This document shows positions 1 through 62,277 of a stretch of 62,277 nt of DNA, piece after piece. Numbering within the stretch: position 1 is the first letter of the stretch; each line of letters opens with the position of its first letter. The notes beneath the pieces were generated by a model. The model was not told the DNA's origin and searched no databases. It saw nothing but the letters and a program-made list of their open reading frames with translations. The DNA is taken from assembly GCA_030651305.1 (NCBI GenBank), contig JAUSCI010000031.1:1-62277 (forward strand), read 5' to 3'. Source of the DNA: Sulfuritalea sp. Lineage in GTDB: Bacteria > Pseudomonadota > Gammaproteobacteria > Burkholderiales > Rhodocyclaceae. A program made the position numbers and the translations under genes.

Positions 1-142
1 ATCGCTTTGAGGCAGCCCGAGGCTAAAATGATCCCCCGACTTTCCCACCGCGCCGCCCGCCTACGGTCTAGAGGGACCTTCGGCAGGCCGCACCGTGGAA
101 AAGTCTCTTCCCGCCTCACACACAGAATTTCTGACACCCCCT
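1..142. mobile_element. IS256-family element, terminal fragment
   Basis: The stretch 113-136 is the reverse complement of 62144-62167 at the other window edge, with 23 of 24 bases the same. At 62144 that sequence lies just before an IS256-type transposase start, so it is a terminal inverted repeat. Here it faces the other way, so the element body lies to the left and is cut by the window edge. The exact tip (about 136-142) is uncertain because no target duplication can be checked. Confidence 0.7.
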
Positions 143-542
143 CGGCCGCAGCTTGAGTTCCTGTCGACGGATCTAGCTTAGCAAACTGGGTAGCAAACTC
201 AGGACTTCCAAGGGTAGTGATTACCAGTAGGGCCACTTCCTTCTGTCGTTCGTTATTAGCCGTTAAGTAAGGAAGGAATTTCTCTACGGTCTGCATTTCC
301 AAAATGCGAGACTGATGCTTCTTGGTTTGATGATCCTGCTCGCTTTGGCGTTCGGCTACTTGTGCTTGGCGATCGTTATAGCTCTGAGTGAACCAAAGGC
401 CGGCACATCCAAGAATGAAGCTAGATAGTATGGCCAGAGCAGGAGTCAGTTGATCCCATAAGTCTTTCTTCTTGGCGTTAAGCGACTTTAGTTCGACAAG
501 AACATCGTCAAGGGTTGCTTTTGGCAATTCATTCTCGGACAT
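1..542 (-). CDS. Single-pass membrane protein, 3' part replaced by IS256 end (partial)
   Basis: An open frame starts at ATG 542 behind a strong Shine-Dalgarno sequence (AAGGAG, about six bases upstream) and stays open to the window edge. It begins MSENELPKATLDDVLVELKS, has one hydrophobic segment at about residues 34-52 (LTPALAILSSFILGCAGLWF), then a charged Gln/Glu/Lys-rich stretch that may be a coiled coil. From about residue 134 the frame runs into the IS256 terminal sequence, so the native C-terminus has been displaced. I do not recognise the family. The gene is probably inactive or makes a chimeric product. Confidence 0.6.
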   Translation of the reverse strand, partial: MSENELPKATLDDVLVELKSLNAKKKDLWDQLTPALAILSSFILGCAGLWFTQSYNDRQAQVAERQSEQDHQTKKHQSRILEMQTVEKFLPYLTANNERQKEVALLVITTLGSPEFATQFAKLDPSTGTQAAAEGVSEILCVRREETFPRCGLPKVPLDRRRAARWESRGIILASGCLKA

Positions 543-567
543 AGCTACTCCTTGAAATGAGACCTAA

Positions 568-585
568 CGTGACGTAGACGTCACG
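568..585. promoter_or_regulatory. Perfect inverted repeat upstream of the membrane-protein gene
   Basis: CGTGACGT and ACGTCACG form a perfect 8-bp inverted repeat with a 2-bp spacer, 26 bp upstream of the start at 542. Its size and position fit a dimeric regulator operator, but no regulator can be assigned. The rest of 543-812 holds no recognised gene; it also has a looser inverted repeat (GATATGG 638-644, CCATATC 659-665) and one dispersed repeat copy at 756-780. Confidence 0.35.
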
Positions 586-755
586 ACAAAACTTCCATAC
601 CCAGGCATTTCTGCCCAACTATGGAAAACCGTATCCAGATATGGGTATGTCGAATTGTCCATATCCAGGTCTTTTCTGGAACGACCCGATGTGCCAGTTT
701 CAGCTTGTGAGCGATAAGAGGTCGGACAAATTCGCAGGGCATTGGTCGTCTCCAG

Positions 756-780
756 AAAGTCGGCGCTGGTGGAACGGCGA
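756..780 (+). repeat. Dispersed repeat copy 1 (AGTCGGCGCTGG family)
   Basis: AAAGTCGGCGCTGG followed by TGGAACGGCGA, in the intergenic stretch downstream of the C1 peptidase gene. Same family as copies near 1686, 16119, 36750 and others. Confidence 0.7.
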
Positions 781-812
781 TACTAGCTGTCATGGCAATC
801 AACGCCAAGCGC

Positions 813-1580
813 TCATGTTTCTACCACCCTGACCGTCCAGAAGTCGTCGGCCAGGCCCGCGTTGGTGAGGTAGGCGTAGGGCAGGGTGAAGTAGCCCTTG
901 TCGCCCCATTTCGCAGACCACGAATTCATGACCGTGAAGCGTTGCCGGCGGTCGTCGTAGCCGGTGGCGAGCACGGCGTGGCCGCCGATGCTGTGTTCGT
1001 CCTTGCCGGGCAGCGGCGCTTTGCCAGTGCGCGCGACTGCAGCGGATTCGAAGCTTTCGTATACCGAGAAGCCGAAGACGAAGGGATAGCCTTCGGCCAG
1101 GCAGCCCTTGAGTTGGGCCAGGGTGGGCGTGAGGCGCCGGTAAACGATGGCCTGATGCTTCTCGGCCTCGCGGTAGGCGGGGGCTGGCGGGCGCTTGGCG
1201 AATCTGGCGACGTCATAGGGCCACAGGGTTTCCGGGCAGGCGCCCTGCTTGGCCAGGGTCTTGATGCCGTCGCGGATCTGGGCGCCGGCATCTTCGCGCA
1301 CGGTGCCTTCCATGGCGCGTTCGTTGTAGTAGATGAACAGGCGCGAGGGCAGGAAATGCCTGGCGCTGCCCTGCTTCATCTGGTCGTAGCGGTGGGCGGT
1401 GGCGATGGCATTGGCGGTGCAGCTGCCGAGTTCGCCCTGGTCGAGCACCGGCGGGCAGTGGCGCCGCAGGTCGCAGCTTTTCGGCAGCGCCGCCAGCACC
1501 CGGCGCGGCGCGGCATAGCGCAGGTCGCGCTGGTCGGGCAGGTCCGGCACCCAGCCGTAGCCTTGAATCTTGCGGAGCAT
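813..1580 (-). CDS. Papain-like (C1 family) cysteine peptidase
   Basis: The 255-residue product carries the papain-family active-site blocks in order: DQGELGSCTANA with the oxyanion Gln and catalytic Cys (about residues 48 and 54), SIGGHAVLATGYDD with the catalytic His, and MNSWSAKWGDKGY with the Asn that orients it. No signal peptide or clear pro-region is seen, so the enzyme is probably cytoplasmic or exported by an unseen route. Start ATG 1580 is chosen because GGGGAG lies nine bases upstream; the ATG at 1601 would put that site inside the gene. The gene stands alone with dispersed repeat copies on both sides. The substrate is unknown. Confidence 0.85.
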   Translation of the reverse strand: MLRKIQGYGWVPDLPDQRDLRYAAPRRVLAALPKSCDLRRHCPPVLDQGELGSCTANAIATAHRYDQMKQGSARHFLPSRLFIYYNERAMEGTVREDAGAQIRDGIKTLAKQGACPETLWPYDVARFAKRPPAPAYREAEKHQAIVYRRLTPTLAQLKGCLAEGYPFVFGFSVYESFESAAVARTGKAPLPGKDEHSIGGHAVLATGYDDRRQRFTVMNSWSAKWGDKGYFTLPYAYLTNAGLADDFWTVRVVET

Positions 1581-1685
1581 GCGGTTTTCTCCCCTGCGCA
1601 ACGTTCATGACAGACGTTTTCGCGGCATTACAAACGCATTTCGATGCCATGTCAATGGCGGCGGCGGAGTTTGGGCGCCGGCCGC

Positions 1686-1712
1686 AAAAGTCGGCGCTGG
1701 CGGCACGGCGAC
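1686..1712 (+). repeat. Dispersed repeat copy 2
   Basis: AAAAGTCGGCGCTGG followed by CGGCACGGCGACT, between the C1 peptidase and the flavodoxin-fold gene. The outer AGTCG and CGACT are complementary, so this copy could form a weak hairpin. Confidence 0.7.
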
Positions 1713-1725
1713 TCTTTTCGCTGCG

Positions 1726-2319
1726 CTAGCGCCATCGGCCGAGCGCTTCTTCGACTCTTGCCGAAAAGCGCTCGACCTGCGCTCCGTCGAGGCGCTCGCT
1801 TTTGTAGATCGAAAGTATGGCGAGGCGGCAGGATGGCGCGCAGGTGCCGAGAATCGCCGTCTTCAATATGCGCTTCACCGGCTGGCGCATCACGATCCGG
1901 TCCACCCACCACGGCGCACCCAGCGAGGTGATGACCAGTGCATGACGCAGGCCGTGCAATCGCGGTTTGATCGGACCCAGATCGCTGGCGTGGTCGTAGG
2001 CCACGCCCGGCGCCCAGGCGCGGTCGAACCAGCCCTTGAGGATGGCGGGAAAGCCGAACCACCAGGTCGGAAAGCAAAGCACCAGGCCTTCGGCCCACAA
2101 CAAACGGTCGATTTCGTCCTGGACGGCGCTCGATTCATAGCGTTGGCCGTAGTAGCTGGCCCGTTCCGCACCGGTCAGGGCGGCGGGGAACTCCTTGCGG
2201 TACAAGTCCTCGATCTGCACCTCATGCCCGGTGGCTTCGAGGCTGGCGACGGCCTTGGCCGCCATCGCATGACAAAGGCTTTCGCGCAGCGGATGCGCGA
2301 TGACGACAAGGCACTTCAT
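1726..2319 (-). CDS. NAD(P)H:quinone oxidoreductase-type flavodoxin-fold protein
   Basis: The 197-residue product opens with a flavodoxin-like strand and FMN/FAD phosphate loop (MKCLVVIAHPLRESL), followed by the WAEGLVLCFPTWWFGFPAILKG segment typical of the NQO1/MdaB/YwrO group (NADPH-dependent two-electron reduction of quinones). The length fits the group. It is the last gene of a minus-strand series of small accessory enzymes, but a 150-bp gap separates it from the upstream GFA gene, so it may have its own promoter. The physiological substrate cannot be told. Confidence 0.82.
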   Translation of the reverse strand: MKCLVVIAHPLRESLCHAMAAKAVASLEATGHEVQIEDLYRKEFPAALTGAERASYYGQRYESSAVQDEIDRLLWAEGLVLCFPTWWFGFPAILKGWFDRAWAPGVAYDHASDLGPIKPRLHGLRHALVITSLGAPWWVDRIVMRQPVKRILKTAILGTCAPSCRLAILSIYKSERLDGAQVERFSARVEEALGRWR

Positions 2320-2468
2320 GGATGGTCCTTCCTCTCTGTACGCGGTGTGCCGGGACGGTGCCGGTGCGCGACGGTCGAGAGTTTAGAGGATCAGGAGCCG
2401 TTTTCCGCGATCCGCGCCCGGTGCGGTGGCGCCGATGGTTTTGCGCAGCTTCCCGACCGCTCACCGGT

Positions 2469-2816
2469 TCAGACCGAGCGGCCATCGTAGTTTTGAACCG
2501 GGATGGCTGAAAGATCGATGCCCTCAAGGCAACGAATGTTGACGGCCGCCATTGCAGGGCCCTTCGGGTCCGTGCCTTCGCCGTATGGATGGATGCCGCA
2601 GACGGGGCAAAACCTGTGCTTGATGACGTGCTTGTTGAACGTATAGGTGTTCGCCGCTTCGTCGGGCGTGAGGAGACGAAGCTTCTCGCGCGGAACGAAC
2701 CAGAGCAGCGAACCCTTGCGCTGGCAGATCGAGCAATTGCACGCCATCGCTCCCGTGATCTCGCCGTCGACTTCGAACGCAACCCTGCCGCAGTGGCAGC
2801 TACCTTTGTAGTTCAT
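2469..2816 (-). CDS. GFA/CENP-V domain protein
   Basis: A 115-residue zinc protein of the glutathione-dependent formaldehyde-activating (GFA) fold. Paired cysteine motifs are visible: GSCHCGRVAFEV near the N-terminus, MACNCSICQRKG in the middle and HRFCPVCGIHPYG, which together bind two zinc ions in this fold. Start ATG 2816 is preferred over ATG 2840 because a GGAG lies eight bases before it and nothing similar precedes 2840. Many members have no proven enzymatic activity, so only the fold is claimed. Confidence 0.85.
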   Translation of the reverse strand: MNYKGSCHCGRVAFEVDGEITGAMACNCSICQRKGSLLWFVPREKLRLLTPDEAANTYTFNKHVIKHRFCPVCGIHPYGEGTDPKGPAMAAVNIRCLEGIDLSAIPVQNYDGRSV

Positions 2817-2856
2817 GTGCTCACTCCAGTCAAATGACATGTCTTGCCACGCCGGT

Positions 2857-3336
2857 TCAACCGCGGCGCGCCGCTTCGATTGCGGCGATGTCGATCTTTT
2901 TCATCTGCATCATCGCGTCGAATGCGCGCCTGGCGGCAGCCGGATCGGGATCGGTCGTCGCTTTGGTCAGGGCGATCGGCGTTATCTGCCAGGACAAGCC
3001 CCATTTGTCCTTGCACCAGCCGCAGGCACTTTCTTCGCCGCCGTTGCCGACGATGGCATTCCAGTAACGATCGGTTTCGGCCTGGTCGGCGGTCGCGACC
3101 TGAAACGAGAATGCCCAGTTGTGCTTGACCTCGGGTCCGCCATTGAGCCCGAGGCAGGGAATGCCCATCACCGTAAACTCGACCGTCAACACATCCCCCT
3201 TCTTCCCCGACGGAAAGTCTCCCGGCGCGAGGTGCACCGCGCCAACGGATGAATCGGGAAAAGTCCTGGCATAAAATCGCGCCGCGTCCTCGGCGTCGCC
3301 ATCGTACCAAAGGCAAATTGTTGCTTGCAAATCCAT
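2857..3336 (-). CDS. VOC-superfamily (PhnB-like) protein
   Basis: A 159-residue protein of the PhnB/3-demethylubiquinone methyltransferase-like group of the vicinal-oxygen-chelate fold. Family features are the opening ATICLWYDGDAEDAARFYAR, the GDVLTVEFTVMGIPCLGLNGG strand pair and CGWCKDKWGLSWQITP near the C-terminus. It contains only one structural unit and would work as a dimer. The start lies directly after the stop of a small upstream frame, so the two are probably co-translated. The substrate is unknown; the methyltransferase name of this group is historical. Confidence 0.83.
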   Translation of the reverse strand: MDLQATICLWYDGDAEDAARFYARTFPDSSVGAVHLAPGDFPSGKKGDVLTVEFTVMGIPCLGLNGGPEVKHNWAFSFQVATADQAETDRYWNAIVGNGGEESACGWCKDKWGLSWQITPIALTKATTDPDPAAARRAFDAMMQMKKIDIAAIEAARRG

Positions 3337-3337
3337 G

Positions 3338-3454
3338 TCACATCTCCATCAGTTGAACGGGCGCACCTCCACCGGCGCCCGACATCGCTTCGTCCTCTGC
3401 GGCGGACGGGTCGTAGTCGTCGGGGTGGTGAATGGCAACCAAATACAGTGTCAT
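3338..3454 (-). pseudogene. Truncated YCII/DGPF-domain protein N-terminus
   Basis: A 38-residue frame beginning MTLYLVAIHHPDDYDPSAAE resembles the first 25 residues of YCII-related (DGPF) proteins, which are normally about 120 residues long. The rest is missing: a Gly-rich stretch and a stop follow. It ends one base before the VOC start at 3336. DGPF and VOC/PhnB genes often sit together, so this is best read as the residue of an internally deleted neighbour. It may still be translated as a leader for the VOC gene. Confidence 0.45.
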
Positions 3455-3485
3455 GACTTTTCCTGTAACGCCTGAACTAGCCGTC

Positions 3486-4133
3486 TCAGTCACGATCCGG
3501 TGCACCGAGCGGAAAGAAGCGGCGGTAGGGGCGCGCCTCGTCTACGACTCGCGCCACTGAAGGATGTTCAAGCAATCTGGTTCGATATGCTTTAAGTGCG
3601 CCCGCTGGAATCGGGTGCACCCAATCGGAGTAGAACAAGGCTGGCGCTGCCGCGCAGTCTGCGATGCTGAAGCTGTCCCCGTTTGCCCAGCCAGTGCCGA
3701 TGCGACTGGACAGCCAGGCATAGGATTTGTCCAATGTTTCTTTGGCCTCTGTCACGCGGCGTGGATCTTGCTGATCCTTCGGGCGAAGCGCCTCCGCCAC
3801 AATTTGCTGCATGGGCTCTGCAACGTATGAGTCAAAGACGTAAGCCAGCATGCGCGACGTAAGTGCGACATCGGGATCATCTGAAATCATCTTGGGAGAA
3901 TGGCCAAGTCGATCCAGATATTCAATCACCGAGTTGGACTGCGTAACCACGCGAGCGCCATCAGTGAGCGCTGGAAACTGTCCAGTCGGAGACAGTTCAG
4001 CAATGCGAGCAGAGTTTTCGGCATGATCGGGATCTACCATGCAAAATTCAAATGCTACGTCTCTCTCATACGCAGCGATCAGAGCCTTCCATGCAAACGC
4101 GGCGAATGGATGGCCATACAGTTTGATTGTCAT
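3486..4133 (-). CDS. Glutathione S-transferase family protein
   Basis: A 215-residue GST with a thioredoxin-like N-terminal domain (IKLYGHPFAAFAWKALIAAY), the cis-Pro and glutathione-binding segment (SPTGQFPALTDGARVVTQSNSVIEYLD written in family order), and an all-helical C-terminal domain with the SIADCAAAPALFY capping motif. ATG 4133 is chosen over the GTG at 4145 because the fold begins directly at MTIKLYG. It lies 46 bp downstream of a DHFR/RibD-like gene on the same strand. Likely role: glutathione-dependent detoxification or isomerisation; substrate not assignable. Confidence 0.85.
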   Translation of the reverse strand: MTIKLYGHPFAAFAWKALIAAYERDVAFEFCMVDPDHAENSARIAELSPTGQFPALTDGARVVTQSNSVIEYLDRLGHSPKMISDDPDVALTSRMLAYVFDSYVAEPMQQIVAEALRPKDQQDPRRVTEAKETLDKSYAWLSSRIGTGWANGDSFSIADCAAAPALFYSDWVHPIPAGALKAYRTRLLEHPSVARVVDEARPYRRFFPLGAPDRD

Positions 4134-4191
4134 ATCTGGTCTCACTATCGAGTTGGTCCGCTGGACTTAGGCCCATTTTGTCAGGCCGCCC

Positions 4192-4821
4192 TCACTGACG
4201 CACATAGCGCAAGTGTGTGGCAGCTGGACCATCAAGTACCTTGTCAATGCGAAACTGCGGCCCGGGCTCGCGCAGGTTCTCGAAGAGACGCCGCCCACCG
4301 CCAAACAGCACGGGTGCCAAGGCGATTTCCAGCTCGTCAACGACACCCATGGTCAGGTACTGCTGGATCACATCGGCGCCACCCGCGATACGAATATCAC
4401 GACTGCCTGCGGATTCCCGAGCCAGCTCAAGGGCACGCTCCGGCCCGTCATTGACGAAGTAGAAGGTCGTCCCACCCGGGCGCGCCCAGGGTTCGCGTCT
4501 CTCATGGGTAAGAACGTAGACCGGTGTGTGAAACGGAGCCTCCTCTGGCCAGGCGACCTCGCCTTGGTCGAACATCCGCTTGCCCATGATGTTGGCACCG
4601 ATGCGCTCCGTGGTGCTGCGAAGCAGGTCGTTGACCGGGCCGGTCTCTCCCCCTGGTCCGAGCTTGAGGTTCTCGCGGAAGTACTGTTGATTGATGATCC
4701 AGGCCATCATTGCACCCCACTTGGCGCCCCAGTTCTTGTACTCAGGCTTGCCCATGGTCATTCCTTCCGGTGCCATGTAGCCATCGAGGCTAAGCCCAAT
4801 GTTGACGAATACTTTACTCAT
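4192..4821 (-). CDS. Dihydrofolate reductase/RibD C-terminal domain family protein
   Basis: A 209-residue NADPH-binding protein of the RibD_C/DHFR-like family. The N-terminal strand with SLDGYMAPEG matches the substrate-site signature, and RIAGGADVIQQYL followed by ELEIALAPVLFGGGRRLFE is the usual C-terminal block. There is no deaminase domain, so it is not the bifunctional riboflavin enzyme but one of the many stand-alone reductases of unknown substrate. The SRPBCC gene upstream is on the same strand, suggesting one transcript. Confidence 0.85.
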   Translation of the reverse strand: MSKVFVNIGLSLDGYMAPEGMTMGKPEYKNWGAKWGAMMAWIINQQYFRENLKLGPGGETGPVNDLLRSTTERIGANIMGKRMFDQGEVAWPEEAPFHTPVYVLTHERREPWARPGGTTFYFVNDGPERALELARESAGSRDIRIAGGADVIQQYLTMGVVDELEIALAPVLFGGGRRLFENLREPGPQFRIDKVLDGPAATHLRYVRQ

Positions 4822-4854
4822 GATTCACCTCTCGCATGTTCGGATTGCGCCGTG

Positions 4855-5301
4855 CTAGTCCGGAATCTCGGGCTCGACGAGATCCGCCAGTTGTGCGAGC
4901 GAATCTTGCCAGCCGAGGTAGCACATCTCGAGCGGAATGACTTCGGGCAAGCCTTCCTGCACTATCGTGACCTCGGTGCCGCACGACACCTGCTTCAGAG
5001 TCACCGTCGTTTGCATTTCCCCTGGCAAGTTAGGGTCGTCGAACTTGTCCGTATAGCGAATCTTTTCGGATGGCACCAGTTCACGATACTCGCCGCCAAA
5101 GGAGTGGCCATTACCTGTGGTGAAGTTTGTGAACGACATTTTGTAGGTGCCACCGATCTTGGCCTCGATGTGGTGAACCTTGCAGGTAAAGCCGTGTGGC
5201 GGAAGCCACTTCGCCATTGCTTCGGCATCGAGGAAGGCCCGATAGACGCGTTCCGGGGGCGCACGGAGCACGCGATGAAGCTGGATGGTGCCTTTGGACA
5301 T
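4855..5301 (-). CDS. SRPBCC/AHSA1-type ligand-binding protein
   Basis: A 148-residue START-like fold protein of the activator-of-Hsp90-homologue (AHSA1) group. It begins with the typical first strand and helix (HRVLRAPPERVYRAFLDAEA, then WLPPHGF) and has EIT-like strands GGTYKMSFTNF and GGEYRELVPSEKIRYTD, and a C-terminal helix starting LGWQDSLAQLADL. ATG 5301 is chosen because GAAAGGAG lies just upstream and the fold starts at once; the same frame runs further upstream but codes for nothing recognisable. Such proteins bind hydrophobic ligands; the partner here is unknown. Confidence 0.82.
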   Translation of the reverse strand: MSKGTIQLHRVLRAPPERVYRAFLDAEAMAKWLPPHGFTCKVHHIEAKIGGTYKMSFTNFTTGNGHSFGGEYRELVPSEKIRYTDKFDDPNLPGEMQTTVTLKQVSCGTEVTIVQEGLPEVIPLEMCYLGWQDSLAQLADLVEPEIPD

Positions 5302-5395
5302 GATCAATTCTCCTTTCGATGTGGGTACCTGTGCTGCTGCCGGCGGACAGTTTCGGGTGCGGCAGCCATGGGGAACTTCTGGCGGGCCGCTGCGC

Positions 5396-5809
5396 TCAAG
5401 GCGCGACGCTGACCATCCAGCCCACGCCGTAGCGGTCGGCGACCATGCCGAAGCGCGGCGACCAGAAGGTCTTGGCGAGCGGCATGCGTACTTCGCCGCC
5501 TTTCGCCAGGGCGTTGAAAATGCGGTCCACCTCGGCTTCGCCGGCGACATTGAGCGCCAGCGAAAAGCCCTGGAAGTTCGGCTTTCCCTGGCACATGCCG
5601 TCGGATGCCATGATCGTCGTCTCGCCGATGCGAACGCTGGCGTGCATCACCTTCTCTTCGCTGCCGGGCGCCAGGCAGCCGGGCGGTGGCGCTTCCGGAC
5701 TTTCCTTGTAACGCATCAGCAGGGTGATTTCGGCGCCGAGCACGCTGCGGTAGAAGTCGAGCGCTTCTTCGCAGCGGCCTTCGAAGAACAGGTAGGGCTG
5801 GATTTGCAT
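5396..5809 (-). CDS. VOC-superfamily (PhnB-like) protein
   Basis: A 137-residue vicinal-oxygen-chelate protein similar in type to the one at 2857-3336. Diagnostic parts are IQPYLFFEGRCEEALDFYRS at the start, a GETTIMASDGMC strand and WSPRFGMVADRYGVGWMVS near the end. ATG 5809 follows an AGGAGA Shine-Dalgarno sequence. It is the first gene of the minus-strand accessory series and is divergent from the TetR gene at 5969, whose operator probably controls both. Function beyond the fold is not known. Confidence 0.83.
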   Translation of the reverse strand: MQIQPYLFFEGRCEEALDFYRSVLGAEITLLMRYKESPEAPPPGCLAPGSEEKVMHASVRIGETTIMASDGMCQGKPNFQGFSLALNVAGEAEVDRIFNALAKGGEVRMPLAKTFWSPRFGMVADRYGVGWMVSVAP

Positions 5810-5926
5810 GATGTCTCCTTTTCTGGGTGAGATGCGATTTCTGGAGATCGCGTGGTTGATCAAATGAAGCTTCCACTGGACAGCGCCCGCTTATATGTGT
5901 ACGCCATCCACAAGCACGATAGCAGA

Positions 5927-5944
5927 TATAATGGACGGTGTCCA
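5927..5944 (+). promoter_or_regulatory. TetR-gene -10 box overlapped by a palindromic operator
   Basis: A perfect TATAAT (5927-5932) lies 36 bp before the TetR start and is overlapped by the palindrome TGGAC-GGT-GTCCA (5932-5944). A repressor bound there would block this promoter, so autoregulation is likely. The region is shared with the divergent VOC gene at 5809. No convincing -35 box was found. Confidence 0.5.
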
Positions 5945-5968
5945 CATGGAGCGATGCACTGACCGACG

Positions 5969-6694
5969 ATGAGCCAGAAGAAAGCCACGACAGCGAAACG
6001 CAGCACCTATCGTCACGGCGATCTGGCGCGCGCCCTGCTTGACGCCGGCATTGATCTGGCGCGTGCCGGCGGTCCGCAAGCCGTCACCTTGCGCGAGGCC
6101 ACCCGCCGCGCTGGCGTGGTGCCGAATGCCGCTTACCGGCACTACGCCAGCCGCGACGCGCTGTTGCAGGCGGTGCGCTCGGCCGCCCTGGCGGCGCTGG
6201 CGGTGGCCATCGAAGGCCAGTTGGCCCGCTTGCCGGCGACGGACGACCCGGCCGTCCTCGCTCGCGCCAGCCTGCGCGCCGTGGGCACCGGCTACGTGAA
6301 ATTCGCCTGCGCCGAACCCGGCCTGTTCCGCACGGCCTTCTCGGTGCCGGACCAGTTACAGGGCGCCGCCGTGCCGGAAAAGGCCGGCAACACGGGCCTC
6401 AATCCCTTTCAGTTGCTGGGTGCGGCGCTGGATCGCTTTGTCGATGCCGGGCTGCTGCCGCGGCAGCGGCGACTGGGTGCCGAATACCTGGCATGGTCCG
6501 CCGTCCATGGCCTGTCCATGTTGATCATCGACGGGCCGCTGCGCGGGCTTGGCAGCAATCAGCGCAAGCTGGTCCTGCAAAACCTGCTGGACATGGTCGA
6601 GCGGGGGCTGTCCGAGCCGGCACGATCCCTGCCGAATCAGGCTCCTGCTAGCGCAGAAAACCTTCCGCCTGATCCCGGTCGCGGAACAGTCTGA
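5969..6694 (+). CDS. TetR/AcrR-family transcriptional regulator
   Basis: A 241-residue regulator. The N-terminal helix-turn-helix (YRHGDLARALLDAGIDLARA, VTLREATRRAGVVPNAAYRH, YASRDALLQAV) is the classic TetR pattern, ending in the Y-x-H-F-like YRHYASRDALL. The C-terminal domain (FACAEPGLFRTAFSV...) resembles the TetR_C_33/WHG group, which binds small hydrophobic ligands. It is divergent from the accessory gene series 1726-5809 and has a palindrome in its own promoter, so it is the likely local repressor. Its end overlaps the convergent gene at 6648 by 47 bp. Confidence 0.87.
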   Translation: MSQKKATTAKRSTYRHGDLARALLDAGIDLARAGGPQAVTLREATRRAGVVPNAAYRHYASRDALLQAVRSAALAALAVAIEGQLARLPATDDPAVLARASLRAVGTGYVKFACAEPGLFRTAFSVPDQLQGAAVPEKAGNTGLNPFQLLGAALDRFVDAGLLPRQRRLGAEYLAWSAVHGLSMLIIDGPLRGLGSNQRKLVLQNLLDMVERGLSEPARSLPNQAPASAENLPPDPGRGTV

Positions 6695-7013
6695 AATTCA
6701 GCCCGGCGTTTCTGGCGACGGTCTCGACGAAGTCGTGCGAGTGATCGTCAGGGCTGACCAGCACCGCGATGCAGGCATATTTGTCGATGCCTTCCGTGTT
6801 CCGCATATCCGAGTAGGCGAATGTGTAGTTGTCGGTAATGGTCTCTATGTTGGTGGCGTCGGTCGCATCGACCAGGTAGCGATCGAGGCCGAGCTTTCCT
6901 CCGAGCGCATGCGCCGCCACGACCCCCGGCATGATGGTCTGCCGGGTGATGTTTCCTGTGACCTTGAGGATCACAAAGGTCTCGTCGCTGGAGGGGCTTA
7001 CGGTGTAGTCCAC
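6648..7013 (-). CDS. Hypothetical protein, possible STAS-like fold
   Basis: A 121-residue product, if translation starts at GTG 7013, 17 bp after the ettA stop. No ATG is available and the Shine-Dalgarno match is poor, so the start is uncertain. The sequence alternates strands and helices (ETFVILKVTGNIT, LDRYLVDATDATN, KYACIAVLVSPDDHSHDFVE, GLNFRLFRDRDQAEGFLR), a pattern seen in SpoIIAA/STAS-like or Usp-like domains, but I do not recognise a named family. It is the last gene behind ettA on the same strand. Confidence 0.55.
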   Translation of the reverse strand: MDYTVSPSSDETFVILKVTGNITRQTIMPGVVAAHALGGKLGLDRYLVDATDATNIETITDNYTFAYSDMRNTEGIDKYACIAVLVSPDDHSHDFVETVARNAGLNFRLFRDRDQAEGFLR

Positions 7014-7030
7014 GCGGAAAGTGTACCCCG

Positions 7031-8695
<1,665 letters not shown>

Positions 8696-8718
8696 GGTAC
8701 TTTTCTGTAGTTGAGGGA

Positions 8719-9033
8719 TTAGAAGCCGGTGAACAGGAAATCCAGCGCGGCAAGGATTTCGGCGCGCTGGGGGGAAAGGTTGGCAACAGGGTTCCGCAGC
8801 AAGCGGTTTGACACCGAGGCCATGTACTGTGTCAGTGCGACAAGCGCCGTGTCGCCGACGCCGACTTTCGGATTGAGGCGCAGGATCGGGGTCTCGATGG
8901 CTTCAGGATAGGCTAAGGGGATGACGACGTGGGTCGGCAGGCCCGCGAGCAGTTCGCTCTGGACATCGACTACGTAGGGGATGACGCTTGCCGTCGTGGT
9001 GTCCGGGTTGCGAAAGACGTCGAGGTGCGCCAT
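8719..9033 (-). CDS. ccdB: CcdB-type toxin (gyrase inhibitor family)
   Basis: A 104-residue CcdB homologue: LDVFRNPDTTTASVIPYVVD at the N-terminus, ELLAGLPTHVVIPL in the middle and the C-terminal NLSPQRAEILAALDFLFTGF, where the final helix contacts GyrA in the F-plasmid protein. The start overlaps the stop of the upstream antitoxin gene by one base, so translation is coupled. The segment PKVGVGDTALVAL coincides with a weakly matching copy of the dispersed repeat (8858-8881). Confidence 0.85.
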   Translation of the reverse strand: MAHLDVFRNPDTTTASVIPYVVDVQSELLAGLPTHVVIPLAYPEAIETPILRLNPKVGVGDTALVALTQYMASVSNRLLRNPVANLSPQRAEILAALDFLFTGF

Positions 9034-9275
9034 CAATCCTCGCGCATGAAGTTGCGGAAGCGGTCGGAGAACACGCCGTGCTTTTCGACAAAACGGCCGT
9101 AGGCCGCGATGCCCTCTTTGTTCTGCTCCAGCCACTCGACTTCGCGCTGCCGTTTCAATTCGGCGGCGAGCGCGGTCTCCAGTGTCTGTGACAGGTTGAT
9201 CTTGCGCGCGCGGGCTTCTTCCAGCAGATCGGCGCGCACCGTCAGGTTCGCGGCTTTCTTGGCAACAGTGCTCAT
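9033..9275 (-). CDS. ccdA: CcdA-type antitoxin
   Basis: An 80-residue CcdA homologue. The N-terminal part (KKAANLTVRADLLEEARARK, INLSQTLETAL) is the ribbon-helix-helix DNA-binding domain; the C-terminal tail, ending SDRFRNFMRED, is the flexible toxin-binding region with the conserved YGRFVEKHGVFSD block. It precedes ccdB with a one-base overlap, as in the F plasmid, and probably represses the operon. A chromosomal location is likely given the housekeeping neighbours. Confidence 0.87.
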   Translation of the reverse strand: MSTVAKKAANLTVRADLLEEARARKINLSQTLETALAAELKRQREVEWLEQNKEGIAAYGRFVEKHGVFSDRFRNFMRED

Positions 9276-9452
9276 GGCATTGCTCCGCATATAGGATGCG
9301 CACAGCTTACGCGCATGATCGATGCGCGTCAAAACGATTTCGCATTGATACAGCGGATATGGCAACTGCGCATCATCCATTCCCGAAAAGCGGTATTCTG
9401 CGAAACGCGAAAATCGCGACAACTCTAATTGACCAAGGGGGACTCCACTACC

Positions 9453-9887
9453 ATGAAGGCACAGCTTCCGAAACCTACAGGCGCATTTGTCGGCGCGTCC
9501 TGGACTGCGTTGCTCGTCGGCTCCATCACTTTTCTGTCAGGGCTGTGGAATGGCGCCATGCCGAATTACGAAAAGGGCTTTTACTTCACGGTCCTGATGT
9601 TCGGACTTTACGCCTCCGTGTCGCTGCAAAAAGCCGTTCGCGATCGAATGGAAGGCATACCGGTTACCGGTATCTATTTCGGGCTTTCATGGGTGGCCGT
9701 GGGCATGTCGATCCTCCTGCTCACCGTGGGTCTCTGGAATGCGGGTATCGGGTCGAGCGAGAAGGGTTTTTTTGCGATGTCTTTCCTGATGAGCCTGTTT
9801 GCCGCCGTTGCGGTCCAGAAGAACATTCGCGATCTGGCGCTGTTCAAAGAGGAATCTTCACAACCGGAGCCTGAGCCGGAGTCCTGA
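9453..9887 (+). CDS. YiaA/YiaB-type inner membrane protein
   Basis: A 144-residue protein with four predicted membrane segments in two similar halves. Each half has the pattern hydrophobic helix, SGLWNA or TVGLWNA, a short YEKGFY or SEKGFF loop, then a second helix ending in VSLQKAVRD or VAVQKNIRD. This internal duplication and the xEKGF loop are the YiaA signature. ATG 9453 is preferred to 9429 because AAGGGGG lies about 15 bp upstream. The function of YiaA proteins is not known. Confidence 0.82.
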   Translation: MKAQLPKPTGAFVGASWTALLVGSITFLSGLWNGAMPNYEKGFYFTVLMFGLYASVSLQKAVRDRMEGIPVTGIYFGLSWVAVGMSILLLTVGLWNAGIGSSEKGFFAMSFLMSLFAAVAVQKNIRDLALFKEESSQPEPEPES

Positions 9888-9905
9888 GCGGCTCGGCGCG
9901 CTTTT

Positions 9906-10003
9906 CTAGGCCTGCTCCAGGGTCAGGATCCGCGCGCCTTCGGCGACCTGCTGGCCTTCCTCGACGAACACCTCGACGACGCGGCCGGCGGTGCGCGAAG
10001 ATG
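9906..10003 (-). pseudogene. Remnant of a lipoyl/biotinyl carrier-domain gene
   Basis: About 27 codons ending at TAG 9906 encode AGRVVEVFVEEGQQVAEGAR and a short tail. This aligns with the C-terminal third of the intact lipoyl-domain protein at 21504-21776 (AGRVVKVFVEAGQEVAEGTV), and the DNA is also similar. The domain start and lysine site are missing, so this is a decayed duplicate. The rest of 9888-10142 shows no gene. Confidence 0.55.
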
Positions 10004-10142
10004 TCGAGCATACGGTCGATTGACGCCTGAAGCCAAGCGTAGTACCGGTCGACCGCGAGCTTAGGTTGCTCCGCAGCGGTGATGTCGATATCATGGCCTC
10101 CGCGGCGCAGGGAGGCGCCCGGCCAAGACAGGGGGCGACAAG

Positions 10143-13100
10143 GTGGAATCGAGATTGACGGCGGCGCTGGGCGCGCTACTGCGGTGGGTGCTATTCCCGC
10201 TGCGCTTGCTCGGGTGGATTCTCGCCGCGCTGTTCGGCCGCTTGTCCTGGAACCCGCCGCGCTGGGCGACGATACTGCGTGGCGGCGCCGCGTCTGCCGG
10301 GACCTGGCTGCGCGACAACCCGCGGCGCGTCAAGCGCTGGGCCGGCGGCATTGCAGCCGCCGGGGCAGTGGCCGCCGTCGGCGGCTACCTCTGGCACAAC
10401 ATGCCGCGCCCGCAACTGGTCGCCTACGAGGTCGTTGCTCCGACGCTGACGCCCTACGCCGACGACAATCCCAAGCCGGCACCGCTGATCGTCCGCTTTG
10501 CCGGTGCTGCCGCGCCGCTGGCCCAGGTCGACAAGGCGCCGGCCGTGCTCCCGGTGCTGGCTCCGGCGCTCGAAGGCCGCTGGCAATGGGCCGGCGATCG
10601 CGTCCTCAGCTTCGAGCCGAAGACCGACTGGCCGGTGGGGCAGGGCTACGAAGCGCGCATCGATCGATCCCTCCTCAGCGACAACGTCCGCGTCGAGAAC
10701 TACGCCTTCAAGTTCGCCACGGTGCCCTTCGAGGTATCGGTCAAGGGCGGAGAGTTCTACCAGGATCCGGTTTCGCCCACGCACAAGAAAGCCATCGTCA
10801 ACGTCGCCTTCAGCCATCCCGTGGCGCCCGAGGAATTCGAGAAGCGCATCGCGCTGCGCATGGAGGGCCAGAAGGAAGGGGTGCTGGGAGTCGGCGCTGA
10901 CAGCACGGCGTTCACGGTGAGCTATGACAAAAAGAAGCTCGCGGCCTTCGTCCATTCGGCGCCGATTGCGATCCCGAACAAGGACAGTTTCGTCGACCTC
11001 AAGCTGGCGGCCGGCGTGCGGGCGCAGAAGGGCGGCCCGGGCAGCGCCGCCGAGCTGACGCAGCGGGTCGCCGTGCCGGGGCTGTTCAGCCTGCGCTTGA
11101 ACGGCGCCGACATGGTGCTGGTCAACAACGAGCGCTTCGAGCCGGAGCAGGTGTTGAACCTGGAGGCATCCGCCCCGGTACATGAGCAGGAGATGCGGCA
11201 GAAAGTCAGCGCCTGGGTGCTGCCCGAGTTCAATCCCGAAACGCCGGCCGAGCAGCGCAAGCGCCCCTACCACTGGGGCGACGTGCGCGCGATCGGCGAG
11301 GGCCTGCTCAAGCAGTCGCAGGTGCTCCCGTTGAAGCCGATCCCGGCCGAACGCGAGCATGTCGCCCTGCACAGCTACAAGTTCGAGGCCGACGTCGGCC
11401 GTTACGTCTACCTCAAGGTCGACAAGGGGCTCAAGTCCTTCGGCGGCTACCAGATGGCCGAGACCTTCGACCGCATCGTGCGCGTCAAGCCCTTCCCCAA
11501 GGAGGTGCGCATCCTGCATTCCGGCTCGCTGCTGCCCCTGTCGGGCGAACGCAAGGTGCCGGTGCTGGCGCGCGACGTGCCGGCGCTGTATTACGAAATC
11601 GGCCGCGTGCTGCCGGGCCAGATCCAGCACCTGGTGAGCCAGTCGGCGGGAGAATTCGGCAAGCCCGGCTTCAACTACAACTTCGGTTTCGACAACCTCA
11701 GCGAGCGCCTGACGGAAGTCGTCACCCTGCCGTCGCTGCCGCCCGGCAAGGCGCAATACACCGGCCTTGACCTCGGCCGCTACCTCGGCAGCGGCGAAGG
11801 CCGCCGCGGCCTGTTCATGGTCAAGGTGCAGCCCTGGGATGTCGCCAACAAGCGGGCCGCGGGAAAGGCCGACGCGCGGCTCATCGTGCTGACCGACCTC
11901 GGGCTGCTGGTGAAGCAGGCGGTCGACGGCAGCCAGGACGTGTTCGTGCAGTCCATCGCCGCCGGCACCCCGGTGGCCGGCGCCACGGTGCAGGTGATCG
12001 GCCGCAATGGCCTGCCCGTGCTGTCGCAGGATACCGATGCCGACGGCCACGTGCGCTTCCCCGCGCTCAAGGATTTCAAGCGCGAGCAGGCGCCCGTGCT
12101 CTATCTGGTGAAGAAGGGCGGCGACCTGTCCTTCCTGCCGCGCGAGCGCGGCGACCGGATGCTCGACCTCTCGCGCTTCGATGTCGGCGGCGTCACCAGC
12201 GGGGCCCAGCCCGACAAGCTGCAGGCCTACCTGTTCAGCGACCGCGGCATCTACCGCCCGGGCGAGGAATTCCGCATCGGCATGATCGTGCGCGCCGCCG
12301 ACTGGGCGCAGAAGCTCGGCGGCATACCGCTGGAATTGAGCATCGCCGACGCGCGCGGCCTCACCGTCCGGCGCGAGCGCATCAAGCTGCCCGACTCGGG
12401 CTTCATCGAAACCGCCTACGCCACGGAGGACACCTCGCCCACCGGCGCCTGGACGGTCAACCTCCACATCGTCAAGGACAACCACCCCGGCAGCCTGATC
12501 GGTTCCACCACGGTCAAGGTGCAGGATTTCCAGCCCGACCGCATGAAGATGAGCGCGCGCTTCTCCGACGAGGCGGTGGAAGGCTGGGTCTCGCCCGAGA
12601 ACCTCAAGGCGCGCATCAACCTGCAGAACCTGTTCGGCACGCCGGCGGCAAATCGCAAGGTGAAGGCCGCGGTCACGCTCTACCCGGCCTATCCCTCCTT
12701 CCCGTCTTACCGCGATTTCAGCTTCTACGATCCGCAGCGCGCCAAGGAAAGCTTCCAGGACAAGCTGCCGGACGGCGCCACCGACGACAAGGGCGAGGCC
12801 GAGTTCGACCTGCGCCTGCAGCGCTTTGCCCGCGCCACCTACCGCGTGCATTTCGTCGCCCAGGGCTTCGAGGCCGAGGGCGGGCGCGGCGTCGCAGCCG
12901 AACGCAGCGTGCTGGTCTCCAGCATGCCCTACCTGGTCGGCTTCAAGGCCGACGGCGATCTGCGCTATGTCAACAAGGGCGCGGCGCGCAGCGTTGCTTT
13001 GCTCGCCATCGACTCTAAGGCGAAGAAGACCGCCGCCGACAAGCTGACGCTGATCCATCTCGAGCGCAAGTTCGTGTCGGTGCTGACCAAGCAGGAATCG

Positions 13101-16043
13101 GGCGTCTTCAAGTATGAGTCGAAGCGCAAGGAGACCACGCTCTCCGAGAAGCCCTTCGCGATTCCCGCCGCCGGCCTGCGCCTGGCGCTGGCCACCGAGG
13201 CGCCGGGCGACTACGCGCTGGCGATCCGCGATGCGCAGGGACAGGAGCTGAACCGCATCGAATATTCGGTGGCCGGCCACGGCAACCTCTCGCGCTCGCT
13301 GGAGAAGAACGCCGAACTGCAAATCCAGTTGGCGAAGACCGACGTCGCGCCGGGCCAGGAGATCGAGTTGCAGATACGTGCGCCCTACACCGGCACCGGC
13401 CTCATCACCATCGAGCGCGACAAGGTTTATGCATGGCGCTGGTTCAAGGCCAGCGCCACCAACACGGTGCAGAAGATCAAGGTCCCGGCCGGGCTCGAAG
13501 GCAACGGCTACGTCGCGGTCAGCTTCGTGCGCGACATCAATTCGCCGGAAATCTTCATGAGCCCGCTGTCGCATGGCGTGGCGCCCTTCTCGGTCAGCCT
13601 GGAGCAGCGCCGGAACAAGATCGCCATCGCCGCGCCAGAGCTGGTCAAGCCCGGCGAGGTTTTCCGCATGAAAGTGAAAACCGCGAAGCCGGCGAAGATC
13701 GTGGTCTTCGCCGTGGATGAAGGCATCCTGCAGGTCGCCGGCTACAAGACGCCGGACCCGCTCGGCCATTTCTTCCAGAAGCGCGCGCTGGAGGTGCGCA
13801 CGGCGCAGATCCTCGACCTGATCCTGCCCGAGTTCAAGCGCCTGGTCGAAAGCGCGGCGCCGGGCGGCGACGCCGAAGGCGCACTGGGCAAGCATCTCAA
13901 TCCCTTCAAGCGCAAGCGCGACAAGCCGGTGGCCTGGTGGTCGGGCATCGTCGATGTCGGGCCCGGCGGCAAGGATCTCAGCTATGCCGTGCCCGATTAC
14001 TTCAACGGCACGCTGCGCGTGATGGCCGTCGCCGTTTCCGCCGAGGCCATCGGCGTCCTCGAAAAGAAGGCGCTGGTGCGCGGCGATTTCGTGCTCTCGC
14101 CCAACGTGCCGACCCAGGTCGCGCCCGGCGACGAGTTCGAGGTCGGCGTCGGCATCGCCAACAACCTGCCCGGCTCCGGCAAGGGCGCCGCCGTGCGCCT
14201 GGAACTCAAGACCTCGCCGCATCTGCAGGTCGTGGGCGAATCGCGGCAGGAATTGAAGATCGACGAACTGCGCGAGGGCGCCGCCGTGTTCCGCGTGCGT
14301 GCCACCGACAAGCTGGGTTCCGGTCGCCTCGAATTCAGCGCCGCGCACGGCAGCAAGTCGACCAAGCTGACGGTGGATACCAGCGTGCGGCCGGCCGTGC
14401 CCTACCGCGTCAGCCTCGCCTTCGGCAACGTCAAGCCCGGCGGCAGCCTCGAAGTGGCGACACCGCGCGCCATGCACGACGAGTTCCGCACGCTCTCCGC
14501 CGGCATCTCGCACCTGCCGCTGGTCATGGGGCAGGGGCTGGTCGCCTACCTCGACAAGAATCCCTACGGCTGCACCGAGCAGCTCGTCAGCCAGGCGCTG
14601 CCGGCCGTGGTGTTGCAGGCCCGGCCGGAGTTCGGCACGACGCGCAACGTATCCGAGGAAAGCGTGGCGAAGATCGTCGGCATGCTGCGCGGGCGGCAGA
14701 ACCAGGAAGGCGGCTTCGGCCTCTGGGCCGCCAACCACCACGTGATGCCCTGGGTTTCCGCCTATGCCGTGCACTTCCTGCTCGAAGCGCGCGACCGCGG
14801 CCATGCCGTGCCGGCCGACATGCTGCGCAGTGCCGACGACTGGCTGCAGCAGTACGCCGCCGGCGAAGGTGGCACGGGCGGTGGCACGGGCGGCGGGCTG
14901 GCCGGCGGGCTGGCCGGCGAGCGCACCCGCGCCTATGCCATCTACCTGCTGGCGCGCCAGGGCCGCGCCGTCGGCCCGCTGGCGACGGCCCTGCAACAGC
15001 GGCTGGCCGCCGCGCATGCCAAAGCCTGGCGCCAGGACATCGCCGCCGCCTACCTCGCCGCCGCCTACCAACTGATGAAGCAGGAACGCCTGGCCGAGGA
15101 CCTGCTGCGCGACATGCGGCCGGGAGCCGGCGCACTGCCCTGGGCCGACTACTACGACGGCCTGGCGCGCGACGCGCAATTCATCTACCTGCTGTCGCGG
15201 CACTTCCCCAAGGAACTCAAGCGACTCGATGCCGCCGCGCTCGAAGCCCTGGCCGGCCCCATCCGTGAGAACCGCTACAACACGCTGTCCTCGGCCTACA
15301 CCCTGCTCGCGCTGGACGCCTACGCCAGCGCCACCGGCGATGACACCCAGGGCAAGTTCAGCCTTGCCGAGATCCTCGCCGACGGCAGCAAGCGGTCGCT
15401 GGCGCTGCCCGGCGGGCTGATGCCGCGCGCCGCCTTCACCGCCCAGGCGGCGAAGCTGCAGTTCGGCTCCGCCAGCGAGCACCCGGCCTGGACCGTGGTG
15501 AACCAGTCCGGCTTCGACCGCGCCCTGCCGGCGACCGAGATCAAGCAGGGCATCGAAGTCTTCCGCGAGTACAAGGATGGCGCCGGCAAGGCCGTCGCCA
15601 GCGTCAAGCTGGGCGACGAGGTCGAAGTCCATCTGCGTATCCGCGCCATCGGGGCCGGCGCGGTGCAGGACGTGGCCATCGTCGACCTGCTGCCCGGCGG
15701 CTTCGAGGTCGTCCCCGAGCGGCGCGACGCGCCGGCCGCGGCCGCGGCCGGCGAGGAAGGCGGCGAGGGCGAAGGCGCCGCGGACGGCGAAGACAAGGCC
15801 GCGGCCTGGGTCTCGCCCGTCGGCAGCGCCAAATCCACCTGGCATCCCGACTACGCCGACGTGCGCGAAGACCGCGTAGTGCTCTACGGCGCCGTCGAGA
15901 ACCAGGCCGCGCTGTTCATCTACAAGATCAAGGCCACCAACGCCGGCAGCTACACCGTGCCGCCGACCTACGCCGAAGGCATGTACGACCGCAAGGTCGA
16001 AGCGCGGTCACTGGGTGGGAGGATTGTGGTGGAGAAGAAGTAG
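10143..16043 (+). CDS. Bacterial alpha-2-macroglobulin family protein (YfhM-like)
   Basis: A 1966-residue envelope protein. Unlike typical lipoprotein members it begins with two hydrophobic segments (about residues 8-36 and 68-85), so it is probably anchored in the inner membrane and exposed to the periplasm. MG-type beta domains follow; the bait region is expected around residues 900-1250; the thioester motif is GCTEQLV with Cys about residue 1477; a terpene-cyclase-like helical domain follows (GMLRGRQNQEGGFGLW). Such proteins trap invading proteases and work with PbpC, whose gene lies 3 kb away on the other strand. The start is GTG. A repeat-like stretch (10888-10910) lies inside. Confidence 0.9.
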   Translation: MESRLTAALGALLRWVLFPLRLLGWILAALFGRLSWNPPRWATILRGGAASAGTWLRDNPRRVKRWAGGIAAAGAVAAVGGYLWHNMPRPQLVAYEVVAPTLTPYADDNPKPAPLIVRFAGAAAPLAQVDKAPAVLPVLAPALEGRWQWAGDRVLSFEPKTDWPVGQGYEARIDRSLLSDNVRVENYAFKFATVPFEVSVKGGEFYQDPVSPTHKKAIVNVAFSHPVAPEEFEKRIALRMEGQKEGVLGVGADSTAFTVSYDKKKLAAFVHSAPIAIPNKDSFVDLKLAAGVRAQKGGPGSAAELTQRVAVPGLFSLRLNGADMVLVNNERFEPEQVLNLEASAPVHEQEMRQKVSAWVLPEFNPETPAEQRKRPYHWGDVRAIGEGLLKQSQVLPLKPIPAEREHVALHSYKFEADVGRYVYLKVDKGLKSFGGYQMAETFDRIVRVKPFPKEVRILHSGSLLPLSGERKVPVLARDVPALYYEIGRVLPGQIQHLVSQSAGEFGKPGFNYNFGFDNLSERLTEVVTLPSLPPGKAQYTGLDLGRYLGSGEGRRGLFMVKVQPWDVANKRAAGKADARLIVLTDLGLLVKQAVDGSQDVFVQSIAAGTPVAGATVQVIGRNGLPVLSQDTDADGHVRFPALKDFKREQAPVLYLVKKGGDLSFLPRERGDRMLDLSRFDVGGVTSGAQPDKLQAYLFSDRGIYRPGEEFRIGMIVRAADWAQKLGGIPLELSIADARGLTVRRERIKLPDSGFIETAYATEDTSPTGAWTVNLHIVKDNHPGSLIGSTTVKVQDFQPDRMKMSARFSDEAVEGWVSPENLKARINLQNLFGTPAANRKVKAAVTLYPAYPSFPSYRDFSFYDPQRAKESFQDKLPDGATDDKGEAEFDLRLQRFARATYRVHFVAQGFEAEGGRGVAAERSVLVSSMPYLVGFKADGDLRYVNKGAARSVALLAIDSKAKKTAADKLTLIHLERKFVSVLTKQESGVFKYESKRKETTLSEKPFAIPAAGLRLALATEAPGDYALAIRDAQGQELNRIEYSVAGHGNLSRSLEKNAELQIQLAKTDVAPGQEIELQIRAPYTGTGLITIERDKVYAWRWFKASATNTVQKIKVPAGLEGNGYVAVSFVRDINSPEIFMSPLSHGVAPFSVSLEQRRNKIAIAAPELVKPGEVFRMKVKTAKPAKIVVFAVDEGILQVAGYKTPDPLGHFFQKRALEVRTAQILDLILPEFKRLVESAAPGGDAEGALGKHLNPFKRKRDKPVAWWSGIVDVGPGGKDLSYAVPDYFNGTLRVMAVAVSAEAIGVLEKKALVRGDFVLSPNVPTQVAPGDEFEVGVGIANNLPGSGKGAAVRLELKTSPHLQVVGESRQELKIDELREGAAVFRVRATDKLGSGRLEFSAAHGSKSTKLTVDTSVRPAVPYRVSLAFGNVKPGGSLEVATPRAMHDEFRTLSAGISHLPLVMGQGLVAYLDKNPYGCTEQLVSQALPAVVLQARPEFGTTRNVSEESVAKIVGMLRGRQNQEGGFGLWAANHHVMPWVSAYAVHFLLEARDRGHAVPADMLRSADDWLQQYAAGEGGTGGGTGGGLAGGLAGERTRAYAIYLLARQGRAVGPLATALQQRLAAAHAKAWRQDIAAAYLAAAYQLMKQERLAEDLLRDMRPGAGALPWADYYDGLARDAQFIYLLSRHFPKELKRLDAAALEALAGPIRENRYNTLSSAYTLLALDAYASATGDDTQGKFSLAEILADGSKRSLALPGGLMPRAAFTAQAAKLQFGSASEHPAWTVVNQSGFDRALPATEIKQGIEVFREYKDGAGKAVASVKLGDEVEVHLRIRAIGAGAVQDVAIVDLLPGGFEVVPERRDAPAAAAAGEEGGEGEGAADGEDKAAAWVSPVGSAKSTWHPDYADVREDRVVLYGAVENQAALFIYKIKATNAGSYTVPPTYAEGMYDRKVEARSLGGRIVVEKK
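10888..10910 (+). repeat. Dispersed repeat-like copy inside the alpha-2-macroglobulin gene
   Basis: GAGTCGGCGCTGA followed by CAGCACGGCG matches the repeat core at about 20 of 22 bases. It encodes VGADSTA in the same reading frame as the copies in gcvP and dnaE2. It may be chance. Confidence 0.4.
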
Positions 16044-16401
16044 GGCGGTGGGGGCGGGCGAGAGTGGAGGCGCGGAGCGGTTGACTCAAGTGGTAAGCGG
16101 TCGTTTCGCCTCGTACTGAAAGTCGGCGCTGGTGATACGGCGGGTGATCGGTCTGAGTTGCCGACTATGCCTCAAGAAATTTGCTCTTGAACGACCACTA
16201 TCCGAAAACCCTATCATGATGAGAAAGTCCTGCATGCAAGCTTTCATGAAGCCACGTATAACCCCGTTCCTGAGTAACAAATGGAGTCGCGAAGCATCCG
16301 CCGTCGAATTGGGCGATTGCATTTCCTCGATCGATCAACACTTCGATCATGAAATTCTGGCTGCAGTTGGCCGTACGCAAATTTGTTGAGGTGCATAAGC
16401 A
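16044..16401. other. Intergenic region before the RhuM gene
   Basis: About 360 bp of lower GC than the flanks. Apart from a dispersed repeat at 16119-16142 I see no gene; short frames on both strands match nothing I know. The base composition shift suggests that the RhuM gene and this leader were acquired together. Confidence 0.4.
16119..16142 (+). repeat. Dispersed repeat copy 3
   Basis: AAAGTCGGCGCTGG followed by TGATACGGCG, downstream of the alpha-2-macroglobulin gene. Confidence 0.7.
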
Positions 16402-17496
16402 ATGACCAAGGAAAACAAGCCCATCGAGAAGCAAGGTATCGCCGTTAGCGCTGGTGCGGATTCACCCTTCCTTCTCTATGCTGGCGATGACGAGAAAGTA
16501 CATGTTCGCGTGCTCATCCATGCCGAAACCCTCTGGCTGTCCCAGCGCCTCATGGCCGAGCTGTTCCAGACCACACCGGACAACATCGGTCTGCACATCA
16601 GGAACATCTACGCAGAGGGCGAACTGGCAGAAAAAGCAACTGCCGAGGATTTCTCGGTAGTTCAAAACGAAGGCGGTCGGGTCGTTCGGCGGACCCTCAA
16701 GCACTACAGCCTCGATGCCATCATCGCCGTCGGCTACCGCGTCAGTTCCAAGCGTGCCACCCAGTTCCGCATCTGGGCCACGCAGATTCTGAAGGAATAT
16801 ATCCGCAAGGGCTTTGTGCTGGACGACGAACGCCTCAACCAGGGCAAGCAGGTGTTCGGAGAGGACTACTTCCTGGAGTTGCTGGAGCGGGTCCGTTCAA
16901 TCCGTGCCAGCGAACGCCGCATTTATCAGCAGATCACCGACATTTTTGCCGAATGCAGCGTTGACTACGACCCCCGGTCCGACATCACGCAGACCTTCTA
17001 CGCCATGGTGCAGAACAAGTTTCACTATGCCATCACCGGCCAAACCGCCGCCGAGATCATCCACGGCAAAGCTGACCACAGCGCTCCGCATGCTGGCCTG
17101 CTCACCTGGAAAAATGCCCCGCATGGCCGCATCCTGGCCTCGGATGTCACTATCGCCAAGAATTACCTCTCCGAGCCAGAGATCAAGCGGCTGGAGCGCA
17201 CCATTTCCAGTTTCTTCGACTACATCGAAAACATCGTCGAAAACCGCGTGCAGATGAGCATGGCCGATATGGCCGCCAGCGTAGACAAATTCCTGAGTTT
17301 CAATGAGTACGAGGTGCTGACCCACAAGGGCAACATCAGCAAGACGCAGGCCGATCAGAGGGCTCTGGCCGAATATGCGGAATTCAACCGGACGCAGAAA
17401 ATCGAGTCGGACTTTGACCGGGTACTAAAGGCGACGAAGGCTCTCGGGCAAGTGGATGTGAAGCCAGGAAACAAGCGGCGTCGGAAAACAGAATGA
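16402..17496 (+). CDS. RhuM-family (virulence RhuM) protein
   Basis: A 364-residue cytosolic protein of the RhuM family. Family blocks include VLIHAETLWLSQRLMAELFQ, a DNA-binding-like segment (TTPDNIGLHIRNIYAEGEL), RTLKHYSLDAIIAVGYRVSS, RATQFRIWATQILKEYIRKG and a C-terminal Fic-like helical part (GADHSAPHAGLLTWKNAP-type block). RhuM proteins are found in genomic islands and next to restriction or toxin-antitoxin genes; their activity is unproven. Here the gene lies between the envelope protein and a HipA-like kinase, both probably part of one insertion. Confidence 0.85.
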   Translation: MTKENKPIEKQGIAVSAGADSPFLLYAGDDEKVHVRVLIHAETLWLSQRLMAELFQTTPDNIGLHIRNIYAEGELAEKATAEDFSVVQNEGGRVVRRTLKHYSLDAIIAVGYRVSSKRATQFRIWATQILKEYIRKGFVLDDERLNQGKQVFGEDYFLELLERVRSIRASERRIYQQITDIFAECSVDYDPRSDITQTFYAMVQNKFHYAITGQTAAEIIHGKADHSAPHAGLLTWKNAPHGRILASDVTIAKNYLSEPEIKRLERTISSFFDYIENIVENRVQMSMADMAASVDKFLSFNEYEVLTHKGNISKTQADQRALAEYAEFNRTQKIESDFDRVLKATKALGQVDVKPGNKRRRKTE

Positions 17497-17588
17497 CTAC
17501 GAAAGTAAAGTTGAAGGGGCCAGAGACTTTGAAAGTTAAATGTCTCTGAGGTAGGCCGGCTTTCCCAGGGTAGTTCCTTGTCACAGAC

Positions 17589-18932
17589 TCACCCCAGCCG
17601 TCCGATCTTTGTGCTGGCCGTCTCGATGTGGTGTTCCAGCGCGGCGATGCACGGTCCAAACCGGCGGCTGAACCCTGTTGCCGCCATGACCCGGGCGAGG
17701 AAGGCACGCGCCAGTTCTTCTGCGCGCCGCCAGGTTTCGTTGGGCACACTGGCGTGAATGCTCGCCTCGGAGAGGATGTCAGGTATTCCGCCACCACTGC
17801 GTGGCGCGAAGGCCATCGGGGTCATGTCGTAGGCTGGCGCGATGGAACAGGGCGGACCCTGTTCGGCGATGAATGACAGGTTGCCGCTGTGCATATCGGA
17901 GTTGCCGATCAGGGTGCCAAAGGCCCACAGAAGACTTGCGCCATCCGCTGCTTCTGGACGAATTTGGCCGTCAATAACAAGGTGGCGCGCAATGATTGGC
18001 CAGCCACCTGCTCCTGCGCCGACGAATTCGGCATCCAGCGCGGCCAGGGAGAACAGTGCGCGGCGGCCCAGATTGCCGATGCGATCAAAACGCTCGACCT
18101 CGAGGAAGCGCTGACCACCGTGGTCGAATATCCGCGTCTTGGCGGCAGGGATGCCGGCTTCGCGCAGGGTGCCCAGCGCCAGGTGTTCGGCCAGCAGCAG
18201 ATCGCGCCAGCGTTCGCTGACGGGGCCTTGCTCCAGCTCGCTGAACTTGACGATGACGTGCCGGGGTCCACCGGTCGTCACGGCATAGGCAGTGAACTTC
18301 GGCTGCTCGCCCCCGGCTGACGATCCGGCGGTCTCGCCGCGGGCAGCTGCCAGTGCCAACCGGGCATAGTCTTCGGCCTTTCGCGCCTCCGTAATGGGAT
18401 CAGGGACAGCAGCGGCAAGGAATCGATCCCGCGCACTATCGCCCAGCAGGAGATTTCCCACCACGTCATGGCCATGCACAAGCAGCGCCCGCAAGGCGTG
18501 GGTATCGGTCCACTCGGTCAGCCGCTGAGGCAGTCCAAGTTCAGCGCCATGGCGGGCAGCGTACGCACGGCCAAGATATCCCTGAGGGCGCATGTCGAAC
18601 AACCACCACGGCAGGCCGTCACTGTGCAGGGTCACACCGTCCTCCTGGCAGATGACGAAGCCTTCCGGACGCACTGGAACCAGCGTTCCCAGTTGCCTGA
18701 TTCGGCCTTCGGCATCGACCCAATAGATAGGGATGTCGGGCAATCCGCGCATGGTATCGCGTAGCGTGTATTGAATTGATTGCGCAGCTCCGATCCGTAC
18801 CACTTCGTCGCCAAGTTCGGTCAACGCGCGGGAGATCGTCGGCTGACTGACATCAAGACTTTCAATCAGTTGGCGTGCGGACAGCGGCCCGGCGGACAGC
18901 CGCATGCGGATAGTGTCAGCGTGCTGTGACAT
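17589..18932 (-). CDS. yjjJ: HipA-family kinase with N-terminal winged helix (YjjJ-like)
   Basis: A 447-residue protein. Residues 1-60 form a winged helix-turn-helix (GPLSARQLIESLDVSQPTIS); the rest is a HipA-type Ser/Thr kinase with the Gly-loop-like SAGGEQPKF, catalytic loop GTLIGNSDMHSGNLSF (Asp about residue 345) and metal-binding APAYDMTPM. Fusion of the DNA-binding part to the kinase is typical of YjjJ, which lacks a separate HipB antitoxin. No hipB gene is seen nearby. It converges with the RhuM gene. Likely role: growth-arrest toxin acting on a cellular protein. Confidence 0.87.
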   Translation of the reverse strand: MSQHADTIRMRLSAGPLSARQLIESLDVSQPTISRALTELGDEVVRIGAAQSIQYTLRDTMRGLPDIPIYWVDAEGRIRQLGTLVPVRPEGFVICQEDGVTLHSDGLPWWLFDMRPQGYLGRAYAARHGAELGLPQRLTEWTDTHALRALLVHGHDVVGNLLLGDSARDRFLAAAVPDPITEARKAEDYARLALAAARGETAGSSAGGEQPKFTAYAVTTGGPRHVIVKFSELEQGPVSERWRDLLLAEHLALGTLREAGIPAAKTRIFDHGGQRFLEVERFDRIGNLGRRALFSLAALDAEFVGAGAGGWPIIARHLVIDGQIRPEAADGASLLWAFGTLIGNSDMHSGNLSFIAEQGPPCSIAPAYDMTPMAFAPRSGGGIPDILSEASIHASVPNETWRRAEELARAFLARVMAATGFSRRFGPCIAALEHHIETASTKIGRLG

Positions 18933-19092
18933 GTGCGTGAATTAATCTATGAATAGGTTAGTGAATCGCAAGTATAGGTGATTTGAGGTTCATGCAAAAA
19001 ATATCGTAGCTCAAGGCTGCATGTGGCCGAACGTTCACCGCAATCCCGGTGAAGGTGCCGTCTGTGGCCCCGCCCCACCCAACGCCCATTCC

Positions 19093-21456
19093 TCACTGCG
19101 CCACGCTGACCGCCACCTCGCGCGTATCCGCTCTCCCCGCGTCGTCGACGGCGCGCAGCACGTAGTGGCCGGGGCCGGGAGGCAGCCAGGCCAGGCTGCG
19201 GCCGCGGGGGGCGGTGCCGAGGTACTTCTCGCCGGCGAACCAGTAGAGCCGGGCGACGCCGGCATCCACCGTGGCTTGCAGCGCGATGGCCTGCTCTTCG
19301 GGGCGTGACAGGCGCTGGGTGTAGACCACGCCGCGCAGCGGCGAGGTGATGCGCGGCGCGGCGCCGCCGGCGTTTGCTTCGTCGCCAGTGGTGCAGTTTG
19401 CCGCGCGGGGCGGCGGCGCGCGGCGCGGCAGGCCGGCCTGGTCGAACAGAGCCAGCATGTCGGAGGGCCAGAATTCGAACACTTCCTCGCGCGTGCGCCC
19501 GGGCAGGTAGGGCGGGCAGGCCGCGAGCCCGGTCGCCTTGTCGATCGTCAGCTTGCGGTGCAGGGTGCTGACGCGGATGGGCGATTTGCCGGGGATGAAC
19601 CAGGTCTGGGCAAGCTGCGGGCAATCGGCGTTGGGCAGGTCGCCGGAGGCGGCGCAGACATCGACCCGGGCCAGATTGGCCGGCGGTGTCCCTTGCGCGG
19701 GCGGCAGCGCGGGGCGGGCGACGCGGATGGAATCGACGAGTTCGAAGAACAGCGGCGCGGCGAGCTGCACGCCGACGAAGACCGGGTTGGCGGCGTTGTC
19801 GAAATTGCCCAGCCAGACCGCGAGCACATAGGGCCCGAAGACGCCGACGGTCCACGCGTCGCGAAAGCCGTAGGAGGTGCCGGTTTTCCAGGCCACGGGC
19901 AGCGTGCTGCTGGTGCCGGTGGCGGCGGCGGGCGCGGCATCGGGTCGCGGGTTCTGGCGCAGCATGTCCAGCGCGAGGAAGCTGGCTTCCGCGGACAGCA
20001 GGCGCGGCCCCGGCGCCTGCGCATCGGCTTCGAGGGCGCGCAGGGCGCGCAGCTCGCCGCGGTTGGCGAGCAGGGCGTAGAGCTGCACCAGTTCCTCCAT
20101 GCTGAGCTCGGCGCCGCCCAGCACGAGCGCGAGACCGTAGTGCGATTCGGCTCCTAGGCGCGCGATGCCGGCGGCCTTGAGAAAGCCGTGCAAGCCCGGG
20201 TTGTCGAGCCGGGCGGCGAGTGCGATGGCCGGCAGGTTGCGGCTGCGGTTGAGCGCCTCGGTGGCGGTAATCGGTCCGGCAAAACGGCCGTCGAAGTTCT
20301 CCGGCGTGTAGCCGCCGAAGGACTGCCGGCTGTCCTTGAGCACGGTGAGCGGATGGATCAGGCCCTGGTCGAGCGCGAGGGCATAGATGAAGGGTTTGAG
20401 CGTCGAGCCGGGCGAGCGCCGGGCGCTCAGCGCGCTGACCTGGCCGCTGATGTCGGCGTCGAAGAAGTCGGCGGAACCGACGGCGGCCTTGATGCCCATG
20501 TCGCGGCTGTCCACCAGCAGCGCGGCGGCGTTGCGCACGCCAAGCCGGCGGTTGCGCTCGACGTAGGCGCGCAGGTGGCGCTCCAGCAGGCGTTGCAGGC
20601 CGAGATCGAGCGTGGTGCGCAACTCCGCCCCGGGGCTGCGGCGGGCGAGCACGCCATCGACGAAATGCGGGGCGAGGAAGGGCAGGTCGCGCGCGCGCCG
20701 CAGCGGCGCCGGCAGGCGGAAGGCCTCGGCCTCGCCGCGCGCTTCGGGATGGCGCTCCAGCCAGGCTTGGTAGAGGCGGTCGCGGGCGGCGATGAGGTCC
20801 TCGCGTTGCGGTGCGCGGCGCGCGGGGTTCTGCGGGATCACGGCCAGGGCCAGCGCTTCGGCCAGCGTGAGCTGCCCGGCGCGTTTGCCGAAGTGGATCA
20901 GGCTGGCGGCGGCCACGCCTTCGACATTGCCGCCGTAGGGGGCGAGGTTGAGGTAGGCCTCGAGGATCTCGCGCTTGGTATGGAATAACTCAAGTTGCAT
21001 GGCGCGTGCCATCTGCGTGAGCTTGCCCGGAATGCTGCGGCTGTCCACCCGGTAGAGGCGGCGCGCGAGCTGCATGGTCAGTGTCGAGCCGCCCATGCGT
21101 CGTTCGCCGCTCGCGGTGGCGAGCGCGGCGCGCGCCAGCGACCAGGGATTCACGCCGGGATGCCAGTGGAACCAGCGGTCCTCGTAGAGCAGCACGCCCT
21201 CGACCAGGTTGGGTGCGATCTTTTCCAGCGGTACCCAGAGCCGATACTGCTCGTCGCTGGCCAGGGTCAGCCGCAGCAGGCGGTGCTGGGCGTCATAGAC
21301 CGCGACGGAGGACGGCGCCTGCGCCGACAGCGGCGTCTTGGGCCAGAGCCGCGGCAGCAGCGCGAAGCCGAGGACCGGCAGCAGCAGCGCGAAGCCGAGC
21401 AAAGGCGGCAGCAGCGTGAAAAGGCGCCGGCGGGTAGTGCCGATGGGCGGCAACAT
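19093..21456 (-). CDS. pbpC: Penicillin-binding protein 1C
   Basis: A 787-residue bifunctional peptidoglycan synthase. After one membrane helix (residues 12-38) comes the glycosyltransferase 51 domain with EDRWFHWHPGVNP and GGSTLTMQLAR. The transpeptidase domain has the SxxK motif (SPGSTLKPF), SRN (NRSRNLPAIA) and KTGTSYG. The last 90 residues form the BiPBP_C domain specific to PbpC. It is normally encoded next to the alpha-2-macroglobulin, with which it is thought to repair walls after protease attack; here the two are on opposite strands with two foreign-looking genes between. ATG 21456 is chosen because the membrane helix starts right after it. Confidence 0.93.
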   Translation of the reverse strand: MLPPIGTTRRRLFTLLPPLLGFALLLPVLGFALLPRLWPKTPLSAQAPSSVAVYDAQHRLLRLTLASDEQYRLWVPLEKIAPNLVEGVLLYEDRWFHWHPGVNPWSLARAALATASGERRMGGSTLTMQLARRLYRVDSRSIPGKLTQMARAMQLELFHTKREILEAYLNLAPYGGNVEGVAAASLIHFGKRAGQLTLAEALALAVIPQNPARRAPQREDLIAARDRLYQAWLERHPEARGEAEAFRLPAPLRRARDLPFLAPHFVDGVLARRSPGAELRTTLDLGLQRLLERHLRAYVERNRRLGVRNAAALLVDSRDMGIKAAVGSADFFDADISGQVSALSARRSPGSTLKPFIYALALDQGLIHPLTVLKDSRQSFGGYTPENFDGRFAGPITATEALNRSRNLPAIALAARLDNPGLHGFLKAAGIARLGAESHYGLALVLGGAELSMEELVQLYALLANRGELRALRALEADAQAPGPRLLSAEASFLALDMLRQNPRPDAAPAAATGTSSTLPVAWKTGTSYGFRDAWTVGVFGPYVLAVWLGNFDNAANPVFVGVQLAAPLFFELVDSIRVARPALPPAQGTPPANLARVDVCAASGDLPNADCPQLAQTWFIPGKSPIRVSTLHRKLTIDKATGLAACPPYLPGRTREEVFEFWPSDMLALFDQAGLPRRAPPPRAANCTTGDEANAGGAAPRITSPLRGVVYTQRLSRPEEQAIALQATVDAGVARLYWFAGEKYLGTAPRGRSLAWLPPGPGHYVLRAVDDAGRADTREVAVSVAQ

Positions 21457-21503
21457 GCTCAGCGCCAAGCCTTCCGGATCGGCCGATTTCTCACGCGGCG
21501 GCT

Positions 21504-21776
21504 TCAGTCGCCGGTCTCGATGGTCAGGATCACGGTGCCTTCGGCAACCTCCTGGCCGGCCTCGACGAAGACCTTGACCACGCGCCCGGCATGGGGCGAC
21601 TGGATGTCGAGCGCGACCTTGCCGGTTTCCAGGATGATCACGGCGGCGTCGAACTGGACCATGTCGCCGGGCTTGACCAGTACTTCCTCGATCACGACAT
21701 TGCCCTGCGCGCAACTGCCGCAGGTTTCCCAGCAGTCGGGGTAGATCGGGATGCGGACTTCGACGATCTTGCCCAT
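21504..21776 (-). CDS. Stand-alone lipoyl/biotinyl carrier-domain protein
   Basis: A 90-residue single-domain carrier. The swinging-arm lysine lies in ILETGKVALDIQSP (Lys about residue 53) and the second half AGRVVKVFVEAGQEVAEG completes the barrel. Unusually, residues 14-22 hold three cysteines (DCWETCGSC), which ordinary E2 domains lack. It lies 8 bp downstream of trhP and near the gcv operon. Whether it carries lipoate or biotin, and which enzyme it serves, cannot be told. A decayed copy exists at 9906-10003. Confidence 0.75.
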   Translation of the reverse strand: MGKIVEVRIPIYPDCWETCGSCAQGNVVIEEVLVKPGDMVQFDAAVIILETGKVALDIQSPHAGRVVKVFVEAGQEVAEGTVILTIETGD

Positions 21777-21784
21777 CGTCGGCG

Positions 21785-23128
21785 TCAGAGATATTTCGCG
21801 ACGAAGGCGCCGGTACAGCCCGGCGGCAGGGCGATGCGCATCAAGTGGCCGCTGCCGGGGGCAACAGTGGCCGGCTCGCCATCGCGGTTCTGCATGGCCT
21901 CGATGAGGACATCAAAGTTGCCGGCGGGGCGGATGATCTCGATGCGGTCGCCGACCGCGAAATGGTTCTTCACCGCGATTTCGGCGAGGCCCGCGGCGTC
22001 GTAGCCGAGCACGTCGCCGACGTAGAGGCTGCGGCTGGATTCGGAACTGCCGGAGAGGTAGTTCTGGTAGTCGCGGTCCGGGTGGCGATCGTAGAAGCCG
22101 GCGGTGTAGCCGCGATTGGCGAGGCCGTCGAGCTGGCCGATCAGCCGTGCGTCGAAGGGCCGCCCGGCGATGGCGTCGTCGATGGCGCGGCGGTAGCTCT
22201 GGCAGGTGCGCGCGACGTAGTAGGGCGACTTGGTGCGGCCTTCGATTTTCAGCGAGTCGATGCCGATGGCGGTGAGCTGCGCCACGTATTCGATGGCGCG
22301 CAGGTCTTTCGAGTTGAGGATGTAGCTGCCGTGCTCGTCCTCCTCGATCGGCATGTATTCGCCGGGCCGCTCCTTCTCTTCCAGCAGCCAGGTGGCGCCG
22401 GGGCGGCGCAGCGTGCTTGGCTTGGCGGCGCTTGCAAGAGTCGGCGCTGGCGCTACGGCGAGCGGACGCGGCTCGGTCAGCTCGATGTCGCCGCCGGCAT
22501 CTTCGCTGCCCTCATGCACCTTGTAATCCCAGCGGCATGAATTGGTGCAACTGCCCTGATTCGGGTCGCGGTGGTTGAAGTAGCCGGAGAGCAGGCAGCG
22601 CCCGGAATAGGCGATGCACAGCGCGCCATGGACGAAGACTTCGAGTTCCGTGTCCGGACACTGCTGGCGGATCTCGGCGACTTCGTCGAGCGATAGTTCG
22701 CGCGACAGGATTACGCGCGTCACCCCAACGTTGCGCCAGAACTTCACCGCGGCGTGGTTCACCGTGTTGGCCTGTACCGAAAGGTGGATCGGCATCTCGG
22801 GCCAGCGCTCGCGGATCATCATCATCAGGCCGGGGTCGGCCATGATCAGTGCGTCGGGCTTGAGCGCCATCACCGGCGCCATGTCGTCGAGATAGGTTCT
22901 GAGCTTGGCGTTGTGCGGCAGGATGTTGCTGACCAGATAGAAATGCCCGCCGCGCGCATGGGTCAACGCGATGCCTTCGGCGAGATTTTCCAGCGTGCCG
23001 AAATCGTTGTTGCGCACGCGCAGGCTGTAGCGCGGCTGCCCGGCGTAGATCGCCGTCGCGCCGAAATCCAGCGCAGTGCGCGCCATCGCCAGCGAGCCCG
23101 CCGGCGCCAGCAGTTCGGGGGTTTTCAC
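21785..23128 (-). CDS. trhP: U32-family tRNA hydroxylation protein TrhP (YegQ)
   Basis: A 447-residue U32 family protein that follows E. coli YegQ almost throughout: QPRYSLRVRNN, MADPGLMMMIRERWPEMPIH, HGALCIAYSGRCLLSGY, RDPNQGSCTNSCRW (cluster cysteines), RPGEYM and SLKIEGRTKS. TrhP makes 5-hydroxyuridine at U34 of tRNAs from prephenate. The start is GTG 23128, overlapping the stop of the upstream GST gene, because the family N-terminus KTPELLAPAGS begins there. A dispersed repeat copy is inserted in frame at 22436-22461, giving [11 protein letters not shown] in a loop that is variable in the family. Confidence 0.92.
   Translation of the reverse strand: MKTPELLAPAGSLAMARTALDFGATAIYAGQPRYSLRVRNNDFGTLENLAEGIALTHARGGHFYLVSNILPHNAKLRTYLDDMAPVMALKPDALIMADPGLMMMIRERWPEMPIHLSVQANTVNHAAVKFWRNVGVTRVILSRELSLDEVAEIRQQCPDTELEVFVHGALCIAYSGRCLLSGYFNHRDPNQGSCTNSCRWDYKVHEGSEDAGGDIELTEPRPLAVAPAPTLASAAKPSTLRRPGATWLLEEKERPGEYMPIEEDEHGSYILNSKDLRAIEYVAQLTAIGIDSLKIEGRTKSPYYVARTCQSYRRAIDDAIAGRPFDARLIGQLDGLANRGYTAGFYDRHPDRDYQNYLSGSSESSRSLYVGDVLGYDAAGLAEIAVKNHFAVGDRIEIIRPAGNFDVLIEAMQNRDGEPATVAPGSGHLMRIALPPGCTGAFVAKYL
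22436..22461 (+). repeat. Dispersed repeat copy 4, in frame inside trhP
   Basis: AAGAGTCGGCGCTGG followed by CGCTACGGCGA. On the coding strand it encodes AVAPAPTL, in the loop between the cysteine-rich part and the RPGEYM block. Nearly identical to the copy inside imuA. Confidence 0.75.
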
Positions 23129-23802
23129 CCGGCGGGAGTGCGCAGGTCGGTCGTCACCGTGCCGGCCACTGCCAGCTCGGCTTCGTGCTCCGACTCGCGG
23201 AAATCTTCGGCCAGCGCGGCGGCTTCCCACTCTTTCATCGCCGGGTGGGCGAGCATGGTGTCGACGTAGCCGGCGGCGGCGCCATTCACGGCGACGCCGT
23301 AGCTGCGGAAGCGAAACACCACGGGCGCGAAGAAGGCATCGACGGCACTGAATTCGCTGCCCGCCAGAAACGGTCCGCCGAAGCGTGCCAGGCCTTCGTT
23401 CCACAAGTGCGCGATGCGTGCGATGTCGGCCAGCAGTTCGGCCGGACGTTGCGCCACCGCAACCCGCACGCCGACGTTCATGCCGTGCTGGTTGCGCAGG
23501 GTGGCAAAGCCCGAGTGCATCTCGGCGGCGGCGCTGCGCGCCCAGGCGCGGGCCTTGGCATCGGCCGGCCAGACGCCGGAATGGTCTTCGGCCAGGTATT
23601 CGGTGATGGCCAGCGAATCCCAGACGACGGTGGCGATGTCCACCAGGCAGGGCACTTTGCCCGAGGGTGAGAAATCGGTGAAGGTCTCGGCGCCGAGGCG
23701 GTGCAGGCGCTCGCTGAAGGGAATGTCCAGCGCGCGCATCAGCACCCAGGGCCGCAGCGACCAGGAGGAGTAGTTCTTGTTGGCGATGTGCAGGATGTAC
23801 AT
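23125..23802 (-). CDS. Glutathione S-transferase family protein
   Basis: A 225-residue GST. The N-terminal thioredoxin-like domain has IANKNYSSWSLRPWVLMRAL, where the SSWS segment supplies the catalytic Ser, and SPSGKVPCLVD with the cis-Pro. The C-terminal helical domain includes the SAVDAFFAPVVFRFRSYGV capping segment. The stop overlaps the GTG start of trhP, so the two are translationally coupled, an arrangement in line with the whole minus-strand block from gcvT to pbpC. Substrate unknown. Confidence 0.87.
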   Translation of the reverse strand: MYILHIANKNYSSWSLRPWVLMRALDIPFSERLHRLGAETFTDFSPSGKVPCLVDIATVVWDSLAITEYLAEDHSGVWPADAKARAWARSAAAEMHSGFATLRNQHGMNVGVRVAVAQRPAELLADIARIAHLWNEGLARFGGPFLAGSEFSAVDAFFAPVVFRFRSYGVAVNGAAAGYVDTMLAHPAMKEWEAAALAEDFRESEHEAELAVAGTVTTDLRTPAG

Positions 23803-23806
23803 TTGC

Positions 23807-24351
23807 TTAGGCCCGGATCGTTTCGTCCAGCGTGATATCGACCATCAGATCATTCGAGATGCGTTCGAGTTCCCCGGTCAGCGCCGAAACATCGAGATCC
23901 GGCGCGGCGGTGAGCTCGGCCACTGCATGAAACAGCACGGCGGCCGACATCGGCGCGCTGGAAGTGTGTGTTTCCAGGCTTTCGACATTGACCGCATGGT
24001 GCGCCAGCACCTGCGATACCTCGCGCACGATGCCGATGCGGTCGTGGCCGACCAGCGCCAGCTTCAGCCGCCGCGAGTTGGCAACCCCGGCCAGGGCCGA
24101 CTTCTGGGCGGCGGCCGACTCGACCGTTACTTTCAGCCCGGCCAGTTGGCCGAGCGCTTCCTTCAGCGCTGCGGCATGCGCGTCGTCGACGGCGACCTCG
24201 ACGATGCCGGCGAACTTGCCGGCCAGTTGCGCCATCGAGGCTTCCAGCCAGTTGCCCTGATGGGCGCTGATCGCGGCCGACAGTTCGCCGACCAGGCCGG
24301 GGCGGTCGTCGCCGATGACGGTAAGGACCAGATAGACAGGAGTTTGGCTCA

Positions 24352-24352
<1 letters not shown>
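23807..24352 (-). CDS. gcvR: Glycine cleavage system repressor-like tandem ACT protein
   Basis: A 181-residue protein of two ACT domains: residues 1-80 (YLVLTVIGDDRPGLVGELSA) and 90-175 (LKLALVGHDRIGIVREVSQV). This is the GcvR architecture, which in E. coli binds glycine and counteracts GcvA. Its start overlaps the gcvP stop by one base, which links it to glycine cleavage. No gcvA is visible here and the operon already has a glycine riboswitch, so the regulatory mechanism may differ. It has no DNA-binding domain. Confidence 0.75.
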
Positions 24353-27210
<2,858 letters not shown>

Positions 27211-27219
27211 GGCGACAAC

Positions 27220-27618
27220 TTAAAGCGTGGCGCCGTAGGCGGCGGCATCGAGCAGGCCGTCGAGTTCCGTCGCGCATTGGGCGGCATCGGCCGGCTTGAC
27301 TCGAAACAGCCAGGCGGCATAGGCATCCGCGTTGACGGATTCCGGGGCGTCGGCGGCGGCCTGGTTGATGTCCACCACTTCGCCGGAAACCGGCGAGTAG
27401 ATGTCGGAGGCGGCTTTCACCGATTCGACCACGGCGCATTCCTCGCCGGCCTTGACGACGCGGCCGAGGGCCGGCAGTTCGAGGAAGACGATGTCGCCCA
27501 GCGCTTCCTGGGCGTGGTCGGTGATGCCGATGGTGACAGTGCCATCGGCTTCCAGTTTGGCCCATTCGTGGGAAGCGGAGTACTTCAGGTTGGCGGCGGG
27601 TTTGACAGATGCGTTCAT
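27220..27618 (-). CDS. gcvH: Glycine cleavage system H protein
   Basis: A 132-residue lipoyl carrier. The lipoylation site is in [19 protein letters not shown] and the N-terminus reads [20 protein letters not shown], both standard. It shuttles the aminomethyl group between GcvP and GcvT. It lies 10 bp after gcvT and 9 bp before gcvP, so all three are in one operon under the glycine riboswitch upstream of gcvT. Confidence 0.97.
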
Positions 27619-27628
27619 TGTGATTTCC

Positions 27629-28792
27629 TCAGATCAGGGGTTTGCCGTTACGGACAAAACTGGGTTTGACGACGCGTGCCTTGAGGCGCTTGTCGCGGAT
27701 TTCGACCTCGACTTCGCTGCCGATGGCGACAGCGACCGGCAGGCGGGCCAGCGCGATGGACTGGTTCAGGGTCGGTGAGTAGGTGCCGCTGGTGATCTCG
27801 CCATCACCTTGCGGCGTGATGACTTTCTGATGGGCGCGCAGTACGCCGCGATCGAGTAGCAGCAGGCCGGCGAACTGGTTGCGCACCGGCCGTGCGTTCT
27901 TGCCCTCCAGCGCCGCTTTGCCGATGAAGTCGCGCGCGGCGTCCTTCAGGTCGACGGTCCATTTGAGTCCGGCTTCATAGGGCGAGATGCCCTCGTCCAT
28001 GTCCTGGCCATAGAGATTCATGCCGGCTTCGAGCCGCAACGTGTCGCGCGCGCCGAGGCCGCAGGGCTTGATGCCGGCATCGAGCAGTTTCTGCCAGACC
28101 GGTGCCGCGTCGGCGCTGGGTACAGTGATTTCGAAACCGTCTTCGCCGGTGTAGCCGGTGCGGGCGATCAGCCAGTCGCCGACTTCGGCGGCCTGAAACA
28201 CGGCCAGCGTCTCCGTCGCGGCGCGGCTGGCGGGAAAAGCCGTCCAGAAACGTTCGCGGGCCTGGGGACCCTGCACGGCGATCATCGCGACGGAATCGTT
28301 GGCCGTGGTGCGACGTTCGCGCGCATTGGGGCCCTGAGTGGCGATGATCGCCACCGGATCGTCGTTGTCTGTCCGATGCACGATGAGCTCGGCGTCGAAT
28401 CCGTCCAGTTGCGCGCGCATCCAGGGCACGTCCTTGACTGCCGTGCCGGCGTTCACCACGATGCGGTAGCGCTCGGCGGTGAAGAAGTAGACGATCAGGT
28501 CGTCGATCACGCCGCCCGACGATTTCAGGAGGCAGGAGTAGAGCGCCTTGCCCGGCGTGGTCAGTTTTGCCACGTCGTTGGCCAGCAGGTGCCGCAGGTA
28601 GGCGCGGGAATCCGGTCCGGCGAGGTCCAGCGCGCACATGTGGGAGACGTCGAACATGCCGGCGTCGCGCCGCACGGCATGATGCTCCTCGATTTGCGAA
28701 CCGTAGTGAATGGGCATCTCCCAACCGGAGAAATCGACCATTTTGGCGCCGGCGGCAAGGTGGGAGTCGTAGAGCGGAGTACGTAGCGGCAT
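27629..28792 (-). CDS. gcvT: Glycine cleavage T protein (aminomethyltransferase)
   Basis: A 387-residue T protein, about 20 residues longer than usual. It transfers the methylene group from GcvH to tetrahydrofolate. Blocks seen: [68 protein letters not shown] and the C-terminal [15 protein letters not shown]. The extra length is an internal tandem duplication (28251-28376) of the segment around [13 protein letters not shown]. First gene of the operon; ATG 28792 is the start that leaves the family N-terminus MPLRTPLYD. Confidence 0.95.
28251..28376 (-). repeat. 63-bp in-frame tandem duplication inside gcvT
   Basis: Two adjacent 63-bp units, each beginning CGTTCGCG on the plus strand (28251 and 28314), encode [20 protein letters not shown] and [20 protein letters not shown]. 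GcvT proteins normally have one such unit. The second reads closer to the family norm; the copies have diverged, so the duplication is not recent. Confidence 0.75.
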
Positions 28793-28845
28793 GGCAGTCC
28801 TCGGACGGAAACGATAACGGGCGCGACGGGGCTCCGTCACATCCC

Positions 28846-29015
28846 CTATCTGTCCTTGGTGCCTGAGAGATTTACTCCGTCGGCGGGCAATTCATGGTGC
28901 TGCAACGAGTTGCCGCTCTCCAGATTTGTGCTGCGTCGTCGGTCCTTTTGCCTGAGCGGTTCCTGGGGGTTGCGCCTTCGGCGGTGACGGTGGGAAATGT
29001 GTCACTCTCTCCCGA
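28846..29015 (-). promoter_or_regulatory. Tandem glycine riboswitch upstream of gcvT
   Basis: On the minus strand two glycine aptamers follow each other. Aptamer 1 (about 28934-29013) runs from GGGAGAGAGTGAC through CGCCGAAGGCGCAA to CGCTCAGGCAAAAGGACCG. Aptamer 2 (about 28848-28925) runs from CTGGAGAGCGG to AATCTCTCAGGCACCAAGGACAG. The GGAGAG start, CCGA/CCGCCGA core and CTCAGGCA-AAGGAC end are the class hallmarks. It lies 55 bp before the gcvT start and should switch the operon on with glycine. Confidence 0.95.
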
Positions 29016-29060
29016 CAACCAGAGCGAATTATCCTACAAATCGAGCGATCGCGAGGGTTG

Positions 29061-29348
29061 TCAGCATTGTCCAATGGGGTTTGAGTCTGAGCGAGGAGTG
29101 TGAATCCAACGGGGTTTGAGTCTGAGCAGGTGGCCGATCGCCGCCGGACTGGCATCCAGCTCCACGACCGAGCAACCGCGCTGCGCTGCTGCCATCGCCA
29201 GATTTTCCATGCCACAACCGAAGTCGAGCACACGTCCTTCCAGATACGGCAAGGCGACCAGTTCGAAGGGATTTAGCTTGAAGTCCAGGTCGCGAACCTG
29301 CTGCTGAAACTGCTTGTCAAAGAATGCGACGCTGCCGTCCGGCTTCAT
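29061..29348 (-). pseudogene. Truncated SAM-dependent methyltransferase (N-terminal part)
   Basis: The first 75 codons (SVAFFDKQFQQQVRDLDFKL, VLDFGCGMENLAMAAAQRG, LDASPAAIGHL) match the intact methyltransferase at 51686-52282 closely. Then homology stops in a direct repeat and only a short unrelated tail follows. The SAM-binding loop is present but the catalytic half is lost, so it is inactive. Homology also covers about 60 bp before the start, showing that a block was duplicated. It lies between the riboswitch and the cytochrome c gene. Confidence 0.8.
29071..29130. repeat. Direct repeat at the methyltransferase breakpoint
   Basis: GGGGTTTGAGTCTGAGC occurs twice, 35 bp apart (29076-29092 and 29111-29127), each preceded by CCAAT or CCAAC. 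It marks the point where the truncated methyltransferase loses similarity to its intact paralogue. Confidence 0.7.
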
Positions 29349-29452
29349 GGCGGGAATTGTGCCGCGAAGCAGGTCGATCTGTCCATTTTCAATTAAAGAA
29401 AACCGCCGGACGCGTGGGCGCTTGTGTGGGCTATGTCAGCGGGAAGTTGCTC

Positions 29453-29794
29453 TCAAAGCGAAAGAATCCACAGCGCCAGATTCCTGAGTTCGTCCGGATC
29501 CTTCGTGTCGATGATTTTGTGGTTCTGGTGCGTGCCGTCGGGCAACTCAATCAGGGGGCCGCTCGTGACATGTTCGACGATGACTTCCACGCCATCGGGC
29601 TTGCTCTTCAGCTTGGCGGCGACCCTCTTGTAGGCCGGGCCCTTCTTGGTCTTGTCGATGGCATGGCACTTGAAGCAGTCGTTTCTCTTGGCCAGGGCGT
29701 GCGCCGCTTCGGCGTCGACTTGCGCTCGCGCCGCGCCGGCGGCGAGGCCGAGCAACAGCATTCCGGTCAGCGCACGCATCTGTTTCATGGTCAT
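29453..29794 (-). CDS. Monoheme c-type cytochrome
   Basis: A 113-residue periplasmic class I-like cytochrome with a signal peptide (LTGMLLLGLAAGAARA) and one heme site, NDCFKCHAIDKTKKGP. Distal Met ligands are not obvious; a HKIIDTKDPDELRNLALWIL tail is shared with the paralogue at 31984-32328 and a pseudogene at 51341. ATG 29794 has GGGGAC just upstream; ATG 29788 is the alternative. It is the last gene of the reductase operon and probably shuttles electrons between the membrane cytochrome and the catalytic subunit. Confidence 0.85.
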   Translation of the reverse strand: MTMKQMRALTGMLLLGLAAGAARAQVDAEAAHALAKRNDCFKCHAIDKTKKGPAYKRVAAKLKSKPDGVEVIVEHVTSGPLIELPDGTHQNHKIIDTKDPDELRNLALWILSL

Positions 29795-29858
29795 CAGTCC
29801 CCGCCCATCCTGCCGGCAATGATTCCGCTTCAGGGCGGCGCCCCGAAGCGGGAATCTC

Positions 29859-31901
29859 TCAGCGCCCGGCGCCGCCAAAGAAGCTGAAGGCAATCACCAG
29901 CAGCAGGCCCAGGCCGATCACGATCAGCGTCAGGCCAAGAATCTTCGAGGCCAGGGTGAAGGGCGCGGACGGCGCTTCCACCATATACTGCTCAAGCTGG
30001 CCGGTCTCCACCAGGCGCTGGTACTGCGCCGTGTGCTCGTGCTTGAACTCGTCCAGCGATTGCACCCCGGTGAACATCACCACGTCCGGCGGCGGCAGCT
30101 TGTCGGGGCGGAAGTGGTTGTTGAAGAAATGCACCGTGAACAGGAAGACCGCCGCCAGGAAGGCTTCTTCGCCGTGCACCACCATCGCCACGTTGAACAC
30201 CCAGCCGGGCAGGAACTTGGCCACGATGTGCGGGAAAGCCAGCATCATGCCGCTGCCGCCGATGATGGCCATGCCCCAGAACACCGCCCAGTAGTCGAAC
30301 TTCTCCCAGTAGGACCAGCGCTCGATGGCCGGCCGCGCGCCCTTGCCGAGGAACCACTTGAACATGCCGATGATGTCCGCCAGGTCCTTCCAGTTCGGCA
30401 CGAAGGAATCGGGGCCGAAGAACTCGAAGTCCTTCCAGTTGCGCAGGATGTTGGCCGACACCGCAATCAGGTGGATGAAGAAGATGCCGAGCATGGTGAA
30501 GGCGGCCACCCGATGCACCAGCCCCGCCGTCTGCGGGCTGCCGAAGGCTGCCATGACCGCCTTGGCCCAGCCGGTTTCGGCATAGAACGCCGCCATCCCG
30601 GTGAGTACCAGGGTCATCACGCTGAGCGCGAAGACCAGGTGGGCCAGCCGCCACATCGGGCCGAAGCGACGCACGTACTTGTGGGCGTGATCCTGCCGTC
30701 GATCGCCCCCCGACAATATTTCCGGAGGAATGTCATGGGAACGGATATGCCAATGCGCTTTTCCCTCCTTGCGGTCCCGGTACTCGCGATACCACCAGAG
30801 GATGGAATGCGCCCAGAAGAAGGCGAATACGCCGATCAGCAGGGCAATCATGAATTTGGTGGTGAGCCAGATCTCCGGATACTTCCCGAAGTTGTCGCTG
30901 GTGCCGTGCGGGCTGAAGCTGAGGAAACCCGCGGTGGCCAGCGGCAGCGCGTCTGGCTTGCCGTTATGGCACTTCTGGCAGGTCTTCAGCCGGTTCTGCG
31001 GATGCAGTTTCGATGCCGGATCTTTCGACGGCTGGATGGCATGGCTGCCGTGGCAGTCGAAACACTTGGCGGTATAGGCATAGCCCAAAGTATTGACCTG
31101 GCCGTGATAGGAGGCCTTGTAGGATTTGAGCGCGTCCTGGTGGCAGTTGCCGCAACTGGCGGTAATGTCCAGTTTGGCCTGGTCCAGGGTGCTGCTGATG
31201 ATGTCGTGCGTGGTGTGGCAATCGGAGCACACCGCCGTCTTCAGGTTGTGCTTCTCGGTGGCTGCTTTGCCATGCACCGAGCCGGTCCAGTCTTCAAGGT
31301 GGTCGGCGTGGCACTTTTCGCCGCAGACATTGGGCACCGTGAGGTGCCATTCCTTGCGTTCGGCGGTGCCGCGTGACGGCACGTCGAAGCTATGCACGTT
31401 GTGGCAGTCGCTGCATGTCGCCATCAGCCGGGTCGGGTCGTCCTTGTCGGGCTGGGCGTGAAAGGATTTCTTGTAGGCCGCCACGTTCTCCGCGACGACG
31501 CCGAGACGGGGCTTTTCGGCGGTCTTGTTGTCCTTCTTCGCGGCGTCCCACAAGTCAAGGTGGCACTGCGCACACTCGGCTTTCGGCGCACCGGACACCC
31601 TCACATGGGAACTGGTGCTGTCGATGATGTCCTTGTGACAGGCGACGCATTCCATCTTGCCGTGCACGCTCTTCTTGTAGTTGTCGGGGGCGACGGGCTG
31701 CAAGGCACGCTTCTCGCCGCTGGCGGTGGGTATCTCCAGCTCGCCCTTTTTCCCGTCGTGGCAGCTCTGGCAAGTGGCATTGTCGAGCTTCTGCTCGACC
31801 GGCGCCGCACTGCCGGCCGCCATGGCCAGTGCACTGCTCAGACTGGCGGCGACAAACACCGTCGCCGTAGCCATCCACGCTGCAAGTTTGCTGGTATGCA
31901 T
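29859..31901 (-). CDS. Multiheme cytochrome c fused to a cytochrome b membrane domain
   Basis: A 680-residue fusion. After a signal peptide (ends about residue 29) a periplasmic part carries eight CxxCH sites (CQSCH, CVACH, CAQCH, CSDCH twice, CGNCH, CFDCH, CQKCH) and one CxxxCH (CGEKCH), so up to nine hemes c. Residues about 350-610 hold several membrane helices with paired histidines like the formate dehydrogenase gamma/cytochrome b561 group (WRLAHLVFALSVMTLVLTGM, GLVHRVAAFTMLGIFFIHLI), binding heme b. It is likely the quinol dehydrogenase of the reductase: the operon has no NrfD/PsrC-type anchor. A last membrane helix lies at the C-terminus. Confidence 0.85.
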   Translation of the reverse strand: MHTSKLAAWMATATVFVAASLSSALAMAAGSAAPVEQKLDNATCQSCHDGKKGELEIPTASGEKRALQPVAPDNYKKSVHGKMECVACHKDIIDSTSSHVRVSGAPKAECAQCHLDLWDAAKKDNKTAEKPRLGVVAENVAAYKKSFHAQPDKDDPTRLMATCSDCHNVHSFDVPSRGTAERKEWHLTVPNVCGEKCHADHLEDWTGSVHGKAATEKHNLKTAVCSDCHTTHDIISSTLDQAKLDITASCGNCHQDALKSYKASYHGQVNTLGYAYTAKCFDCHGSHAIQPSKDPASKLHPQNRLKTCQKCHNGKPDALPLATAGFLSFSPHGTSDNFGKYPEIWLTTKFMIALLIGVFAFFWAHSILWWYREYRDRKEGKAHWHIRSHDIPPEILSGGDRRQDHAHKYVRRFGPMWRLAHLVFALSVMTLVLTGMAAFYAETGWAKAVMAAFGSPQTAGLVHRVAAFTMLGIFFIHLIAVSANILRNWKDFEFFGPDSFVPNWKDLADIIGMFKWFLGKGARPAIERWSYWEKFDYWAVFWGMAIIGGSGMMLAFPHIVAKFLPGWVFNVAMVVHGEEAFLAAVFLFTVHFFNNHFRPDKLPPPDVVMFTGVQSLDEFKHEHTAQYQRLVETGQLEQYMVEAPSAPFTLASKILGLTLIVIGLGLLLVIAFSFFGGAGR

Positions 31902-31983
31902 TTAGACTATTCCCGTTGGCTCTGCATCTTCCCGCGGCAAGCCCGTGCCAGGCGTGCGGCGGAAAATTCCGGAGCGACGAGGC

Positions 31984-32328
31984 TCAGCGCGACAGAATCC
32001 ACTGCGCCATGTTGCTCAGCTCCTTCGGATCCTTGGTGTCGATGATCTTGTGGTCTTCCTGGGTGCCGTCCGCCAGCTTGACCTTCTTGCCTTCGGTCAT
32101 TTGCTTGATGGCCTCCTTTTCGCCGAGTTTCTTTTCCTTGTACTTGGCCGCGATCTTCTTGTAGGACGGACCCTTCTTGGTCTTGTCGACAGCATGACAC
32201 TTGAGGCAGTCGTTCTTCTTTGCCAGCGCCTTGGCTGCGGCTTCGTCAACCTGTGCATGCACGGGGGCGAGTCCGGCCATGGCGAACAACAATGATCCGG
32301 TGAGCAACAGCTTGATTTTGGTATTCAC
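31984..32328 (-). CDS. Monoheme c-type cytochrome
   Basis: A 114-residue periplasmic cytochrome with signal peptide (LLLTGSLLFAMAGLAPVHA) and one heme site, NDCLKCHAVDKTKKGPSY. It is rich in lysine. It is a clear paralogue of the protein at 29453-29794, the two flanking the multiheme/cytochrome b gene. Likely electron carrier for the respiratory reductase. There is a 172-bp gap to the TorD-like gene upstream, long enough for an internal promoter, though none is evident. Confidence 0.87.
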   Translation of the reverse strand: MNTKIKLLLTGSLLFAMAGLAPVHAQVDEAAAKALAKKNDCLKCHAVDKTKKGPSYKKIAAKYKEKKLGEKEAIKQMTEGKKVKLADGTQEDHKIIDTKDPKELSNMAQWILSR

Positions 32329-32500
32329 GATTCGGCTCCAGTAAATAAGGTTGAAATGAGTTGCGATGTGTCGTCTGATTCAAAAATGGCGGCCGGCGCT
32401 TCCCTCCAAACACGATCTTGCGTAAGCCACGGTAAACTCCACGACGGCAAGGTGTCGATCGGAGGGCTCCTGCGGCAGCGCATGGTGCCCTGGTCTTGTT

Positions 32501-33136
32501 TCAATTCGGTCGCAACAGGTCAGCCTCGACCCGCACGAAGCGTTCTGTGAATCGCGCCAGTTCGCGGTAGAACTCGGTGTCGGCACCTGACCTGACCGCG
32601 TCGGCGAAGCGGCCAAGCCATGCGCTTAGATGTTCGGCCACGAAGCGGTGGTGCAGCGCGTTGGCGGTCGATAGTTCGTCCGCGTTGCCGCCGAGTTGGG
32701 CCTGGTGCTGTGAGAAGATCAGCAGGTAGAGAAATTCCAGTTCCGCCGCAACGTGATCCACCAGTTCGCGAAAATCATCGCTGACGTCGAAGCCTCCCTG
32801 CTCGTAGAAGTCGAGCACCCCCATCATTGCCTCGTGCCGCATCGATGGATCATCGGTCAGCCAGAACGATGCATAAGGCATGGCCGCCGGTTGTGACGGG
32901 CCGATGAACAGCCGGGTGTAGTCGACCAGCAGCGTTTGCAGGTCTTGAGCGACAAACGCGTCGCCCAGCTTGCGGGCAGATTCGGCGAGGTCCGGGTCGA
33001 TAGCCCGCGCCGCCGCCACCATGGACTCGAACAGGTGCTCTTCGCTGAATTCCGTACCGGGTTCGTAATAGCACGCCGCAAGGAAGCGACACAGATCCTC
33101 GCGCGCCGCTATGCCGTCGGTGATATTCCTGGTCAT
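32501..33136 (-). CDS. TorD/DmsD-family molybdoenzyme chaperone
   Basis: A 211-residue all-helical cytoplasmic protein of the TorD family. The telling part is the Y-x-LFIGPSQPAAMPYASFWL segment with the conserved proline-rich loop and EAMMGVLDFYEQGGF, followed by DHVAAELEFLYLLIF. Such proteins bind the Tat signal of a molybdoenzyme and assist cofactor insertion. It lies directly after the Fe-S subunit in the operon, so its client should be the Tat-exported subunit at 34007-36556. Confidence 0.85.
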   Translation of the reverse strand: MTRNITDGIAAREDLCRFLAACYYEPGTEFSEEHLFESMVAAARAIDPDLAESARKLGDAFVAQDLQTLLVDYTRLFIGPSQPAAMPYASFWLTDDPSMRHEAMMGVLDFYEQGGFDVSDDFRELVDHVAAELEFLYLLIFSQHQAQLGGNADELSTANALHHRFVAEHLSAWLGRFADAVRSGADTEFYRELARFTERFVRVEADLLRPN

Positions 33137-33182
33137 TGCGTCTCCTGATAATGGGCGGTTGAAACCGGCTTCCGATCCCGTT

Positions 33183-33986
33183 TCAGGCTCGCGGGCTGTA
33201 CTTGCCGACGTAGTAAACATTGGGCTTGGTCCCTTTCTCTTCCTTCAGGCGGAAGGTCTTTTCCTTCTTCAGTATCTGGGAGATCTTGCTGTTCGGATCC
33301 TGCTGGTCGCCAAAAATGCGCGCCTGGGACGGGCAGACCTCGACGCAGGCCGGTTGCAGACCGTTGGTCACGCGGTGGTAGCAGAAGGTGCACTTCTCAA
33401 TGACGTCATCCGAGCGGATCGGCTGCAGTTCTCCACCCTGCCACGCGTTCATGGCCGGTATCCTTGTCCCGACCTTGGCCGATACTTCCGCGCCCGATGA
33501 GGTGCCGCCCGGGATTGCTGACGCCTTGTCCACCCAGAACGGCTGCGCTTCATCTTCCGCGGGGTTGAGACTGATCACGCTGTAGGTCTCGCCGTTCAGG
33601 CTCGACGGGCCGAGTTTCTCGTGACTGTACGGACACCCCCTCGCCCTCTGGCAGTCGCCGCAACCGACGCATAGCTCCGGATTGTGCAGGGTGATGCCTT
33701 CCGGCGTCTTGAACAGCGCCCTGTAAGGCTTGCCTTTGCCTGCCTTCTCCGGATTGCCGGGGCAGATCGTGATGCACGGTGGTTCGTCGCAGTGGTTGCA
33801 CAGCACCGGCATGACCATGTGACGGGTATTGGGGAAAGTCCCCTCACTGTGTATGAGGAAGTCGGCCCAGTTGTAGCTTTGGCCGTCGGCGCGATTGCGC
33901 GTATTGTTTTCGGCCTTGCAGGCAAAGGCGCAAGCTCCACAGCCGACGCACCGTCCCAGATCGATAACCATTCCTAGTTTCATCAT
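33183..33986 (-). CDS. Four-cluster [4Fe-4S] electron-transfer subunit
   Basis: A 267-residue DmsB/PsrB/ArrB-type ferredoxin subunit. Four cysteine groups are seen: CVGCGACAFACK (from residue 13), CNHCDEPPCITICP, CVGCGDCQRARGCP and CTFCYHRVTNGLQPACVEVCP, enough for four [4Fe-4S] clusters. No signal peptide, so it is probably exported with the Tat-tagged catalytic subunit encoded 20 bp upstream. It would pass electrons between the catalytic subunit and the cytochromes. Confidence 0.9.
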   Translation of the reverse strand: MMKLGMVIDLGRCVGCGACAFACKAENNTRNRADGQSYNWADFLIHSEGTFPNTRHMVMPVLCNHCDEPPCITICPGNPEKAGKGKPYRALFKTPEGITLHNPELCVGCGDCQRARGCPYSHEKLGPSSLNGETYSVISLNPAEDEAQPFWVDKASAIPGGTSSGAEVSAKVGTRIPAMNAWQGGELQPIRSDDVIEKCTFCYHRVTNGLQPACVEVCPSQARIFGDQQDPNSKISQILKKEKTFRLKEEKGTKPNVYYVGKYSPRA

Positions 33987-34006
33987 ATTCTCCTTATCGA
34001 CGGCGC

Positions 34007-36556
34007 TCAGGCCTTGGTGATCCGCACGCCGGTGAAGCCGCCGTTGCGGGCCGTGGCGCCACTCAAGCGGTCGTAGTCATCGACCAGTATCTCGTTGTTG
34101 TTGGCACCCAACGCTACCGCTTTGGCATAGTCCCTGGAGGCGACGCGGCCGTAGGCCCAGTGCCCCTGGCCATAGCACTTGGCCACGGTTCCGGGACGCA
34201 CACCTTCCCACAACTTGAGTTCGGTCGTGATGGAACCGGCCTGCGACGTGATGGTTACCTTGTCGCCGGTCTTCAGGCCCAGTTTGGCGCCGTCTGCCGG
34301 ATTCATTTTGACCACGTCGCCCCACGACACATCCCCCGGATCGACCTTCTTGAACTCCTGATACCAGGGCAGGTTCTGCGAGCGGCCTTCGCGGTTCAGG
34401 CGCGACTTGTAGTCGATGAAGGTGAAAGGGAACTCCTCCATGCTCCCATGCCGCTTGGGTACTTCATAGTGCGGCACGAAGGCCAGATCACCCTTCGCGG
34501 TATAGCCGCTGACAGCGAGGATGTCGTCGACCGTGGTCTCGTGCTTCTTGGCATGGCCGTCCAGTGCCTTCTTCAGCGTCGCGCTATAGAACTCGAACTT
34601 CTTGGTCTCGGTCTTGAACTTGCCGCCCCAGCCCTTTTTCAGGGGGTAGCGCGCGCCGGAGAACATGCCCCTGGCCTTGAACTCGGCCCAGCCCTTGATC
34701 GGGGCGTCGCCCTTCTGCACTTCCTTGCCGTCCCAGATCGGTGCGCTGATGAACCTGACGACAAGCTCGGCGAATTCCAGCTCGTTGCTCGCCGACTTGC
34801 CGGTTTCGGGGTCCTTGATGGTGTCGTAGTAATCGGCCAGGTTGGGGAAGCCCTTGGCCTTCAGCTTCTGCGCCAGCAGCCACATCACCTCCGTCTCTTC
34901 CTGCTTGCCCTCGAACACGCGCTTGATCGGGTTTTGCTGGATCGAGGCATAGGCATAGCCGTTGGACATGTTGGTGACGATATTCCAGCCCTCGGAACTG
35001 TTGTGGGTCGAGGGCAGCACGATGTCGGCAAACTGGGTCATTTCCGACGGATTGGTCACCATGTGGGCGAAGAAGGGTATCTTGGACAGCGCCTGGTTCC
35101 AGCGGTCGGCGCCAGTGCCCGAATGGTTGAAGTTGCTGAAGGTGGAGAGCAGCACCTTGACCGCTCCGGGGTTCTTCAGTATCTCGTTGGGAACGTTGTT
35201 CACCGACGAGGTCTGCAAGCCGGGCATGTCCTTGTGGCCGCGGTTGCTGGTCACATGGTTCTTGGAGCCCTTCTTGGCCAGTTCATCGATGAAGCTGTCC
35301 TTGCTGGGGAACTTGTTCAGCTTGGGGCCGCTGGCACCTTCCCAGACCACGACGTCGATTGAACCGAGCAGACCGTTCAGGGCATACACCGCCATCGCGG
35401 CATAGGTGCCGCGCGGCCACATCGCCGCGCCGGGACCCATCCAGACGGCGGTGGTGGGGCCGTGTTTGGCCATGGTGCGGGCAACGCGGACAATCTGATC
35501 GGCGGGGATGCCTGATTCCTTTTCGCCGAAGGCCGGGGTGCGGTCCTTAAGTTCCAGGTTCCACCATTTGACCAGGCCCGAGGTTTCCTTCTCGACGAAG
35601 GCATCTTCGGCGACCGTGCTGCCGGCGACGAAGAGGTTCTTGCCGTCCTTGAAGTCGCCGACGAATTCGCGGTTCCACAGGCCTTCGGCAAGGATCACGT
35701 GGGCGATGGCGCCGGCCAGCGCGCCGTCGGTGCCGGGCTTGACCGGCAGCCATTCGTGCGACTTCGCGGCGGCGTTCGACAAACGCGGATCGACCGTGAT
35801 CACGGCGCCGCGGGCAACGATTTCATGGAAGCGATGGATGGTGTTCGGCACCTGGCGGTTCGAGGCCAGCGGGTCGGTGCCCCAGAGCACCAGGCAGTTG
35901 GTCTTTTCGAGGTCATAGTCGCGATAACCGGCATACCCTTGGGTAAAGCGCGGGCCCATTTTCTCGGCCTCGGCGCAGATGGCGCTGTGCGAAAAGTAAT
36001 TGCCGGTGCCGAATATCTTGGGCAAGGTGCCGTAGAGCAAATCCTGCGTGATCGGTCCGTAACGGCCGCGCAGGTAGAGCAGCTTTTCCGGCTCACCGGC
36101 GGTGCGCAGTTGGATCATCTTGTCGGCGACGATGGTGATCGCCTCATCCCAGGAGATCGGCACGAACTTCGGATCGATGCCACGACCCTTGGCCGCATTG
36201 GTGCGCTTCATTGGCACTTTGATGCGATCCGGATCGTAGGTCATCTGCGGGATCAGGTGACCGCGCGGGCAGCAATAACCATGATTGCTCTTGGAGAACT
36301 CGTTGCCGCGCACGCGGGTAATGCGACCGCCCTGCACGAACATCTGGATTGCGCACCATTGAGTGCAGCCCTGGCAGGTGCTGGCCACCCATTCGCCCTT
36401 TGCCGGAGTGCTGGGCCTGGCCTTGCGCGGCACGAATGCATTCTTCACCGGACCGGCCTTGCGCTTCGCCTGGGCGGCCGCCAACGCACTTCCGCCGAGC
36501 ATCCAGGCCGCGGACGCCGCCGAGGCCCGGATAAATTCACGTCTTGTCAATCTCAT
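34007..36556 (-). CDS. Molybdopterin oxidoreductase, Arr/Arx/Psr-like catalytic subunit
   Basis: An 849-residue DMSO-reductase-family enzyme. Tat signal RREFIRASAASAAWMLGG at residues 5-22; one [4Fe-4S] cluster with C61, C64, C68 and C95 or C96 (CQGCTQWC, then YCCPRGH); molybdenum ligand most likely C194 (SHSAICAEAEKMG). The cluster motif, RGRYGPIT, GYRDYDLE and WLPVKPGTDGALAGAIAHVI resemble arsenate reductase ArrA and arsenite oxidase ArxA as I remember them, but polysulfide, tetrathionate and selenate enzymes are related, so the substrate is open. It heads a six-gene operon. A Cys ligand rules against the Asp-ligand Nar group. Confidence 0.88.
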   Translation of the reverse strand: MRLTRREFIRASAASAAWMLGGSALAAAQAKRKAGPVKNAFVPRKARPSTPAKGEWVASTCQGCTQWCAIQMFVQGGRITRVRGNEFSKSNHGYCCPRGHLIPQMTYDPDRIKVPMKRTNAAKGRGIDPKFVPISWDEAITIVADKMIQLRTAGEPEKLLYLRGRYGPITQDLLYGTLPKIFGTGNYFSHSAICAEAEKMGPRFTQGYAGYRDYDLEKTNCLVLWGTDPLASNRQVPNTIHRFHEIVARGAVITVDPRLSNAAAKSHEWLPVKPGTDGALAGAIAHVILAEGLWNREFVGDFKDGKNLFVAGSTVAEDAFVEKETSGLVKWWNLELKDRTPAFGEKESGIPADQIVRVARTMAKHGPTTAVWMGPGAAMWPRGTYAAMAVYALNGLLGSIDVVVWEGASGPKLNKFPSKDSFIDELAKKGSKNHVTSNRGHKDMPGLQTSSVNNVPNEILKNPGAVKVLLSTFSNFNHSGTGADRWNQALSKIPFFAHMVTNPSEMTQFADIVLPSTHNSSEGWNIVTNMSNGYAYASIQQNPIKRVFEGKQEETEVMWLLAQKLKAKGFPNLADYYDTIKDPETGKSASNELEFAELVVRFISAPIWDGKEVQKGDAPIKGWAEFKARGMFSGARYPLKKGWGGKFKTETKKFEFYSATLKKALDGHAKKHETTVDDILAVSGYTAKGDLAFVPHYEVPKRHGSMEEFPFTFIDYKSRLNREGRSQNLPWYQEFKKVDPGDVSWGDVVKMNPADGAKLGLKTGDKVTITSQAGSITTELKLWEGVRPGTVAKCYGQGHWAYGRVASRDYAKAVALGANNNEILVDDYDRLSGATARNGGFTGVRITKA

Positions 36557-36673
36557 GATTGCCTCCTTGTAAGGAACCCCATCAATAACCAAACACCGAA
36601 AATGTGACCGTTCATTGCCTGAATCCGGTTTCAGCTCGCCATCTGCGGCAAGCCTGTCGAAGCCAGCCGAAAA

Positions 36674-36689
36674 GTTACCGTTCGGTAAC
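36674..36689. promoter_or_regulatory. Operator palindrome 1 (GTTAC-N6-GTAAC)
   Basis: GTTACCGTTCGGTAAC: perfect 7-bp arms around TT, 118 bp upstream of the reductase start. One of six copies at 36674, 36984, 37036, 42060, 42368 and 42420; likely bound by the response regulator at 44759. Confidence 0.7.
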
Positions 36690-36749
36690 CCGAATCCCGC
36701 ATCACGACGCCTTCCAGGCTCACTAACCGCCGACCCGGACAGCCCGACC

Positions 36750-36773
36750 AAAGTCGGCGCTGGTGACACGGCG
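36750..36773 (+). repeat. Dispersed repeat copy 6
   Basis: AAAGTCGGCGCTGG followed by TGACACGGCG in the reductase promoter region. Confidence 0.7.
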
Positions 36774-36882
36774 CCAGATGCCGCAAGGCCTGCGGCGCGG
36801 TCGCGGCGCGAAGGCTTGCGTTGCGGATGAGGAATTGAGGTTTCACGATGTCCGGCAGATTTACTTGTTTGCCAGTCTTCTC

Positions 36883-36897
36883 GCGAGAACCATGCCA
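36883..36897 (-). promoter_or_regulatory. Weak sigma-54 promoter candidate of the reductase operon
   Basis: On the minus strand TGGCAT-GGTTC-TCGC keeps the GG-N10-GC spacing of sigma-54 promoters but deviates in both boxes. It sits about 90 and 140 bp downstream of operators 36984 and 37036, a usual activator distance. The 320-base leader that would result is long. Confidence 0.25.
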
Positions 36898-36983
36898 CGA
36901 CAACAAAACGACCTGGTTTCAGACGCTTGCAGCAAAGTGTCGTAGTCTCAGCGGCAACAGGTGGGGAAATGGGGCGCAGGATT

Positions 36984-36999
36984 GTTACCGTGTAGTAAC
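36984..36999. promoter_or_regulatory. Operator palindrome 2
   Basis: GTTACCGTGTAGTAAC; 5-bp arms GTTAC/GTAAC, in the reductase promoter region. Confidence 0.65.
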
Positions 37000-37035
37000 A
37001 AATGGCGCCGTTGTGTCTCGGATGGCACGAAACAT

Positions 37036-37051
37036 GTTACCGGGCGGTAAC
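37036..37051. promoter_or_regulatory. Operator palindrome 3
   Basis: GTTACCGGGCGGTAAC; perfect 7-bp arms around GG, 37 bp upstream of operator 2 (start to end). Confidence 0.7.
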
Positions 37052-37111
37052 CGGTACCACTCACTTCCGGCTTAAGCAATTGCGGGAAACAACAAGCTTT
37101 CGCCAATTACT

Positions 37112-37927
37112 TTAGCTTGCGCTGCTCTGCTCCTGGAAAAGGGTAGCAATGGCCTCCACCATCTGATCGGAGGCGTCGCGGTAGGCTCCTTCCTCCAGCA
37201 TATGCAGGGCTCTCTCCTTCGCCCCGTGCCGGGCGACGGCCAGTACTTCCCCGGCGCACCGGCGGAAATCGGCGTGGCGCGACCTGACCACCGAGAACGC
37301 CGGCATCTGGCCGAAGCGTTCGCGACCGATGCCGCTGAGCCATTGGCCGAGGGTACATTGATCGTCGCGGAACATGGTGTCGACCTTGATATCCTCCTTG
37401 CTGAAGCCTTGGATATAGTCCCGTAGCCGCGCCTTCCACCTGATGTGGGCATCGATCGCATCGCCTTCCGACGCGATGACGAACATCCGGGCCAGGAGCT
37501 TCTTGATCCGTTGCGACTCCGTTACGTAATTGCCGCGCTGCAGCAGCTTGAGAGCGCCGGCCGTGTCGCCTGACTGTGCCGCCGCCAGCACATCGCCAGC
37601 ACAGCGATGGAAATCGGCATGGCGGACCTTCAAGTCGGAGAAAGCTTCGGAAAAGCCGAACATTTCGGCACCCTTGTTGTGGATCCACTGGCCCAGAGGG
37701 CATTGATCGTCCCGGCAAACCACGTCGACTTGCAGTTGCTCGCTGCGAGTGCCATTGATGCAGCCTTCGAGCCGCATCTTCCATTTCATGTGGGCGTCAA
37801 CCGCGGTCATGAAATCCAGACCCGCAAGAACAGTACCTCCGACCTCCGCTACCACTGCTTCTGACGCCGGCAAGGACGCGTTTTCGTCCCCATGCAGGAT
37901 GCTCTTGGACCAAGCCAACAGTCCCAT
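37112..37927 (-). CDS. Stand-alone protein with two CZB (zinc-binding) domains
   Basis: A 271-residue cytosolic protein made of two chemoreceptor zinc-binding domains. Domain 1 (about 45-150) has DAHMKWKMRL, CPLGQWIHNKG and HADFHRCAG; domain 2 (about 155-260) has DAHIRWKARL, CTLGQWLSGIG and HADFRRCAG. The His-Cys-His-His zinc pattern is complete in domain 1; in domain 2 the last His is replaced by Arg (HADFR), so binding there may be altered. CZB domains usually sit on chemoreceptors or diguanylate cyclases; here there is no output domain. Start ATG 37927 has GGGAG eight bases upstream. It follows the GGDEF-EAL gene by 25 bp. Confidence 0.87.
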   Translation of the reverse strand: MGLLAWSKSILHGDENASLPASEAVVAEVGGTVLAGLDFMTAVDAHMKWKMRLEGCINGTRSEQLQVDVVCRDDQCPLGQWIHNKGAEMFGFSEAFSDLKVRHADFHRCAGDVLAAAQSGDTAGALKLLQRGNYVTESQRIKKLLARMFVIASEGDAIDAHIRWKARLRDYIQGFSKEDIKVDTMFRDDQCTLGQWLSGIGRERFGQMPAFSVVRSRHADFRRCAGEVLAVARHGAKERALHMLEEGAYRDASDQMVEAIATLFQEQSSAS

Positions 37928-37952
37928 GCAAAATTCTCCCTTCGAATAGTAT

Positions 37953-40900
37953 TTAGTTCGCGAACATGCAACGCTCGGGCAGCGAATGTTGGCGCCCCGC
38001 CAAGACGACCTCAATTTGCTGAATCGGCATCGGTTTGCCGAACAAGTAGCCCTGGAAACTATCGCATCCCTTGTCGGCCAGGTGCGTGCGCTGTTCCACT
38101 GTTTCGACACCTTCGGCGATGATATTCAGGCCGAACGCGTCGCCCATGGTGATGATCGCCTGCACGATATTCTTGTCGCTGTCATCCGACACCAGATCGC
38201 GCACAAACGATTGGTCGATCTTGATCTGATCCAGGGGCAGTTTCTTCAGATACGACAGTGACGAGAAGCCGGTACCGAAATCATCCATCGATAAACAGAC
38301 ACCTAGCGCCTTGAGTTGATGCATCTTGCCGATAACGCTATCCACGTTGTCCAGCAGCAAGCTCTCGGTCAGTTCGAGCTTGAGGCAGGCCGGATCGACA
38401 CCTGACTCGGCTAGTGCCTGTTCCACTTGCGACACGAAACCGTCCTGCGCGAATTGCAGCGGGCTGACGTTCACCGCGACATGCAACTGGCGAGTACCCG
38501 CATCGTCCGACCATGCCTTGATCTGGGCACAAGCGGTATGCAGCACCCACTCGCCCATCGGCAGGATCAGCCCGGTTTCTTCCGCCAAAGCAATGAAAGC
38601 CGCCGGCAAGATCATGCCGCGTTCCGGATGCACCCAGCGCAGCAGCGCCTCGACGCCGATAATGCCTTTAGCATTGTGCACCTGTATCTGAAAATACAAT
38701 TGAAATTGTTGGCGGCCTATTGCATGGCGCAACTCATCTTCCATTTCCATGCGGTCTTCCAGCGCGGTCTGCATGGCGACATCGAAAAATCGAACCGCGT
38801 TGCGCCCCGCCGACTTGGCCTGATACATGGCGATATCGGCGTGCTTGATCAGGTTGTCAATGCTTTCTTCGCGACCACTGAACAATGCCACCCCAATGCT
38901 GGGGGTGGAATGAAATTCGTGGTCTTGCAGCAAATAGGGATGACTTAAGGTGGCGCGTATTGTCTGCGCCACTTTTCCGGCCTGACTGGCTGCCTCGTTC
39001 GCGTCACCGCTCAATGTTCCCAGCAGAACGACGAATTCATCCCCGCCCAGCCGAGACACGGTATCCAAATCACGAACGCAATGTTGCAGGCGTTGGGCAA
39101 CTTCGATCAGCAGCAGATCGCCCGTCTCGTGACCCTTGGTGTCATTGATCGCCTTGAAATGATCCAGGTCGATGAAGAGTGCGGCACCATGTTGCCCATG
39201 CCGCGCGCTGGCCGCCATGGACTGCCGTATCCGGTCGAACAGCAAGCGACGATTGGGCAGGCTGGTCAGCGGATCGAAAAATGCCAGATTGTAATTTTCC
39301 TCCTCGGATTTTTTTTGCCGCGTGATGTCGGAGAACGTCGCCACATAATTAATCACTTTGCCTGCGCTATTGGTGACCGCGGAAATCGCCAACCGTTCGG
39401 GATATACCGAGCCATCTTTTCGCCGATTCCAGATTTCGCCTTCCCAGAATTTATCGCGATTCAGACTCTCCCACATGAACTGGTAGAACTGAGCCTCCTG
39501 CCGGCCCGAATTCAATAGGGCGGGCGTCTTGCCCAGCACCTCGGCAGCGCTGTAACCGGTAACGGTGGTAAAGGCATGATTGACATTGAGGATGATGTTG
39601 TCGCCATCGGTAATGAGTATGCCTTCCTGCATTTCAAAAGCGGTCGCGGAAATGCGCAGCTCTCTTTCCAGCCGTTTGCGTTCGGCAATATCGCGACACG
39701 CACCATATACCTGGCCATTTGGCAGCAGCGCCGCGTTCAATTCCAAAGGAATTTTTTTCCCATCCTTCCGAATCAGCCGAATTTCGGAGACATGACGATC
39801 ACTGGAACAGAAAATCAGCCGGAATTCCAGGCGATAGCGATCACGCCAGTCTGGCGGGACCAGGTCGAATACGGTCATTCCGTACAATTCTTCGCGGCTG
39901 TGGCCCAGCATGGACGCGAACATGTCATTGGCGTACGATATCCGGCCGTCTTGCGAACAGATGAACGCGCCATCGGGCGCGCACCTCAGCGTCATTTGCA
40001 GTATGTCTTTGCTCTGGTGCAAGGATTCTTCGGCCAGCGTGCGTTCAACGGCAATCGAAACATGGGAAGCGATGGTCTTGGCCAAACGGACATCAGGAAT
40101 TGAAAACTGACGCGGCGCATCGAAATAGACCGTGAACTTGCCGAGCATCCGGCCATGCCGCAGCAGCGGAACAAAGCCGAAGGCACCGATGCCTTCCGCC
40201 CTGGTTACCGGTCTGAACCGGGCCAGCCGTTCATCGATTTCGATGTTATCGACAAAGACTGGCTGGGGATCAAGCTCGTCCAACAGCCACGGCGAGTTTC
40301 CATCCACGGCCTTGCGGTAGGCATTCGACAGACCGCGCCATGCCTCGAAATGAACGCGAGAATCGGAATCGAGCAGCAGAATCGAAACGCGGTCGGCTTT
40401 TAGCGTATTCAGGAAGGCATCCATCGCCGCCTCAAACACCTGGTCGAGCGAATCGGCGGAACTTACCGCCTTGCTCAGCATGTAGAGGGATTCGAACTCT
40501 CTCCGGTGCGCATTCTCCTGCTCCTCGGCCCGCTTGCGGTCGTTGATATCTTTGCCCACTACGCAGATCGCCCGCTGTCCCGCAAATGATGTGGCGATAC
40601 CGGTGGTTTCGACCCAGGTCTCGCTACCGTCCTGGCGAATCAATTTGAGCTCAATCGATTCGACACACTGGTCACCCTGCAGAATGCGCTGGACGCGCTC
40701 CATGGCTGCCGACTGGTAGTCCGGATGGATCACATGCAGAATCGACCCGCCGCAAAACTCCTCGGCCGTCTTGCCGCCCAGCAACTTGACGCATTCCTTG
40801 TTCAAGTGCTGTATGACGCCGGCGACATGGATCAACATCGGCAAGGGTAGTTGTTCGGACAAGACCCGGTAGCGCTCGGCATTTTCGTCCGCCAATTGTT

Positions 40901-41351
40901 CCACACGCTTGCGCGTAAAAACGTCGGTTTGCGTCCCTACCAGACGTAGCGGCTTGCCGTCCGCCGCATGTTCCACGGTCTTGATGCGTATGACCACCGA
41001 CTTGTGAGAGCCGTCCTTGCACCGCAGGCGGCACTCCTCGCAAAGCAGGGTAGATCCACCACTCAGATGAATTGCCAGTTGCCGTTGAATGCGTCCGCGA
41101 TCCTCCGGGTGCAGACGCCCGCTCCATTCTCCGAAACTGTCGCCAATTTCACTTTCGGAATAACCGAGCATGGAGGCCCAACCGGGTGAGAACCAGAAAG
41201 AACCAGTCGTCAAATCCCAGTCCCAGACACCGTGGCCGCTTACGTCCAACGCCAAACGGGCAAGCGTCTCCTGTCTATGCTTTACCCGGTTGGCGCATAT
41301 TCCACTTTCCCGTTCCACTGCCGGATCGGGCGAGAAAGCAAGAGTCGGCAT
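37953..41351 (-). CDS. PAS-PAS-GAF-PAS-PAS-GGDEF-EAL protein (c-di-GMP turnover)
   Basis: A 1132-residue cytosolic signalling protein with no membrane segment. Order: PAS (about 30-150), PAS (160-280), GAF (290-440), PAS (450-570), PAS (575-695), GGDEF (700-870) and EAL (880-1130). The cyclase signature is intact (RLGGDEFVVLLG) and the phosphodiesterase signature is EALLRW, with the DDFGTGFSSLSYL loop, so both activities are possible. It lies between two CZB protein genes on one strand, suggesting that those sense zinc or redox for it. The start ATG 41351 has no good Shine-Dalgarno sequence. Confidence 0.9.
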   Translation of the reverse strand: MPTLAFSPDPAVERESGICANRVKHRQETLARLALDVSGHGVWDWDLTTGSFWFSPGWASMLGYSESEIGDSFGEWSGRLHPEDRGRIQRQLAIHLSGGSTLLCEECRLRCKDGSHKSVVIRIKTVEHAADGKPLRLVGTQTDVFTRKRVEQLADENAERYRVLSEQLPLPMLIHVAGVIQHLNKECVKLLGGKTAEEFCGGSILHVIHPDYQSAAMERVQRILQGDQCVESIELKLIRQDGSETWVETTGIATSFAGQRAICVVGKDINDRKRAEEQENAHRREFESLYMLSKAVSSADSLDQVFEAAMDAFLNTLKADRVSILLLDSDSRVHFEAWRGLSNAYRKAVDGNSPWLLDELDPQPVFVDNIEIDERLARFRPVTRAEGIGAFGFVPLLRHGRMLGKFTVYFDAPRQFSIPDVRLAKTIASHVSIAVERTLAEESLHQSKDILQMTLRCAPDGAFICSQDGRISYANDMFASMLGHSREELYGMTVFDLVPPDWRDRYRLEFRLIFCSSDRHVSEIRLIRKDGKKIPLELNAALLPNGQVYGACRDIAERKRLERELRISATAFEMQEGILITDGDNIILNVNHAFTTVTGYSAAEVLGKTPALLNSGRQEAQFYQFMWESLNRDKFWEGEIWNRRKDGSVYPERLAISAVTNSAGKVINYVATFSDITRQKKSEEENYNLAFFDPLTSLPNRRLLFDRIRQSMAASARHGQHGAALFIDLDHFKAINDTKGHETGDLLLIEVAQRLQHCVRDLDTVSRLGGDEFVVLLGTLSGDANEAASQAGKVAQTIRATLSHPYLLQDHEFHSTPSIGVALFSGREESIDNLIKHADIAMYQAKSAGRNAVRFFDVAMQTALEDRMEMEDELRHAIGRQQFQLYFQIQVHNAKGIIGVEALLRWVHPERGMILPAAFIALAEETGLILPMGEWVLHTACAQIKAWSDDAGTRQLHVAVNVSPLQFAQDGFVSQVEQALAESGVDPACLKLELTESLLLDNVDSVIGKMHQLKALGVCLSMDDFGTGFSSLSYLKKLPLDQIKIDQSFVRDLVSDDSDKNIVQAIITMGDAFGLNIIAEGVETVEQRTHLADKGCDSFQGYLFGKPMPIQQIEVVLAGRQHSLPERCMFAN

Positions 41352-41399
41352 GAAGGAATGAAACGGTCCGATGCGTATGGAAGTCGCCCGAACAGGCGA

Positions 41400-41873
41400 T
41401 CAGTGGCTCTGCCCGCTTGAATTCCCCTGGTTTTCCATCCCCTTGGCGTAAAGGCGCACCAAAGCCAACTGAACGGCGTCGGAATGATGGCGGAAGCTCT
41501 TCGTGAGCGCGCCCGTCGCAGCGACGGCATTACCGTCGTGAACGTCGCTCAGAATGCCGCCTGCGCATAGATGGAACTCGGCATGTACCTTGCGCAACTG
41601 GGCGTACTCGGACAACTCGCCAAACCGGCTCTGGCCTTCACCGTGAATCCAATGTCCGAGTGAGCAGTTGTTGTCGACCGCGACCGTCGACACGCTCAGC
41701 GATTCCCCGGCATCGCCGCGAATCTGCGCCTCGAGTCGGGTCTTCCACGCGGCATGAGCATCAAGCGCCGACTTCATGTCGAGCCCATGGAAATGTTGAT
41801 CGTGATCGGCAAACTCCACCTTTGCCGGCAATTCGCCCGCCAGTGTGTTTCTCAGCCAACTGAGAATGCTCAT
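41400..41873 (-). CDS. Stand-alone single CZB-domain protein
   Basis: A 157-residue cytosolic protein with one CZB domain: DAHAAWKTRLEAQI, CSLGHWIHGEGQSRFGELSE and VHAEFHLCAGGI supply the complete zinc-ligand pattern. Start ATG 41873 follows GGGGAG. First gene of the CZB / GGDEF-EAL / tandem CZB cluster and divergent from the PhnD-kinase-regulator operon, sharing a 523-bp control region with three operator palindromes. It presumably acts in trans on a partner such as the GGDEF-EAL protein. Confidence 0.87.
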   Translation of the reverse strand: MSILSWLRNTLAGELPAKVEFADHDQHFHGLDMKSALDAHAAWKTRLEAQIRGDAGESLSVSTVAVDNNCSLGHWIHGEGQSRFGELSEYAQLRKVHAEFHLCAGGILSDVHDGNAVAATGALTKSFRHHSDAVQLALVRLYAKGMENQGNSSGQSH

Positions 41874-41932
41874 TTTCTTTTCTCCCCAAGGTCAAAAATA
41901 CAAATGATAAAAGCGTCGATAATTCTGTTGAG

Positions 41933-41948
41933 CAAATGCGCGCATTTG
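41933..41948. promoter_or_regulatory. Perfect 16-bp palindrome upstream of the CZB gene
   Basis: CAAATGCGCGCATTTG, 60 bp before the start at 41873. It is unlike the GTTAC family, so a second regulator may act here. Confidence 0.5.
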
Positions 41949-42059
41949 ATCGGAGGTATTTGAAATGTCGGCACGAAAGATAGCGATTGACTCCCCACGT
42001 TGTGCTGAACCCTGCAATGCCGGTCGGACCGGGAATGCCGGATTTGTTCACGCCATGAA

Positions 42060-42075
42060 GTTACTTTGCCGTAAC
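42060..42075. promoter_or_regulatory. Operator palindrome 4
   Basis: GTTACTTTGCCGTAAC, 187 bp before the CZB gene and 322 bp before the PhnD gene. Confidence 0.65.
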
Positions 42076-42367
42076 TTGTCATCGAGTTTTCGAAGCATCC
42101 CCAACCCGCGGCGCAGCAAGGCAAACCAAACGACCGGAGCCGGCGCCGACGGCGCGGCGTCCCATGCGCCAAGTCCTGTAGCGGATTCGCGGCGAAAGGA
42201 GCGACATTGCTTTGAGACGCGGAAAATTCACGATACGCACCGGAACACCCAGTTGTTGCTTTACAGGCAAGAACCATTCCATCAAAACAAAGCAACGTGC
42301 TTTCAGGAGATTGGAATCAGGTACCGCAGACTTCAGGCGGCCAGGCAGGGGGAAACGGGTTAAGATC

Positions 42368-42383
42368 GTTACCACACCGTAAC
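42368..42383. promoter_or_regulatory. Operator palindrome 5
   Basis: GTTACCACACCGTAAC, ending 13 bp before the PhnD-type gene start; binding here would cover its ribosome-binding region. Confidence 0.65.
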
Positions 42384-42396
42384 CGGCAGAGGCTCC

Positions 42397-43290
42397 ATGA
42401 CTCAGAACACGCCAATCTCGTTACGAAACCGTAACCGACGCCGCTGGCTGATCGAAAGCGGCTGCCTCGCTGCCGTCGGCCTCATCGGCCTGTCGCGCAA
42501 GTCGCAGGCGGCGGGCAGCAAGATCCGCGTCGGCATGACCCCGGCCTTCCTCCATGACCAGCACAAACTGCTGCGGGAGTGGAGCGATTACATGGCGGCT
42601 TCGCTGCAGCGACCGGTGGAATTCATCCAGCGCGACAGCTATCGCGAAACAATGGATCTGCTGCGCCTGGAGAAACTCGAATTTGCCTGGATCTGCGACT
42701 ACCCCTTCCTTCATCTCAAACAGGAAGTGCGTCTGCTGGCGGTGCCGCTTTATAGGGGGCGTCCCTATTACAGCTCCTACCTTATCGTGCGCAAGGACAA
42801 TACCCGGGTCAATTCGATAGGCGATCTGGCTGGCAGCGTGTTTGCCTATGCCGACCCGTATTCGAATACCGGCTACCTCTCGCCGCGTTACCATATCCGC
42901 CAGGTGGGGCGCGACCCCGCGACATTCTTTCGCAAGACCTTCTTCACCTGGTCGCATCGCAAGGTGGTCGAGGCGGTGGCCAGCGGCCTGGCTCACGGCG
43001 GCGCAGTCGACAGCTATATCTGGGACACCCTCGCCCACGTCGAGCCGGCGCTGGCAGCGCGTACGCGCGTGGTCTGGCGCTCGGCGGAATACGGCTTTCC
43101 ACCCTTTGTCAGCCACCACTCGGTTGCCGCTGACCAGTTTCAACTGATGCAGCGCCATCTGCTTGACATGTCCCGCAACGACGCCGGGCGACGCCTGCTC
43201 GAGCACATGTACCTGGACGGTTTCATTGTCGGCAGCCCCGCCCTGTATGACGGCGTCGCGCACATGATGCGCGCCTTTGGCGAAACCTGA
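42397..43290 (+). CDS. PhnD-type periplasmic oxyanion-binding protein
   Basis: A 297-residue exported binding protein. A twin-arginine-like leader (RNRNRRRWLIESGCLAAVGL) precedes the PhnD/phosphonate-binding fold: KIRVGMTPAFLHDQHKLLRE, LEFAWICDYPFLHLK, and FAYADPYSNTGYLSPRYHI, which matches the DP-S-SG-L ligand loop of the family. It is the first gene of an operon with a histidine kinase and sigma-54 regulator, the arrangement of AioX/ArxX, which present arsenite to the kinase, and similar in fold to the TtrS sensor. No ABC transporter genes are near, so it is a sensor and not an uptake protein. Confidence 0.87.
   Translation: MTQNTPISLRNRNRRRWLIESGCLAAVGLIGLSRKSQAAGSKIRVGMTPAFLHDQHKLLREWSDYMAASLQRPVEFIQRDSYRETMDLLRLEKLEFAWICDYPFLHLKQEVRLLAVPLYRGRPYYSSYLIVRKDNTRVNSIGDLAGSVFAYADPYSNTGYLSPRYHIRQVGRDPATFFRKTFFTWSHRKVVEAVASGLAHGGAVDSYIWDTLAHVEPALAARTRVVWRSAEYGFPPFVSHHSVAADQFQLMQRHLLDMSRNDAGRRLLEHMYLDGFIVGSPALYDGVAHMMRAFGET
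42420..42435. promoter_or_regulatory. Operator palindrome 6 (inside the PhnD-type gene)
   Basis: GTTACGAAACCGTAAC, at codons 8-13 of the PhnD-type gene. A location inside the start of the gene suits negative feedback, or the true start may be later. Confidence 0.6.
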
Positions 43291-43298
43291 GTGCTCCG

Positions 43299-44780
43299 GT
43301 GCGCTGGCTGTTCAATCTATCCTTTCGCCACAAGATCCCCTTGTGGACGTCCTTCCTGATCGGTTTTTCGATCCTGGTCGTCAGTGCCGCTCTGATGACG
43401 CGCGCCTACGACGACATGAAGCGCGCGGTGGTGATCAGCGCCGACAACCTGGCGCATACGCTGGCCAATACCGTGGCGCCGACGCTGTTGCACGACGACA
43501 CCTGGCGCGCCTTCGAGATCGTGCGCTCGCCCTTGCGCGCCGAGTTGGCCAGAACGCCGGTCCAGGTGGATGCCGTGGTGGTGCTCGGGCGGGACCTCAA
43601 GGTCTTCGTCTCCAGCGAACCCGACACGCTGCCCATGCTGAGCGAGGCGGCGACCCTGGGCGACGACTGGAAGCAATTGAGCGCACAACTGAGCGCGCCG
43701 AAGGCAACGACGTGGCCGCTGGTGCTGGAGCCCGACAACTCCAGCTACCTCTACCTGGCGCTGCCCGTCACCGACAAGGACGCGCAACTGGGGCACATGG
43801 TCCTGCGCTATTCGAAATCGGTGTTTCACCCGTGGTTCATCGATACCATCTGGCAGGCACTGGGCATCGGCCTGCTGGTGCTGGCGGTGCTGATTCCGAT
43901 CAACTGGTACTGGGGCGGCCGCATGGCGACGCCGCTGGTCGATCTGGCACAGCGCATGGGCATGATGCCGGCAGCCGTGCCGCAACCGCTGCCTCCCGAC
44001 CTCTACCCCTACGATGACGAACTCGGTCAGATGTTCAAGGCCTACGACCGCATGGTGCTGGCATTGCGCGACAAGGCGGCGCTGGAAAACCAAATGGTCA
44101 AATCGGAACGGCTGGCCGCGATCGGCCAACTCACCGCCGGCATCGCCCATGAAATAAACAACCCCTTGGCGGGGTTGATCACGTCGGTCGATACCCTGCG
44201 ACTGCAGCGCGACCTTGATCCGCGCGCGCTGCGTCACCTTGATCTCGTCGATCGCGGCCTGACGCAGATTCGCGATACGGTCGCCGCGCTGCTGGTACAA
44301 ACGCGCGTGCAGGCGCGACCGTTGAACCAGCACGACCTGGAGGATATCCATACCCTGATCCAGCCGCAGGTCGCCAAGCGCCGCATCCGGCTTGACTGGT
44401 CGGCGGCCATGCCCGCGGAATTGCCGGCGCCGGCCAGCCTGGTGCGCCAGATACTCATCAACCTGTTGCTCAACGCCGTGCAGGCGGCGGCCGAAGACGG
44501 TCACGTCAGCTTGTGGCTGGGCAGGAAAGACGACTCGGGTTCCTGTCTGTCGATGGTGGTGCGCAACGACGGAACGCTGCTCGACGAGGAACAGCTCGCC
44601 CATCTGTTCGAACCCTTCGCGTCCACTCGTTCCGGCGGGCACGGGCTGGGCTTGTGGGTGACCTACCAGATCGTGACCCAGCTCGAAGGTCGCATCGCCG
44701 CCCGGAACATCGATGGCCAGGTCGAGTTCGTGGTCAATCTGCCTCTTGGAGAAACCTCATGCAGCACCGCATCGGCCTGA
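43299..44780 (+). CDS. Sensor histidine kinase (AioS/ArxS-like position)
   Basis: A 493-residue membrane kinase. Two membrane helices (about 17-34 and 186-206) enclose a periplasmic domain of about 150 residues; a HAMP-like segment follows, then HisKA with the phosphorylated His in GIAHEINNPLAGL (H284) and an ATPase domain with N box LLLNAVQAAAEDG and G box GGHGLGLW. Starts at GTG 43299, eight bases after the PhnD gene, and its 3' end overlaps the regulator gene by 22 bp. The periplasmic part probably docks the binding protein encoded just upstream. Confidence 0.9.
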   Translation: MRWLFNLSFRHKIPLWTSFLIGFSILVVSAALMTRAYDDMKRAVVISADNLAHTLANTVAPTLLHDDTWRAFEIVRSPLRAELARTPVQVDAVVVLGRDLKVFVSSEPDTLPMLSEAATLGDDWKQLSAQLSAPKATTWPLVLEPDNSSYLYLALPVTDKDAQLGHMVLRYSKSVFHPWFIDTIWQALGIGLLVLAVLIPINWYWGGRMATPLVDLAQRMGMMPAAVPQPLPPDLYPYDDELGQMFKAYDRMVLALRDKAALENQMVKSERLAAIGQLTAGIAHEINNPLAGLITSVDTLRLQRDLDPRALRHLDLVDRGLTQIRDTVAALLVQTRVQARPLNQHDLEDIHTLIQPQVAKRRIRLDWSAAMPAELPAPASLVRQILINLLLNAVQAAAEDGHVSLWLGRKDDSGSCLSMVVRNDGTLLDEEQLAHLFEPFASTRSGGHGLGLWVTYQIVTQLEGRIAARNIDGQVEFVVNLPLGETSCSTASA

Positions 44781-46078
44781 TCGAGGACGACCTCATCATC
44801 GGCGAGGCGCTCACCGCGCGACTCGACTTTGAAGGCTTTACCTGCGACTGGTATCGCGACGGCAAGGCCGCCCGGCGCGGCCTCGGCCAGCGCCGCTACA
44901 GCGTGGTGGTGAGCGACATCAACCTGCCCGACATCAGCGGCGAAAAGCTGTTCCTCGAACTGCTCGACGGCGGCCAGGCGCTCGCTCCGTTCATTTTCAT
45001 CACCGGCTATGGCGCCATCGACCAGGCGGTGCGCCTGCTCAAGCTGGGAGCCCACGACTATGTCACCAAGCCCTTTGACGTGGGGGGGCTGATCGGCAAG
45101 ATCCGCGGATTGTGCGAGCGCCAGCAGCCGACGGCAAGCAGCGCCGCCGAGCTGGGCATTTCCACTCCCATGCGGCATATCGAGGGCCTGCTTCCGCGCC
45201 TGGCCGCAAGCCGCAGCGCGGTGCTGATCTCCGGCGAATCCGGCGCCGGCAAGGAACAGGTCGCGCGGGCGCTGCACCGTGCCGGCGACCGCGACGGCAA
45301 AACACCCTTCGTCGCGGTCAACTGCGGCGCGATTACGGAGAACCTGATCGAGTCGGAACTGTTCGGTCACGAGAAGGGCGCATTCACCGGCGCCGACCGC
45401 GAACGGCAAGGGGTCTTCGAGCAAGCCGATGGCGGTTCCCTGTTCCTCGACGAGATCGGCGAAATGCCGCCCTCGATGCAGGTCAAGCTGCTGCGCGCAA
45501 TCCAGGATCGCGCGGTCGTTCGCGTCGGCGGCGCCACCCCGCACAAGGTGGACATCCGGCTGATGTGCGCCACCCATCATGACCTGAAGGCGATGGTGGA
45601 GGCCGGCCAGTTCCGCGAGGACCTGTATTACCGGATTCACGTCATCCACCTGCATGTGCCGGCACTACGTGAGCGGCAGGAGGACATTCTGTGGCTGGCC
45701 GGGCGCTTTCTCGATGCGCGCACGATCCGGGGCGAGCCCCCGCGCACGCTGAATGCCGACGCCGAGCGCGCCTTGACCCGCTATCCGTGGCCGGGCAACG
45801 TGCGGGAACTGCAACACTGCCTGGAACGCGCCTGCGTTCTTTCACTTACCCCGTTGCTGAATGTCGAGAGCCTGTTCGGCACCGAAGGGCCAGCGGCGGA
45901 GGCCAACGATGGATTGCGGCAGCCGCTCAGCGACCATCTGCAGGAGTGCGAGCGTGTCTACATTCGCCGTGCGCTGACCGAGTGCGACGGCCGCATCGCC
46001 GACACTGCAGCCCTGCTTGGCATCAGCCGCAAGAACCTGTGGGAAAAAATACGCAAGCTGGAAATGGCCGAAGGCTGA
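44759..46078 (+). CDS. NtrC-type sigma-54-dependent response regulator
   Basis: A 439-residue regulator with a receiver domain (acidic pocket IEDD, phospho-acceptor D53 in [10 protein letters not shown], Lys in YVTKPFD), an AAA+ domain with [21 protein letters not shown] (the GAFTGA loop that contacts sigma-54) and [10 protein letters not shown], and a C-terminal Fis-type helix-turn-helix ([17 protein letters not shown]). It is co-transcribed with its kinase. I infer that it binds the six GTTAC-N6-GTAAC sites, since it is the only DNA-binding protein encoded in this part of the window. Confidence 0.92.
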
Positions 46079-46105
46079 ACGCCCTCGGCGCATTACCGCC
46101 CTTCG

Positions 46106-46548
46106 TCAAGTTTTTTGCGCCGGCTTGACCGCGCGGTGGAAGCCGAGCATGCCTTGGAACACCGTATCCACGGTCACCTCGACGAAACCCAGTTCGCGCA
46201 GCACGATCGACAGTTCTTCGGCGGTGTAGAACAGGTCCAGCGCGTCGATGAAATACTGCTTGAATTTGGTCGCGGCGGGACTGCTGCCGACGATCAGGCT
46301 GGTGAAATTCAGGCAGGCCTTGAGGTAGGTGTAATACAGGTTTTTCACGATCACGTTGCGCGGCCGCAGCATGTCGGAATGGTGAAAATGCCCGCCGGGC
46401 TTGAGCACGCGCAGGTTCTCCGTGAACACTTCGCGCACGCGCAGGTGGCGCGAGGCGAATTGCAGCGTGACGACATCGAAATGATTGTCGGGGAAGGGCA
46501 GGACATGCACGTCGCCGATGGTGCTCTTGATGTTGAAGCCCAGCGCCG
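46106..46548 (-). pseudogene. UbiE-like methyltransferase, C-terminal fragment
   Basis: A frame of about 147 codons encodes LPFPDNHFDVVTLQFASRHL, ENLRVLKPGGHFHHSDMLRP and a C-terminal UbiE-like part ending FHRAVKPAQKT. The SAM-binding N-terminal third is missing: upstream the homology stops and DNA from a sigma-54 activator gene begins. It converges with the response regulator gene at 46078. Probably inactive. Confidence 0.65.
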
Positions 46549-46663
46549 CACTTCCGCAGGATGGTCGCGGTTGAATTCCTCGACGTAATGGCGGACGAAT
46601 CAGCGTATGTCGTCCAGCCGCTCGCGCAGCGGCGTGATGTGTACGCGGATGACGTGAATGCGG
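46549..46663 (-). pseudogene. Fragment of a sigma-54 activator gene
   Basis: About 38 codons read RIHVIRVHITPLRERLDDIR, an in-frame TGA, then FVRHYVEEFNRDHP. This is the sensor II side of an NtrC-type AAA+ domain, compare [20 protein letters not shown] in the gene at 44759. It is cut on one side by the IS66 end and joined on the other to the methyltransferase fragment. Confidence 0.65.
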
Positions 46664-47772
46664 TGACTGTTCAGGTCGGATAGGCGGAAGCTACCCGGCA
46701 AATCGAGGCTGAGGAACATTGCCCTGAAATGCCTGAACGAGAGATGGGAAGATATCGAAGTGCTGTTTCTGAATCGTGGCGAGGCAGGAACGAATGGTGC
46801 AGAAGGCCTGCGCTCCCGAGAAGGTGCGGAAGCAGCCGGCGATCTTGTGCTTGACCTTGGGCATGCGAATAGCTTGTTCCGCGAGGTTGTTGCTGAAGGG
46901 AACACGAGGATCGGTGGTGACCGCCGTATGCAGCCAGTTGAGCTGGCCCGCCACTCGGTAGCCCGACTCGTCGGCGCCCGCCACATCCGACCGGGCAATC
47001 GCGTCGGCAATATCGGCGACTGTTGGCGCCAGAAGCGTACCCGCTTCGCCGATCATGGTTTGAATCGTGCCGCGCGAGATCGGCAAACCATACAGGTCGG
47101 AGAGCAATTGGGCCGTGCGTGCGACGGGCAGCATGTGGCGCTGCGTCAGATAGACGGCGAGTGCCTTGACGCCGGAGCCGTAGTGCACCGAGGCAACGAC
47201 ATCGGACGGAAACTCGCTTCGGTGAAGCTTGCCACAGGCGCAGCGTGTCCGATGAATGTGGTGCTCGGTGACTTCCAGCGCCACTGGCGGCAAATCGAAG
47301 ACCTGCCGCGTTTCGGTCGAAATATCTCCATTCAAGGTCGCACCGCAGGCATCGCATATCGACGGCAAGGGATGATCCACGATGTAATCCGGATCGGCGA
47401 CTTCTCCAGTGTCGAGCCCTTATGCCCCGGCTGACCACCGGGCGGACGGGTTCCCTTCTTGCGCATCGATTTCGTCTTCTTCAGACCTTCGGCAGAAGAC
47501 GGAATACTGGAGTTGCGGCTGTTCTTCGCCAATTGCCCGTGCAGGTCGGCCACCTCCATCTTCAGGCTCGCCACTTCTGTCTTCAACTCGACGACATCCT
47601 TGCGCAGCGCCGTTACCAAATCCCGCAGTGCATGGATGACTTCATCGTTCTGCGCGTGGGTCAGTCCGGCAAGATCGGGCAGCGATTCCATGCCTTCATT
47701 TATCGCCTCCCCCGCCTTTTTCTCAAACCCAGAACAGATGCCCTTTCATCGGGTACGGCGGCGTAACAGTCG
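46664..47772 (-). mobile_element. Decayed IS66-family element
   Basis: The element contains a broken IS66 transposase and appears bounded by GACTGTT (46665-46671) and AACAGTC (47765-47771), short inverted ends like those of the ISBst12 group. Its length of about 1.1 kb is well below a full element, because the transposase has lost its middle. No target duplication is visible. Confidence 0.65.
46691..47691 (-). pseudogene. IS66-family transposase, frameshifted and internally deleted
   Basis: The N-terminal part (47691 down to about 47370) has a coiled coil (LRKDVVELKTEVASLKMEVA) and the NSRNSSIPSS-GGQPGHKG segment. A one-base frameshift near 47370 moves the frame to CDACGATLNGDI with the zinc-binding part, VALEVTEHHIHRTRCACGK. 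After GQLNWLHTAVT the sequence jumps to TDPRVPFSNNLAEQAIRM, skipping roughly 150 residues of the DDE domain. It cannot be functional. Confidence 0.85.
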
Positions 47773-48156
47773 ACGCAATCGGTCGGCAAGCGCAAAGAGG
47801 AGAAACCCGAGGGCATTGACCCCTTGCTTTTGATTGGTCAGATACCAGGCGGCAGCAAACCAGACCCGGAGCGGGGTACGTGTCTTGTCGAAAATGGTTC
47901 CTGCCGTAATCGAAGTCTGGTGGCGGCAATGGCGACACATCAGCCGTGTGCGACTGGCCCGATAGGCGGGCGCCATGATCGAACACGCCGGACAAACAAA
48001 TCCTTGCGGCCAGCGCAGCCGCTCCAAATACGCATGGCAAGCCTCCTCCGTGACGAACCAGTCCAGGAAATCATTCCAGGTTCGGGGGTGTTGCGGGTTC
48101 GGGGGGTAGTCCTTTCCGGAAATTGGCGGTAGTATCTGGATTTCCATCCAGTGCAT
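47746..48156 (-). pseudogene. IS1595-family transposase, N-terminal fragment
   Basis: The first 117 codons (zinc ribbon FVCPACSIMAPAYRASRTRL, MCRHC, then TSITAGTIFDKTRTPL) are close to the intact transposase at 57864-58856 but differ at a number of positions and carry five extra residues (PNPQH). The last 19 codons are unrelated. The DDE catalytic domain is absent, so it is inactive. The differences show that this is a related element and not a recent copy of the one near dnaE2. Confidence 0.8.
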
Positions 48157-48190
48157 TCTAGCTCAAGTGGAGCTAAGTGGATACCTAATA
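47773..48190 (-). mobile_element. IS1595-family element, truncated copy next to lexA
   Basis: The right end (about 48160-48190, with AGTGGAGCTAAGTGGATACC) matches the end of the intact element at 57842-58890, and the transposase N-terminus is similar, but everything after codon 117 is gone, replaced by 35 bp and the IS66 end. Beyond its right end lies TGGATAGACAG, a LexA half-site. Confidence 0.75.
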
Positions 48191-48201
48191 TGGATAGACA
48201 G
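48186..48201 (+). promoter_or_regulatory. Damaged LexA box of lexA
   Basis: TAATATGGATAGACAG: the ACAG half (48198-48201) is kept, the CTGT half is replaced by the IS1595 end. If the eight bases TGGATAGA are the target duplication, the original site was CTGTATGGATAGACAG, a good SOS box, 16 bp before the lexA start. Confidence 0.55.
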
Positions 48202-48217
48202 TCAACGGAGTATGTTC

Positions 48218-48823
48218 ATGGCCGACGATCTCACTCCCCGCCAGCGGGAAATTCTCGATTTCATCCGCAACAGCATGGAAGTCTTCAGCGTGCCGCCGAC
48301 GCGCGCGGAGATTGCCGGTGCCTTCGGCTTTGCCTCGCCCAATGCCGCCGAAGATCATTTGAAGGCGCTGGCAAAAAAGGGCGCGATCATACTCGAGCCC
48401 GGTTTCGCGCGCGGCATCCGACTGGTGGAACAACTCGGCCTGCCGCTGATCGGCACGGTTGCCGCCGGCAGTCCGCTGCTGGCGATCGAGAACCGCCTCG
48501 GCAACATCCGCATCGATCCCGCGCTATTCACGCCGCGCGCTGATTTCCTGCTGCGCGTGCGCGGCCTGTCGATGATCGAGGCCGGCATCCTCGATGGCGA
48601 CCTGCTCGCCGTGCATCGCACCTCCGAAGCGACCAACGGCCAGATCGTCATCGCCCGGCTGGGCGACGAAGTCACCGTCAAACGCTTCAAGCGGCGCGGC
48701 AGCATGGTTGAACTGATCGCCGAGAACCGCGACTTCGCGCCGATCCTGGTCAATACGCGCAAGGAGCCGCTGACCATCGAAGGCGTCGCGGTCGGTTTGA
48801 TCCGGGATGGCCGGACCTTGTGA
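48218..48823 (+). CDS. lexA: LexA repressor
   Basis: A 201-residue LexA. Winged helix-turn-helix at 1-65 ([36 protein letters not shown]), self-cleavage site A83-G84 in [11 protein letters not shown], catalytic Ser118 ([11 protein letters not shown]) and Lys155 (EVTVKRFK). Spacing matches E. coli LexA to within one residue. ATG 48218 is chosen because GGAG lies seven bases upstream; ATG 48212 is too close to it. It starts the lexA-imuA-imuB cassette, overlapping imuA by 4 bp. Its own SOS box has lost one half to IS1595, so autoregulation is probably weakened. Confidence 0.93.
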
Positions 48824-49548
48824 ACCCGGCACTTGTTCATGTACTCGAGCGCTCCGACATCCGGCGCGGTGATGCCTTCGCCGTAGCGCCAGCGCCGACT
48901 CTTGCCACCGGTTTTCCTTCGCTCGATGCCGAACTGCCCGGCGGTGGCTGGCCGCGTGGGGGATTGACGGAACTGTTGCCGGAGCGCGAAGGGATCGGCG
49001 AACTCGGCCTCTTGCTGCCTGCGCTGGCGGCGCTGACGACTGCCGGTCAAACCGTGGTGCTGATCGCGCCGCCGTACTGTGCTCACGCGCCGGCCTGGGC
49101 CGCCGCCGGAATTCGTCTCGACTGCCTGCGCCTGGTGTTTCCGCGCCGGCCGCGCGATGCCTTGTGGGCCGGAGTCGAAGCCCTGCGCTGCGGCGGCGTG
49201 GCGGCCACGCTGCTCTGGCTCGATGCCCTGTTTCGCGGATGCCTGCCCGCCAACAGTCTGCGCCGCCTGCACGTGGCGGCGGGCGAGGGTGGCGGCGGGG
49301 CGTTTTGCTTCCGCCCCGCGCGACTGGCGGTCGAGGCTTCTCCCGCACCCCTGCGCCTGCAACTGCACGGCGCGGACAGACAATTGCGTGTGCATATTTT
49401 CAAGCGGCGCGGGCCGCCTGCCCGGCAGGCCATCCTGCTCGACATCGCGCGGCCCGCGGGTTTCTCGCACGGTTTTTCCCATGCTGTGGCTGGCACTGTA
49501 TTGCCCGACGCGACCGACATCCGACGACGAAACCGCGTCGCCGCGTGA
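48820..49548 (+). CDS. imuA: Translesion synthesis accessory protein ImuA
   Basis: A 242-residue RecA/SulA-like protein of the ImuA family: [45 protein letters not shown]-like helix [21 protein letters not shown] and the C-terminal [10 protein letters not shown]. ImuA works with ImuB and DnaE2 in damage-induced mutagenesis. Start GTG overlaps the lexA stop. Residues 20-28 (AVAPAPTLA) are encoded by a dispersed repeat copy and precede the conserved core, so the N-terminus may have been altered by it. Confidence 0.88.
48879..48903 (-). repeat. Dispersed repeat copy 7, in frame inside imuA
   Basis: On the minus strand AAGAGTCGGCGCTGG followed by CGCTACGGCG. It encodes AVAPAPTL, like the copy in trhP. 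Confidence 0.75.
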
Positions 49549-50794
49549 AGCTTCGCTTGTCCCCGGGACGGCATTTCCCACCCCTGCGCTAGCGTGCTGG
49601 GCCGGGCGCTTCACGCCGCAGGTCAATCTCGCACCGGATACGCTGCGCCTTGAAATTGCCGGCAGCCTGCGCCTGTTCGGAGGCCTGTCGGCGCTGCTGC
49701 GCCGGGTGCGCGAAGATCTGCTCGTCATGGATGTCGGCGTGCAACTGGCGGTGGCGGCTACACCGCTGGCTGCGTTGTGGCTGGCGCGGTCCGGTGCCAG
49801 TGAGGCCAATGAGGCGATCTGCTCCGATCTGCCTGCCACGCGCGCCGCTCTGGCGGCGGTGCCGCTGACCGCCCTGGAACTGGCGCCGCCGCTGGCGCGG
49901 CGCCTCGAAGGCTTCGGCCTGCGCTGCCTCGGCGACGTACTGGCCTTGCCGCGCGCCAGCCTCGGCGCGCGCCTCGGCAAGCCGTTCGTCGTCGATCTGG
50001 CGCGCGCCCTGGGCGAGGTGGCTGACCCGCAGCCGTGGTTCGTGTTTCCCGAGCGCTTCGAACTGGGGCTGGAACTGCCGGCGCCGGTCGAGGCTGCGCC
50101 GGTGCTGCTATTCGCCGCGCGGCGCCTGATCACGGCGCTCGCCGGCTGGCTGGCGGCGCGGAATGTGGCGGTGCGCGAGATCGACTGCCTGATCGATCAC
50201 GGCCATGGCGTGGTCACTGCGGTGCCGCTCGCCTTCAGCGTACCGGTGCACGCAGTCGCGCGCATTGAGCGTGTACTCAAGGAACGGCTGGATGCGCTGG
50301 CACTGTCCGCGCCGGCGCTCGCCCTGCGTCTGTGCGTACGGGAAGCGGAGCCGCGCGAGGCGCGCAGCCATGCCCTGTTCGATGGCGCCGGGCAACGGCA
50401 CGAAGCGCTGGCCGATCTCATGGATCGTCTGGTTGCCCGCCTGGGACCGCAAGCCGTGCAGGGGCTGGCTTGCCATGCCGACCATCGCCCCGAGTTGGCA
50501 AGTCGGGCAGGCCCCGACCCGTCGGCCCTTCAGGCATCGGCGATGTCGACTCCGCCGCGCCCGCTGTGGCTGGTGGAGTCGCCCGAAGCCTTGCGGGAAA
50601 GCCATGGCCGCCCGCAACGGGCCGGCCCGCTGGCACTGGTTGCCGGTCCGGAGCGCATTGAATCCGGCTGGTGGGACGGCCTCGATGCCCGTCGCGACTA
50701 CTTCATCGCCATCGACAGCGAAGGCCGCTGGCTATGGATTTTTCGTGACCCGCGTCCACCTGGCGGGTGGTTTCTGCACGGCTGGTTTGCCTGA
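49481..50794 (+). CDS. imuB: Y-family-like protein ImuB, shortened at the N-terminus
   Basis: A 437-residue Imu[13 protein letters not shown] at the start and WAGRFTPQVNLAPDTLRLEI, AGSLRLFGGLSALLRRV, LEGFGLRCLGDVLALPRA and the C-terminal YFIAIDSEGRWLWIFRDPR are family blocks. Between the first two the usual 50-60 residues of the palm are missing; a Ser/Pro-rich stretch ([17 protein letters not shown]) replaces them. ImuB lacks polymerase residues anyway and acts as a hub that binds the beta clamp. The gene overlaps imuA by 68 bp. Whether the shortened protein folds is unclear. Confidence 0.87.
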   Translation: MLWLALYCPTRPTSDDETASPREASLVPGTAFPTPALACWAGRFTPQVNLAPDTLRLEIAGSLRLFGGLSALLRRVREDLLVMDVGVQLAVAATPLAALWLARSGASEANEAICSDLPATRAALAAVPLTALELAPPLARRLEGFGLRCLGDVLALPRASLGARLGKPFVVDLARALGEVADPQPWFVFPERFELGLELPAPVEAAPVLLFAARRLITALAGWLAARNVAVREIDCLIDHGHGVVTAVPLAFSVPVHAVARIERVLKERLDALALSAPALALRLCVREAEPREARSHALFDGAGQRHEALADLMDRLVARLGPQAVQGLACHADHRPELASRAGPDPSALQASAMSTPPRPLWLVESPEALRESHGRPQRAGPLALVAGPERIESGWWDGLDARRDYFIAIDSEGRWLWIFRDPRPPGGWFLHGWFA

Positions 50795-51340
50795 AAGGAT
50801 GACCGGCTACATCAACGCGTCGGTAAATGGGGCATGCACAATGCGCAGGCTGGTCCGCTTCAGCAACAGGCAGCGATCCAGTGGCTGTCGCAAGCATTGC
50901 CCGTGCGTCGCATCGAGACAGCGGCAGCTGAGGCAGAACGCCCGTGCCGTGATTCCGGCGCCGGACGAACAGTTCCTGGCTTTGACGAGATCCCTGATCA
51001 GGATTCCCAGTCGAACAAGGTTCTCACGCTGCGGATCATCCACGGCACCGCGTTCCCGCCGCTCCCGATTTACCCGCATCGATCCTTCCGGCGATTGCTG
51101 ACCGTCGCTGGCGGACGAATCAGCCGGGAGTGGCCGGACGGCGCCCCCGGAATACACAGAATGCATGACAAGCCTCCCACTTCGGAACCGGGAACCGGTT
51201 TGCTCTCCGGTACAAAAAATCCCGATCACACGTTGCCGAAATTGTGGCTGATACAAGGGGGCGTGAAAATACCGAAGTCACCGTATTCGTGATACCGAAA
51301 AACCGGTAGGGCGACCATCCGCCCAACGGCTGTTCTGTCG
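50795..51340. other. Region without a recognisable gene
   Basis: About 545 bp between imuB and the cytochrome c remnant. Frames of about 150 codons exist on both strands (50807-51256 minus, 50834-51292 plus), but neither has a recognisable motif or a Shine-Dalgarno sequence, and codon use is unlike the neighbours. In standard mutasome operons dnaE2 would follow here. Confidence 0.4.
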
Positions 51341-51555
51341 TCAGCGCGAAAGTATCCACTGCGCCAGATTCTTCAGCTCTTTGGGATCCTTGGTATCGAT
51401 GATCTTGTGCTCTTCTTCGGTGCCGTCGTCGAGCTTGACCCTGGGGTCGGTGGTGATGTTCTTGATGACCTTCTCTTTGCCGCCTGCACCGGGGCCAGAC
51501 CGGCCAGCGAGAGAAACAAGGATTCGGCGATCAAAATTAAGCTTGAGGATTTCAT
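51341..51555 (-). pseudogene. Cytochrome c gene with the heme region deleted
   Basis: The frame starts with a signal peptide like that of the cytochrome at 31984 (ESLFLSLAGLAPVQA), then jumps by deletion and frameshift to KVIKNITTDPRVKLDDGTEE and EHKIIDTKDPKELKNLAQWI ending LSR, the C-terminal part of the same protein. About 45 residues with the CxxCH site are gone. It cannot bind heme. Confidence 0.8.
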
Positions 51556-51685
51556 GGCGTGTATTAATGTCGAATCGGCATGGTGCCGCACAAGCCAAGT
51601 CACGGCGCTGTCGGCATTCCGCCGATGGCACGAGGCCTCGACTTTGCATCAAATGATTTCACCGCGATGTGCCGCGGCGCCGGCG

Positions 51686-52282
51686 TCAAGGTTTGCGGGC
51701 GATCAGCGTGGCGAAGGACTTGATGCGTTGGCCGGGCGCCTCGAAATCACGGAATTCGGAGTGAATGATGCTCCAGCCGGCGAAGCGGCCTTCCAAATCG
51801 TTCGGTGCGAACAGGCAATAGTTCTCTGGCTCGAACATGTCGAGATAGCTGGTGCCTTCGACCAGCACGTTGATCGCCGCGATGCCGCCCGGACGCACCC
51901 GCGCCTGCAGCATCGACAGCACCCGCGAAGCCGTCGCGCAATCGAAGAACATCAGCAGTCCGATCGAGACGACGCAATCGAAGTCTTCGCTGATTTCATG
52001 GGTGCGCAGATCGGCCTCGATCGCTTCGAGCGGCAGGGCTTCCGCGACCGCACGCTGCCGCAGGTGGCCGATCGCCGCCGGACTGGCATCCAGCGCCAGT
52101 ACCGAACAGTCGCGCTGCGCTGCTGCAATCGCCAGATTGCCCAGGCCGCAACCGAAGTCGAGCACGCGCCCCCGCAGATGCGGCAGGGCCGCCAGCTCGA
52201 AGGGATTGAGCTTGAAGTCCTGCTCGCGGACCTGCTGCTGAAACTGCCGGTCGAAGAAGGCAACGCTGCTGGCGGGGTTCAT
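51686..52282 (-). CDS. Class I SAM-dependent methyltransferase
   Basis: A 198-residue methyltransferase with motif I VLDFGCGLGNLAIAAAQ, motif II LDASPAAIGHLRQRA, motif IV DFDCVVSIGLLMFF and a post-motif LQARVRPGGIAAINVLVEGT, which resembles the TehB group. The C-terminal block GWSIIHSEFRDFEAPGQ is present, so the gene is intact, unlike its copy at 29061-29348. It follows the octaheme lipoprotein gene on the same strand after a terminator, so it probably has a separate promoter. Substrate unknown. Confidence 0.85.
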   Translation of the reverse strand: MNPASSVAFFDRQFQQQVREQDFKLNPFELAALPHLRGRVLDFGCGLGNLAIAAAQRDCSVLALDASPAAIGHLRQRAVAEALPLEAIEADLRTHEISEDFDCVVSIGLLMFFDCATASRVLSMLQARVRPGGIAAINVLVEGTSYLDMFEPENYCLFAPNDLEGRFAGWSIIHSEFRDFEAPGQRIKSFATLIARKP

Positions 52283-52327
52283 GGTGGCAATTGTGCTGCG
52301 AAGCTCATCGATCTGTCCATTTTCAAA

Positions 52328-52358
52328 TTAAAAAAAACCGCCGGACGTGCCGGCGGTT
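52328..52358 (-). terminator. Rho-independent terminator of the octaheme lipoprotein gene
   Basis: On the minus strand CCGCCGG-CACGT-CCGGCGG followed by eight T residues, 23 bp after the stop at 52381. A decayed copy (CGTCCGGCGGTTTTC) is found at about 29402-29416, part of the duplicated block. Confidence 0.85.
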
Positions 52359-52380
52359 GCAAGCGGGTATCAGCCCATGG

Positions 52381-54309
52381 TCAGAGATTCTTCGTGTCGT
52401 GGCAAACCGCGCCGCAAGGTTTGGTGTAGGGAATCGGCATGGCCGCGCCCGGAGCGACGCCCTTGACGCCCTTGTTGTCCTTGCGCGGGACATCGTAGAT
52501 GTGCGAGGTGATGTCGTTCAGCCAGTAGTTCTTGCCGTCCTTGCCCGTCAGACCCTTGCCCAAACCAGCCCCGGTCTGCATGGTCTTGGTGTTGTGGCAA
52601 TCCGAGCAGGTGATCTTGCTCGCATCCACAGTGCACTTGGCCTTGTCCGCCAGATGGGACTTCAAGTCCGTCTTGTTCTGATGGCAACTGGTACAGGATT
52701 CCGGCTTGTTTGAATCGGCCTTCATCTGGTGCGGGAACTTGGCGTCGCCGTGCGTATCGTGGCAATCGGTGCAAGCCACCAACTGGTTGCCGTTGCGATA
52801 CTTGGACGACTTGATGAAGTCCGTGCCCTGCTGGTGGTGCGACTTGGAGTGCAGTCCGTCGGCCCAGTAGTCCTTGGCAGCCGCGTCTTCCCGCGTGGTG
52901 TATTGGCTCAGGAAGTTGTTGCGGCTGGTTCCCGGCAACATGATCTTGTTGGCGGCGTTGACCGGTTGGTCGTTCTTCAGGTGGCCCTGGGGCCGGCTGT
53001 GGCACTGGACGCAGATCGCGGTGGAGCGTTCCGCCGCCAGCTTGTTGGGACTGACGATGGTGGCAGGCGCCTCGCTTGCCGGGGCGTCGGCGTTGGCGTG
53101 CACCGAGCCGGGGCCGTGGCAGGTTTCGCAACCCATGTTGATTTCGTTGGGTTTGCCGTCGCCGTCGATGTCCATCTCGCCGTAGGGATCGTTGCTCGAG
53201 CCGGCCTTGTAGTCGCCAGCCGCCGTTTTGGTCAGCGTGTAGCCGTTGTAATGGCAGGCGGCGCATTCCTTGTCGAAGGACTTGGCCGGGGAAGGATCGG
53301 CCAGCTTCTTCGTGCCTTCGTTGAACAGCCAGTCGGCGTGGTAATCGCGCCATTGCTTGCGACCGCGGTCGGCAAAGCTGTCATTGCCCTCCTGGTTGAA
53401 CTGGACGAAGGGGAACAGGTTGGCGCCGACGCGATAGACGTAGCGCTGCTTGTACACGCCGCCGCCATAGGCCAGTTCGACCGGATACACGCGCGGCTGG
53501 TCTTTGGCATCCCTGGCGTTCGTGGTGCGGAACTTGAGCTTGCCGTCGCTATCCTTGAAGAAGGTGGCGGTGAAGCTCACGCTGGCCGCATCGGCGGGCG
53601 CCTTGGTGCTGATCTGGTACTTGTCGAAGCCGCGCGTCTTGTCATAGCCATGGAACCAGAATGTGGTGCCGGCCATCAGCTTGTCGAGACCCCGGTTGAC
53701 GTTGGGGAAGCGCGAGTAATCCTGCAATTTCGCGGGCTTCTTGCCCACCACCTGAATGCCGAGGCGATGCATGGTCTTGGTGAAATTTATTTTTTCCTCG
53801 TGGCAGCGCAGGCATTTGGTGGTGCCGACGTAGGTGGCGGTCGGCGGCACGTTGCCGGAGATCTTGACGGTCACGGGCGCGGCCGACAGTTCGAGGGTGG
53901 AAAGCGACTTGCGCGACTTGTCGCCGCCGGGCAGGTAGGTGCTGTTGGCGGGTTCGACGTAGACGAAGTACTTGCCGCCGGGCACGTCGGCAAAGCCGAA
54001 CTCGCCCCTGGCATTGGTTTTGGCATGCAGATAGCGCCCACGGTTGGCGGCCAGACTGTCTTCCAGCGGCTCGTCGTTTTTGGCGTCCTTCTTGACCTCG
54101 ATCGGCGTCTTGCCCATGGCCGCCACGTCGGTGGCGGGGATCAGCCAGACGGTGGCGTCGGCGATCTTGCGGAAGGATTTGGCATTGCCATCCTCGACCG
54201 TGCCGGCGATGGGTGCATTGGGCAGATTCTTGACCTCGGTTTGCGTACAGCCGTAAATCAGAAACGCGGAAGCCAGGGTCAGCAGGCCTCCGGCAATGGT
54301 CTTTTTCAT
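52381..54309 (-). CDS. Octaheme c-type cytochrome lipoprotein
   Basis: A 642-residue exported lipoprotein (lipobox LIYGC, about residues 16-20). Residues 30-150 hold a carboxypeptidase regulatory-like beta domain (NARGEFGFADVPGGKYFVYV), then seven CxxCH sites (CLRCH, CAACH, CETCH, CVQCH, CTDCH, CTSCH, CSDCH) and a terminal CxxxCH (CGAVCH). It is probably on the outer membrane and may take part in electron transfer to or from external acceptors; a surface-located reductase is also possible. A clear sigma-54 promoter precedes it and its activator and kinase genes lie directly upstream. ATG 54309 is the start next to the signal peptide. Confidence 0.88.
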   Translation of the reverse strand: MKKTIAGGLLTLASAFLIYGCTQTEVKNLPNAPIAGTVEDGNAKSFRKIADATVWLIPATDVAAMGKTPIEVKKDAKNDEPLEDSLAANRGRYLHAKTNARGEFGFADVPGGKYFVYVEPANSTYLPGGDKSRKSLSTLELSAAPVTVKISGNVPPTATYVGTTKCLRCHEEKINFTKTMHRLGIQVVGKKPAKLQDYSRFPNVNRGLDKLMAGTTFWFHGYDKTRGFDKYQISTKAPADAASVSFTATFFKDSDGKLKFRTTNARDAKDQPRVYPVELAYGGGVYKQRYVYRVGANLFPFVQFNQEGNDSFADRGRKQWRDYHADWLFNEGTKKLADPSPAKSFDKECAACHYNGYTLTKTAAGDYKAGSSNDPYGEMDIDGDGKPNEINMGCETCHGPGSVHANADAPASEAPATIVSPNKLAAERSTAICVQCHSRPQGHLKNDQPVNAANKIMLPGTSRNNFLSQYTTREDAAAKDYWADGLHSKSHHQQGTDFIKSSKYRNGNQLVACTDCHDTHGDAKFPHQMKADSNKPESCTSCHQNKTDLKSHLADKAKCTVDASKITCSDCHNTKTMQTGAGLGKGLTGKDGKNYWLNDITSHIYDVPRKDNKGVKGVAPGAAMPIPYTKPCGAVCHDTKNL

Positions 54310-54352
54310 GATGATCCCCTTAGTCGGTAAAAAGCTATCGCCAAACGCATAC

Positions 54353-54367
54353 GCAATCCTTGTGCCA
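54353..54367 (-). promoter_or_regulatory. Sigma-54 promoter of the octaheme lipoprotein gene
   Basis: On the minus strand TGGCAC-AAGGA-TTGC, a perfect -24/-12 sequence, 44 bp before the start codon at 54309. Confidence 0.85.
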
Positions 54368-54451
54368 TGATGCTTTTTCGCCTTCCGCGCGGAGTGAGTC
54401 GCGCAGAGGATGTTCAAACGTCAAGAAATCACGTTCGAGTTGTCGCGAAAT

Positions 54452-54467
54452 AGTGACTGTTGTCACT
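54452..54467. promoter_or_regulatory. Putative activator site AGTGAC-N4-GTCACT
   Basis: Perfect 6-bp arms around TGTT, 85 bp upstream of the sigma-54 promoter and overlapping the stop of the regulator gene. The distance is usual for a sigma-54 activator site; the candidate binder is the regulator at 54463-55860. Confidence 0.7.
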
Positions 54468-55860
54468 TATTGGAGACAATTCCCCAGCGTTTCATCCGCA
54501 CGTATAAATTCTGTCGTGGAATGCCGCTCAGGCGCGCGGCTTCGGACATATTTCCCCTGGCCGCGTCAAGCAGACGCTGAAAATATTCGCGCTCGAAGTC
54601 GCTACGCGCGACCTGATACGCCAGAGCGGCGGTCGCCACTGCGGCATCCGCGGGAACCGTGTTATCGGCATGTTCGCCCGTCGGAAACAAGTGCAAGGTA
54701 TCGATCGGGCCACCCGCGTGCAGGGCAACCGCGCGCTCGATGCAGTTCTGGAGTTGGCGCACGTTCCCCTCCCAGCGGCAGTTTTCCAGCGCCTGCAGGG
54801 CGGCGGGGGTGAGCGGCCCGCAGGTCTTGCCGAATTTCGTGCTGTAGGTGTCGAGAAAATGCGCGGCCAGCGGCACGATGTCGCCGGTGCGTTCGCGCAA
54901 GGGCGGCATGCGCACCGAGACCACGGCGATGCGGTAGTAAAGGTCTTCGCGAAACCGGCCGGCCTTGACTTCGGCGAGCAGCGGGCGGTTGGTGGCGCAG
55001 ATCAGGCGAAAGTCGGCCTGGCGCTTCTGGGTGCTGCCGATGCGGGTAAAGCTGTGATCCTGCAGCACGCGCAACAAACTGCTTTGCAGCTTGGGGCTCA
55101 TGTCGGCGATTTCATCGAGGAACAGGTTGCCGCCATGCGCCTTCTCGAAGTATCCGGCATTGGCCTGGCCGGCTCCGGTGAAGGCGCCCTTTTCATGGCC
55201 GAACAGCAGGCTTTCCAGCAGCGATTCCGCCAATCCGCCGCAATTGACTTCGAGGAAAGGCTGCGTGGCACGCGTGCTCAGGGCATGGATCAGCTTGGCG
55301 GCGAGTTCCTTGCCCGTGCCGCTTTCACCTTCCAGCAGTACGGTGGTGTCGAGGCCGGCGACCTGGCGGATCTGACCGAGCGCGCGTTCCATGGCGGGAG
55401 ACTGGCCGATGACGTCCGGTATGCCCGCTGCGCCCGACAAGCGGGCGCGCAGCCCATGGATTTCGCGATAGGCGCGGTCGAGTTCAAGCGCCTTGCCGAT
55501 CACGGCTTCCAGGGCTTCAATGTCTTCGAAGGGCTTGGTCAGATAATCGAACACCCCTTCGCGCACCGCCGCCACGGCATCGCGGGCGTCGGCAAACCCG
55601 GTCATCAGGATGCCCACCAGGCGTGGCCGGAGCGCGCGAAACTCGCGCAGCAAATCGATGCCATCGTCGTCGGGCAGGCGCTGGTCCATCAGCACCAGGT
55701 TGAAGTCGCCGGCGGCGAATAACTTGCGTGCCTCGGCGCCGTTGGTGGCCAGACTCACCGCGGCGGATTTGGCCAGCAGCCGGTTGAAGAGGTTCCGTGT
55801 ATGCCGATCGTCATCGACGACGAGGATTTTGGGCGGCGTGTCAGCTGCGGCGGAATGCAT
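54463..55860 (-). CDS. NtrC-type sigma-54-dependent response regulator
   Basis: A 465-residue regulator. Receiver domain with VVDDD, acceptor D59 (LVLMDQRLPDDDG) and Lys in YLTKPFED; AAA+ domain with [21 protein letters not shown] and LFLDEIADMSP; C-terminal Fis-type helix-turn-helix (EAARLSGIPRQNLYVRMKRW). Its kinase gene lies 16 bp upstream and the sigma-54-controlled cytochrome gene downstream, so it most probably activates that gene through AGTGAC-N4-GTCACT. ATG 55860 is chosen because the receiver domain starts right after it. Confidence 0.92.
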   Translation of the reverse strand: MHSAAADTPPKILVVDDDRHTRNLFNRLLAKSAAVSLATNGAEARKLFAAGDFNLVLMDQRLPDDDGIDLLREFRALRPRLVGILMTGFADARDAVAAVREGVFDYLTKPFEDIEALEAVIGKALELDRAYREIHGLRARLSGAAGIPDVIGQSPAMERALGQIRQVAGLDTTVLLEGESGTGKELAAKLIHALSTRATQPFLEVNCGGLAESLLESLLFGHEKGAFTGAGQANAGYFEKAHGGNLFLDEIADMSPKLQSSLLRVLQDHSFTRIGSTQKRQADFRLICATNRPLLAEVKAGRFREDLYYRIAVVSVRMPPLRERTGDIVPLAAHFLDTYSTKFGKTCGPLTPAALQALENCRWEGNVRQLQNCIERAVALHAGGPIDTLHLFPTGEHADNTVPADAAVATAALAYQVARSDFEREYFQRLLDAARGNMSEAARLSGIPRQNLYVRMKRWGIVSNK

Positions 55861-55876
55861 GTTCGAATGAGTCGGG

Positions 55877-57709
55877 TTACGACCCCGGCAATGGACTGGA
55901 CAAGGAATGGGGCAAGGTGTCAGGCAACGAATTTGGCAACGACTCGGGCAAGGAATTGGGCAACCACATCGCAATTCGCGTGCCATGCCCCGACTGGCTG
56001 CTGACGCTGACCTGCCCGTTGTGCAACAGTGCGACATGTTGCACCACCGGCAGGCCGAGTCCGGTACCGTCGCTGTGCGTGGTGTAGAAGGGTACGAAGA
56101 TCTTTTCCATCACCTCGGGCGACATGCCCCGGCCGTGATCGCTCACCGCCAGCGACCAACCGGGCACGCCGCGCTCCGGATCGTTTTCCCGCTCCAGGCT
56201 GATGACGATGGCGCCATTGTCACTCGTCGCCTGAGCCGCGTTCACCAGCAGGTTGAACAAGGCGTGGCGGATCAGGATCGGATCGACGGTCAACACCACC
56301 GGTTCTTCCGGCAACTTTACTTCGACCGGCAAATGCCTGTTCTCGGTCTGGCGAAACAGCAGCACGGTGTCTTCGATCAGCGCCGCCATCGGGGTCGCCT
56401 TGCTGTCGAAGCAGGAAACCTTCGAGAACGCCAGCATGCGCTTGACGAAGGCGCGGCAGTCCTCGCCGGCGCCGCGAATTTCGCGCAACAGCTCGCGCGT
56501 GCGCGCCGGATCGTCGACTCCGCGCTCGGCGAGTTGCGCCAGGTTGACCACGCCTACCAGCGGATTGTTGAGCTGATGGGCGATGCCGCCGACCATGGTG
56601 CCCAGCGCCGAGAGTTTTTCGAGCTGCAGGATGCGTCCGTACTCGGCGTTGAAGCGCAGTAATTGGTGTTCGAGGTCGTGCTGGCGCCGGTAATCGCGTT
56701 CCACGCGGTCGAGGGCCAGGTAGAACACCCCGAGCATGCCGAGCGCCGACAGCAGGCTGATCGCGGTGACGGCGACGATGGACCAGTTGAAGGTGGATTT
56801 CAGCGCGGTGATGTCGCGAATCGCCACCAGCTTGCCAATCTGCCGCTGGCTGACGTCCTCGATGGAAACCGCGGAGAGGTGCAGCGAGCGCCCGCGTTCC
56901 TTGATCTCCGAGGGGCGCCCGGCGAGCAGTTTCTCCAGCGTCGGTTCGTCCAGCGCGGCGGGCAGCGGGTCGATCGTCTGCGCCAGCGCGACCTGGGTCG
57001 CAAAGCGATCCCAGTTGCCCGCGCGCTGCATCAAGGCCTGACCGTGTCGCCACTGTTCCGGCAAAACCGTTTTCTTGTCGACCAGCACCAGCATATCCAC
57101 CGACAGGCTTTCCCGGATTTCGCTGATCAGATGCTCGATTTCCTCGCCGATCTCGATGTAGCCGAGGAGGCGGCCATCTTCGCGCCAGGGCAGCACCAGC
57201 CGCAGCGTAAGCGTCCCCAGGGCGCCCAGTTCGAGGCCGTGCACCGCCTCCTGCCGCTCTTTGGCCTTGAGCGTGGTGACCCGGTCGATCTGGTCGCCGA
57301 ACTCATCGGGGCTGTGGAAGCGATAAAGGTTGATCAAATCGGGGCCGGTGAAATACAAATGCGTGATGCGGTGGTTGTCGCGCAAGCTGGCGAACAAGGG
57401 GTCGCCCTGGCGGGCCAGTGCCTGGCGGTCGCCCTTGCGAAATGCTTGCGCGATGGCCTGATTGGTCATCATCGCGCGCATCGTCGCGATCATCAGGTTG
57501 GTGTCCTTGTCCAGCTTTTGTACAAAAAGCTTTTCCACGGCCGCCGTGCGCTCGGCGATGTCCTGGTCGCGAATGTCGGCCTCGACCCACAAGGCGGCGG
57601 CCGCAAACACGCCCATGATGAAGATCAGCACGAGGGCGAGCGGAACCATGAAGCGCGCCTTGACGCGACGGGGTTCCCGCGCCGGGGACGCTGGGCTGGT
57701 TGGAGTCAT
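55877..57709 (-). CDS. Cache-type sensor histidine kinase
   Basis: A 610-residue membrane kinase. Membrane helices at about 19-42 and 309-333 enclose a large periplasmic domain (RDNHRITHLYFTGPDLINLY, then WREDGRLLGYIEIGEEIEHL) that looks like a double Cache sensor. HisKA has MVGGIAHQLNNPLVGV (H378) and the ATPase domain SDGTGLGLPVV. After the last conserved block the C-terminus ends in an odd tail of about 26 residues built of SLP repeats (LPNSLPESLPNSLPDTLPHS). It is probably the sensor for the octaheme lipoprotein system; the ligand is unknown. Confidence 0.88.
   Translation of the reverse strand: MTPTSPASPAREPRRVKARFMVPLALVLIFIMGVFAAAALWVEADIRDQDIAERTAAVEKLFVQKLDKDTNLMIATMRAMMTNQAIAQAFRKGDRQALARQGDPLFASLRDNHRITHLYFTGPDLINLYRFHSPDEFGDQIDRVTTLKAKERQEAVHGLELGALGTLTLRLVLPWREDGRLLGYIEIGEEIEHLISEIRESLSVDMLVLVDKKTVLPEQWRHGQALMQRAGNWDRFATQVALAQTIDPLPAALDEPTLEKLLAGRPSEIKERGRSLHLSAVSIEDVSQRQIGKLVAIRDITALKSTFNWSIVAVTAISLLSALGMLGVFYLALDRVERDYRRQHDLEHQLLRFNAEYGRILQLEKLSALGTMVGGIAHQLNNPLVGVVNLAQLAERGVDDPARTRELLREIRGAGEDCRAFVKRMLAFSKVSCFDSKATPMAALIEDTVLLFRQTENRHLPVEVKLPEEPVVLTVDPILIRHALFNLLVNAAQATSDNGAIVISLERENDPERGVPGWSLAVSDHGRGMSPEVMEKIFVPFYTTHSDGTGLGLPVVQHVALLHNGQVSVSSQSGHGTRIAMWLPNSLPESLPNSLPDTLPHSLSSPLPGS
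55880..55970 (-). repeat. Degenerate 12-bp repeats at the kinase 3' end
   Basis: Seven or so imperfect units of the type GGCAA-GAA-TTG on the plus strand encode the SLP-type tail of the kinase. They suggest replication slippage. Confidence 0.6.
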
Positions 57710-57828
57710 CGGGCAGAGTCTGCCGTGTCCCTTGCCGCCATGCAACTGGTGGATACCCATTCCACGGCTATCCGTGGTCCGACGAGATGGAATCTGCCGG
57801 CGAGTGAGTCGATGCGGTTTGCGCTAGA

Positions 57829-57841
57829 CTGTATATAAAAA
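57829..57841 (+). promoter_or_regulatory. Left half of the LexA box split by IS1595
   Basis: CTGTATATAAAAA. Joined to CAG at 58899-58901 after removal of one target copy this gives CTGTATATAAAAACAG, a perfect CTGT-N8-ACAG SOS box upstream of dnaE2. Confidence 0.85.
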
Positions 57842-58890
57842 ATGGGGTATCCACTTAGCTCCACTAAGTGGTTTTCCTTGCTTTTTTGCTCTTGATGTCG
57901 CCGTAGGTAATTGTTGAGGTGGTGACGGCTTGCTGCATCAGACGATAGAAGAGCAGGCCGCGCGAACGGGAGGTTCGGCGGTTGAATCGGAACACGAATT
58001 CGTCGAGATAGGAATCCACCTGATGGGGTTGGATGGCGCCGTGGTGAGTCCCCATGATCCAGCGCTTGACGAGAGAGGCCACGCGATGGACTCCCGGCAT
58101 GGAGACATGAGCGGGCGTCTCGGACCTGAGCATGACGTGGCGGTCGTGCGCATAACCTGACGATGCGACAGAGCGGTAAGCGGCCGACCCATCCGTGGAA
58201 ATCGTGCTGCCGGCACAGACGACATCCTGAATGAAGGGCAGCACATGGGCCTCGGTATCCTCAGGGATACAGCGCAGGCGGATACGGCCAAACCCTTTGG
58301 GATCGAGGAGTTCCACGGCGATGACCACCAACAGCTTGTTGGTGTTGCTTTTCCTCTTTTTTGAAGCGGTTGCAAGTTGCTTATCGGTGATATCCAGGTA
58401 GGTTTCATCGACCTCGACACGCCCTTTGAGCTGATCCCGGCCGGGACGAACCATGGCATGGCGGAAGCGATGAAGCATGGTCCAGGCGGTTTGGTAGCTC
58501 CCCAACCCCAGCACACGCTGTAACCCGAGCGCACTGACCCCCTGCTTTTGATTGGTCAGATACCAGGCGGCGGCAAACCATACCCGTAGCGGGGTGCGAG
58601 TCTTGTCGAAAATGGTTCCTGCCGTAATCGACGTCTGGTGGTGGCAGTGGCGACACATCAACCGTGTGCGACTGGCCCGATAGGCGGGTGCCATGATCGA
58701 ACACGCCGGACAAACAAATCCATCGGGCCAGCGCAGTCGATCCAAATACGCATGGCAAGCCTCGTTCGTGGCGAACCAGTCGAGGAAATCATTCCAGGTT
58801 CGGGGGTAGTCTCTTCCGGCAATTGGCGGTAGTATCTGGACATCCATCCAGTGCATTCTAGCTCAAGTGGAGCTAAGTGGATACCCAATA
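57842..58890 (-). mobile_element. Intact IS1595-family element in the dnaE2 SOS box
   Basis: About 1.05 kb. Left end GGGGTATCCACTTAGCTCCA and right end TGGAGCTAAGTGGATACCC are inverted repeats. The target duplication is TATAAAAA (57834-57841 and 58891-58898), eight bases as is usual for this family; up to ten bases match, so the exact ends may shift by one or two. The transposase is complete, so the insertion may be recent. Confidence 0.92.
57864..58856 (-). CDS. IS1595-family transposase
   Basis: A 330-residue transposase. The N-terminal zinc ribbon (FVCPACSIMAPAYRASRTRL, MCRHC) is followed by the helical TSITAGTIFDKTRTPLRVWF segment and a DDE-type core with VDETYLDI, STDGSAAYRSV and the HHGAIQPHQVDSYLDEFVFR region ending in NRR. 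The length is normal and no frameshift is seen, so it is likely active. A related but truncated copy lies at 47746-48156. Confidence 0.92.
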   Translation of the reverse strand: MHWMDVQILPPIAGRDYPRTWNDFLDWFATNEACHAYLDRLRWPDGFVCPACSIMAPAYRASRTRLMCRHCHHQTSITAGTIFDKTRTPLRVWFAAAWYLTNQKQGVSALGLQRVLGLGSYQTAWTMLHRFRHAMVRPGRDQLKGRVEVDETYLDITDKQLATASKKRKSNTNKLLVVIAVELLDPKGFGRIRLRCIPEDTEAHVLPFIQDVVCAGSTISTDGSAAYRSVASSGYAHDRHVMLRSETPAHVSMPGVHRVASLVKRWIMGTHHGAIQPHQVDSYLDEFVFRFNRRTSRSRGLLFYRLMQQAVTTSTITYGDIKSKKARKTT

Positions 58891-58901
58891 TATAAAAACA
58901 G
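58891..58901 (+). promoter_or_regulatory. Right half of the LexA box split by IS1595
   Basis: TATAAAAACAG, 20 bp before the dnaE2 start. With the IS end the 16-bp window reads CAATATATAAAAACAG, so only two of four bases of the CTGT half remain. Confidence 0.8.
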
Positions 58902-58920
58902 TTACGGTTCCCGCCCAGCC

Positions 58921-61900
58921 ATGTCTTCCCTGCCGGCCTACGCCGAACTCCACTGCCTGTCCAATTTCAGCTTCTTGCGCGGCGCGTCGCATGCCGAGGA
59001 ACTGGTGGCGCGCGCCGTGCGGCTGGGCTATGCGGCACTGGCGATCAGCGACGAATGCAGCTTCGCCGGCAGCGTACGCGCGCATCTGGCGGGGCGCGGC
59101 ACGGCGCTGCAACTGATCCACGGCACCGAACTGCGCCTCGCCTGCGGTATGAAGCTGGTGCTGCTGGCGCAGAACCGCGCCGGTTACGGCAATCTCTCGG
59201 CACTGGTGACCCTGGGACGCAGACGAGCGGAAAAGGGCGCCTACCACCTGACGCGCAAGGATCTTGCCGGCTGGGATGGCGGCGGCGTGCCGGATTGTTT
59301 GGCACTGTGGGTTCCGGCGGCAGACATGAAAGTCGGCGCTGGCGAGACGGCGACTTGGGACGCCGATGCGCGCTGGCTGGCCGAACACTTTGCCGGGCGC
59401 GGCTGGATCACCTTCGAGCGGCATCTGCGGCCTGACGACCATGAGCGCCTGGCGCAGCTGCGCGAACTCGCGGCGGCGACGCACCTGCCGCTGGTCGCCG
59501 CGGGCGACGTGCACATGCATGCGCGCTCAAGGCGGCCCTTGCAGGACGTATTGGCCGCGCTGCGTTTGAATACCACAGTGGCTGAAGCCGGCGCGGCGCT
59601 GTTTGCCAACGGCGAACGCCACCTGCGCTCGCGCCTTGCGCTGGCGCGCCTGTATCCGCCAGAACTGCTGGCCGAGACCGTGAAGATTGCCGCACGCTGC
59701 GAGTTTTCCTTCGACGAGTTGCGCTACGAATATCCCGAGGAAGTGGTGCCGGCGGGCGAGACGCCGGATTCCTGGTTGCGGCGGCTGACCGAAGACGGCC
59801 TCGCGCGACGCTATCCCGCCGGCGTGCCGGACAAGGTGCTGGCGCAGGTCGAACACGAACTGCGGTTGATTGCCGAGATGGCCTACGCGCCGTATTTCCT
59901 CACCGTGCACGACATCGTCGCCTGGGCGCGCGGGCAGGGCATCCTCTGCCAGGGACGCGGCTCGGCGGCGAACTCGGCGGTGTGCTACGCGCTCTTCGTC
60001 ACCGAAGTCGATCCGGCGCGGGCGTCGATGCTGTTCGAGCGCTTTGTCTCGAAGGAGCGCAAGGAGCCGCCGGACATCGACGTCGATTTCGAGCACCAGC
60101 GGCGCGAGGAAGTCATCCAGTACATCTATGCCAAGTACGGCCGCGAACGCGCGGCGCTGGCCGCCGCCGTGATCACTTACCGCACTCGCAGTGCGCTGCG
60201 CGATGCCGGGCGGGCACTGGGTTTTCCGCTGGAAGCCATCGACCGACTGGCCGGCAATCTGGCCTGGTGGGAAAAGCGCGAGGAACTGCCGCAACGCTTC
60301 ACCGAAGCCGGGCTCGATCCGGATCAGCCGAACGTGCAGCGCTGGCTGGCGATCGCGCAAATGCTGATCGGATTTCCGCGCCATTTGTCGCAGCACGTCG
60401 GCGGCTTTGTCATTGCGCGCTCGCGGCTGGATCGCCTGGTGCCGGTGGAAAACGCCGCCATGCCCGAGCGCACGGTGATCCAGTGGGACAAGGACGACAT
60501 CGAGGCACTGGGCCTGATGAAAGTCGACGTGCTGGCGCTGGGTATGCTCAGCGCAATACGCCGCATGCTGGCCGCGGTGGCGCTGCGCCATGACAAACCG
60601 TTCGAGCTTTCCGACGTGCCGGCCGAGGATGCTGCGACCTACGCCATGGTTTCGCGCGCCGACACCATCGGCGTATTCCAGATCGAATCGCGGGCGCAGA
60701 TGGCCATGCTGCCGCGCCTGCGGCCGGCCTGCTTCTACGACCTGGTGATCGAAGTGGCGCTGGTGCGGCCGGGGCCTATCCAGGGCAACATGGTGCATCC
60801 GTATCTCAGGCGGCGGCAGGGCATCGAGCCGGTCAGCTATCCGTCGCAAGCCGTGCGCGGCGTCCTCGAACGAACCTTGGGCATCCCGATTTTTCAGGAA
60901 CAGGCGATGCAGATCGCCATCGTCGCCGCCGGCTTTACGCCCGGTGAAGCGGATCAACTGCGCCGCGCTATGGCGGCGTGGAAGCGCAAGGGCGGCTTGG
61001 AGCCTTTCCGCGACAGGCTGCTCGCCGGCATGCGCGAGCGCGGTTATGCCGATGAGTTTGCGGCGGCGCTGTACGCCCAGATCAAAGGCTTCGGCGACTA
61101 TGGCTTTCCCGAATCGCATGCGGCAAGTTTCGCCTTGCTGGCCTATGTCTCGGCCTGGCTCAAGCGCCACGAACCGGCGGCCTTTCTGGTCGGGCTGCTC
61201 AACTCGCAGCCGATGGGTTTCTATTCGCCCTCGCAACTGGTGCAGGACGCGCGCCGCCACGGCGTCGAGGTATGGCCGGTGGATGTCGCCGTCAGCGACT
61301 GGGAAAGCACGCTGGAAGGCGATGGACTGTCCCGCGTCCGCCTCGGCCTGCATCAGGTGCGCAACTTCGCTTCAGCGGCGGGTGAGCGGATTGTCGCAGC
61401 GCGTGGGCAGACACCGTTTGTCGATCTCGCCGATCTGGCCCGGCGTGCCGATCTGGCCCGCGCCGATCTCGACGCGCTGGCCGCCGCTGGTGCTCTGGCG
61501 CATCTGGCCGGGCATCGACGCCAGGCGGCGTGGACGGCGGCTGCGGTACCGCTGCAACGCGATCTGTTCGCCGGCATCGCGCCGCGCGAAGAGGCGGTGA
61601 ATTTCGCCGCGCCGCGCGAAGGCGAAGACATCGCTGCCGACTATCGCAGCCTCGGCCTCAGCCTCGGTCGCCATCCGCTGGCGCTGCTGCGCGCGCGGCT
61701 CACGGCGCAGCGCTACCTTTCGGCGCGGGACTTGCGTGCGAGCGGCAACAACGCCGTGGTGCGCTGCGCCGGCATCGTCACCTGCCGCCAGCGACCGGGC
61801 ACGGCCAGCGGCGTCATCTTCGTCACGCTGGAAGACGAAACCGGCTGCGCCAACGTCGTGGTGTTCAAGGATGTGGCGTCCCGTCAGCGCCGACTTTTGC

Positions 61901-62046
61901 TCGGCAGCCGGTTGCTGGGCGTGGCCGGCCAGCTGCAGCGCCAAGGCGAAGGCGAGCATGCCGTGGTGCATCTGATCGCCAGGCGTTTGTTCGATCACAG
62001 CGAGTTGCTCGGGCGGCTGGTGACGGCGAGCCGGGATTTTTGCTGA
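58921..62046 (+). CDS. dnaE2: Error-prone DNA polymerase DnaE2 (ImuC)
   Basis: A 1041-residue C-family polymerase. N-terminal PHP domain (AELHCLSNFSFLRGASHAEE), polymerase core with GQGILCQGRGSAANSAVCYA and the catalytic aspartates in PPDIDVDFEHQRREEV, a helix-hairpin-helix region, and a C-terminal OB fold (GTASGVIFVTLEDETGCANV). Length and blocks fit DnaE2 and not DnaE1. It acts with ImuA and ImuB in SOS mutagenesis, but is 8 kb from them here with its own SOS box, now disrupted. A dispersed repeat copy at 59328-59354 adds KVGAGETAT in the PHP domain. ATG 58921 begins the family N-terminus. Confidence 0.95.
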   Translation: MSSLPAYAELHCLSNFSFLRGASHAEELVARAVRLGYAALAISDECSFAGSVRAHLAGRGTALQLIHGTELRLACGMKLVLLAQNRAGYGNLSALVTLGRRRAEKGAYHLTRKDLAGWDGGGVPDCLALWVPAADMKVGAGETATWDADARWLAEHFAGRGWITFERHLRPDDHERLAQLRELAAATHLPLVAAGDVHMHARSRRPLQDVLAALRLNTTVAEAGAALFANGERHLRSRLALARLYPPELLAETVKIAARCEFSFDELRYEYPEEVVPAGETPDSWLRRLTEDGLARRYPAGVPDKVLAQVEHELRLIAEMAYAPYFLTVHDIVAWARGQGILCQGRGSAANSAVCYALFVTEVDPARASMLFERFVSKERKEPPDIDVDFEHQRREEVIQYIYAKYGRERAALAAAVITYRTRSALRDAGRALGFPLEAIDRLAGNLAWWEKREELPQRFTEAGLDPDQPNVQRWLAIAQMLIGFPRHLSQHVGGFVIARSRLDRLVPVENAAMPERTVIQWDKDDIEALGLMKVDVLALGMLSAIRRMLAAVALRHDKPFELSDVPAEDAATYAMVSRADTIGVFQIESRAQMAMLPRLRPACFYDLVIEVALVRPGPIQGNMVHPYLRRRQGIEPVSYPSQAVRGVLERTLGIPIFQEQAMQIAIVAAGFTPGEADQLRRAMAAWKRKGGLEPFRDRLLAGMRERGYADEFAAALYAQIKGFGDYGFPESHAASFALLAYVSAWLKRHEPAAFLVGLLNSQPMGFYSPSQLVQDARRHGVEVWPVDVAVSDWESTLEGDGLSRVRLGLHQVRNFASAAGERIVAARGQTPFVDLADLARRADLARADLDALAAAGALAHLAGHRRQAAWTAAAVPLQRDLFAGIAPREEAVNFAAPREGEDIAADYRSLGLSLGRHPLALLRARLTAQRYLSARDLRASGNNAVVRCAGIVTCRQRPGTASGVIFVTLEDETGCANVVVFKDVASRQRRLLLGSRLLGVAGQLQRQGEGEHAVVHLIARRLFDHSELLGRLVTASRDFC
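59328..59354 (+). repeat. Dispersed repeat copy 8, in frame inside dnaE2
   Basis: GAAAGTCGGCGCTGG followed by CGAGACGGCGAC; encodes KVGAGETAT between the LWVPAAD and WDADARWLAE parts of the PHP domain. Confidence 0.75.
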
Positions 62047-62143
62047 GGTGTTATGGCGATTTGGTTGGAAGCCGCAGGCTACGCGTCATTACGGCTGCAT
62101 GGTCTCAACGCATACAATCGGCCAGAAACAGCCGTCCGGAGCC

Positions 62144-62277
62144 TGTCAGAAATTTTGTGTGTGAGGCATAACATGTTGCAAAAGGAGCATGTATGCCAAG
62201 CAAGACGAGCAAGAAGAAACCGGCAGCGGCGCTGCCGACTATCCCGAAAGAAATCATTGACCAGTTTGTCAGCGGTC
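62144..62277 (+). mobile_element. IS256-family element, left end (cut by window edge)
   Basis: The terminal repeat TGTCAGAAATTTTGTGTGTG (62144-62163) precedes a transposase start. It matches the inverted end at window positions 113-136 with one difference. The tip may begin a few bases earlier. Confidence 0.8.
62193..62277 (+). CDS. IS256-family transposase, N-terminus (partial)
   Basis: The first 28 codons read MPSKTSKKKPAAALPTIPKE and IIDQFVSG, a typical start of IS256-family (mutator-type) transposases. AAAGGAG lies about ten bases upstream of ATG 62193. The rest lies beyond the window. Confidence 0.8.
   Translation, partial: MPSKTSKKKPAAALPTIPKEIIDQFVSG

Follow-up and report, generated by a model that had tools for sequence, protein, structure and literature searches.

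A clade of IS1595-family insertion sequences inserts at the centre of LexA operators and probably frees SOS genes from repression

A clade of IS1595-family insertion sequences that includes ISCsp2 very probably takes LexA operators as its transposition target, cutting them at the centre of the box, whereby repression would be lost. Its target specificity, its cut register, its spread over many SOS genes and the empty sites in relatives were all directly observed. The box concerned, CTGT-N8-ACAG, is given in PMC3323433 as the LexA box of E. coli and most beta- and gammaproteobacteria. In the literature we searched, to which the 2009 description of the IS1595 family did not belong, LexA boxes are nowhere reported as a target of IS1595 elements. 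Fixed-target insertion sequences are already known, but none known to us is directed at the operators of a global stress regulon.

The window, by which we mean the whole 62,277-nucleotide stretch of DNA analyzed, holds two such elements (Table 1). One is intact and lies in the LexA box upstream of dnaE2; as the original prediction held, its excision rebuilds CTGT-ATATAAAA-ACAG. Its domains, terminal repeats, and target duplication all place this element in the IS1595 family. Its transposase matches PF12762 (E value of 6.5e-35) and PF12760 (E value of 2.8e-13) above cut-off and scores 192 bits against NF033547, for which the cut-off is 75; the single transposase gene (57864-58856) is enclosed by terminal inverted repeats; and the target duplication is 8 bp long, with identical 8-mers in 48 of the 63 complete elements of the clade. 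Both window copies also carry CTG at the fixed offset beyond the terminal repeat that characterizes the LexA-box clade, the left end of the dnaE2-side element having one extra base relative to this offset. From ACAG, 19 bases lead to the start (ATG 58921) of a gene that we take to be dnaE2 from its Pfam domains and its place. A scan for a consensus promoter across this junction gave none, and the genome (G000; 97.6% complete in 82 contigs) yielded no further copy beyond the two in the window.

The second window copy is a remnant that ends inside the lexA box, again as claimed: its kept end abuts ATGGATAG-ACAG, 16 bases before lexA (ATG 48218). The left half of this box is lost. The original box was probably CTGTATGGATAGACAG, and a same-genus genome, G004, has an empty box, CTGTATGGATAAACAG, at this place. 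The remnant transposase had been credited with five extra residues; the alignment (388 versus 370 nt) and the reading frames give six. Because the two copies are only 88% identical, they are not one recent duplication, in agreement with the earlier view; given this identity and their different N8 sequences, a single insertion that was duplicated within the window is unlikely. Left of the remnant lie pieces of an IS66-type transposase (PF03050, PF13005, and DUF6444; 46691-47691), which may be part of the event that truncated it.

Table 1. Positions of the two elements, the boxes they occupy, and the adjoining genes in the window
Feature	Position	Strand	Basis
Left half-site CTGT of the split LexA box of dnaE2	57829..57832	+	Sequence; box empty in 18/22 same-genus dnaE2 upstream regions
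Left copy of the 8-bp target duplication, ATATAAAA, equal to N8 of the box	57833..57840	+	Register from other copies (L004)
IS1595-family element, 1049 bp	57841..58889	-	Terminal inverted repeats and DNA comparison
Terminal repeat core, GGGTATCCACTTAGCTCCACT	57845-57865 and 58866-58886		Both ends of the dnaE2-side element
Transposase, 330 aa, uninterrupted, zinc ribbon and DDE domain	57864..58856	-	PF12760, PF12762, NF033547, AlphaFold DDE-type fold
Right copy of the target duplication, ATATAAAA	58890..58897	+	Sequence; fixed-register count
Right half-site ACAG of the split dnaE2 LexA box	58898..58901	+	Sequence
dnaE2-type DNA polymerase III alpha	58921..62046	+	PF07733, PF17657, PF02811, PF14579; start by genus comparison
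Truncated copy of the same IS type; transposase-start end kept, other end lost	47804..48189	-	88% identity to query positions 694-1063
Surviving N8 ATGGATAG and right half-site ACAG of the lexA box	48190-48197 (N8) and 48198-48201 (ACAG)	+	Sequence; empty box in G004
lexA	48218..48823	+	PF01726 and PF00717; matched in 28/31 genus genomes

Relatives were collected by element DNA in 60 related genomes (with 12 flanking bases per side of the 1049-bp element included in the query), by terminal repeat in 31 genomes of the genus, and by transposase in 395 genomes of the family (69 matched, 30 loci taken). A five-transposase profile was run on genome contigs (80 loci kept of 166 encoding a relative) and on viral contigs, which gave 2 loci. 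Plasmids were searched by protein, and from the best 40 of 357 matching records, 11 were fetched. Extra stretches were taken around matches already in the collection. Ends were placed by the terminal repeat alone, and apart from the 12-base query flanks, no flank entered into the choice of loci. The 300 raw ends from 212 loci were reduced to 177 non-redundant ends, whose outer 40 bases differ at more than 4 places. The end filter, which asked for the first repeat bases and a score of 22 of 27, removed 27 further matches scoring at least 20, mostly chance matches, with both ends of the Sinomonas relative L191 among them. Loosening the filter recovers three more ends of clade type: L132, which has CTGT, and the decayed L008 and L209, which lack CTG. 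Complete elements were counted in a fixed duplication register, with one extra base allowed for L001, and the resulting 63 complete non-redundant clade elements include L079 twice on account of its nested ends. For the analysis of neighboring genes we used 112 insertion groups; these exclude three out-of-clade elements and one chance match, and they count twice any insertion whose ends lie on two contigs (e.g., L199/L200, L201/L202, and L203/L204). All counts are of distinct flanks rather than proven independent events, and several of the hosts are metagenome bins.

Of the 177 ends, 162 show CTG where a LexA box would have it and 138 show the full CTGT; the other tetramers at this fixed offset include CTGG (15 ends) and CTGA (8 ends). 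Each of the three half-site bases C, T, and G is conserved at 94-95%, and the averaged outside sequence is taCTGTATATATAT, with the motif taCTGT(AT)4. When both sides of the 63 complete elements are read together, 59 rebuild CTG-N10-CAG, 45 rebuild CTGT-N8-ACAG, and all 63 have at least one perfect half-site. The chance level, taken from 386,856 flank positions of the same loci, is 2 occurrences of CTGT-N8-ACAG and 144 of CTG-N10-CAG. The flanks of related copies thus bear out the proposal that this IS group prefers LexA operators, and the target sites are not random. The 15 ends without CTG comprise six from the three out-of-clade elements (L149, L151, and L193), one chance match to the repeat (L115), one end with a one-base shift (the left end of L001), and seven odd or decayed clade ends (L005, L006, L092, L101, L118, L142, and L150).

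The cut has a set register: the duplicated 8 bp are the N8 of the box. Read alone, the dnaE2-side copy in the window could have a duplication of up to 10 bp. The flanks of L004 (genome G021) are CTGA-TGATATAT and TGATATAT-ACAG, and therefore the duplication is 8 bp (at most 9), equal to N8; the cut is therefore symmetric about the operator dyad. Duplications are poor, matching at 5 or fewer of 8 positions, in 10 of the 63 complete elements. The two flanking N8 sequences are unlike each other in L048, L087, L098, L101, L113, L124, L150, and L153, which may stem from decay or from recombination that joined copies at different operators. At the 5′ end of L079, two successive element ends are separated by a further half-box, CTGT-ATGGATAT, one element having inserted beside another.

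Same-genus genomes carry the empty box at both lexA and dnaE2, as the comparison of relatives had been expected to reveal. lexA was matched in 28 of 31 genomes, and 27 upstream regions were readable. The box is present at about the same distance in 23 of these (CTGT-N8-ACAG in 20 and CTGT-N8-CCAG in 3) and occupied by the element in three (G000, G015, and G018); the upstream region in G019 (L222, about 1420-1500) has neither box nor element and includes a stretch resembling a decayed element start. Among 22 dnaE2 upstream regions, 18 have CTG-N10-CAG (CTGT-N8-ACAG in 15), two are occupied (G000 and G017), and two lack the box (G005 and G025). The palindrome inside the element of occupied genomes was excluded by hand from these tallies. 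Lying close upstream of SOS genes and conserved in relatives at these frequencies (23/27 and 18/22), the two boxes qualify by position and conservation as putative SOS operators. The dnaE2 upstream region of G001 reads CTGTATATAAAAACAG, identical to the site that excision restores in the window. The dnaE2 contig of G010 starts inside an element at the dnaE2 box, and in G017 the half-site behind an old element is no longer ACAG, as expected if the half-site no longer serves LexA.

The genes behind the boxes extend this picture to many SOS genes. We took as the outward gene the longest outward frame starting at most 260 bp from the element end, which gave a gene for 149 of the 177 ends, and none for 25, with 3 too short to use; genes were named by clustering, by Pfam and NCBIfam searches on 74 distinct proteins, and by local BLAST against representatives. 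In 39 of the 112 insertion groups, a member of 13 named families, which we take to be SOS genes, or intI starts within this distance. The number rises to 47 when the PA0069 family, which is under LexA control in Pseudomonas, is added. By group, the genes are umuD (10), PA0069-type radical SAM (8), integron integrase (6), dnaE2 (5), lexA (4), UvrD-like, SRAP, and imuA (3 each), DinB-type, dinG-like, and IS91 transposase (2 each), and imuB, recA, polB, yebG, topB, and DUF5131 (1 each). Outside the 39, the other 73 groups have no recognized SOS gene nearby, in some cases because the contig ends. Three gene starts are 181-227 bases from the element end (L104, L031, and L108). The largest cluster of outward proteins, with 14 ends, consists of ten umuD (all above the NF007621 cut-off) and four lexA products. 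umuD lies on the 3′ side of the transposase in L083, L084, L089, L110, L129, and L146 and on its 5′ side in L115 and L153, so the orientation to the SOS gene is not fixed.

Integron integrases are described as being under LexA control (PMC8876359), and the element sits in the LexA box upstream of an integron integrase gene in L018, L101, L103, L138, and L148, and at 217 bases in L104; integrons behind such split boxes may be uncoupled from SOS control. Two IS91-family transposase genes (L004 and L119) have an upstream LexA-type box occupied by the element, and the targeted boxes hint that these transposases are SOS controlled. In Thiomonas delicata the element lies upstream of recA (L080), which suggests that expression of this gene continues somehow.

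A mechanism can be proposed in which the symmetric operator is engaged by the transposase complex, or by LexA on its behalf, and in which the two strand transfers would hit opposite strands 8 bp apart, at the edges of N8 in CTGT-N8-ACAG, with insertion in either orientation relative to the SOS gene. The operator would become CTGT-N8-element-N8-ACAG; each insertion would use up its target, and the duplicated N8 would leave an AT-rich stretch beside the gene. LexA binds the half-sites as a dimer, and after insertion these are about 1 kb apart, so LexA should not bind as it does on the intact box and the SOS gene should therefore lose LexA repression. We infer such a loss for the downstream SOS genes, which would then be read from whatever promoter remains at the junction. 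Repair and mutation genes are probably freed in this way from their normal control; that the mutasome is derepressed and a heritable mutator state results, as the original prediction proposed, stands as a hypothesis. Nature has in effect repeated one experiment in many species, apparently cutting individual SOS genes (lexA, recA, error-prone polymerases, and integron integrases among them) off from LexA control. These insertions make it testable how a DDE transposase finds an operator and how evolution proceeds once mutagenesis genes escape SOS control, and they offer a means of mapping LexA operators in unstudied species.

Not every CTGT-N8-ACAG sequence in a genome is taken. In Acidovorax temperans DSM 7270, which carries 9 complete copies, 42 such sequences are unoccupied. 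In these unoccupied boxes N8 has 59% GC, versus 19% in the 8 distinct occupied sites (p 1e-4), and purines and pyrimidines alternate at 3.9 versus 6.75 of 8 positions (p 2e-5). The same holds in Polaromonas sp. P2-4, where N8 has 61% GC in 31 unoccupied and 35% in 5 occupied boxes (p 0.017) and alternation covers 3.7 and 6.8 of 8 positions, respectively (p 3e-4). These are one-sided Mann-Whitney comparisons in which the occupied set includes boxes with one imperfect half. Since occupied N8 sequences are AT-rich and alternating whereas the look-alikes are GC-rich, the element thus picks operator-like boxes. Over the 63 elements the occupied N8 is likewise AT-rich, with alternation averaging 6.25 of 8 positions, and GC-rich boxes are also occupied (CTGT-ACACGCGT-ACAG in L116 and CTGG-ACGAGAAG-ACAG in L160).

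We slightly prefer the reading that the transposase complex itself reads operator-like DNA, with guidance by LexA a close rival. According to the latter, which concerns the recognition step only and whose probability overlaps with that of our main explanation, what the transposase recognizes is operator-bound LexA or else an operator that has just been vacated during the SOS response. We consider this quite possible, if somewhat short of probable. The 42 look-alikes skipped in A. temperans in favor of operator-like boxes (59% versus 19% GC in N8) speak for it, and the Tn5053-family res site hunters, which use resolvase bound at res, provide a precedent (PMC7765201). A further argument comes from a relative on a plasmid of the actinobacterium Sinomonas atrocyanea (L191; 53% transposase identity). 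Its two ends share the duplication ACACACGT (TAGA-ACACACGT-TCGA), and the rebuilt site, TAGAACACACGTTCGA, contains GAAC-ACAC-GTTC with the center of the box exactly at the center of the 8-bp duplication; GAAC-N4-GTTC is given as the LexA motif of Gram-positive bacteria (PMC3323433). TCGAAC-N4-GTTCGA with at most one mismatch, which the Sinomonas site satisfies, occurs 6 times in 1,187,408 bases of fetched loci. Being one site, noticed post hoc and with no annotated gene starting there, it is a lead for LexA guidance and not proof. This relative, at about 1441-2959 of its locus, is roughly 1.5 kb long, and a passenger gene (annotated as an immunity 8 family protein) seems to lie between its transposase and its right end. 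Other close actinobacterial relatives were not found on plasmids, nor any with that repeat in viral contigs; the viral locus L269 had no clear duplication and no box, and E. coli genomes gave no match to the Enterobacter plasmid element.

Several observations weigh against guidance by LexA. A sister group in a metagenome-assembled genome titled Methanosarcinales (G438), with 15 further L149-like ends, uses AT-rich sites without a common box, and archaea, to our knowledge, are without LexA. Acidobacteriota have a relative in 16 of 396 genomes (17 loci), with no common box where ends were readable. Some boxes of the clade itself are unlike operators, such as that of L160 (CTGG-ACGAGAAG-ACAG), which lies in the interval between merR and an ISL3-type transposase gene. 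An AlphaFold model of the transposase from 48 sequences (pLDDT 79.9; an earlier one from 5 sequences was poor, at 54.5) has a DDE/RNase-H-like core; its best structural matches are the ISCth4 transposase and retroviral integrases, with low TM-scores, and no LexA-like fold is among the 50 matches listed. The transposase sequence had no match among solved structures. The alphaproteobacterial plasmid pMSHV, considered as a test of LexA independence, was uninformative: the two copies read share the flank of the IncP plasmids and adjoin ISPps1.

A more far-reaching version of LexA guidance is conceivable, although we regard it as rather doubtful. The transposase would sense LexA on operators, or operators bared in the SOS response, so that transposition would be coupled to DNA damage and would follow LexA to differing boxes (GAAC-N4-GTTC in an actinobacterium); SOS genes such as recA, lexA, umuD, dnaE2, and integron integrases would be made LexA independent one by one, giving rise to heritable mutator or recombination-prone lineages.

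Far less probable is the view that the element simply favors bent, AT-rich, or palindromic DNA and that LexA boxes fit this description by coincidence. Bent AT-rich operator DNA had been offered in the original prediction as a possible basis of the preference, and part of that suggestion stands, as the AT-rich, alternating center (6.25 of 8 positions over 63 elements) also matters. Bent AT-rich DNA alone is insufficient, however, because CTG..CAG is nearly invariant, and we reject it on these grounds: conservation of the half-site C, T, and G at 94-95% of 177 ends goes beyond any effect of AT content, and boxes such as CTGT-ACACGCGT-ACAG (L116) and CTGT-ATCGGGAA-ACAG (L125) are in use. The least probable explanation, random insertion followed by selection for derepression of SOS genes, would account for the many insertions upstream of mutasome and repair genes through a possible mutator advantage, but is rejected on the fixed register, since selection for expression would accept many promoter positions whereas 59 of 63 elements, whichever way they face, share one register, and insertions also lie beside integron, IS91, and unrecognized genes.

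The clade that takes LexA operators as its target resembles the IS1595 family at large in its zinc ribbon and DDE transposase, its single transposase gene, and its 8-bp duplication, but differs from it in target choice: no shared target emerges from ten distant members whose ends were readable, 0 of their 20 half-sites being CTGT or ACAG. For these controls (L050, L054, L056, L057, L058, L061, L062, L192, L193, and L194), ends were placed by repeat and duplication; other distant loci in the same sets gave no clear ends. The out-of-clade elements L149, L151, and L193 have no box, and relatives at 49-57% transposase identity give mixed target pictures. When targeting and non-targeting labels, set by hand, are mapped on a tree built from 102 transposases, one change suffices if unclear rows are left out, and the targeting label against all other rows requires 6; with a support of 85 (SH-aLRT) for the branch of the targeting clade and with outgroup rows L058 and L062 read in the wrong frame, this tree is indicative only.

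Known elements with one fixed target include Tn7, which uses attTn7. The clade shares with Tn7 at attTn7 and with IS1111 a safe-site strategy on a conserved host or cassette sequence; each of these uses one site or repeat type, whereas the LexA-box clade uses the operators of a whole regulon. The sites of IS1111 are attC sites (PMC9229058). The res site hunters Tn5053 and Tn402 are similar in that a transposon homes on the site of a DNA-binding protein, but they have several Tni proteins, 5-bp duplications, and a resolvase site rather than regulon operators as their target, in the account of PMC7765201. The groups of the IS1595 family listed in PMC8101967 are ISPna2, ISH4, IS1016, IS1595, ISSod11, ISNwi, and ISNha5.

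ISCsp2, an IS1595-family element of pCNB of Comamonas testosteroni CNB-1 and others, has 70% transposase identity to the window element. Its Diaphorobacter copy (L159) falls inside the clade, its two ends being flanked by CTGT-ACAAATGC and CTGT-GCATTTGT, and the one end read on pCNB has the same flank as the Diaphorobacter copy. The passages of PMC8406286 that concern ISCsp2 mention its presence near a catabolic cluster and describe no target. The flank CTGT-ACAAATGC recurs in L156-L159, L095, L097, L098, and L110, on IncP and other plasmids and on chromosomes. The ISCsp2 plasmid copies read share this flank and several of them adjoin the IS91-type ISPps1, so flank and element seem to travel as a unit.

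The element also contains a palindrome of its own, CTGGATGG-N5-CAG, which in the window (58836-58851) overlaps the start of the transposase gene. The same palindrome is present in 24 of 63 distinct element starts, and one arm is ACAG in L006, L077, L102, and L108. Possible readings are a weak LexA box belonging to the transposase gene and a site bound by the transposase.
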